The notes under the pieces are model-generated. The model saw nothing but the letters and a program-made list of their open reading frames with translations. It had not been told where the DNA came from and ran no database searches. Positions 1-35,454 of a DNA stretch of 35,454 nt are shown here, piece by piece. The translations under genes were made by a program, and so were the position numbers. Location of the stretch: NCBI GenBank assembly GCA_001940705.1, contig MEHG01000010.1, forward strand, positions 1-35,454. The letters are read 5' to 3'. Position 1 is the first letter of the stretch, and each line of letters starts with the position of its first letter. The DNA comes from Candidatus Thorarchaeota archaeon AB_25. GTDB taxonomy: Archaea > Asgardarchaeota > Thorarchaeia > Thorarchaeales > Thorarchaeaceae.

Positions 1-201
1 CCTCCGTCACCCGAAGTCTCTCCGCCTACTACTGTGGCCGTTCATAGGTGTGAAGTGGTCCTCGTCTGATATAGATTTCGTTTCGTGGTTAAACCAAGTT
101 AAATGAACAATCACACAGTTTGTTAAAACGGGTTTCAGAAAGCCCAATGCCAAACCTTTTTCTTCAGTTTATGCTGGCTCGGGGCTAGGAAGTAACGTTT
201 C

Positions 202-1467
202 ATGTCACAACTCACATTTCTAGGCTCTTGTCGTGAGATAGGTCGGTCTGGTTTCTTTATTGAACAGAACGAAGAGAGTGTCTTGGTCGATTATGGAGTG
301 AAGTTTACAGAGCCTCCCTCATTTCCTGATATGGTTCCCACAGGTGGATTGCAAGGTGTGGCGTTGACACACGCTCACTTGGATCATTCAGGAGGAATCC
401 CACGGATACTTGCTGGAAGTGAGGCATCATTATTTTGCACTCCCGCCACTCGTGATTTGAGTACCCTACTTCTTCGTGACATGTACAAGATCTCTCGAGG
501 TCCATTACCCTACACACGCAAAGATGTTGCTCTTGTAAAGCGACAATGCCAAGCAACTGCCTACGAAGAAACAGTTCCGTTAGGTCATCACTTTGAGATG
601 ACCCTCTTCAATGCAGGCCACATCCCTGGAAGTTCTATGGTTTCAGTCAGGGTGGATGGTAAGAGGATTCTATTCACAGGAGACTTCAATGCAACAGAAT
701 CTCAACTCACTCCTGGGGCAAGAAAGAACTTACCAAAACACGATATTGTTGTGACTGAGAGTACCTATGCCCGGAGAACCAATCCCAATCGAGAGCAGAT
801 TGAAGTTGCTCTTATGGACTCCGTGATCGAAACACTAGAACGAGGTGGGACGGTCCTGATCCCAGCTTTTGCAGTGGGTCGAAGTCAAGAGATAATGTGC
901 ATCCTTGAGAAAAATGGTCTTCCACAGAAATATCCCATTTACGTGGATGGAATGGCTCGAGGAGTTAATGATATTCTTGTGAAGCACCCAGAGTATCTTC
1001 AGAGTCCTCAAGCTTTCCAACGTGCAGTCAAGCGGGCTCATATTATTCACGATAATCGAGACCGTACAAACGCCGTCAAAAAGGGTGGAGTGATTGTATC
1101 CCCTGCAGGGATGCTAAAGGGTGGAGCATCACATCTCTATTTCAAGATGGTTCATGATGACCCAAAGAACTCCATTATTCTAGTGAGTTACCAAATTCCT
1201 GGTACTCCTGGAGCAGAACTCCTCGCAACCCGAAAAGTCACTGTTGGTGGTCGATTGTTTGAAGTGAGTGCTGATGTGCGTCAACACCATCTCTCATCAC
1301 ACTCTGACTCAAAGGGCATGTTGGATATGCTTTTGAAAATCCCAGGCGAACCAAAATTCTACATTATCCACGGCGAGTCAGAATCTTGTGACGCACTGGC
1401 TGAAAGACTAGAGAAACGAAAGCGTGTGGCTCATGTTCCAGAAATAAACGAGTCTGTTGAGATTTAA
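202..1467 (+). CDS. MBL-fold / beta-CASP ribonuclease-like protein (archaeal CPSF2/RNase J-like)
   Basis: 421 aa ORF with metallo-beta-lactamase motifs THAHLDHSGG, GHIPGSS, FTGDFN, plus beta-CASP-type ESTYA and C-terminal HLSSHSD / IIHGES; no N-terminal KH domains seen. Confidence 0.9.
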   Translation: MSQLTFLGSCREIGRSGFFIEQNEESVLVDYGVKFTEPPSFPDMVPTGGLQGVALTHAHLDHSGGIPRILAGSEASLFCTPATRDLSTLLLRDMYKISRGPLPYTRKDVALVKRQCQATAYEETVPLGHHFEMTLFNAGHIPGSSMVSVRVDGKRILFTGDFNATESQLTPGARKNLPKHDIVVTESTYARRTNPNREQIEVALMDSVIETLERGGTVLIPAFAVGRSQEIMCILEKNGLPQKYPIYVDGMARGVNDILVKHPEYLQSPQAFQRAVKRAHIIHDNRDRTNAVKKGGVIVSPAGMLKGGASHLYFKMVHDDPKNSIILVSYQIPGTPGAELLATRKVTVGGRLFEVSADVRQHHLSSHSDSKGMLDMLLKIPGEPKFYIIHGESESCDALAERLEKRKRVAHVPEINESVEI

Positions 1468-1679
1468 GCCTCTTCAGCACCAGTTCGTGCTTCAACAACC
1501 TGACACTTAATCTGTTGGAGTAGCTCCTCTGCCTTCTGGGGCTCAACAATGAGTGTATATAGGTAGCTCCGAGTGCGGAGCTTCAGCTTGACCTGATCTT
1601 TGCCCCTCTTGACTCGGCATTCCTCTGCATCTTCACTCAACTCGAGGAACTTGTCGATATTATGGATCTGTTTTGGCAT
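1464..1679 (-). CDS. rpl38e: Large ribosomal subunit protein eL38
   Basis: Internal ATG at 1679 gives MPKQIHNIDKFLELSEDAEECRVKRGKDQVKLKLRTRSYLYTLIVEPQKAEELLQQI, matching the L38e pattern (MPKQI...F...KxxxDxVKFKxR..RYLYTLxV..xEKAE). Confidence 0.88.
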   Translation of the reverse strand: MPKQIHNIDKFLELSEDAEECRVKRGKDQVKLKLRTRSYLYTLIVEPQKAEELLQQIKCQVVEARTGAEEA

Positions 1680-1814
1680 TGCTAAGCACCATACTGATGT
1701 TGTGATGTGGTGGACCGGTCGAGATTCGAAGACGAATCGAACCTGTAGCTCCACCTGCTGATGGCACGGCTAATGTATGTGTTATAACTCTAACGCTATG
1801 ATAAGAGAAGAAAC

Positions 1815-1921
1815 TGGTGGGCCGGACGAGAGTTGAACTCGTGATATTCGCCGAATCCCATAGAGGTCCTGAGAACTCTATTTGTGAAGGCGACGTCATA
1901 ACCGGGCTAGACCACCGGCCC
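1815..1921 (-). tRNA. tRNA-Val(CAC) with an intron of about 29 nt in the anticodon loop; CCA encoded
   Basis: Reverse complement folds as acceptor GGGCCGG/CCGGCCC, D arm GTC..GAC, anticodon stem TCGCC/GGCGA with loop TT-CAC-A, T arm ACGAG-TTCAACT-CTCGT, then A-CCA. Likely intron 1854-1882 contains an ATAGAG/CTCTAT stem; TATA-like CTTAAATAC lies upstream near 1950. Confidence 0.9.
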
Positions 1922-1999
1922 ATTCCGAAATCGCATTGGATTACCAACTGTATTTAAGAGTGCTGGAGGTTCAATGCGACTCTGAATCTTTTCAGGTGA

Positions 2000-2074
2000 A
2001 TGGCACACAAAAAAAAGAAATTTCATCAAAAGATAAAGAAAAAGAAGAAATTGGGATTTTTTGAATTTAGGTGA
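2000..2074 (+). CDS. Possible 24-aa lysine-rich micro-ORF (MAHKKKKFHQKIKKKKKLGFFEFR)
   Basis: ATG directly preceded by AGGTGA; its stop TGA lies inside the AGGTGAGG Shine-Dalgarno-like sequence of the 2081 ORF, suggesting coupling; the A-rich composition weakens the call. Confidence 0.3.
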   Translation: MAHKKKKFHQKIKKKKKLGFFEFR

Positions 2075-2080
2075 GGAATT

Positions 2081-2530
2081 ATGGTTCTTGGAAAAATCTG
2101 TGCGTTCATATTAACTAAAGCAGAGTCCTACCGTAAAATGAAGATAGAAAAAGGGTTTACACGCGTTAGTATTGGAAAAGACTCTGTAATACGGGGAAAC
2201 GTCGAAATTGGGGAGGGAACAAATATCAATTCTGCCCATATTGTATCTGGTCCAAATTCAAAAGTTAGAATTGGTAATAATTGTCAAATCTCCTTCAATG
2301 TTCACATTAGAGCTCATTCGAAAAAAGTTAGTGATCTTCATTCCTATACAGATGAGGATATTGTTATCGGGGACAACGTGTGGATTGGTGTCAATGTTTT
2401 CATTAAACCAGGTATAACAATAGGCAATAATGCAGTAATCGGTGCAAATACTGTTGTAACAAAAGATGTTCCAGAGAAATCACTAGCTATTGGTGGTGAA
2501 ATGAGAATAATACCGATTACTAACAACTAA
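2081..2530 (+). CDS. Left-handed beta-helix (hexapeptide repeat) acyltransferase
   Basis: Repeated hexapeptide pattern (IGKDSVIRGNVEIGEGTNI, VIGDNVWIGVNVFIKPGITIGNNAVIGANTVVTKDVP); SD AGGTGAGG upstream. Confidence 0.85.
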   Translation: MVLGKICAFILTKAESYRKMKIEKGFTRVSIGKDSVIRGNVEIGEGTNINSAHIVSGPNSKVRIGNNCQISFNVHIRAHSKKVSDLHSYTDEDIVIGDNVWIGVNVFIKPGITIGNNAVIGANTVVTKDVPEKSLAIGGEMRIIPITNN

Positions 2531-2538
2531 AGGAAAAA

Positions 2539-2697
2539 TTACTTCTTCTGACGCCTCTTTGGTCTGAGGTCTTTAGTCTTGCATTTTCTGCACTTCTTTG
2601 CCTTAAGTGGATTAGTTGCTCCACAGTTTCTGCAAATGGACTTGTATAGCAAGTAGTGCTGTGCTAGTCTACGTTTTTCGATGTCAGCCACTGGCAT
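2539..2697 (-). CDS. rpl40e: Large ribosomal subunit protein eL40 (stand-alone, no ubiquitin fusion)
   Basis: Not in the ORF track; reading the minus strand gives 52 aa MPVADIEKRRLAQHYLLYKSICRNCGATNPLKAKKCRKCKTKDLRPKRRQKK with the CxxC...CxxC zinc ribbon of L40e. Confidence 0.92.
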   Translation of the reverse strand: MPVADIEKRRLAQHYLLYKSICRNCGATNPLKAKKCRKCKTKDLRPKRRQKK

Positions 2698-2818
2698 CCT
2701 TAAGACCTCATATCAGTGAAGGCAAATAGAGTAGTTTCTAGTTAGCCCACTCGGCTTTCCAGCTGTGTTGTGTTTTAAAAGCTTGTGCTCTTTCCACAAA
2801 AAGATTCCATAGAATCCT

Positions 2819-3688
2819 TCACAAAGCTTCCTTTAGGAGCCTGGCAACATCACTCGGTTTGTCTGCTACTGCAACTCCTGCATCATTTAATGCCTTGATT
2901 TTCGCTGCTGCAGTCCCTGAACTTCCACTGATTATGGCACCAGCATGTCCCATACGTTTTCCGGGGGGTGCAGTCCTGCCTGCAATGAAGCCAACTACTG
3001 GAAGGTCGTATTCCTTCTTAATGTAGGCTGCAGCCCGTTCTTCAGCGTCACCACCAATCTCACCTACTAGGACAAGTGCTTTGGTGTCCTTATCCTCTTT
3101 GAACAGTTTGACAGCCTCAATTGTTGTCAGCCCCACGCATGGATCGCCTCCAAGACCAAGTGCGGTTGATATTCCAATACCTGCGTTGGTCATCCCAGCT
3201 GCAATCTCATAGGTCAATGTTCCACTACGAGACATGAGTCCAACATCACCATGTGAGAACACATGACCTGGCATGATTCCGACCTTCTGTTTTGCACCAG
3301 GAGTGATGATTCCTGGAGTGTTAGGACCAATCACTGTGATTCCTTTTGCCTTGGCCTCATGAATCACGCGAATCTCATCTTTAACAGGCACATGTTCGGT
3401 AATCAGGACTACTGGGTTTAGGTCCGCTGCAATGGCCTCAAGAGCGGCATCCCCGGCAAAGGGTGCTGGAACGAAGATGATTGACGCATTTGCACCTTGT
3501 TCGTCCTTTGCCTCAATAACGCTGTCATAAACTGGTACTCCATTCACAACCTCCCCAGATTTACCAGGTGTGACTCCAGCAACTATCTTTGTACCATACT
3601 CCAACATTGCTCCAGAATGGAATGTTCCCTGCCCACCAGTGATACCTTGCACTATGACCTTGGTGTCTTTGTCCACAAGAATTGCCAT
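2819..3688 (-). CDS. sucD: Succinate-CoA ligase (ADP-forming) subunit alpha
   Basis: [25 protein letters not shown]..., [26 protein letters not shown] phospho-His region. Confidence 0.96.
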
Positions 3689-4834
3689 CTATGCAACCTC
3701 CTTCACGAGATCAACTACCTTTGAGGCAGCATCTTCCATCGTCTTGAGGAACGGTATCCCTGCTTTGTTGAGTATCTCTTGCCCCTCTTCTTCGTTTGTC
3801 CCTACCATCCGAATCACCATGGGTGCAGTGATGTCCCCGTCGTTTCTTGCAGCCAGAATTCCCCTGGCAACATCGTCGCATCTAGTGATGCCTCCCATAA
3901 TGTTGACTAGGATTGCTTTCACCTTGGGATACATCAAAGCAATCTCTATGCCCTTCTCAACTCTCTCAGCATCCGCTCCACCTCCAAGATCGAGAAACGT
4001 ACTTGCTTCTCCTCCATAGAGTGATATTGCATCCAGTGTCGCCATTGTGAGACCTGCACCATTGCAAATACATGCGATATTTCCATCAAGTTCTACGTAT
4101 GCCATGTCATTCTCAGTGGCTAATTTCTCACGTTCATTTTGTTCAACAGGTTCGCGTTTGAGCCTCTCAATGATGGTTTTGTGTCTGTAGAGCGAGTTAT
4201 CATCGATATTCAACCTCGCGTCTGCAGCAAAGAATCTACCATCCTTTGTAAGAATTAGTGGATTAATCTCAGTTAGTTCAACATCATACGCCTCGACAAT
4301 CTTCCAGAGTTTCAAGAAGAAGCTACCTAGCTGATTGATTTGTTTGCCCTTGAATCCCATTGCTATTGCCATCTGGCGAGCTTCGAATGCTTGGAAACCA
4401 AGACTAGGATCGACATGCATCTTGATGATCTTCTCTGGACTCTCCTCTGCCAGTTCTTCGATTGACATTCCTCCGGCCGCACTACCGATTACGACGTACT
4501 TCCGCTCGTTCCGATCAATGGTTATTCCAGCATAGATTTCTTGCTTAATGTCCAATTTTTCTTCGATCAAGACGGCCTCAACTGGGAGGTCGTTGATACG
4601 CATCTTCAGGATTTCTTCTGCGTATTTCTCTGCTTCCTGTGGTGTATCAGCAAACTTTACACCACCGGCTTTTCCTCGTTTGCCTGCAAGAACCATCGCT
4701 TTTACGACAACAGGTTTTCCAACCTCAGTCGCACGTTCCTTTGCCTCTTTTGGAGTCATCGCAACGCCTCCAGGAGGAGTTAGCATCTTGAAGGCTCGGA
4801 AGATATCCTTGGCCTCATGTTCAAACAATTTCAT
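3689..4834 (-). CDS. sucC: Succinate-CoA ligase subunit beta
   Basis: [12 protein letters not shown]...ATP-grasp domain, [33 protein letters not shown]; directly abuts sucD. Confidence 0.96.
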
Positions 4835-4905
4835 TGGTCAACCACCGCATAGGACTCAACAATGTCCGAGAACTGAGCCGCCACGAGTCTACTGACGTAA
4901 AAATG

Positions 4906-7107
4906 TTACCTCATGGACTCTAATAATAAATGCAGACTTTTTTCGAGCTTCTTACTCTCTTTTCGTGCACTATGTTTGGAATCTAGGAGTTTGAGGAGGA
5001 TTGAGTTTACATACTCCAGTTCCTCCAAGCAGTTCTCTACAATCCCCGGCATGTCATCTTCGCAGATGATGTTCTCAATACTCTTCGCTGGTAATTTACT
5101 CAATACGCGTTTTACTACTTCTTTGGGAATGGTGGTCCGTGTCAACACAACATTCCTCAGAATCGTCTTCAAATCGCTCTTTTCGTCAGCAATTGCCTTC
5201 ATCACTCGCTTAGCATCTTTTACAGGTACACCAAGAACTGCAACATCTTCTCCCAGTTCAGTGCAACGTACTCCGTCTTTATCACGGACAATTAATCGGT
5301 CTGCTTCTAGTTCATCGTACACTTCAAGTCCACGAAGTGCCTGCATTATCACACCTGCAGCATAGGGCTTGGTGTCCTCCTCATTGAGTGCATATCTTGC
5401 GAATTTCACCAAATGTTTACAGAGTCTATGTTTCCTTATGCCTTGGTATTTCCATGATTCACAAGAGCATGAAACGCCATCTTTTGCCCTCAGTGTAGTA
5501 TAATGCCAAATCTCTCTACTGCCACTGTGCACAAGACCCTCTATCTTATCTGGTCTGACCGATACAAGTTTCACACTTTTATCAGGTATTTCTCTTGCTC
5601 TTGAAAATGTGGATCTTGTAGACCTGAGTGTGAGTAGATTCTCCACTGCTGTTTCATCTTGACTTTCAGCCTGACGAATATCTGTTACAAGGCTACTGCT
5701 TCCCCAGAATGTACGGTCAATCACTGAGAAGGGGTCTTCTCCTCCCTTGGATTTTCCACATAGCTGTCGCAATACCAGGTCCTGAACATTCTCAGTTTCA
5801 TCCATTACGCTGTCTACTTCACCATGCCTTGGTTTTAGATTGCCTTCTGAATCCTCTTCGAAGTACTTAGCAATCACTCGAACTCTTTCAGACTCGTTAT
5901 CGACCACAACGATACCAAACGCCTCGTTGTCAACTCCCCTTCTTCCCGCTGCTTCAAGAACATCACTCAACTGCCACTCAGACAGCATTGTGACTGCATC
6001 CTCCTGAGAAGCCTCCTCGCCAAACTCTTGCATAAAGACTCCCATCAGGAAAACAACAGTCGCTCTCAATCCACTAGCAATGGCAAAGCGAGTTGGCATT
6101 ACAATGACTGGCAGAAGACCATCCTCCCAAGCCTCTGAGAGTTCTCTTCTCTGAATTATACCAACTCCTTCATGGATGAATGCAACTCCCTTGGAGATAG
6201 TTTGGCTCAGATTTATGGTGGTTTCACATTGAGGGTATTTCTCCTTGATGTCAAGTGAGAGAAGCCTGAGGTCATCTCTATGCTCGGGTGATAGTCTCAA
6301 GTCAAGAGCTGACGTTTTACTACCTGTTTCGATATCTGCTAGTTGGAGGGCCAATTCCTCGCAGGTGGCTATATTTGCGGCCAGTATCATCACTTGCCCC
6401 TGCCTATAGGTGACAAACTGGGTCTGGTCTGTAAGTGAGTCATCTGAATCTTCAAAGGTCATCACACTGAAAATCATCTTCACATCTACCTTAGGATCCT
6501 CCACAATCTCTGCACTCAACCATTTTCCAAGCTCCTCTTTATCCTCAAGAGGTGGGCAGATGGCTGCATATTGAATATCTCCTTGGCTCAAAAAAGTCAC
6601 AAGGGCTGTTTCTAGACGTGCTCCGATACCCGGTTGTCCAATCAGATCAAGACGATCAACCAACACATAGACTACTCCATCAAGAATATCCGGATTGACC
6701 CGTGAAGCGATGTCCAGTGAAGTATAGGTCGCAACTACAACTCTACCGGAGCCTGCATCTTCTCTTGTTGCAGCCCTTCTCCGAATCATTTCCGAAGCCT
6801 CGATACCTAGACGGTGGCATTTCTGGCTTAATGATCGAAATCGTTTCTCTGCTTGGTGCGGGTTAGGACAAAGTACCACTGCTCGTGCCCTATGGTCTGA
6901 AGCAACACGGTTGAGGAGCGCAATCTCGCCAATCATATACGCCTCATCATAGTCATATGTCATGAGAAGCTGGCTATTCCCTCTCATTATTCCTTGTTGA
7001 ACTGAAGCGGACTGGAATCTAGTGAGTGTGGCAAGTCCTTGCCGTCTGAGCAACTCCAACAGACGTGGGGCGACTTGTTGAAGTTCCAATTCCTTAAGAG
7101 TGCTCAA
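4906..7107 (-). CDS. Ski2/Hel308-like helicase with degenerate ATPase motifs and a SWIM zinc finger
   Basis: 733 aa. Helicase-like layout: FQSASVQQGI near the Q/Walker A region, VVVATYTSLDIASR, GVAFIHEGVGIIQRRELSEAWEDGLLPVIVMPTRFAIASG, AAGRRGVDNEAFGIVVV. Walker A and DExH not conserved. CSC-x13-CKH fits SWIM CxCxnCxH. Confidence 0.75.
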   Translation of the reverse strand: MSTLKELELQQVAPRLLELLRRQGLATLTRFQSASVQQGIMRGNSQLLMTYDYDEAYMIGEIALLNRVASDHRARAVVLCPNPHQAEKRFRSLSQKCHRLGIEASEMIRRRAATREDAGSGRVVVATYTSLDIASRVNPDILDGVVYVLVDRLDLIGQPGIGARLETALVTFLSQGDIQYAAICPPLEDKEELGKWLSAEIVEDPKVDVKMIFSVMTFEDSDDSLTDQTQFVTYRQGQVMILAANIATCEELALQLADIETGSKTSALDLRLSPEHRDDLRLLSLDIKEKYPQCETTINLSQTISKGVAFIHEGVGIIQRRELSEAWEDGLLPVIVMPTRFAIASGLRATVVFLMGVFMQEFGEEASQEDAVTMLSEWQLSDVLEAAGRRGVDNEAFGIVVVDNESERVRVIAKYFEEDSEGNLKPRHGEVDSVMDETENVQDLVLRQLCGKSKGGEDPFSVIDRTFWGSSSLVTDIRQAESQDETAVENLLTLRSTRSTFSRAREIPDKSVKLVSVRPDKIEGLVHSGSREIWHYTTLRAKDGVSCSCESWKYQGIRKHRLCKHLVKFARYALNEEDTKPYAAGVIMQALRGLEVYDELEADRLIVRDKDGVRCTELGEDVAVLGVPVKDAKRVMKAIADEKSDLKTILRNVVLTRTTIPKEVVKRVLSKLPAKSIENIICEDDMPGIVENCLEELEYVNSILLKLLDSKHSARKESKKLEKSLHLLLESMR

Positions 7108-7370
7108 CTAATCCCGCTCCTTCAAATGCGCATTGAATGATATGAGGATATAGTATATTATCCTATTAGTTTTATGTGTAACTGGTCAAAATACCGTGGA
7201 GCTTGTCCAAAAATGCACAACTCGTATACTCCTCCTATACTTCTCCAGAGCTTGTGTAACAGACTCTCCAATGACAATCTTACGTAGACACATATAAAGC
7301 CTCAAAAGCATCGGCCCAAAATTCTAACCAGTGAGAGGCTGAGAAATCAGTCATCTTTATTGAGGCTTGA

Positions 7371-8117
7371 ATGGTCATGGCTTTCGTAGCTACCACTGAT
7401 TCATCTTTCAAAATCATATTGAAGAAAGACTTCAAGGTCAAACCAGGATCGACTTTCATCTGTGGATTTCATGGTTTAGGTGAAGTAGGTTTCTTGAGCA
7501 CAGCCCATCTGACTCGAACCTTGGAGGCTGAACGTGTTGGTTTCATCAAGAGCGATATGCTCCCACTCTTCGTTTCAATGGAGAATGAACGTCTTGTTCT
7601 ACCATTTGAGCTCTATTCCTATGATAAGAAGAAGATGATATTTCTAGTTCCGCGTTTTCAACCACACCAGTCTGAACAATGGGGTTTCATCGATAAGCTA
7701 GCATGTTGGGTGGCTGAAAATAAGTTCAAAGAAGTACTGCTCCTTGGAGGGCTCGACGCATCTTTCAAGGAAGATGAAGAAGATATGCGATGTGTGCCAA
7801 CTTCCGCATATGGAGAATTGCTTGAAAAATGGAAAGTTCCTATCCTTGAAGAAGGTCTGTTCGTGGCTGGACCACTAGCACTGTTCCTTGCAGAGCTTGA
7901 GATGCAAGACGTTCCTGCGATTGGTTTACTCACATACGCAACCAGAGGCCGTCCTGACCCACGGTCTGCAGCAACTATGCTTGAAAAGATCAATGAAATC
8001 TATGGCGTAGGGGCAAATGTCGAGCAACTCCTCGAAGAGTCCCGAGAGATTGAACGGCTTGAGAAAATGAGGAAATCCATCGAGGATTCAGATCGCACAA
8101 GCGATATGTTTGTCTAA
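7371..8117 (+). CDS. PAC2 family protein (proteasome assembly chaperone-like)
   Basis: FICGFHGLGEVGFLSTAHL, VLLLGGLDA, GLLTYATRGRPDPRSAATMLEKINEIYG pattern; TATA-like CATATAAAG at 7291; alternative start at 7377. Confidence 0.8.
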   Translation: MVMAFVATTDSSFKIILKKDFKVKPGSTFICGFHGLGEVGFLSTAHLTRTLEAERVGFIKSDMLPLFVSMENERLVLPFELYSYDKKKMIFLVPRFQPHQSEQWGFIDKLACWVAENKFKEVLLLGGLDASFKEDEEDMRCVPTSAYGELLEKWKVPILEEGLFVAGPLALFLAELEMQDVPAIGLLTYATRGRPDPRSAATMLEKINEIYGVGANVEQLLEESREIERLEKMRKSIEDSDRTSDMFV

Positions 8118-8656
8118 CCCAAGCGTCTTATGAACCAACCAATATCTACAAGGTTCTTGGCAACAAGCTTGTCTGCTCCTAGTCGCTGCAGCTTAGATGC
8201 GTCTACTGATAGAGCTGCTATTCCCAGACACTCTTTATTCTCGTTAAGCACCAGTATCCTCTGACCTCTCACTAGAGAGGGATCTAATTCAAGCACGGAC
8301 TGTCTGATAATACTCCTACCGTAAGTGAACGCCTCTGCTCCTTGTCTTGACACAATGATGAAGCTATCAGTCATTTCAACCATGTCGCCGAGTATTTGTA
8401 GACTCAGTCTGAATCTTCCTTTCTCTACTGACCCAAGCTGCTTCCCGATGAATTGGATATCAAGACTCTCAGTAAGCTCTGTCAGACTAGACATCCACTT
8501 TGTTGGGATTGCATAGAATGTCCTGGTACTTCCCCGAGTCATCGTTACAGGTACACGATCCCCAAGGAGCCTCTTTGTCACCCCTGCCCCAAACTCAATG
8601 TCAATTTGCTCTATTATAGAGGTCCAATCTACTGGATCAACGAGTTCCATCTTCAT
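8114..8656 (-). CDS. NIP7-like pre-PUA/PUA domain RNA-binding protein
   Basis: C-terminal PUA-like segment (DPSLVRGQRILVLNENKECLGIAALSVDASKLQRL...VAKNLVDIGWFIRRLG); overlaps the upstream RNA methyltransferase by 4 nt. Confidence 0.7.
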   Translation of the reverse strand: MKMELVDPVDWTSIIEQIDIEFGAGVTKRLLGDRVPVTMTRGSTRTFYAIPTKWMSSLTELTESLDIQFIGKQLGSVEKGRFRLSLQILGDMVEMTDSFIIVSRQGAEAFTYGRSIIRQSVLELDPSLVRGQRILVLNENKECLGIAALSVDASKLQRLGADKLVAKNLVDIGWFIRRLG

Positions 8657-9636
8657 GTTGTATTCACCTCTGTTTTCATCATCTTACAGATGAAGAACCC
8701 CTCAGTTCCGTGAAGATGAGGTAGAAATCGTCTTGCCAATTTCAATGATTCATGCAGCCTGATACCATAGGGTTCAGAATACCCCGGTGAACCAAACTCG
8801 GTTGATATTTCGACTATTTTCATCTCTGGATGTCGTTTCAATATATCATCAACAATGTACTCGTTCTCTTCTGGAGCAATGGAACATGTTGAATATACCA
8901 TTGTGCCACCATCAGCAAGAACATTGACTACGGCTTCCAGCATCTCATCCTCTCGTGTGGCACAAAATCTGATGTCAGCCATAGTCTTACTCGTCTTTCT
9001 GGTAGGGTCTAAGGGAATCAGTCCCTCTCCAGAGCAGGGGGCATCAAGCAGTATCTTATCAGGTTCGAAGGGTACGTTGTCGAGTTTTTTTGCATCACCA
9101 CGAAGGACCAGAGTGTTAGTAGCACCACAACGTACTATGTTGCTCTGAAGACTATTCATGCGCAGTCGGTCTTGTTCAACTGCAATGACCATCCCGGTGT
9201 TCTGCATCATCTGCGCAATGTGAGTTGTCTTCCCACCCGGTGCAGCTGCAAGATCTAGGACTATGTCCCCCGGTTTTGGGTCCAGTACACTAACAGCGGT
9301 CATTGACGGAACACCCTGAACGTAGTAGAATCCAAGCATGTGTTCAAGTAATGCCCCTGGAGAAGAGTGATTGAAGTCCGCATAGAAACAATCACTCAAC
9401 CACGGTATTTCTTCAAGTGTCACTCCCTTTTTCTGTAGACGGCCGAGGACAATACCCGCGGATGACTTCAGTGTGTTAATCCGTATTGCCGTTCTAATTG
9501 GCTGTTCACAGGCTTCAATGAAATTCAGAGTGTCCTCCTCACCCCATAGAGTGAGATAACGTTCAATCATATATTGGAGATATCCGTGCTCCTTGGCTAG
9601 TTCCTTTGCCCTTCGACGTAGTTCCTTTTTCGCCAT
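8653..9636 (-). CDS. NOL1/NOP2/Sun (NSUN)-type RNA m5C methyltransferase
   Basis: DLAAAPGGKTTHIAQMM, LLDAPCSGEGLI, STCSIAPEENEYIVD motifs; start taken at MAKKELRRRAKEL (the track ORF extends to 9684, overlapping the upstream gene). Confidence 0.9.
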   Translation of the reverse strand: MAKKELRRRAKELAKEHGYLQYMIERYLTLWGEEDTLNFIEACEQPIRTAIRINTLKSSAGIVLGRLQKKGVTLEEIPWLSDCFYADFNHSSPGALLEHMLGFYYVQGVPSMTAVSVLDPKPGDIVLDLAAAPGGKTTHIAQMMQNTGMVIAVEQDRLRMNSLQSNIVRCGATNTLVLRGDAKKLDNVPFEPDKILLDAPCSGEGLIPLDPTRKTSKTMADIRFCATREDEMLEAVVNVLADGGTMVYSTCSIAPEENEYIVDDILKRHPEMKIVEISTEFGSPGYSEPYGIRLHESLKLARRFLPHLHGTEGFFICKMMKTEVNTT

Positions 9637-9664
9637 TCTTGTATCCCCAATGATTGATTTCTCA

Positions 9665-10117
9665 CTACTCGCCGATATCCTCATTCCAGAGGGCTGGATT
9701 ATCTCTGATGAATTTCTCCATCATCTCAATGCACTCAGGGTCGTTGAGTACCGTGACAACCACACCTCGGTTAAGGACATACTGCTCTGGTCCTTGGAAT
9801 GTCTTATTCTCCCCAACTATGACCTTCGGTATTCCATAGAGTAGGACCGCCCCACTGCACATATCACAGGGGGAGAGTGTTGAGAAGAGCACTGAATTTC
9901 GATAGTCCTTTGCGGTCAGTCTTCCTGCGTTCTCCAGACAGTCCATCTCTGCATGGAGAACGGCGCTACCCTTCTGCATGCGTTGATTGTGTCCCCTACC
10001 TACAATCTTGTCGTCGATAACTAGAACTGAGCCAATTGGAATTCCCTCCTCTGAGAGACCTTTCCTTGCCTCCTCTATTGCCGCAGACATGAACTTCCTG
10101 ATTTTCTCATCATCCAT
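9665..10117 (-). CDS. Cytosine/nucleoside deaminase, yeast Fcy1-type
   Basis: HAEMDCLENAGR (zinc HAE), TLSPCDMCSGAVLLYGIPKVIVGEN (PCxxC), C-terminal LWNEDIGE resembling the yeast Fcy1 terminus DWFEDIGE. Confidence 0.88.
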   Translation of the reverse strand: MDDEKIRKFMSAAIEEARKGLSEEGIPIGSVLVIDDKIVGRGHNQRMQKGSAVLHAEMDCLENAGRLTAKDYRNSVLFSTLSPCDMCSGAVLLYGIPKVIVGENKTFQGPEQYVLNRGVVVTVLNDPECIEMMEKFIRDNPALWNEDIGE

Positions 10118-10126
10118 ATCATTACC

Positions 10127-11392
10127 TCATTCATAGTTCTCCAGAGCCTTCTTGAGCGCCGCTGTTTCAGGAGGAATTAGTTGGACCTGAGGAGTTAGTC
10201 GATCAGGTGTCGCCAGGTCCTTGAAACCTGACCCAGTTATTGGAACTACAATCCTGTCGGATCTATCAATGGTGCCCTGCTCAACTAGGGCTCTAAGTCC
10301 TGCCAATGCTGCTACACCACTGGGTTCAGCAAATATTCCCTCTAGTTTGCCGAGTAGCACAAGAGCCTTTTCTATCTCATCATCCGGAACCGCTATCACT
10401 TCACCCTTTGCTAGCTTAAGATATTTGAGGGCTGCATCTCCATCCCATGGGAATGGGTCTGCGAGACCTCCTGCAACTGTTTCGTTAGAATCCCAAGGAG
10501 TGATTTCCAAAGGATTTTGATTCTCCTTGAACGCTCTCACAATTGGGGCGCAGCCTTCAGGTTGGACTACTACAGGTCTTGGGATGCTATCAATCAGTCC
10601 CATCTCTTTGAATTCCCAGAACCCTTTCATTGTACCCGCCATTAGCCCTCCGCTTCCCGTAGGGAATAGGATCCAATCTGGTGGATTCCACTGAGTCTGT
10701 TCAGCTATCTCATAACCTAGTGACTTAGTACCCTCGAATTGAAAACAATTGAAGGGTCCAAAGGAAGGTGATGGAGTCCAACCAAACTCGGCAACAGCTG
10801 CAAGTAACAGAGTGGTTGTTGGGTCGACACCTTCCTTGACTTTCTTAACTCTGAACACCTTGGCTCCAAGGGTTCTCAAGTGAATCAACTTCCCCTTTGG
10901 GGCATCTTCAGGAACAAAGACGACCGCCTGAAGTCCCGCTCGTGCTGCAAAGGTGGACATGGAGGCTGCTGCATTTCCAGAAGATGCAGCTGATACAGTC
11001 TTAGCCCCATCTTCCAGAGCTCTACTTACTCCCACACAGATTGGCCTGTCTTTGAAGGATCCAGAAGGATTGACCGTTTCAATCTTGATTGAGAGGTTTT
11101 TTAATTTCCATACGTCACCAAGCCTCTTGCTCTTGACTAGTGGTGTCCCTCCCTCTCCCAATGTCACTATGTTCTTTCTATGTTTTAGAGGCATCAATTC
11201 AAAGTACTTCCAGAGTCCAGGAATTCGTTTCTCGAGACTATCCTTCGTAATTGTTTCTTTGATCTTCTCTAGGTCAAACTCAAAGTCTATTCTTCCTCCA
11301 CATCCGTCGTTTGGAGGTACAGTGGACTCGTCATACACCTTACCACATTTCGCGCATTTGATAGTCTTGATTTTAGTCACTGTGACACCCAC
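10127..11392 (-). CDS. thrC: Threonine synthase (PLP-dependent)
   Basis: N-terminal zinc ribbon CAKCGKVYDE, PLP-Lys motif NPSGSFKDRP, SSGNAAASMSTFAARAG, PTGSGGLMAGTMKGF. Confidence 0.93.
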   Translation of the reverse strand: MGVTVTKIKTIKCAKCGKVYDESTVPPNDGCGGRIDFEFDLEKIKETITKDSLEKRIPGLWKYFELMPLKHRKNIVTLGEGGTPLVKSKRLGDVWKLKNLSIKIETVNPSGSFKDRPICVGVSRALEDGAKTVSAASSGNAAASMSTFAARAGLQAVVFVPEDAPKGKLIHLRTLGAKVFRVKKVKEGVDPTTTLLLAAVAEFGWTPSPSFGPFNCFQFEGTKSLGYEIAEQTQWNPPDWILFPTGSGGLMAGTMKGFWEFKEMGLIDSIPRPVVVQPEGCAPIVRAFKENQNPLEITPWDSNETVAGGLADPFPWDGDAALKYLKLAKGEVIAVPDDEIEKALVLLGKLEGIFAEPSGVAALAGLRALVEQGTIDRSDRIVVPITGSGFKDLATPDRLTPQVQLIPPETAALKKALENYE

Positions 11393-11507
11393 CCTTCAAG
11401 TTGGGTACATCGCCGTTATTTGGGTTATGGCTAATCTCCTGATGGAAACACCTAACAACCTGATACTCTGGTTATGCTCTTGGGTTGACTGAAAGAGGAT
11501 GATATGA

Positions 11508-12089
11508 ATGCTTGAGTCATTTGAGGTGGAGATTAAGGTCCCAATCGAGAGTTCTGAGGAGATGAAACAGAAGCTTCTTGATTTTGGAGCCAGCCAGTTA
11601 AACAGCGAGGTTCAGGTTGATATGTACTTTGACCATCCATGTCGGTCTTTCCAAGAAACTGATGAAGCTGTCAGAGTGAGGACAAGAAAACCCTTAGATG
11701 AAGCAGAATTGGAACTATCACATGCGCCAATTGAACTGACCTACAAGGGACCGAAAATTGACCTGAAAACAAAGACACGCTTAGAATATTCAGTTAATAT
11801 CAATGATGCCACCGCAATTACCGCGATACTAGAACATCTTGGATTCAAATCAGTAGCTACAGTCAGCAAAAAGAGGACATTCTTCAATCTTCGCGAGATT
11901 ACTATCAGTATTGATGATGTGGAACATGTTGGCTTGTTTCTAGAAATGGAGTCCATCGCACACGAGAAGAGTGAGATTGAATCAGCTAAGAGGATAATCT
12001 TTGATTTGTTAGATGAACTTGGTATTGACCAGGAGCAGTCAGTACGGGCGTCCTATTTGGAGCTATACTTGGACCGAAACAAACGCTGA
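11508..12089 (+). CDS. CYTH domain protein (class IV adenylate cyclase / thiamine triphosphatase-like)
   Basis: N-terminal FEVEIKVPI (ExExK), VRVRTRK, ELTYKGPK, RLEYSVNI, VSKKRTFF, GLFLEME. Confidence 0.88.
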   Translation: MLESFEVEIKVPIESSEEMKQKLLDFGASQLNSEVQVDMYFDHPCRSFQETDEAVRVRTRKPLDEAELELSHAPIELTYKGPKIDLKTKTRLEYSVNINDATAITAILEHLGFKSVATVSKKRTFFNLREITISIDDVEHVGLFLEMESIAHEKSEIESAKRIIFDLLDELGIDQEQSVRASYLELYLDRNKR

Positions 12090-12091
12090 TA

Positions 12092-12676
12092 CTATAATCG
12101 TATTTCTTCTCTCAATCGAAGTACGAAAGCTTCGAGTGTCTTATGACGTTCTTCAGCTATTTCTTTTGCTCCGTCTGTATACATGAGATCCCTTAACCTG
12201 AGTAGTTTTTCATCTGCATGTTTCAGAAACCCCTCAATTCCATCTCCCTTACTAGAAGCTTGTGCAATTGCACGGAAAACGCCTATCGTTCCCATTGCAT
12301 CAAGTTTGTCAACATCGCTCAGAATTTTTCCTTCAAGCGAGTTTGGTTCAATCCCCTCACTGAATCTATGAGTTCTGATAGTGTCTACCACTTTGTCAAC
12401 CTCAGCGTCATCAAAACCCACACGCCTCAGAATATCTTGACTCATCTCTCCTGACAATATAGAGTGTGAAACACCAGTTGTAGCCTCATCTTGACGCCCA
12501 ATGTCATGGAGAAGCGCTGCAGCTCCTAGTATCTTCAAGTCTGCATTAAGATCCATACCAATTCTGATGCATAATGCATACACTCTCTTGGTATGATCGT
12601 AGGTGTGTGCTCCTTTGCTATTCCCTGCTAGTTTTTCCTTCACAAATTCCTCAATCATCCGATGAGTCGACTCCAA
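12092..12676 (-). CDS. HD domain phosphohydrolase
   Basis: TYDHTKRVYALC, AALLHDIGRQDEATT, ILSDVDKLDAMG. Confidence 0.92.
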   Translation of the reverse strand: MESTHRMIEEFVKEKLAGNSKGAHTYDHTKRVYALCIRIGMDLNADLKILGAAALLHDIGRQDEATTGVSHSILSGEMSQDILRRVGFDDAEVDKVVDTIRTHRFSEGIEPNSLEGKILSDVDKLDAMGTIGVFRAIAQASSKGDGIEGFLKHADEKLLRLRDLMYTDGAKEIAEERHKTLEAFVLRLREEIRL

Positions 12677-12843
12677 TATACAGACCTCATGTTTTGAACT
12701 CTAATTGTGCTTATCTTATAGCTTCAATTATGGAAGTTTACTGGTAGTGTATATTCAAGATACTTTCGATAAACGAAATTGAGTCCAGCTGAACAACCCT
12801 TTAATTGCTAGGAAAGGACGTTTGAGAGTGACTTGCATCCACC

Positions 12844-15800
12844 GTGAGTTACACGACACGCCAAATCTCCCAAATAGTGAACGAGAGGACTAGTCCAGTG
12901 AGCGCCGCAACGAAATCTTCCCGCAGAAGAATGGGTCTTACCACCCTCATAAGCGCAATCTTCATAGTCGCAAGTCTCGTTTGGGCAACATATAATTTTG
13001 TAATCGTTCAGTCCGGTTCTGTCCGTCAGTATGACCCACATTATGAATATGATGATATTGAACTCTGGCCATACAACATACCAGGTTGGGGCGGAGGAAG
13101 AACCAATTGGTTTGATAATTTCAACTACACAGATGGTCTTGTTGGTCAGCCACTTCCAGATGATCTTCTTGACCATTTAGATGACATCATATTTACGGTG
13201 GTACCGAGAGACCCACCCCAGTTATGGCGGGTCGGTGCGTATGACGATTATGATGGTTCAAACTGGGGCAAAATCAACGTTGGTACTTGGCCTGTGGACA
13301 CAGGTGCACAGCTGATAACATATGGTGAGGCGACCAACCCAGTTTACACTGTGATTTTTAACACCACCGCAGGTGCCACAGTTGGCTCAATTGAGCTACC
13401 TACGCTCTTTCCAGAGATACGCGTGATTGAGGATTCTTTCACCGTATGGAGCTTCTATCCAGATGGTACACCATATCGTGATCCTGGCCGGCTCTTGGAC
13501 TATGATTTAGAAACTGACGAGTATGGTACACTTCTCTTTACACCATTCATTCAGGGATCTACTGGTGAAGAAGTCGTAGTTTCATTTGACCTCACTTTCG
13601 AAACTCAGGACATAGATAATGTCATTGCCAATGCACTACCCGGTAGCGGTGCTGTGGGAATGGATGACTACCTCGGTTTGCCTACATTAACTCCAGAAGT
13701 AATCGCCAACATTAGTCAATTTTCAGGCGTTGGAAGTAATGCATATGAAACGGCTATGGCTGTTCAACTATACTTCCAAAGCACCTTCAATCTCACAATT
13801 AATCCTACAGCATTAGGCGACCGACCAGAAGGTCAAGAAGTCACTGATTGGTTCCTCGAACGTGGTGGCGGACTTCCGATGGACTTTGCCACTGCGTATT
13901 GTGTGTTCATACGGCATCTCGGTATTCCTGCTCGTTTGGCGATGGGTTATGCAGTCGGTGACCCCGACCCAATAGATGACTTTAGAACGATCAAAGTCAG
14001 ACATATGGCCTTCTGGACCGAGGTCTTTATTCCAATGTCAGGAGCCACTCAAGGTGAGTGGATTCAAGTCGTTCCTGCAGTGTTGCCTGATGATTCAGGT
14101 GGTGGTGAGGATCCTACCAACGTACCAACACCTGATGTTCAACTCAGAGTTTGGCCCACAAATGGACAACCGTGGGCACAGATTGGAACTCCCTTTGAGT
14201 TGAGCGCTGAAATCACTGTGGATGGAGTTCCTGTCACAACTCCTGAGCCTATCATCTTCCATGATGAAACTGACAATGAGTTCATAGGTGTCCAAACAAT
14301 TGGACAGGCACCTGACAACCCCATTGCAAATATCACATACGTATTTCCTGCACATGCTTCTGTAGACTATCATATTATGGCTGCAACTTGGCAGGCAGGG
14401 ACACTCTCGATCACGAATCGAACGTCAATCTATGCTGTAGGAACACCAGATCCTTATGCATATCCATCACCTCCCGCTGGCATTGATGGGTTTGTCTTGA
14501 GTGAAACGAGGGATCTAAATGTCAGTCAAGGCTTAGACACCCACATTGCATTTTGGGAGGACACAGTCCATGTCTATGGAACAATGAAAGTGGGTGGAGT
14601 CCCCGTTAACAGTACAAATCATGATAACAGGAATATCGGTATCTACTGGGATAATTCATTCATGGGAAATGCATCCATTGACCAGTATGGCTATTATGAA
14701 TTAGACATCTATGTCGATCCAATGGACCTTTCAAGAATGATTGTGGGAAATCACGAAGTCTGGTCGTGGTACTTGGGAGATTGGGATCAATATGGTATTC
14801 CCCGATTGAATGAAGCACGTTCGAGTGACAACTCCACTGCTACGGTTTGGGGTCGAGTGGGATTCGATTTGAACGTATACCCAGTCAATATTGCTGCTGG
14901 AGGAAGAGTCTACTATGATGGTTTCGTTTATCTCCTAAACGGTACAGCCTTACGAACGAGCCAGTTTGTAGGGGCTTTCTTTCATACGCAGGCTAATGCT
15001 ACACGCCCATTGAACTCCACAGGAGGTTTCCAGTGGAGCTACGATATACCTGTGACCCAACCTGATGGTATATATTTTGCACGGGTTAACTGGACTTCTC
15101 CGTGGCCACTCATCGCAGGTAACTGGAGCATTTCTGTTCCAGTGGATGTTGGTTCCAGTGGGACGCACCTCTCAATCTCTCCATTACCAGATCCTCTCTA
15201 CGTAGCTTGGAATATCACAATCAGCGGATACTTGACCCATGCATCTAATGCCACTGGTATAGGTGGTCGTTGGGTTGATATCTATTGGAATAATGGATCG
15301 GAATTTCTCTTAGGATCAGTACTCACGGCTTCTGATGGTTATTACGAGTTCAACTACACAGTTCTTGTTTCTGATGAAGGTCCAATTGAATACTGGTCAA
15401 GCTTTACATCAATGGAACCAACTCTAGCAAGTTCAGAATCAGTTCACCGTTTTACAAGTGTGAAGAAATATGATGTATCTCTGGACCCAATCTTTGTTAC
15501 TCCTGACCCTGTGTATCTTCTTCAACCAGTTGATATTCAGGGAACGCTACAGCTCTCAGAGTTTGGAATTCCATTACCCAATGAATGGGTTGATTTCTGG
15601 TTACAGAACAGCACAGGTGTCTTCTATATTGGAGGTGTGATGACAAACTCCACTGGTGGCTATCTCTATCAGTATACAATCCCTATAGGTCAGACTACTG
15701 AAACAGTGTACATCTGGGCAAACTACACTTCGCCTTACTATACAGTCTATGATAAGGAGTCAATTCATGAACCTCTAGATATTCAAGCCACAGGCACTCT

Positions 15801-18800
15801 CATTTCGATTCAGGAAGACTTCATATTCTATTATGTGAATGAAACCATTTTCCTATACGGAAATCTACAGTTTGCGAACGGTACCCCGATTCCCTCTCAG
15901 TTGGTTGATATCTATTGGATTAACTCAACTGGTACCTTCCATTTCCAGAAGATGACTGATGCATTTGGGGATTACCAGATGTTCTACAACTGTACTCCAA
16001 CGCAAGATGAGCCTGAAACAATATCTGTGGATGTTTATTGGACTTCTTGGACTCCAATCTACGATGATGCCTCCAGTTCGCTAGCGCCTCAGATACAGCT
16101 ACAGAGATATGACCTTGAGATTACGCTCACAGTTCCGACCCAGCTCTATGTAGATGAACTAGACTTCGATGTTGAGGGAGTGCTCTCATATACTGGTGGT
16201 GCTCCACCCCTCTCGAATGAGTGGGTCGACATCTACTACTCGAATGGTACTCATTGGCTATTGATTGATAGTCAATTGACTAACTCCACAGGAGGATTTC
16301 TATCGCTACTCTCTTTTGCGACCTATGATGAAGGGATAGTTGATTTTGCAGCATTCCACGCAAGCTCTGACCCGTTGAGAAACAATGCTTTAGAATACTT
16401 TAGTATCAATCGAGTGAAGTACACAATTACTCTCGATGTTACTATCAATCCCAATCCGGTCATGCAAAACGAAACTCTCACTGTTCATGTTCATGCTTAC
16501 TTTACACACAATGGAACTAATCTCTCAGGTGCCACAATATCATTATTCTGGAATAATGGCACACTACCGCTTCCTTGGCTTGGTGATGTTATAACAAATA
16601 GTACTGGTCAGGACGACTTAATCTACTCAGGAATGGACTGGGACACTGTCAGAACGGGTATTGAGGTCTATGGTATCTACGGAAACACAGTCTTCATTGC
16701 ATCAGTTGAGTCAGCCCATAACATTCTCACACTGAACCAATGGCAGACTGCGTTCGCAGGTGTCAACCTCCCTGTGGTATTATACAGGATTGGTGAGACT
16801 GTGGTGGTGACTGGGGATCTAGAAATCTGGAAACCTTCATTTCCAAGTGTTCCATACGCTAGTGCAACGGTTGAACTGACACTGTTTGGAACTACAAGGA
16901 CAACTGATGTGACAACCTCAGACGGGTCGTTTACCCTGAGTTGGGATATACCTGGGACAATCGCTCCAGGGTTCTATGACTTGTTTGTTGAATTCAATTC
17001 GCCATATCCATGGATAGCAGACTCAGCATCCGCATTGCCACAGATACAGGTCGTTGCACCTGGATATCTATGGCCTGAGTTCTCAGTTACGCCTACAACA
17101 GTCTATTTGGACCAGATATTGAACATAACAGGTAGAGTGACCTGGGACAATGGAACACCATACGCGAGTTCCCCAGTTGACCTCTACTGGGGCGATTATT
17201 TTGGTGCATACGATTGGTTTGTTCTGAACTTCAATACAGACTCTAGTGGTAGGTTTACGTATCTCTATCCAATCCCTGATGATATGGGTCTTCTTGGTCC
17301 TCGAGAGGTCTGGGCATACATCGATCAAGTTGGCTATGCTACTTCTGGTGAGTCACCTCGCATTCCAATCACCATAGCCATTTACACTATTAATCTCTCA
17401 GCTTCCGTAGATCTCACAATCATCTACCTGGAAGACAGTCTGACCTTTTCAGGGACTCTGCAGTTCACAAATAGTACTCCCATGGTCGACTATGATATTG
17501 AGATCTGGTGGGGTGGAAATCTTCTCACTACAGAAACAACCATTGGTGGGGGCGCGTTCATCTACATTCTTTCAGTGACCTATAGCTATGATGCTGATGT
17601 CTACACAGGATATGCATTATTCAGACCACCATCGATTGCTTTTGGTGATCTCGATACACCTGAACCCTTCAGTGATGTTACTGTGATTGAGCGTGTAGAT
17701 GTTTCTATGGACCTAGAGCCCTCTGATACCATTGTTAGCAGAGGTGAAACACTCGTCATTACGGGTGATGTAATCAACGATGGCGTGTTACCAGCAGATG
17801 GAGTTACAGTCGAGGCACTTGTAAATGGAATTCCAACAGGCGCGATGGCTGTTACGGCTGGAAATGGCCGCTATTCAATCTCATGGGTGGTTCCCGGATT
17901 CCAACCCCGTGGTTCTTACAACATCAGTGTGCATGTGATTTCATCATTCCATGAGATGTTCGCTGGACCATCAAATTGGTTTATAGATGTCTACATAGGT
18001 TCTGACGTTTTTGTACAAACAGATCTAGTATCTATAATGCCCGGAGAAAGTTTCTCAGTATATATTGAGCTTCAAGACGATGATAGCAATAATCTCCATG
18101 GTGAGTGGGTCCGGTTATTCATCGGCTCGATACGCCTTACAGATATTCAACTCACTGACGCAAGTGGAATGACATTTGATTTGGTAGTGCCCTTATCCTG
18201 GGATGGTGGAAGTGCACTCTTCAATATCACTGCACGTTATGCTGGTATGTCCTTTGTCGATCCCAGTATTGCTATGTCCATTAACCAGATCCATATCTTC
18301 ACTGACGTCGTCTTCATCTCAATTCCAGACAGGGTGGATCCCGGTCAGGACTTCAACATAGAGTCAACATTCCGCGATCCAGAGGGCAACCCCATTATGT
18401 TTCGTACCGTGTGGCTGGATTACAATGGTACAGATCGGTATCCCTACTTCATAGATGCAGATGGGGGATTCACACATCCTGTAGCTGCACAGACCGATGG
18501 GACGATAATTCAGTACACACTTACACTCGTTTCATTTGAAATTGATAATATACAATCTAATGAGTTCACAATTAATATTCAAACACAAGGTGGTAATCCA
18601 TTGCAAGGAACAGATTTACTCATAGCAGGTATCTTACTTATAGGTGCAGTCGTCGCCGTTCTGGCGTACCTGTACATAGTAAGGGGAATGTTCCGCGGTC
18701 CTGTTGTTTCGAGAGGATTTGACATCCCAGCAAAATTGCGAAACATCAAGAAACTCGCAGATGCAGGAAAGTATGGTGCTTCCATCACATTAGCTTACCG

Positions 18801-19047
18801 TACTTTTGAGCAGATGTGCGGCGCAAAGATGGGTTCAGAAAGAACTCACTCTGAAACCGCCCGTGAGTATCTTGATAGGGTCCTAGAAACAATTTCCCTC
18901 GATAGTGGGACTGTTGAACAATTTGTGCAGACATACGAAGAGGCTCGCTTTTCACATCATGAAATGACACGTGAGAGGTATGAAGAGGCCGTTCGTATCT
19001 TCACTGACCTATATCCCAGAATCGATTCAGCTGCCCCAGTAGAGTAA
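12844..19047 (+). CDS. Giant surface-anchored transglutaminase-like protein with tandem Ig-like repeats, C-terminal TM and DUF4129-like cytoplasmic domain
   Basis: 2067 aa, GTG start. N-terminal TM (LISAIFIVASLVWATYNFVIV); transglutaminase-like core DFATAYCVFIRHLGIPARLAMGY; repeated VDIYW.N.G/STG modules; C-terminal TM (LLIAGILLIGAVVAVLAYLYIV) then DUF4129-like THSETAREYLDRVL...FVQTYEEARFSHHEMT. Confidence 0.85.
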   Translation: MSYTTRQISQIVNERTSPVSAATKSSRRRMGLTTLISAIFIVASLVWATYNFVIVQSGSVRQYDPHYEYDDIELWPYNIPGWGGGRTNWFDNFNYTDGLVGQPLPDDLLDHLDDIIFTVVPRDPPQLWRVGAYDDYDGSNWGKINVGTWPVDTGAQLITYGEATNPVYTVIFNTTAGATVGSIELPTLFPEIRVIEDSFTVWSFYPDGTPYRDPGRLLDYDLETDEYGTLLFTPFIQGSTGEEVVVSFDLTFETQDIDNVIANALPGSGAVGMDDYLGLPTLTPEVIANISQFSGVGSNAYETAMAVQLYFQSTFNLTINPTALGDRPEGQEVTDWFLERGGGLPMDFATAYCVFIRHLGIPARLAMGYAVGDPDPIDDFRTIKVRHMAFWTEVFIPMSGATQGEWIQVVPAVLPDDSGGGEDPTNVPTPDVQLRVWPTNGQPWAQIGTPFELSAEITVDGVPVTTPEPIIFHDETDNEFIGVQTIGQAPDNPIANITYVFPAHASVDYHIMAATWQAGTLSITNRTSIYAVGTPDPYAYPSPPAGIDGFVLSETRDLNVSQGLDTHIAFWEDTVHVYGTMKVGGVPVNSTNHDNRNIGIYWDNSFMGNASIDQYGYYELDIYVDPMDLSRMIVGNHEVWSWYLGDWDQYGIPRLNEARSSDNSTATVWGRVGFDLNVYPVNIAAGGRVYYDGFVYLLNGTALRTSQFVGAFFHTQANATRPLNSTGGFQWSYDIPVTQPDGIYFARVNWTSPWPLIAGNWSISVPVDVGSSGTHLSISPLPDPLYVAWNITISGYLTHASNATGIGGRWVDIYWNNGSEFLLGSVLTASDGYYEFNYTVLVSDEGPIEYWSSFTSMEPTLASSESVHRFTSVKKYDVSLDPIFVTPDPVYLLQPVDIQGTLQLSEFGIPLPNEWVDFWLQNSTGVFYIGGVMTNSTGGYLYQYTIPIGQTTETVYIWANYTSPYYTVYDKESIHEPLDIQATGTLISIQEDFIFYYVNETIFLYGNLQFANGTPIPSQLVDIYWINSTGTFHFQKMTDAFGDYQMFYNCTPTQDEPETISVDVYWTSWTPIYDDASSSLAPQIQLQRYDLEITLTVPTQLYVDELDFDVEGVLSYTGGAPPLSNEWVDIYYSNGTHWLLIDSQLTNSTGGFLSLLSFATYDEGIVDFAAFHASSDPLRNNALEYFSINRVKYTITLDVTINPNPVMQNETLTVHVHAYFTHNGTNLSGATISLFWNNGTLPLPWLGDVITNSTGQDDLIYSGMDWDTVRTGIEVYGIYGNTVFIASVESAHNILTLNQWQTAFAGVNLPVVLYRIGETVVVTGDLEIWKPSFPSVPYASATVELTLFGTTRTTDVTTSDGSFTLSWDIPGTIAPGFYDLFVEFNSPYPWIADSASALPQIQVVAPGYLWPEFSVTPTTVYLDQILNITGRVTWDNGTPYASSPVDLYWGDYFGAYDWFVLNFNTDSSGRFTYLYPIPDDMGLLGPREVWAYIDQVGYATSGESPRIPITIAIYTINLSASVDLTIIYLEDSLTFSGTLQFTNSTPMVDYDIEIWWGGNLLTTETTIGGGAFIYILSVTYSYDADVYTGYALFRPPSIAFGDLDTPEPFSDVTVIERVDVSMDLEPSDTIVSRGETLVITGDVINDGVLPADGVTVEALVNGIPTGAMAVTAGNGRYSISWVVPGFQPRGSYNISVHVISSFHEMFAGPSNWFIDVYIGSDVFVQTDLVSIMPGESFSVYIELQDDDSNNLHGEWVRLFIGSIRLTDIQLTDASGMTFDLVVPLSWDGGSALFNITARYAGMSFVDPSIAMSINQIHIFTDVVFISIPDRVDPGQDFNIESTFRDPEGNPIMFRTVWLDYNGTDRYPYFIDADGGFTHPVAAQTDGTIIQYTLTLVSFEIDNIQSNEFTINIQTQGGNPLQGTDLLIAGILLIGAVVAVLAYLYIVRGMFRGPVVSRGFDIPAKLRNIKKLADAGKYGASITLAYRTFEQMCGAKMGSERTHSETAREYLDRVLETISLDSGTVEQFVQTYEEARFSHHEMTRERYEEAVRIFTDLYPRIDSAAPVE

Positions 19048-19065
19048 GATAACGGAGAGATACGA

Positions 19066-20451
19066 ATGGGCTGGAAAGAGATCCTGCAAGTGATCCTATT
19101 CATCTTAGCATGGATTCCAGTGGGTATTCTAGCTGGAAGTACATTGATTGGAGTAGAGTCAAGCTACGCCTATGACTTCTCCATATACAACGATCAATAT
19201 GATGGTCTCAGCCAGTTCTCGAACAACATTGAAAGTAACGGTCGAGATGTCATGTCGATCCAAGCTAGCATGAGCGTGGCATCGAGATACAACGGGTCTG
19301 CTGTAATTGTTATCATGGGGCCTGTTAGAGACTTTAGTCTGGATGCAGCGCTTGTCATATTTACTCATTTGATGGCAGGTGGTGGTGTACTCATCGCTGA
19401 CGACTTTGGGTCCGCGAACTCATCACTTGCATTACTGAACTTTCTCTTCAACGAGTTCATCGGGTCCAATCAAACAGCAGGTCTCTTATCGTTCTTAGAT
19501 GGAGTTCTTTTCGATTTAGATTCGTATGATTTAGAAAAAGAGCCAAGACTGCCTATCATCAGAGACTTCAGAGTAGGTGGTGATGGTGGGGCACTAACAG
19601 CAGGAGTTAGCGAACTACACCTCAACTGGGCCTCAGCAATCAATCCTTATTGCTTACTTGGTCAATCTGGTATTGCTTGGACAACGCCACGGTCATGGTG
19701 TGAAACAGACATTACGAATGACACTCCAGCGGTGGACCCCTGGGAATTAGCTGGAACCCTTCCTGTTGCTGGCGCAATTGATTTGGGGGCTGGTGGTGGG
19801 AAACTGGTCGCGGTCAGTGATCCCAGTATATTCAATAATGACATGTGGAGTAGGTTCTCTGGGAATCGTCGGTTTGGCGACAACATAATTGACTGGCTCA
19901 CAGATGGTAATACGTCCCAACCCGTTCTATTCTGCGAACAGCTTCTTGAGATTCCATGGTGGGAGAGTGAATTCTTCTTCGGACTATACTTAGGCAGGGT
20001 CCTATGGCTCTCATCATTGCCTATTTTGTCAGCAGCCTATCCCCTCATCACTACTCTGGGAATCAAAAAATACCTCCCTGACATAAAGAAACCCGATGTC
20101 AAGAGTGTTTCAGATGTATTTTTGAGACGGGGCCAGACGTATTTCAGCGAACGGATGACTTACTACCGGTCAGAGGGGAACTATACAAGAGTAGTAAAAA
20201 TGTTGTACCGCCGTTTGAGACGGGGATTACGAAAAACACAGCAATGGACTGAATATGATTCCAAGAAAGTGTGGGAAACAATGCATTACAAAGATCCGAA
20301 ACTAAAGGAGAATGAGTTCTTCAGAATTATTGCTCGTATTGAGGAGATCTCTGCAAATCCAAATATCAAGATTAAGGAGAATGAGATGATGGAGCTCTTC
20401 TTCTTCATGCGTAACATCCAATCACATATGATAGACACAAGAAAGAGGTAG
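19066..20451 (+). CDS. DUF4350-like membrane protein of a MoxR/DUF58 locus
   Basis: N-terminal TM, VIVIMGPVRDFSLDAALVIFTHLMAGGGVLIADDFGSAN (DUF4350-like), VAVSDPSIFNNDMW, second TM, cytoplasmic basic tail. Confidence 0.75.
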   Translation: MGWKEILQVILFILAWIPVGILAGSTLIGVESSYAYDFSIYNDQYDGLSQFSNNIESNGRDVMSIQASMSVASRYNGSAVIVIMGPVRDFSLDAALVIFTHLMAGGGVLIADDFGSANSSLALLNFLFNEFIGSNQTAGLLSFLDGVLFDLDSYDLEKEPRLPIIRDFRVGGDGGALTAGVSELHLNWASAINPYCLLGQSGIAWTTPRSWCETDITNDTPAVDPWELAGTLPVAGAIDLGAGGGKLVAVSDPSIFNNDMWSRFSGNRRFGDNIIDWLTDGNTSQPVLFCEQLLEIPWWESEFFFGLYLGRVLWLSSLPILSAAYPLITTLGIKKYLPDIKKPDVKSVSDVFLRRGQTYFSERMTYYRSEGNYTRVVKMLYRRLRRGLRKTQQWTEYDSKKVWETMHYKDPKLKENEFFRIIARIEEISANPNIKIKENEMMELFFFMRNIQSHMIDTRKR

Positions 20452-20458
20452 AACAAAA

Positions 20459-21448
20459 TTGACAACAGAAGAAACGAACGACACTGTGGCTATAGACACC
20501 TCGGCGACTATGTCAATAGACGAGGTTCATAGTAACGCGAGTGATATCATTCGAGAATGCAGCCGCATTATCGTTGGGAAAGAGGACATCCTACGTGATG
20601 TCCTAATCGCTTTCCTCTCTAACGGTCATGTTGTACTTGAAGGAGTACCTGGCATCGCGAAAACCTACATGGCTCGAACATTCGCTTCTATTTTGGGCTG
20701 TGCATTCAAAAGAATACAGCTCACTGTGGACACACTTCCAGCTGACTTGTTGGGAAGTAATGTGTTCAATCAGCGAACAGGCGAGTTCTGGTTCCGTAAA
20801 GGTCCAGTTTTTTCAAACCTTGTACTGGCTGACGAGATTAACAGATGTCCTCCCAAGTCACAGAGCGCATTACTCGAGGTAATGGAAGAACGACAGGTAT
20901 CAATTGAGGGTGTAACCCGTAAGCTCCCGAAACCGTTTCTGATTATCGCTACTCAGAACCCGGTAGAACAGGAGGGTACGTACCCCCTACCAGAAGCACA
21001 ACTTGACAGATTCATGTTCCGTCTGATACTGGGCTATCCTACTGATGAAGATGAAGCTGAAATTGTCAGGAGGAAACATCTTGGTGAAGCAACTGACCTG
21101 AATGTTCTAGCAGATCCTGCCGCGATGGTAAGGATGCAGAACACATGCAGAACCGTGTTCATCGAAGAAGATGTCATCAACTACATACGTGACATCGTTG
21201 TTCGCACACGAAATGACCCACAAATCCTGCTTGGAGGTTCCCCACGAGCATCACTAGTGCTCATGAACTCATCAAAAGCCCGTGCTGCAATGCTTGGTAG
21301 AGACTACGTCATCCCTGAGGATGTTCGCCGGCTCACAGTGCAAGCTCTGAATCACAGACTCATCCTAAAACCTGAGGCTGAGCTTGAAGGATTGACGGTG
21401 GAACGTGTCGTAACCAAGATACTTGGGGAAACTGATTGTCCGAAATGA
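20459..21448 (+). CDS. MoxR-family AAA+ ATPase
   Basis: Walker A GVPGIAKT, Walker B LADEINRCPPKSQSALLEVMEE, ATQNPVEQEGTYPLPEAQLDRF; TTG start preceded by GAGGT. Confidence 0.95.
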   Translation: MTTEETNDTVAIDTSATMSIDEVHSNASDIIRECSRIIVGKEDILRDVLIAFLSNGHVVLEGVPGIAKTYMARTFASILGCAFKRIQLTVDTLPADLLGSNVFNQRTGEFWFRKGPVFSNLVLADEINRCPPKSQSALLEVMEERQVSIEGVTRKLPKPFLIIATQNPVEQEGTYPLPEAQLDRFMFRLILGYPTDEDEAEIVRRKHLGEATDLNVLADPAAMVRMQNTCRTVFIEEDVINYIRDIVVRTRNDPQILLGGSPRASLVLMNSSKARAAMLGRDYVIPEDVRRLTVQALNHRLILKPEAELEGLTVERVVTKILGETDCPK

Positions 21449-21487
21449 AAATTGTCTATGCCATAAGCTAGATGGGGAAGATACGAA

Positions 21488-22810
21488 TTGATAACGCAGA
21501 GAGGCTTCGTGGTAGTGTTCGCAGGAGTCTTACTACTAACTAGTGGGTTCTCCTTCATTAACTTCTACCTCGTCCTCCTAGGTGTCTATTGTGTGATTGG
21601 TCTAGTAGTCACGTTGCCTCTCTTTGCGTTGACCGCCAATCTAGCTGGTATTGAAGTTGATCGTCAGATCGACAAAGTGAAAGTGTTCTCGGGAGATTTT
21701 CTACGGGTACGCGTTACAATCCGGAATACGTCTAGACGTCATTTTGACTTTATAGAGGTCCATGACCAATATCCAGAAACCTGGATATTGGCAATTGGTG
21801 AGAACTTCATCGCATCCAGGATTGAGCCTGGGAGCAGTATGACCTTCTCGTACATTCTACAAGCACGAATGCGTGGTCGTTACTATCTTGGACCAACCGA
21901 GGTTATCATGCGGGATAGACTTGGTCTGCACTACTACAAGAGAACCCTGAAGGAACACACCGAGGTACTCGTCTATCCGACATGGAAAGACGTTCGTCGT
22001 ATGGAGTCCTTCGCAAAGCAACGACAGCTTGGTCTCATGTTTGGTGCCCACCGTACCAAGACAGTGGGAATGGGTACTGATTTCGCAGGTTTCAGAGAAT
22101 ATGTTCCCGGTGATGAGTTCCGGTCCATTGATTGGAAATCGAGCGCAAAACGAGGTGACATGGTAGTCAAGCAGTGGGAACAAGAGAAGAATGTGCAGAT
22201 TGTTTGCATGGTGGATACTAGTGGAAGTATGGGGAACGGCTATCCTGAAAACACGAAACTCGAGTACGCAATTCGAGCAGCAGTCCTCCTCACTCACATG
22301 GGCCTTGAGAGGAAAGACTTGGTTGGTACCTGCGTCTTTAGTGACATTGTACATGGATATGTTCCTCCTGGAACCCGACCCAACCATATGTATGACGTTC
22401 TTGAAGTCCTAGCAATGGCTGAACCTAAAGGATGGAGTGACTACGAAACTGCTATTGCACATGTAGTAACACAGAGTAAGAAACGCTCGCTTGTCATCTG
22501 GATGACCGATCTTGAAGAGAGTCCTGCACCACTTCTCAATGCCATGAAGACCTTGGTGGCAAACGGTCACAAAGCTCTTATAATCAGTCCATTCGGTCCA
22601 TGGTTTGAAGCACCAGTTGGTCAATTTGGACCAGTTGAGAAGGTACTATCAGAAGCTGTATCTGAAGAGCTCTGGGAACGTAGAAACAAGATAGCCAGAG
22701 CACTATCCCGATTTGGAATTGATGTGATCAATGTTGGTCCAGAGGATTTCCTGGCCGTTATCATGAAGACTTACGAACAAGCAAAGCAACGGGGGGTGGC
22801 TACGTTTTGA
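21488..22810 (+). CDS. DUF58 / vWA domain protein
   Basis: GTDFAGFREYVPGDEFRSIDWKSSAKRGDMVVKQWEQEKN (DUF58 signature), MIDAS DTSGSMG, two N-terminal TMs; TTG start. Confidence 0.94.
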   Translation: MITQRGFVVVFAGVLLLTSGFSFINFYLVLLGVYCVIGLVVTLPLFALTANLAGIEVDRQIDKVKVFSGDFLRVRVTIRNTSRRHFDFIEVHDQYPETWILAIGENFIASRIEPGSSMTFSYILQARMRGRYYLGPTEVIMRDRLGLHYYKRTLKEHTEVLVYPTWKDVRRMESFAKQRQLGLMFGAHRTKTVGMGTDFAGFREYVPGDEFRSIDWKSSAKRGDMVVKQWEQEKNVQIVCMVDTSGSMGNGYPENTKLEYAIRAAVLLTHMGLERKDLVGTCVFSDIVHGYVPPGTRPNHMYDVLEVLAMAEPKGWSDYETAIAHVVTQSKKRSLVIWMTDLEESPAPLLNAMKTLVANGHKALIISPFGPWFEAPVGQFGPVEKVLSEAVSEELWERRNKIARALSRFGIDVINVGPEDFLAVIMKTYEQAKQRGVATF

Positions 22811-24195
22811 AAGTTGTCACATGGATTCTTCGGATTGCATCCGTCGCAACTTTCGCGGCCATGGCTTTCCTAGTCTATACCATTCTTGATCCAAATGACT
22901 TCTGGCATTGGGATGCTCCATACACTTTCGTAGTGACTGTATTCCGTTTGCTCTCTTTGATTGTCTTCTTCCTTGCATCAACAATGGCGAGTGGTCTTGC
23001 CAGCGCATTTGCAGGTGGAGTTTTGCCTGACAATCTGGTTGTGGGTCTCTACAACACACTTGTCCTCAAGACTTGGTATATGCAACCCTATGGATTATCA
23101 GATCCCTTAGCAAACGTACAACAAGTCTGGGCATCTTTTCAGTCCAATTTAATTAACGTACTTTTTGATCTCTGGGACAATACATTTCTATTTCTCTACT
23201 TCCTATGTGCTGGAATCGGTATAGCCCTATTTCTCCAATCACTTGTGAGGATGGATCACAAGTTTGTTGGCGGTGCCTTCCTCGCAATCCAAGCAATAGT
23301 CATTCTCGCTGCTTACAGAGCCCTTATTGTTCCAGACATTAGTCCTTTCCCTGTCGAGTTTGTTGATTTTCTTTTGGCAAGAGCGCAAATCCTTGCTCTC
23401 GCTTCCTTTGCGTATCTCGAAGTAAGCTATCAGATGATCTACAGTTATTCGGTTGGGAAACCGGTCGAAGATAGAGAAGAGACCCTCAAGAAACAGCTGT
23501 TGGCACTACGTCAAGCGACAAGGAAACAAGATGCAATTGAACGTGGTGAGAAGGTAAGCACAACTGGCATGAGTCGCTCAACAGGTGCAACTGCATTTTC
23601 ATTCCTCAGAGAGGCAATGGAACGAAAAGTAATGGGAAGTCAATCGGCGCTTGAGAGTTTGGATGCTGTATCAGATGTCCGTAGACTACAGATATACGTT
23701 GATGAATTACTTCAGAGTGACTCAAGAGCAAGAGATGAACTGACAGCAAAAGCCGCTGCTCCTTCATCCTCCTATGTTATTGGTTCCACAATTACTGGTT
23801 CAGCAATACGGTTCCTCACTGTTGTGGCGGTGTCATTCCTCCTGATGAGTCCCAATGTGGTTAGGATGATCCTCAATCTACCAATCGGTATAGAAAATAG
23901 CGTTGAGATGATTCAGCCTGAGATTGTCATCTTGTTTCTTGTACCAGTAGTTGGACTCTTCCCTTTTGCTGCTGCAGTCATCAGTTGGATTGGGAGACGA
24001 GAGGTTGTTGAGAAAGAGAAGCTCACAAAGGAAGAGAAGGAAGCTCAAAAGCAGAGGAAGAAGGAACTGGCCAGAAAACGGAAGGAAGCTGAAGAAGCCC
24101 GCAAAGCTCGTGCGAAAGCTAGGAAGAAGCGAAAGGATGATGAGGTAGAAGTGGACGAATGGGACAAGGCTCTTGAAGACTCCTTCAAACGATAG
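22807..24195 (+). CDS. Multi-pass membrane protein with Lys/Glu/Arg-rich coiled C-terminal tail
   Basis: Multiple hydrophobic segments; overlaps the DUF58 stop (TTTGA, TTG start); tail EKEKLTKEEKEAQKQRKKELARKRKEAEEARKARAKARKKRKDDE. Confidence 0.75.
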   Translation: MKVVTWILRIASVATFAAMAFLVYTILDPNDFWHWDAPYTFVVTVFRLLSLIVFFLASTMASGLASAFAGGVLPDNLVVGLYNTLVLKTWYMQPYGLSDPLANVQQVWASFQSNLINVLFDLWDNTFLFLYFLCAGIGIALFLQSLVRMDHKFVGGAFLAIQAIVILAAYRALIVPDISPFPVEFVDFLLARAQILALASFAYLEVSYQMIYSYSVGKPVEDREETLKKQLLALRQATRKQDAIERGEKVSTTGMSRSTGATAFSFLREAMERKVMGSQSALESLDAVSDVRRLQIYVDELLQSDSRARDELTAKAAAPSSSYVIGSTITGSAIRFLTVVAVSFLLMSPNVVRMILNLPIGIENSVEMIQPEIVILFLVPVVGLFPFAAAVISWIGRREVVEKEKLTKEEKEAQKQRKKELARKRKEAEEARKARAKARKKRKDDEVEVDEWDKALEDSFKR

Positions 24196-24316
24196 AGCCC
24201 TTGGTAGAAATTACCAATGTCAAGGAGTGTCGTTCTGACCCATGGTGACCTTGATGGAATAACTTCTGGAATCCAAGATTTCTCCAACTGCTCGCAGACA
24301 ATGTTGACAAACATAG

Positions 24317-26866
24317 CTAGATGAAGATGAATGCACTCAATATGACAAATATTACTGTCACAACAGCTTCTCCAGCCACAACACCGCTTAGGATTCTGCT
24401 TGTTTTACTATAGCCTGCATCATAGACTTCAACCTGTTGCGGTAGATGATCTATGAGGGGTGCTGGTTTTTGGATTTGCTTGGTTCTGTAGCTAATGTAT
24501 CCACCAATGAGAATTGTGACTGAAGTAGCAGGTGGAATAAGCACTCCAACGACAAGGCTGATTGGACTCAGACCGCGTTTACTCAGCTCTCGACCAGTTA
24601 GGAATCCACCTGTTCCCCAAGCCAGGAGATATAGAAATGCAAGTGCTGGGTGAATGTTTGTAAACTCACTCAGTCCTGGTAATTTGAAATCGCCTATTCC
24701 TTGAAGACTAAGCACAAGGAACCCAAAGAGCTGCGCTGCTGGACTTGGGAAGTCTACGCCCCCAAAACCATACGTACTGAATATCTGGAAGGTTATGAAG
24801 GAACCAACAGTGGTCCCAAGCATAGTTCCGATAAAGACTGCTTTTAGAATATCTCTTCCACGAACACCGGTCATTCTCCCTAGCTTTAGGTGAATAAGTA
24901 GCGCAATCGCGGCATCTTGGATGGCACCAAGCATTCCCATGAACGTGGTGATGGCAGAAAAGGTCACCCTGAAGAAGAGAATCGCTGGTATAGCAATAAT
25001 GTCTGAGATGTACCCTGCAAGCATTCCTGTTTCACTTACTGCTCTGGCTGTGAAGTACGCCGATACCAATGATAATGGGGTACCAAAGATGATTAGAAGC
25101 CAGTGAATCTCAAGGGGCGAAGTTGAACTCTGCATGAATGGTTTGATGAACCAAAACACAACTAATCCAACTATCATGAAGAGTCCCATCGACACAAATG
25201 CAATCCATACCGGTATTTCTCCCCTCTTAGAACGCATGAATTCTCTAGGATTATCTATGATTTGTCGAACATCTTCTTTGAACGTTTCAATGGAGAATAG
25301 CTCTTCCTTTACTCTCAACATTCTTGATAGTTCATCACTCTTATGTGGAGTTTCTACAACTATCGCACCATCTTCATCTTGGGGTTTTATCTTCTCTTGG
25401 ACTTCCTCTGGAGTTAGATTCCGATCCTCCTTTGTCCCAACTACATCCGCAAGAATCACTGTGACAAAGACACCCAGAGCGAGATACAAGATTTCAGGTC
25501 TCTTGAGATGCGTAGTATAAATGATGGTTCCATCCGCCCCCTCTATAATTATCCAGATCAGAATCGAAATTATACTCCCCAGAACCATAACAAGCGATCG
25601 CTTCCATCCCACAAAGAAACCGATGCCTGCAATCATAGGTGAGTTACTCAAGCCAATCCAATCTGGAATTACAGTCACTGCAGGGATTACTGGTGCCAAA
25701 GCATATGGTACTGTACTTAGAGTTGAACCTCCAACACTCTCTGCGACCTTGGTTGCGCCTACCCAAGCACCTGATGCGGCAAGTCCCATACCTACTGCTT
25801 TTCTTGACTCTGGGTCGCTACCAATGGAGTTTATACACTCAGCTTGAGGCTGCACACGAGGCCAGGGCTCATGTTCGAATCTCTTTCTAAATGGAGCGAG
25901 TAGGACAATTCCAAAGACTGCACTGATACCCGTTGTGAACATGATGAAAAAGAGGGTCAATGCAGGGTCATAAGCGACATGACTTGCATTGAAGATTGGA
26001 TTATCTAAATCGAAAATTGCTATTGCTGGATACGTGAGTAGGACACCTATTGCGACTATAGACGATGAGTTCGCAATGGTCACCGCAATGGTATTTTCTT
26101 CTCTAGTATATCTTCCCTTCATGCCAAGAAAGATAGCTCCCAGCATCTCAGCTCCCACTAGGAACACGATGCCAATCTTCAGGGCGAGGTATATTCCCAT
26201 GAATGTCATTACTACGCCAACAATCAGACCCGTTCCCATAGCTCGCTTAGTCAAAGGGAACTTTGGTTCAGCTCGAACAATCCCATAGAGGACACAACTA
26301 GCAAGAGCCCAGATGACAATTTCAGAGAAGAACCCTAGGAAGATGCTTAGAGAGAAACAAGATATAATCAATGCACTGATTGCAGCTAGTTCCGTCTTGT
26401 TGGGCGGACGTTTGCTAAGAGACATGTAGAGCAGCAGGACATGGATGACTAGTCCCATCCAAACATCGGGTTGCAATGCCCTACCCTGAACTATCAGATA
26501 AAGTACAAAGAAAAGACCTGCTGAATATAAGCCGCCAAGCAGTGCCTTTGTTGGATGAAGCTCGACCCTTACAGTCATGGCAACATAAATGGCAATCCCG
26601 CCGACTGCTACCACTACCATATCTGAGAAGATTCCCAACAATATACTGAGTGGGTAATAGCTGACTGCAAGGAGAATCATTATTCCAATTTCTTTTCTAT
26701 TGAGTGGGGCTCTGAACAATGAGATATAGAGTAACGCCAACTCTACAACAAGAGTAATGATGACATCTGAATGTGCATAACGACCTGTGATCATGGCCAA
26801 TGTGACCAGGATTAGACCCACAGTGTACGTGGCTCCAAGAAATGTGGTCCGGTCTATCCTCATCAC
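24317..26866 (-). CDS. OPT (oligopeptide transporter) superfamily permease with N-terminal TM extension
   Basis: 849 aa polytopic; GTGLIVGVVMTFMGIYLALKIGIVFLVGAEMLGAI, GMGLAASGAWVGATKVAESVGG, SETGMLAGYISDIIAIPAILFF typical of OPT-like permeases. Confidence 0.75.
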   Translation of the reverse strand: MMRIDRTTFLGATYTVGLILVTLAMITGRYAHSDVIITLVVELALLYISLFRAPLNRKEIGIMILLAVSYYPLSILLGIFSDMVVVAVGGIAIYVAMTVRVELHPTKALLGGLYSAGLFFVLYLIVQGRALQPDVWMGLVIHVLLLYMSLSKRPPNKTELAAISALIISCFSLSIFLGFFSEIVIWALASCVLYGIVRAEPKFPLTKRAMGTGLIVGVVMTFMGIYLALKIGIVFLVGAEMLGAIFLGMKGRYTREENTIAVTIANSSSIVAIGVLLTYPAIAIFDLDNPIFNASHVAYDPALTLFFIMFTTGISAVFGIVLLAPFRKRFEHEPWPRVQPQAECINSIGSDPESRKAVGMGLAASGAWVGATKVAESVGGSTLSTVPYALAPVIPAVTVIPDWIGLSNSPMIAGIGFFVGWKRSLVMVLGSIISILIWIIIEGADGTIIYTTHLKRPEILYLALGVFVTVILADVVGTKEDRNLTPEEVQEKIKPQDEDGAIVVETPHKSDELSRMLRVKEELFSIETFKEDVRQIIDNPREFMRSKRGEIPVWIAFVSMGLFMIVGLVVFWFIKPFMQSSTSPLEIHWLLIIFGTPLSLVSAYFTARAVSETGMLAGYISDIIAIPAILFFRVTFSAITTFMGMLGAIQDAAIALLIHLKLGRMTGVRGRDILKAVFIGTMLGTTVGSFITFQIFSTYGFGGVDFPSPAAQLFGFLVLSLQGIGDFKLPGLSEFTNIHPALAFLYLLAWGTGGFLTGRELSKRGLSPISLVVGVLIPPATSVTILIGGYISYRTKQIQKPAPLIDHLPQQVEVYDAGYSKTSRILSGVVAGEAVVTVIFVILSAFIFI

Positions 26867-26949
26867 AGGTGTTGTCTCCGAGTAGTTGGTAATCTAAGAT
26901 ATCCATGCTCTCTAGAGAAAGAACCTTTCTAGACCCACTATTTAACTAC

Positions 26950-27273
26950 CTATGTCACATTCATGAGTTTGTTTGTGAGTTCTTCCGCACTCATTCCCAC
27001 AATTAACATGGTCTTCTCTCTAGATTTATGACCTGCAACTAGACTGATTTCAGATGTGGAAATATTCAACAATTTTGAGAGTTTCTTGAGTAACTCTGAA
27101 TTAGCTTTTCCTTCTCTTGCTGGACCTCTTAAGTTGACAAGTATAGCCTCAGGAGTGATATGCGCAAGGAAATTCTTCTCCTTTGAATTTGGGCGCACAA
27201 TGATCCGAAGCAAAGTGCCTCTCGCTGTTTCCCAAATTGCATTGACCATGGGTTCCAAATTGTACGTGTCCAT
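26950..27273 (-). CDS. DUF167 / YggU (UPF0235) family protein
   Basis: RIIVRPNSKEKNF...VNLRGPAREGKANSELLKKLSKLLNISTSEISLVAGHKSREKTMLI. Confidence 0.92.
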   Translation of the reverse strand: MDTYNLEPMVNAIWETARGTLLRIIVRPNSKEKNFLAHITPEAILVNLRGPAREGKANSELLKKLSKLLNISTSEISLVAGHKSREKTMLIVGMSAEELTNKLMNVT

Positions 27274-27376
27274 AAGAGTCTGTTCAAAGTCATGCCATCG
27301 AGGCCATCAAGGATTTGTTTATTTGGAGAGGCGACGCCGAGTTTCATTAGACCGTGATTGTACGGGGTGAATTAAG

Positions 27377-27763
27377 ATGAGCGATCCTGTAATGGATGCA
27401 TATACGCAAGCATACAATAGTTCAGGAAATATGGTCCAAGCCTTTGGTGTGATATCCGAGTCCGGACAAGTCCTTTGGCAGAGCAATAATTGGGACTTGA
27501 CCGCTGATGCATCAACCTTGATGTCTGCAGTAAAGTCTCGTGCAAGTAGCGTTATTCAGAATCAAGTTAAGTATTCAACAATGCGTTCTACTCCAGAGAG
27601 TCTAGTTGCTCGAAATGTCCAAGGGAGCGGAATTCTGATTCTTACCAAGATTGACACAACAAGCGATAGATGGGTAGTAGCGTGGGCTGATGCTCAGGCT
27701 CAGCCAGACGGAGTCTATGTAGATGTAGACCGAGCTGCAAAGACACTCAGAGGTAAGATTTAG
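27377..27763 (+). CDS. Asgard profilin-like protein (copy 1)
   Basis: 128 aa; MVQAFGVISESGQVLWQSNNWDL...VKYSTMR...SGILILTKID...WVVAWADAQ...VDVDRAAKTL; fits the profilin layout; SD GGGGTGA. Confidence 0.65.
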   Translation: MSDPVMDAYTQAYNSSGNMVQAFGVISESGQVLWQSNNWDLTADASTLMSAVKSRASSVIQNQVKYSTMRSTPESLVARNVQGSGILILTKIDTTSDRWVVAWADAQAQPDGVYVDVDRAAKTLRGKI

Positions 27764-27847
27764 TATTTTCTGAATGAAATTGTGCTAGGGGAAAACTTCA
27801 ACACAGTTCTCTCCTCATACATTTCTTTGTAGATATGGTGGTCTATT

Positions 27848-28222
27848 TTGACATTAGTAATCGGACACGAATGGAATCTACTCTTTGCGAACAATCCAAA
27901 GATTCATGCATTCGCAGTTACCAAAGACGGAGCAGTTGTTTGGCAGACCGATAACTGGAATCTAGTTGAAGACATTGATGAGATTCTGAAAGCAGCTGAC
28001 AAAGACCAACCAAAAGTGAATACTGGAGGAGTGACATACAAACGAGTGGCTTCTTCAGATGACTCTTATATTGCAACTGCTGACGATAACAAAGGTCATC
28101 TCATTCTAGTACTAATCGATGAACATAGCTGGGCCATCGCTTTTGCAGCGCCATCATCTGTTCCCGAGCTCACAATAATCGATGTTAGAAGGACAGCTAT
28201 TAAGCTGAGAGAACATGTGTAA
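27848..28222 (+). CDS. Asgard profilin-like protein (copy 2)
   Basis: 124 aa; KIHAFAVTKDGAVVWQTDNWNL...VTYKRVASSDDSYIATADDNKGHLILVLID..SWAIAFA...IIDVRRTAIKL; paralogous to the preceding ORF; TTG start with GGTGG upstream. Confidence 0.62.
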   Translation: MTLVIGHEWNLLFANNPKIHAFAVTKDGAVVWQTDNWNLVEDIDEILKAADKDQPKVNTGGVTYKRVASSDDSYIATADDNKGHLILVLIDEHSWAIAFAAPSSVPELTIIDVRRTAIKLREHV

Positions 28223-28255
28223 AACATCTGCACTCCTTACTTTCTCATTAGGAGT

Positions 28256-29053
28256 TTATTCTTCAGGGAATAAGATCTCTCTGATTCTATAAATGGCATC
28301 CATGTACTCTTTTGAACCAACGGAGTAGTAATCTAGGAGCATTTCATACATTGAAAGGCTCTCTTTGGTTGCGATGTCTAGATTGACCATTTCAGCAATC
28401 TTAGTTCTCCACTCATACTGCATCTGAGCTCTCTTCACGCTCAGTTCTAGAAGTTCTTCGCGTTTTTCTTTGGAGATTTTTAGATTGAAGGTTTCAAGCA
28501 TTTTGTCCGTGTAGCCTTCTAGTTTCTCCCGGATACGTTTCTCCTCAGTCCCCCATGCTCCTGTCGTCAGCATGAATCCCTTCGCTGTTCTGCGGTAGTA
28601 ATCGGTACTCCGTTTACCCTTGGTAACGGTGCCATATCTGATGACATAACCGTACTCAATCAGCTTTGGCAGATGATGATACACTTGATTCTTGGTGATC
28701 TCTTCACCATTCATGCAACACTCGGGTGAATTTTTCACAATCTCAATAACAGACAGCACATTGCGTTTCACAACTTTTTCTCGAATTATTGTGTCACCAG
28801 TTTCCTCATCAGTCGTTCTTGTGGTCAGAGTGTCCTCCACACCCTTACGCAGAGTTTGCAAAATATTGTAACGAACAGCCTCATCAAGGACATCAGCTGT
28901 TTCTTCATTCGTAATAAAAACAATCTCTTTCTGGGGTTCTTTACCCTCTTTTGTTAAGACAATTCCCTCGAGGCTGTCTGTCATTTCCGTTGTGACATTG
29001 TCGTCGCCCATGTTAGTATTCACCAATGCATTTTCGATCCGTCGATTCATCAA
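28256..29053 (-). CDS. Winged-helix (ArsR-like) transcriptional regulator
   Basis: 265 aa; DEAVRYNILQTLRKG..., EITKNQVYHHLPKLIEYGYVIRYGTVTKGKRSTDYYRRTAKGFML wHTH pattern. Confidence 0.8.
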   Translation of the reverse strand: MMNRRIENALVNTNMGDDNVTTEMTDSLEGIVLTKEGKEPQKEIVFITNEETADVLDEAVRYNILQTLRKGVEDTLTTRTTDEETGDTIIREKVVKRNVLSVIEIVKNSPECCMNGEEITKNQVYHHLPKLIEYGYVIRYGTVTKGKRSTDYYRRTAKGFMLTTGAWGTEEKRIREKLEGYTDKMLETFNLKISKEKREELLELSVKRAQMQYEWRTKIAEMVNLDIATKESLSMYEMLLDYYSVGSKEYMDAIYRIREILFPEE

Positions 29054-29245
29054 GCGACTCGGATTGCCCGGGAATCGTTCGTACTGAATTTTTCTCGCGA
29101 ATTTTGGAATTTAAAACCCGCTAGGAGCGTGTTTAAACGCCTCCCATCTATATTATCTTGGACAAACTAATTATTTAAGTTTGCTGGTGGTGGCGAACCA
29201 TTCAATATGAAAGGGTTTGTTAAGTAATGATATTCAGTCTATTCA

Positions 29246-29253
29246 TATATAAA
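29246..29253 (+). promoter_or_regulatory. TATA box candidate upstream of the micro-ORF cluster
   Basis: TATATAAA in CATATATAAATAG within the 290-nt divergent intergenic region. Confidence 0.45.
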
Positions 29254-29302
29254 TAGTCTATCTGAGCAACAACAAAAACAATAATGGTTGGTGTAGCAAA
29301 CC

Positions 29303-29309
29303 TTATATG
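29303..29309 (+). promoter_or_regulatory. TATA box candidate proximal to micro-ORF 1
   Basis: TTATATG about 34-40 nt before the ATG at 29343; GTGAT SD-like element at 29333-29337. Confidence 0.45.
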
Positions 29310-29342
29310 CAATTATGGTGTGTGCTGACCTAGTGATAAACG

Positions 29343-29450
29343 ATGTATCGCATGAAGATGACTAACAGCAACCGTGAGAAGTTGGACAACAAGATTGCGA
29401 AGGTTTACAAAACTGAGGCTATCGGGTACGCATACGCATACCGGAGGTAA
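29343..29450 (+). CDS. Micro-ORF 1, 35 aa: MYRMKMTNSNREKLDNKIAKVYKTEAIGYAYAYRR
   Basis: Read from sequence; absent from the track (too short); TATA and SD-like elements upstream; C-terminal motif shared with the next micro-ORF. Confidence 0.6.
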   Translation: MYRMKMTNSNREKLDNKIAKVYKTEAIGYAYAYRR

Positions 29451-29456
29451 AGTATC

Positions 29457-29546
29457 ATGGCACTAGCAAAAACAACTAAGAGGAAGTTTAAGCCTAAGGC
29501 GAAAATCTCTACTGACGCTATCACCCATTCCTACACATACAGGTAG
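29457..29546 (+). CDS. Micro-ORF 2, 29 aa: MALAKTTKRKFKPKAKISTDAITHSYTYR
   Basis: Starts 6 nt after micro-ORF 1 stop; SD GGAGGT embedded in the last codons of micro-ORF 1; C-terminal TDAITHSYTYR aligns with TEAIGYAYAYR. Confidence 0.62.
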   Translation: MALAKTTKRKFKPKAKISTDAITHSYTYR

Positions 29547-29552
29547 ATCACA

Positions 29553-29669
29553 ATGTCACGAAATGATGAAACCATTTGCTCTGACCTAGGGGAAGGGAGC
29601 CGTCCAGTGAGCGCTTCTAAGCAAGGCGATATTACAGTTGAAGATGTGCTCATGTGGGAAGCCACCTGA
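29553..29669 (+). CDS. Micro-ORF 3, 38 aa: MSRNDETICSDLGEGSRPVSASKQGDITVEDVLMWEAT
   Basis: Starts 6 nt after micro-ORF 2 stop with AGGT overlapping that stop; acidic, no shared C-terminal motif. Confidence 0.4.
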   Translation: MSRNDETICSDLGEGSRPVSASKQGDITVEDVLMWEAT

Positions 29670-29787
29670 GCGCTTCATTATTTTTACATCTAGTTTGAAT
29701 CTCATTTTCAACGAGCAATATAACATCAATAGAACCTCTACCACCTTTCTCCTAACAGTGTCGATTTTAGTCGTAGGATATGTTGTC

Positions 29788-30618
29788 CTAAGACATCCTG
29801 TTTTGGATTATTGCCTCTACACCTGAAAGAACAGTCTTCACAACCTGCCACTGGATCAGTACTACAAGCCGGCTTCGAATGTGCAAAGCCCAAGGTTGTG
29901 ATGTGTCGTCACCTGGGAGGAATACACCAATGCTCTCTCTACCATCAACATTCATGATGAGCATCCGGGTTGGCTCAAACTCTTCTGGAGAAATCGGTGG
30001 TGATTGAAAGACCTCCTTGAAACTCTCCATCAATAGATCTTTACTGGGCATAGCAATTGTCACAGTCAGATAGTGTTCAAGACCGGGCACCTCCTGAGAC
30101 CCTGGTGTTGTGGTGAATAACTCAATCGCAACACCTCGACTTTTTGCTGCACTGAAGGCGCCTCTGAGATGACCTAGCAAGGTAGGAGATGCTGATGCGA
30201 TGTACACATACTCTTGAGCACTTTCAATGGCCGTTCGTAACCCCACGATGACCTGTTCCATACCCTGTACAGCCCAAGCGAACTCCTTAGCCTCTTTCCC
30301 CCTCAGAGACTGAATCCCTTTCAACATTTTCCTTGCACTGGTTGCTGAGCTCTTGACTTTCTCCTCAAGGTGGTCCAAGGCTGCATCCACTGGTGCTGGA
30401 TCAAAGAGTGTGGGATCACTCCCTGTGACCTTCTTGATGATGCCCCGCTTCTCTAGAAGACCAAGGGTTTCATACACCTTGCTCCTGGGAATCCCTGAGT
30501 CCTCAGCAATAATGCTGGCTGATGACTTTCCAAGTCGGACGAGAGAATGATACGCCTTTGCCTCGTTCTTAGTGAGACCCAGACTTGTGAGGTCTCCAAC
30601 AATTGTGTCCTGAGCCAT
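29788..30618 (-). CDS. TrmB-family transcriptional regulator
   Basis: LTSLGLTKNEAKAYHSLVRLGKSSASIIAEDSGIPRSKVYETLGLLEKRGIIKKV (TrmB HTH), followed by sensor-like domain VYIASASPTLLGHLRGAFSAAKSRGVAIELFTT. Confidence 0.9.
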   Translation of the reverse strand: MAQDTIVGDLTSLGLTKNEAKAYHSLVRLGKSSASIIAEDSGIPRSKVYETLGLLEKRGIIKKVTGSDPTLFDPAPVDAALDHLEEKVKSSATSARKMLKGIQSLRGKEAKEFAWAVQGMEQVIVGLRTAIESAQEYVYIASASPTLLGHLRGAFSAAKSRGVAIELFTTTPGSQEVPGLEHYLTVTIAMPSKDLLMESFKEVFQSPPISPEEFEPTRMLIMNVDGRESIGVFLPGDDTSQPWALHIRSRLVVLIQWQVVKTVLSGVEAIIQNRMS

Positions 30619-30663
30619 TCTTATCCCGGATTACATGTATGAGTTCCAGAATTTTAAATCTCT

Positions 30664-30682
30664 TGTCACTTTAGGAGTGACA
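30664..30682. promoter_or_regulatory. Perfect inverted repeat TGTCACT-TTAGG-AGTGACA
   Basis: 7-bp arms with 5-nt spacer, next to a minus-strand TATA-like TTTAAAAT upstream of the TrmB-family gene. Confidence 0.55.
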
Positions 30683-30691
30683 GGTTTTGTT

Positions 30692-30967
30692 CTAGTCTGC
30701 GTCGATATCTTCGCCCTCGAGAATACGTTCAACCTCATAGAGTCTATTGACAATGGCAACACCCTTGTCAGTCAGTGAAAGATATGGGGAATTGTTGTCG
30801 CCCCGCAAGTCATAGACAAGCTCATCCTCGAGGAGTCTTTTCTTTATCTCAATGAATTCATCATCTGAGGATGTCTTGGTCTTCAGGTCTCTCACAAATC
30901 GGTCTCCCCACATCAGCTCAAAGAGGATCTCTCGTACATCTGAGCGGGTCAAGAACTCCAATGACAT
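30692..30967 (-). CDS. Small winged-helix transcriptional regulator (91 aa)
   Basis: MSLEFLTRSDVREILFELMWGDRFVRDLKTKTSSDDEFIEIKKRLLEDELVYDLRGDNNSPYLSLTDKGVAIVNRLYEVE, with wing and recognition helix-like layout; divergent from ABC operon. Confidence 0.6.
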   Translation of the reverse strand: MSLEFLTRSDVREILFELMWGDRFVRDLKTKTSSDDEFIEIKKRLLEDELVYDLRGDNNSPYLSLTDKGVAIVNRLYEVERILEGEDIDAD

Positions 30968-31082
30968 GATGCCCTCAATGACTCATGTCGTCATAAAGAA
31001 GTATGCTGTGTTACTCCTCAAGTGACACAGAACTCAAGTGCTCCAGAGTTCCTATCAAACATAGGTGATTCAACTGACCTCG

Positions 31083-32036
31083 ATGGTTGAAGTCTCTAAT
31101 CTCACGCATATCTACAAGGGTGGCCAAAAGGCTCTGGATAAGCTCTCTTTCTCGGTCGAAAAGGGAGAGATCATAGGTCTCTTGGGTCCAAACGGGGCTG
31201 GAAAATCGACTGCTGTCAAACTGATTACTGGAATACTGAAACCCACCTCTGGAAGTGTTAAGGTCGCGGGGCATGAGGTGTCAGACAACCTTGATGCCAT
31301 ACGCAAACTCATTGGGTTTATGCCACAAGAAACTGCACTCTACCAAGACCTAACAGCTTACGAGGCTCTGGAATATCATGCTGAATTGTATGGAGTCCCT
31401 AAGGAAGAGGTGAAAGACCGGATTGCGAAGATGCTTGAACTAGCTGGGCTTACTCATCGCAAGAATGACCTTGTGAAGACATACTCTGGAGGGATGAAAC
31501 GTCGGCTTGCACTCGTTCGCTCAATACTTCACGACTCGGAACTTCTAATCTTGGATGAGATGTCACTTGGAGTGGATGTTCAGAGCCGGAACCTGATTTG
31601 GAACCAGGTTCGTAAGCTGAAGGATGAGGGTCGTACTGTAATCTTTTGCACGAACTACATGGATGAGGCTGAGGCATTGGCTAATCGGGTGATTGTGATT
31701 GATAATGGAGCCCTTGTTGCCTCTGGAACTCCTGGTGATTTGAAACATGAGCATGTTGGTAACTATCTAATCGAGGTCTTGATTGAGGGAATGGAGTCAA
31801 CTCATGGTCCCGATTGGTTGACTGAGAAGGTCAAACTCGATGTGGAGAAGGTTTCTGACCCACTTAATGGAGGTCCGCGTACAGCATGGATTCGAAGCCT
31901 GGAAGGACATTCCGACCTACCACTTGTCATAGGTCGTCTTTCTGAGAGTGGTCTTGTTGTGAAACAAGCGTCAATGAGAGAACCTTCTCTTGGTGATGTG
32001 TTTTTGGCAATTACAGGTTCTACATTGAGGGATTAG
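31083..32036 (+). CDS. ABC transporter ATP-binding protein (drug/antibiotic exporter type)
   Basis: Walker A LGPNGAGKST, signature YSGGMKRRLALVRS, Walker B LLILDEMSLGVD (D-E then M); alternative GTG start at 31065. Confidence 0.95.
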   Translation: MVEVSNLTHIYKGGQKALDKLSFSVEKGEIIGLLGPNGAGKSTAVKLITGILKPTSGSVKVAGHEVSDNLDAIRKLIGFMPQETALYQDLTAYEALEYHAELYGVPKEEVKDRIAKMLELAGLTHRKNDLVKTYSGGMKRRLALVRSILHDSELLILDEMSLGVDVQSRNLIWNQVRKLKDEGRTVIFCTNYMDEAEALANRVIVIDNGALVASGTPGDLKHEHVGNYLIEVLIEGMESTHGPDWLTEKVKLDVEKVSDPLNGGPRTAWIRSLEGHSDLPLVIGRLSESGLVVKQASMREPSLGDVFLAITGSTLRD

Positions 32037-32037
32037 G

Positions 32038-33171
32038 ATGCTGCGGGCGATAGCTGCGATAGTGAAGAAAGACTTGAAGCAGGCGAAACGAGACCCCAAG
32101 TTTCTTGGTCCTAGCCTGATAATTCCCTTTGTTTTCCTCCTTGTCTACACGATTATGTGGACCTCTCTGGGTGGTGGCGAGTCCTTTGCATGTGGTCTAG
32201 TTGTTGAAGACCTCTCTCCAGAAGCCAACGATATGGCCAACATCCTTGAGAATATGGTTTCTACAACGAATCACACATGGTTTAGCATTGAACGTTATGA
32301 TCCTGAAACAGCTGATGAGTTGTATAGGAACGGTGAATTGATTGCATACATTCTGATTCCGGAAGGATTTGGGACTAACATATCCTTAGGGCAAAATGCA
32401 ACAGCTGTTATGTTCATCAACAATGTGAATGATGATGTTGTCAAGAATTACGTTCACAGATTCGAGGCTGCAGTACTACTGTACAACCAAGGGGCAGTGT
32501 ATCCAGACTTTGATCAATCAAATGCTCCGATTGCGATCGAAGAGTCATTCAGCCTTGCAGCAACACCGTCAAATCTAGAGTACATGGCTGCAGTTGCGAT
32601 TCTCCTCTCACTCATAGCATGTTCACTTGCCAGTCAAGCAATGTTAACAGCCACCGAGTTTGAAACAGGTGCCCTGCAAGATACTCTGAATTCACCAACG
32701 CCAAGATTAGCGTTAGTCATTGGCCGGATCATAGCTGCTATTCCAAGATCCTTTTCCGCGATTTTGATCTCTGCCCCCGTCATATGTTTCAGTATGAATA
32801 TTTTTCCGGTTGGAAATCTCCTCATCCTGTTTGGTATTCTCCTTCTAACGATTCTTGCACTAGTTCCAATTGGTGAGCTGATTGGAATGAAGATTCGTAA
32901 CCGTGAACAAGCCTTATTGGCGGCAGTTCTAATCACGGTGGCTAGTTTCATATTAGGAGGAGGAATGGCTCCTATCGGACTCTCCCCTGCGTCAATTCGG
33001 ATAATCATGGGGATTCTGCCCACAACCCATTCATTTGCTCTTTGGTCTCGTGTTTTCTTTCTTGACACAATGCTAGGTCTCACAACCAGTGCTCTATACC
33101 TCCTGGGAACTTGGATTTTGATGTCTGCTGTTGTCACGCATCTGATGAAGAAGGAGGTTGAACACTCATGA
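32038..33171 (+). CDS. ABC-2 type permease
   Basis: N-terminal KKDLKQAKRDPKFLGPSLIIPFVFLLVYT, large extracytoplasmic loop, C-terminal 5-6 TM block. Confidence 0.9.
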   Translation: MLRAIAAIVKKDLKQAKRDPKFLGPSLIIPFVFLLVYTIMWTSLGGGESFACGLVVEDLSPEANDMANILENMVSTTNHTWFSIERYDPETADELYRNGELIAYILIPEGFGTNISLGQNATAVMFINNVNDDVVKNYVHRFEAAVLLYNQGAVYPDFDQSNAPIAIEESFSLAATPSNLEYMAAVAILLSLIACSLASQAMLTATEFETGALQDTLNSPTPRLALVIGRIIAAIPRSFSAILISAPVICFSMNIFPVGNLLILFGILLLTILALVPIGELIGMKIRNREQALLAAVLITVASFILGGGMAPIGLSPASIRIIMGILPTTHSFALWSRVFFLDTMLGLTTSALYLLGTWILMSAVVTHLMKKEVEHS

Positions 33172-34346
33172 ACTTCTCAGTCAGAGTTGTCAAAGCGAGC
33201 TTGGTCAAAGAACTCCGGGTATGGAGGCGAAATCCCCAAAAACTGGTATTGGTGATACTCCTACCACTCATGTTTTTCGTTGGGTTTAGCATGCTTATGG
33301 GTGGAGTTTATTTTGGGTCTGGAGTTGAGACCGCTGTTGTTTTGAACGAGCAGAATCCAGGAGTCTATACAGACGGACTGCTAGAGATCTTGGGTGAGGA
33401 CGACCCAATTCCACCGAGACTGGACCCAATCATGATGGATGCAGAGACCGCAGACAGACTCTTTCAGAATGGGGAGATCCTCCTTGTGATTACTATACCT
33501 GAGGGATTTGAGGATGCAGTAGCCAACAATGAATCAGTGTCGATTCATGTGCAAGTCGCAAACATCCATGAGGATCTCACAAAGAACCTCAGAATGCCAG
33601 TCATTAGAAAGTTGGATATTTTCTACCAATCCTATCTTCTTAATGACTCACTTGTCGATTTCGAGATGTTGGATCTCAGACCATTCACACCACCAAGGTT
33701 GGCATATATGGCATGGACAATCTCAGTTTACTCTGTGATGTTTGGAGCTATATTTGCAGCAGGCTCTGCAATGACACAAGAGTTTGAACAAGACACAATG
33801 GACGAACTCATCTTATCCAATCAGTCACCAAATGCAATCTACATTGGAAAGATGTTCAGTGGAGTTGTGATCAGCTTTGCAGCAATTCCATTCCTGTTCA
33901 TCCTTAGCTACATACTGTTTGGTGTCTGGCCAAATGGAGATTTTCTAACTTTCATGTCACTGGCTTTTCTATTAGCTCTCTTCAGTTCGGGCATCGGTAT
34001 CATTGCTGGAGCTATCTTCAGAAACTCAGTCTTCGTGGTTCCAGTTGCAGCTCTTGGAGCAATATTCTACTGGATAGTTGCTGGTGGGATTGCTCCATTG
34101 GGTCTAGTTGGTGCAACCTTTGGGACGTTTAACGAGTATCTACCTGTTTCTAATGTCTACCGATCACTCATCAGGATGTTCGTAGAGGGTACCTACACTT
34201 CTCTCATTATCGACTTGACGGTGATTAGCATATTTGCTGTAGCGTTCCTAATCATCTCACCACTCATAGCTGATAGATTGACAGAGGTGGATTTTGGTCA
34301 GAAACTCGAAGAGGTGAAGAAACGCCGAGCTAAGCGAGCTCAATGA
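33168..34346 (+). CDS. ABC-2 type permease (second subunit)
   Basis: KELRVWRRNPQKLVLVILLPLMFFVGFSMLM; EQDTMDELILSNQSPNAIYIGKMFSGVV; overlaps the preceding gene by 4 nt. Confidence 0.9.
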   Translation: MNFSVRVVKASLVKELRVWRRNPQKLVLVILLPLMFFVGFSMLMGGVYFGSGVETAVVLNEQNPGVYTDGLLEILGEDDPIPPRLDPIMMDAETADRLFQNGEILLVITIPEGFEDAVANNESVSIHVQVANIHEDLTKNLRMPVIRKLDIFYQSYLLNDSLVDFEMLDLRPFTPPRLAYMAWTISVYSVMFGAIFAAGSAMTQEFEQDTMDELILSNQSPNAIYIGKMFSGVVISFAAIPFLFILSYILFGVWPNGDFLTFMSLAFLLALFSSGIGIIAGAIFRNSVFVVPVAALGAIFYWIVAGGIAPLGLVGATFGTFNEYLPVSNVYRSLIRMFVEGTYTSLIIDLTVISIFAVAFLIISPLIADRLTEVDFGQKLEEVKKRRAKRAQ

Positions 34347-35448
34347 CCGATTCATCAACGGGTTCGCTTCTCCTATATCGACCGTTCAACCAGAATAGAC
34401 CGTAAGCGATGAGGGACATGATTGCAGCATATATCATGATTGGAGCATATCCCGGCCAGATCGTGTAAATCACTGCTGCAATGATGGGTCCTACAGCTCC
34501 TGAGAGTGACAACATCGAAGTTAGAAGTCCTGAAGCAGTGGAACGTTCCTTGTTGTTTTCAGTGACAAACTTCAATGCACCAACATAGAGCGTCGCCCAA
34601 GCGAATCCTAGTAATACCTGCGCGGGTAGTATCTCTATGATGTTTCGAGCAAATGGAAACCAGATGAAGGTGATTGCTGATGTTATCAACCCAATGGAAA
34701 CTAGCTTTTTACTATCCAATCGGTCTGTAATGGTCACCATACACACAACCTGGGCAAGAGCGTTAGTGGCCTGTACAACTGCAATTGAGAAGGGATCACC
34801 TCCCAGGTCAAATAGGAATAGTGGCCATAGGGTCCAGATTGCAAATGCGCTACTATGACGAAGGAAGACCGCCAAGTAGATGGAAGCATTTCGCTTGAAT
34901 GTTTCCACAGGGAACCATGGAACCTTCACAACCTCTCTTGGGACATCGGGTAATGTAAGAGCTGATCCAAAGGCAATGGCTAGGAACAGTGTGGCCATGA
35001 GGAACGCGTAGTAGATGTTGAAACCCGCAGCATATCCAGCAAAGAGGGTTCCAATGCCCCATCCTGCCGCGCCCCAGGTCGCAAAACGTCCCATCTTCAT
35101 CTTGGACTCGTAAGCATAAGCTGCTAGAGCACCTGGATAGATTCCAACACAGAAACCATTCAAAATCCGGACAATAAACAGGGTCTCAAAACTCGATGAT
35201 AGTAAAAGTAAACCAAAGGTGAGGGTGGCTAATAGTAGTCCCAACTTGATGATGATCCTTCGTCCATAGATATCACCAGCTCTTCCGAATATGTATGATG
35301 CGAGGAATGAAGCTGTAGCATACCCTCCAACAATGACAGTCACAAGAATCTCTGAGATACCAAGATGTTCTCTCGCAAGGAGTGGAACATATGTAAAGGC
35401 GGAAAGCATGGCTGCTCCTGCCATTATTTGGATTGTCTCAGTCTTCAA
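34330..35448 (-). CDS. Major facilitator superfamily transporter
   Basis: FGRAGDIYGRRIIIKLGLLLATLTFGLLL motif A, multiple TM segments; start close to window edge so the N-terminus may be longer. Confidence 0.88.
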   Translation of the reverse strand: MKTETIQIMAGAAMLSAFTYVPLLAREHLGISEILVTVIVGGYATASFLASYIFGRAGDIYGRRIIIKLGLLLATLTFGLLLLSSSFETLFIVRILNGFCVGIYPGALAAYAYESKMKMGRFATWGAAGWGIGTLFAGYAAGFNIYYAFLMATLFLAIAFGSALTLPDVPREVVKVPWFPVETFKRNASIYLAVFLRHSSAFAIWTLWPLFLFDLGGDPFSIAVVQATNALAQVVCMVTITDRLDSKKLVSIGLITSAITFIWFPFARNIIEILPAQVLLGFAWATLYVGALKFVTENNKERSTASGLLTSMLSLSGAVGPIIAAVIYTIWPGYAPIMIYAAIMSLIAYGLFWLNGRYRRSEPVDESVIELA

Positions 35449-35454
35449 GAAAGG

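Follow-up and report, generated by a model that had tools for sequence, protein, structure and literature searches.

The window analyzed here comprises 35,454 nucleotides of contig MEHG01000010.1 of Candidatus Thorarchaeota archaeon AB_25. At positions 4906–7107, the minus strand carries a single open reading frame of 733 codons (the coordinates include the stop) that starts with TTG, has an in-frame stop just upstream of this start, and is preceded by a GGAG sequence about 9 nt ahead of the TTG. The gene and its product are referred to as the pseudohelicase in the following. Downstream and in the same direction, separated by a gap of 71 bp, is sucC-sucD (2819–4834, minus strand), which adjoins the pseudohelicase gene in every orthologous locus reaching that far. 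The divergent neighbor is a PAC2-family gene (7371–8117, plus strand), likewise present in the orthologous loci that extend to this point. The Thorarchaeal order reads ThrS, a deaminase, NOP2, a PUA protein, PAC2 (opposite strand), the pseudohelicase, sucC, sucD, and a beta-CASP protein (opposite strand), and is mostly fixed where contigs reach, with members missing now and then. The window also encodes the ribosomal protein eL38 (1464–1754, minus strand; Pfam Ribosomal_L38e, E = 2.8e-14) and, at 12844–24195 on the plus strand, a probable extracellular protein of 2067 aa that appeared transglutaminase-like by eye, followed downstream by genes that, again by eye, resemble those for a MoxR-type ATPase and DUF58-type proteins.

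Profile searches matched residues 10–421 of the pseudohelicase to NCBIfam PRK00254 (E = 1.3e-22) and Hel308 (E = 2.7e-20), and a search of PDB sequences matched it to Hel308 2zj2 (E = 4.3e-17). AlphaFold2 modeling with 60 relatives yielded a structure with a mean pLDDT of 86.5 and a pTM of 0.87, for which archaeal Hel308/Hjm proteins were the best solved counterparts (Z 31.7, 3.3 Å, 574 residues, model residues 3–733). As this alignment included motif-intact relatives, the protein was refolded as a control with the 38 motif-less orthologues only (pLDDT 81.3), and the best match was again a Hel308, 2va8 (Z 32.5, 561 residues). The Hel308 architecture is therefore independent of borrowed helicase sequence, and the notion that the fold was merely borrowed from motif-intact relatives was ruled out. 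Both models display the Hel308 order of two RecA-like domains, a winged helix, and a helical ratchet (Z of about 32 with 561–574 residues aligned), and the nearest folds were those of the DNA helicases Hel308 and Pol-theta, ahead of Mtr4/Brr2. On the minus strand, RecA-like domain 1 (residues 1–209) occupies 6481–7107 and the winged-helix domain (residues 421–507) 5587–5847, both delimited approximately from the models and Hel308 superposition; RecA-like domain 2 (residues 210–420), placed from the AlphaFold2 model, occupies 5848–6480. A SWIM domain insert (residues 508–578; 5374–5586, by alignment) precedes the C-terminal helical region, comprising the ratchet and helix-loop-helix (residues 579–733; 4909–5373, approximate boundaries by structure match). 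The initial annotation had described an open frame of 733 codons with a Ski2/Hel308-like layout and had named structural comparison with Hel308 as a check; the frame was borne out on the minus strand, the layout is upheld by the profile matches, and the predicted structure can be overlaid on Hel308 along its full length, also when only orthologues were used.

Within this fold, motifs I, II, III, IV, V, and VI are all replaced. The Walker A region comprises residues 46–63, QLLMTYDYDEAYMIGEIA, in which TYDYDEAY (residues 50–57; 6937–6960, minus strand as for all motifs) takes the place of [SA]P[ST][GA]SGKT. According to the orthologue alignment, DExH/Q of motif II is replaced by DRLDLIG (residues 151–157; 6637–6657), SAT of motif III by CPP (residues 184–186; 6550–6558), TTTLAAGxN/D of motif V by PTRFAIASG (residues 338–346; 6070–6096), and QMLGRAGRPG of motif VI by DVLEAAGRRG (residues 382–391; 5935–5964). 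GKT occurs in none of the 38 full-length Thorarchaeal orthologues. At the Walker A position all 38 have Ala or Gly instead of Lys, Glu (E55) instead of Gly, and an Asp at position 52, and 37 have Tyr (Y57) instead of Thr. Similarly, in 38 of 38 the Walker B Glu is replaced by R152 and His/Gln of motif II by D154, SAT of motif III is missing, and the Gln and first Arg of motif VI (QxxGRxGR) are gone, the latter being Ser, Ala, or Gly, while the second Arg is retained as Arg or Lys. The Gln of the Q-motif (Q32) is still conserved among the orthologues. All 33 sampled relatives outside the pseudohelicase clade retain both GKT and the DE of motif II.

The lost motifs have given way to substitutes that are themselves conserved. 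Common to the 38 orthologues are T-Y/H-D-Y/F-x-E-A/G-Y, D/E-R-x-D-x-I-G (residue 151 being Lys or Arg in two of them), and PP; D52, E55, R152, D154, I156, G157, P338, F341, and S345 are invariant. Compared with motif-intact relatives, about 40 positions shifted from one conserved residue to another, and the mean net charge of domain 2 is −6.6 in pseudohelicase orthologues versus about +5 in motif-intact relatives. The turn to acidity suggests that domain 2 has lost its backbone-gripping face. The three motif strings reported earlier were all found in the 733-aa translation (among them VLVDRLDLI at residues 148–156 and AAGRRGVDNEA at 386–396), and the alignment of Asgard orthologues, which had been proposed as a check, revealed neither GKT nor DExH at the orthologous locus. 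With respect to the view that the catalytic motifs are eroded, the losses are real and common to 38 of 38 orthologues; as judged from the alignment, the positions are re-specified with other conserved residues and not merely eroded.

The zinc ligands of the SWIM finger, identified by sequence pattern and alignment, are C547-S-C549-x13-C563-K-H565 (nt 5469–5413, minus strand), within a few bases of where a CSC-x13-CKH finger had been placed before. None of the four ligands varies across the 71 aligned relatives, 38 of 38 orthologues included. The segment (about residues 508–578) follows the winged helix, precedes the C-terminal helical domains, and represents the most conserved portion of the orthologues, with a pairwise identity of 0.71 versus 0.62 in the motif-intact Thorarchaeal paralogue. 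The Pfam SWIM profile scored 16.5 bits on the window copy, under its cut-off of 19.6 bits, and a SWIM profile search across PDB sequences gave no match. Shu2/SWS1-family SWIM proteins bind RAD51 paralogues (PMC6316741). The pseudohelicase resembles them in its CxC...CxH finger, and its motif-intact relatives in their RAD51-paralogue neighborhood; in contrast, Shu2/SWS1 is not a helicase, and the Shu2/SWS1-type CXHXXA reads CKHLVKF in the pseudohelicase, lacking the Ala.

A phylum-wide search returned close relatives of the pseudohelicase from 45 of 47 genomes in the family to which the window belongs, and nearly all named records with such relatives belong to Candidatus Thorarchaeota. In the remaining two genomes, G197 and G205, its two neighbors sucC and PAC2 are missing along with it, indicating that the region is absent from those assemblies; gene loss was therefore rejected in favor of an assembly gap. 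In a further genome, G213, the gene is cut at an apparent scaffold join. Across 24 close pairs of orthologues, dN/dS (Nei-Gojobori) was 0.07–0.17, and pairwise identity in domain 1 is 0.60 among pseudohelicase orthologues versus 0.59 among motif-intact Thorarchaeal paralogues. The pseudohelicase is thus under strong purifying selection. Apart from the odd motifs themselves, nothing was found in favor of neutral decay or an artefact in one genome's assembly; 38 intact, full-length orthologues come from many assemblies, with the low dN/dS and fixed neighbors, so that such an origin is extremely improbable. The earlier statement that this is not a decaying pseudogene agrees with motif losses shared throughout the orthologues.

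Two more relatives are encoded in the same genome. One is a canonical Hel308 (L003), the other a motif-intact SWIM helicase (L002:1231–3426) with its finger in the same place as in the pseudohelicase. The pseudohelicase has the full domain order and fold in common with archaeal Hel308/Hjm (2zj5, 2va8, 2p6r) but differs from it by the absence of Walker A, DExH, SAT, and a complete motif VI and by the SWIM finger between winged helix and ratchet; canonical Hel308 coexists with it as a separate gene. Motif-intact SWIM-Hel308 proteins, which match the pseudohelicase in domain order and SWIM position, also occur in other Asgard lineages (L064–L103). In a tree from which the motif columns were removed, all SWIM-Hel308s split from canonical Hel308 as one clade with a support of 100, and inside this family the motif-less proteins formed a single clade whose support is likewise 100 and whose stem measures about 2 changes per site. 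When lineage f26, a long branch, was included, the motif-less clade grouped with f26, f27, and f28; when f26 was omitted, the tree fixed no sister. Joining the motif-less clade to the motif-intact Thorarchaeal paralogue, as expected for a Thorarchaeal duplication, was not rejected in an AU test (p = 0.10). The SWIM-Hel308s of f26 itself (L065 and L071) have an intact Walker A and DEFQ while motif III reads SDI and motif VI GKAGNYKYD, possibly reflecting, as far as these residues indicate, a second and partial loss of helicase activity. The motif-intact SWIM-Hel308 family of Thorarchaeota and other Asgards is apparently undescribed; neither this family, nor a Thorarchaeal or other archaeal SWIM helicase, nor a Hel308-type pseudohelicase with SWIM kept across an Asgard class was found described in a literature search that was thin on subscription journals.

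Many of the motif-intact SWIM-Hel308 genes reside in RadA/Rad51-paralogue clusters. A Rad51-paralogue gene is located nearby in lineages f1, f4, f12, f14, and f17, some clusters also hold full RadA-like proteins and FEN1-type and XPD-type genes, and two of the six Rad51-family matches in the window's genome lie within 7 kb of the L002 gene. These genomic links of SWIM-Hel308 point to recombination more than to RNA processing. The pseudohelicase gene adjoins no recombination genes and is apart from such clusters in its own genome, so that its proposed recombination partners are borrowed from its relatives. Beside motif-intact SWIM-Hel308 we also noticed a gene (L136:8834–11185; also L002:3423–4835) whose product, judged by eye, resembles a HerA/VirB4-type ATPase in which the P-loop is damaged (GGTENSRHH). 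This gene gave no Pfam match and is conserved across the Thorarchaeal loci examined.

Helicase ancestry, loss of the catalytic residues, and constraint on the gene are together very probable on the sequence evidence, which would make the pseudohelicase a neofunctionalised, ATPase-dead member of the SWIM-Hel308 family. On balance, we consider it slightly more likely than not that a Thorarchaeia-wide pseudohelicase arose from SWIM-Hel308 and now acts as a non-motor recombination scaffold. A single event on the stem leading to Thorarchaeia would have deprived a copy of a SWIM-finger Hel308 of ATP binding and hydrolysis, and this copy would then have been rebuilt into a non-motor protein that kept the Hel308 fold and the SWIM ligands. 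We infer that a P-loop with conserved Asp and Glu and without Lys, Thr, and the glycine-rich turn rules out ATP hydrolysis; some nucleotide contact may occur, given the conserved Q32 and one Arg of motif VI. As an ATP-independent scaffold, the pseudohelicase would use its SWIM finger and C-terminal helical domains to hold nucleic acid or another protein. The likeliest partner would be a RadA/Rad51-paralogue or the cell's own motif-intact SWIM-Hel308, and recombination would thereby be regulated. The recombination-scaffold role taken by itself has somewhat less than an even chance, and the acidic domain 2 speaks against retained backbone gripping there.

The adaptor role suggested in the initial annotation is an inference; our scaffold model is drawn by analogy with two inactive helicases. 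The C-terminal cassette of Brr2 is of Ski2 type, enzymatically inactive, and serves as a protein-interaction platform that regulates the active cassette (PMC8220420); it differs from the pseudohelicase in that it still binds nucleotide, forms one polypeptide with its active partner, functions in splicing, and has no SWIM finger. PriA of D. radiodurans, a lineage-restricted prokaryotic pseudohelicase, retains binding to DNA and to its helicase partner (PMC4504706), but belongs to a different family and shows milder motif changes (GKT to GRT). In humans, HelQ interacts with BCDX2, a complex of RAD51 paralogues (PMC4999840).

The main rival to a recombination scaffold is a role in RNA or ribosome biology, with the pseudohelicase as a SWIM-bearing RNA-binding scaffold comparable to Utp25, a dead helicase fold retained as a structural factor of the SSU processome (PMC9539457), although Utp25 is of the DEAD-box family and acts in eukaryotic ribosome assembly. 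The conserved NOP2/RsmF-type rRNA methyltransferase, PUA protein, and beta-CASP protein nearby and eL38 in the window are in line with such a role. In lineage f27 (L126/L127), moreover, a motif-intact SWIM-Hel308 gene comes after a co-oriented NOP2-PUA-PNP, an arrangement similar to the NOP2-PUA-x-gene order of the window; the likeness is suggestive, and the NOP2 link may be older than Thorarchaeia. However, with about 11 lineages some shared neighbor could well arise by chance (roughly estimated at one in three), PAC2 on the opposite strand separates the pseudohelicase from NOP2-PUA, leaving sucCD as its sole close same-strand neighbors, and its nearest folds are DNA helicases. We therefore regard an RNA role as doubtful.

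Two further explanations concern the ATP pocket itself. It is quite unlikely that the pocket was rebuilt to bind a new ligand or metal or to serve in catalysis, with D52, E55, D/E151, and D154 together with R109, R110, and R152 as a different active center. Among the 38 orthologues these residues vary little or not at all and, except for position 151, they differ from equally conserved helicase residues; on the other hand, the Lys or Arg at position 151 in two orthologues does not fit, Pfam recognized no known enzyme motif, and conserved charged pairs could equally hold a rigid, ligand-free core. An emptied ATP site in which the acidic D-Y-x-E-A-Y loop faces D/E-R-x-D-x-I-G would as a new functional site make the protein an ATP-free switch or enzyme on recombinase filaments, which we likewise consider unlikely. 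A few enzymes do function with degenerate P-loops, and the retained Q32 and motif-VI Arg would suit an ATPase that persists via unorthodox residues. The inactive Brr2 cassette, too, still binds ADP/ATP (PMC8220420). Such an activity is nevertheless very unlikely for the pseudohelicase, since none of the 38 orthologues retains the Lys or Thr of Walker A, the Glu of Walker B, motif III, or the first Arg of motif VI, and conserved Asp and Glu occupy the loop at the phosphate site.

Pseudohelicases are already known from the Brr2 C-terminal cassette, D. radiodurans PriA, and Utp25; what is new here is a class-wide Asgard pseudohelicase, predicted to be of Hel308 type, with a SWIM finger and re-specified catalytic motifs. 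Pseudoenzymes are usually recognized through lost residues. The conserved-to-conserved switches at about 40 positions document directly, in sequence, how a motor protein was converted and then held fixed. If the reading of a new site is true, a helicase fold was given a different job across a whole Asgard class. The gene neighborhood of the motif-intact SWIM-Hel308s unites a Hel308-type helicase, a SWIM finger, and Rad51 paralogues in Asgard archaea. As HelQ, SWS1/Shu2, and RAD51 paralogues are separate interacting proteins in eukaryotes, SWIM-Hel308 may bear on the origins of the eukaryotic recombination mediators.

Follow-up and report, generated by a model that had tools for sequence, protein, structure and literature searches.

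We have found a multicopy family of three-gene micro-operons that, by sequence comparison, is specific to Thorarchaeota. One member lies in the window, the whole 35,454-nucleotide stretch of contig MEHG01000010.1 of Candidatus Thorarchaeota archaeon AB_25 that was analysed here, and encodes three short peptides designated A, B and C. Nearly every sequenced Thorarchaeota genome appears to hold several copies, of a size that gene callers tend to skip. The window operon and its surroundings comprise the following features.

28256-29053, minus strand: winged-helix (PadR-like) gene, candidate repressor, divergently adjacent in every complete locus of this place
29286-29302, unstranded: palindromic operator GGTTGGTGTAGCAAACC, consensus GGTTTGN5CAAACC, abutting the TATA box
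29302-29309, plus strand: TATA-like box CTTATATG, recognized from sequence and conserved among orthologues
29333-29337, plus strand: GTGAT, likely Shine-Dalgarno sequence of ORF A, assigned from sequence and conserved in position
29343-29450, plus strand: ORF A, 35 aa, basic, with conserved tail TEAIGYAYAYRR at 29412-29447
29443-29448, plus strand: GGAGGT, Shine-Dalgarno sequence of ORF B within the last codons of A, layout conserved
29457-29546, plus strand: ORF B, 29 aa, basic, paralogue of A, with conserved tail STDAITHSYTYR at 29508-29543
29541-29544, plus strand: AGGT, Shine-Dalgarno sequence of ORF C within the last codons of B, layout conserved
29553-29669, plus strand: ORF C, 38 aa, acidic (pI 4.1), with conserved tail ITVEDVLMWEAT at 29631-29666
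29678-29686, plus strand: T-rich stretch 3' of C, possible transcription terminator, judged from sequence

The preliminary description of this DNA had reported two tandem short ORFs 6 nt apart with GGAGGT inside the end of the first, followed by a third, acidic ORF, and had placed them divergent from a winged-helix gene and near profilin genes. These coordinates and this layout proved correct: the A-B and B-C spacers both measure 6 nt, C is the acidic ORF, and the winged-helix gene and profilin (PF00235, E=1.3e-5) are both present. T-rich stretches also occur 3' of C in other cluster copies. Elsewhere in the window, a 104-nt Rfam tRNA match at 1818-1921 on the minus strand may contain an intron.

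The tails of A and B share 6 identities within their last 11 residues, and a tandem short-ORF pair with an equally good tail match occurred in 2 of 300 first-order Markov shuffled windows. The pair on its own is therefore suggestive, and the proof comes from relatives. The tails are indeed the best conserved part of the peptides; the accompanying idea of a divergent N-terminus needs refinement, as this part is not free to vary across the family. Dispersed copies have MAL[AT][TK]N in common at the N-terminus, and the corresponding part of the window's A (MYRMKM...) has diverged from it. The terminal R(R)-stop of the tails is explained in part by the overlapping Shine-Dalgarno sequence of the next gene (CGGAGGTAA, TACAGGTAG), whereas no such overlap accounts for the conservation of the STDAIxxAYxY ahead of it. 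In the C profile the tail motif is T-x-[DE]EVL-x-[WL]EAT, and its comparison with the A and B tails gave no support for a common origin. An HbYX proteasome-docking tail, suggested by endings such as LYR, was rejected because many members end in YRR, which leaves the Tyr not penultimate.

A search of related genomes, which the preliminary description had proposed as a check, identified tandem homologues of A and B throughout the genus of the window and much of its family, with the reading frames and the tail motif conserved, and returned no convincing A or B match in other families. Profiles of A and B each matched 45 of the 47 genomes of the family (at E<=1 for A and E<=0.01 for B), and the C profile matched 44 of the 47 at E<=1 and 31 at E<=0.001; the B profile matched none of 181 other Asgard genomes. 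The family corresponds to Thorarchaeota, according to the named records that bear the common promoter described below. In an hhalign comparison A and B proved to be paralogues (probability 98.5%, E=1.9e-15); no relation was detected between C and B, and C is a separate family. Clusters occur in the gene orders A-B-C, A-B and A-B-B; C is missing from some clusters, and in others an additional A is present under a promoter of its own. Another class of clusters, flanked by a phosphoglycerate-mutase-like gene region on one side and an aminotransferase on the other (L063, L068, L164, L166), carries neither operator and has a diverged A (...LDSLYYDYARIR) ahead of B.

Most genomes contain several dispersed clusters at recurring places, such as beside genes for PolX-type polymerase, EF-1alpha, 3-hydroxyacyl-CoA dehydrogenase, transketolase and others, these neighbours being named from sequence, mostly without a profile test. 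They are ordinary metabolic or housekeeping genes that differ wholly between places, and since nothing is common among them, each cluster forms a transcription unit of its own. The dispersed copies have a common promoter of ~90 nt, TAGTCACAnnnTGTGACT...TGTGACCC...GTGGCTTCGC..TTATATACT...TTGTGAA...ATG, with an operator that differs from that of the window copy beside the profilin genes. A scan through 85,462 species located the exact promoter core in 84 stretches. Among the 80 loci listed, 76 belong to named Thorarchaeota, two to Lokiarchaeota (one isolate, RBin_111) and two to an 'archaeon' (one isolate); this promoter thus appears essentially confined to Thorarchaeota. At 62 of the 81 sites examined, a start codon lies exactly 86 nt downstream, and by inspection a family micro-ORF follows ~75 of these 81 sites.

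In 13 genomes of the genus, matches to a looser operator pattern number 5-8 per genome (0-1 in the reversed control); seven other Asgards have none. When two mismatches were allowed the control neared the signal, so only strong operator sites were used. Targets other than micro-ORFs recur between species. They include a gene for a bactofilin-domain protein of ~400-420 aa (PF04519, E 5.6e-14; L210, L215-L218, L228, L341, L342), with the operator in its promoter in three genera, and an archaeal bactofilin regulon is possible. The operator is also found ahead of an MFS transporter gene (PF07690, E 3.7e-13) and of a gene for a multi-spanning membrane protein of ~360-390 aa that matches nothing in Pfam and has a charged N-terminal stretch (L209, L211-L213, L222, L224, L344). 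Several further sites were observed. A degenerate A-like micro-ORF (...ENLYYEYR...) lies 5' of the operator-bearing MFS gene (L343, L308), and an LLM-like monooxygenase, named from sequence, has a weaker operator in two species (L227, L345). At G007:C98 (L214), an intact-looking operator is followed by a GTG-started A-like remnant and then by a very long acetyltransferase-like ORF.

Selection on the ORFs was assessed by the Ka/Ks comparison that had been recommended for them. Across 13 orthologues of the window operon, dN/dS was 0.29 for A, 0.22 for B and 0.54 for C, and 0.12, 0.15 and 0.28, respectively, for the last 12 codons, ratios that are approximate because synonymous sites are far diverged. 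The N-terminal part of C is weakly constrained (dN/dS 0.63). In a 10-locus set, B gave 0.17 in its real frame and 1.67 and 0.73 in the other frames. Purifying selection therefore acts on A, B and C, most strongly in the tails, and on this comparative evidence all three are real protein-coding genes. The outcomes that had been named as refuting the ORFs, frames or a tail motif that relatives do not conserve and a non-coding substitution pattern, were thus not observed. In the AlphaFold models (pLDDT about 67), A is predicted to contain a long helix, and C to have a disordered stretch followed by a short helix at its C-terminus; the models consist of isolated helices only, at modest confidence.

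Given the concentration of selection on the tails, we favour the reading that the peptides bind through short amphipathic C-terminal helices. A, B and C would be co-produced at high levels whenever a regulator allows it, this regulator being the winged-helix protein for the window copy and some GTCAC-binding factor for the dispersed copies. With flexible, charged N-terminal parts ahead of their conserved helices, the cationic A and B and the anionic C would then bind stoichiometrically to each other and/or to a common partner. The weakest step concerns this partner. Since bactofilin, the multi-spanning membrane protein and the MFS transporter are encoded by co-regulated genes, it would most likely belong to the envelope or cytoskeleton of the cell, a link drawn from promoter sharing among few target genes. 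As a whole, this proposal is tentative, and we give it slightly less than an even chance. A fixed A-B-C complex is not required, since C does not show the codon bias seen in A and B, is weakly constrained in its N-terminal part and is absent from some clusters. A more specific version, in which these lineage-wide tandem microproteins, with their gene-converted copies and dedicated promoter, assemble with or remodel a bactofilin or membrane-cytoskeleton system, is doubtful; if true, it would represent an abundant peptide module of a kind not found described in archaea. The micro-operons come with a ready regulon of promoter, partner genes and candidate repressor, and direct tests are possible. 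Thymosin/WH2-like actin binding, prompted by the profilin neighbours, was also considered and rejected; the resemblance was vague, and profilin genes are distant from most copies.

The main rival to binding through the tails is that A and B, as small basic proteins of high abundance, coat DNA or RNA in some growth state, with gene conversion keeping the copies uniform and C serving as an acidic modulator. Their mean charge (+4.4 for A and +5.1 for B, with -3.2 for C) is consistent with such a role, as are the multicopy organization and a codon bias typical of highly expressed genes. The fraction of codons ending in C is 0.71 for A, 0.66 for B and 0.39 for C, and long ORFs used for comparison have a mean of 0.45 and a 95th percentile of 0.68. 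Codon use of A and B is thus like that of highly expressed genes and suggests high expression; if expressed as predicted, the two would rank with the more abundant proteins in a lineage that figures in studies of eukaryote origins. However, selection sits on the Tyr/Ala-rich C-terminal helix instead of the basic N-terminal part, and no known nucleic-acid-binding family was matched. We therefore consider nucleic-acid binding unlikely, while granting it an appreciable chance.

Somewhat lower on the scale is a regulatory role, in which the peptides would bind a transcription factor (e.g. the winged-helix protein) or the transcription/translation machinery and provide feedback tuning of the regulon. 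The window operon is divergent from a conserved regulator, with which it has a palindromic operator region in common, and the dispersed copies are part of a small regulon. With up to two mismatches allowed, the palindrome has a density of 2.25 per kb near window-type clusters vs 0.034 per kb elsewhere in the same loci, a 66x difference. The winged-helix gene does not reach the PF03551 gathering score (E=0.0049, 17.3 bits vs a cut-off of 27). It occurs in 44 of the 47 Thorarchaeota genomes at E<=1e-8, and other Asgards yielded four weak matches and one comparable match (42% identity, E 8.8e-57). The latter is in G052, a non-Thorarchaeal Asgard, where palindrome-related repeats (TTTGACAAAC and GTTTGTATGACAAAC) lie directly upstream of the homologue (L346:2700-2900) and no family micro-ORF was seen beside it. 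These repeats and the palindrome density at window-type clusters support control of the window operon by the winged-helix protein, which probably binds the palindrome. The arrangement is like that of PadR-like autorepressors in its divergent regulator, its palindrome against the target TATA box and the related palindromes before a homologue; unlike in those systems, the PF03551 match is sub-threshold, the target genes are new and the binding is one that we infer. As for the peptides themselves, most copies are distant from the winged-helix regulator and have a different operator, and several identical copies with strong codon bias suggest a bulk product and not a signal, which makes a regulatory role fairly improbable. 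In many relatives, the window-type place includes a gene for a class I methyltransferase, oriented convergently to the micro-operon and located between the operon and a TrmB-like gene (L066, L080, L139, L140, L146, L160); this gene is missing in the window.

Copies within a genome resemble one another more than they resemble copies at the same place in other genomes. Within the genus, promoter identity was 0.863 between copies of one genome, 0.793 between copies that occupy the same place in different genomes and 0.795 for the remaining pairs, with 1 of 5000 label shuffles reaching the within-genome mean; for ORF A the values were 0.842, 0.757 and 0.746, with 0 of 5000 shuffles. The same pattern was also seen in the across-genera comparison. 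Judged by these identities, the dispersed copies undergo concerted evolution, which for dispersed micro-operons in archaea is an unusual case. Homology among the five copies in one genome (G022) starts at the operator and stops just past the C stop, delimiting a unit of ~410 bp. Such discrete borders, the near-identical copies in one genome and the adjacency of basic and acidic peptides might be expected of a selfish or mobile element, or of a toxin-antitoxin-like cassette, spreading in Thorarchaeota genomes. Against this, the fixed places are common to several genera and the family is vertically present family-wide; the combination of old, fixed places and homogenized sequences is better explained by gene conversion or repeated re-copying than by recent transposition. 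Toxin-antitoxin systems would be distributed sporadically and as mobile units, whereas the clusters are family-wide, at fixed places and in 0 of 181 other Asgards. No tRNA was found beside the clusters, and tRNA-associated integration was rejected. No viral, phage or plasmid link was found, at a sensitivity limited for peptides so short, and a viral scan with B found no relative. A mobile unit is accordingly improbable.

Modified or secreted peptides, such as a RiPP or pheromone with the conserved tail as processed core, would account for a conserved tail behind a more variable N-terminal part. No maturase, protease, E1/E2-like or transporter gene tracks the clusters between places, however, no signal-peptide-like hydrophobic stretch is present and each operon has three different tails, so that the RiPP-like modification raised in the preliminary description is very improbable. 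Its alternative of a degron or recognition tail on other proteins likewise gained no support, as the profile matches are short stand-alone frames. A non-coding RNA with incidental ORFs would fit the very high DNA conservation of the promoter region, but its chance is slight to the point of being negligible: frame-specific dN/dS well below 1 already contradicts it, the five G022 copies differ by a 6-nt in-frame indel inside an ORF vs a 1-nt indel in the A-B spacer, and the transcript has no unusual fold (RNA folding z = -0.35), hence no sign of a stable structured RNA, and no Rfam match.

A, B and C had no match in Pfam, NCBIfam, PHROGs or PDB, apart from one PHROG match of unknown function (E=0.02) that was taken as chance. 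Together with the negative Rfam result, this agrees with the initial impression that no known family could be recognized, and a literature search found no description of these micro-operons. With two protein families and a common promoter that lack a match in anything tested, we regard them as a new category; if every small-protein operon counted as one kind, the micro-operon would be a variant of that kind.

In the PSM-alpha operon of staphylococci, one transcript carries a series of neighbouring, very short ORFs that encode helical peptides, and every ORF has a Shine-Dalgarno sequence; PSMs are secreted and amphipathic along their whole length. The micro-operons are similar in having adjacent very short ORFs that each have a Shine-Dalgarno sequence, an analogy of layout only. 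They differ in that the Thorarchaeal peptides combine charge with a short conserved helix at the C-terminus, the copies are dispersed and gene-converted, and the promoter is archaeal. A second analogy is with the genes of spore SASPs and histones, where several paralogues that encode an abundant small protein are likewise dispersed and co-regulated through a common promoter. The micro-operons have no homology to these, the Thorarchaeal peptides are half the size or less, and each unit encodes different peptides in tandem.
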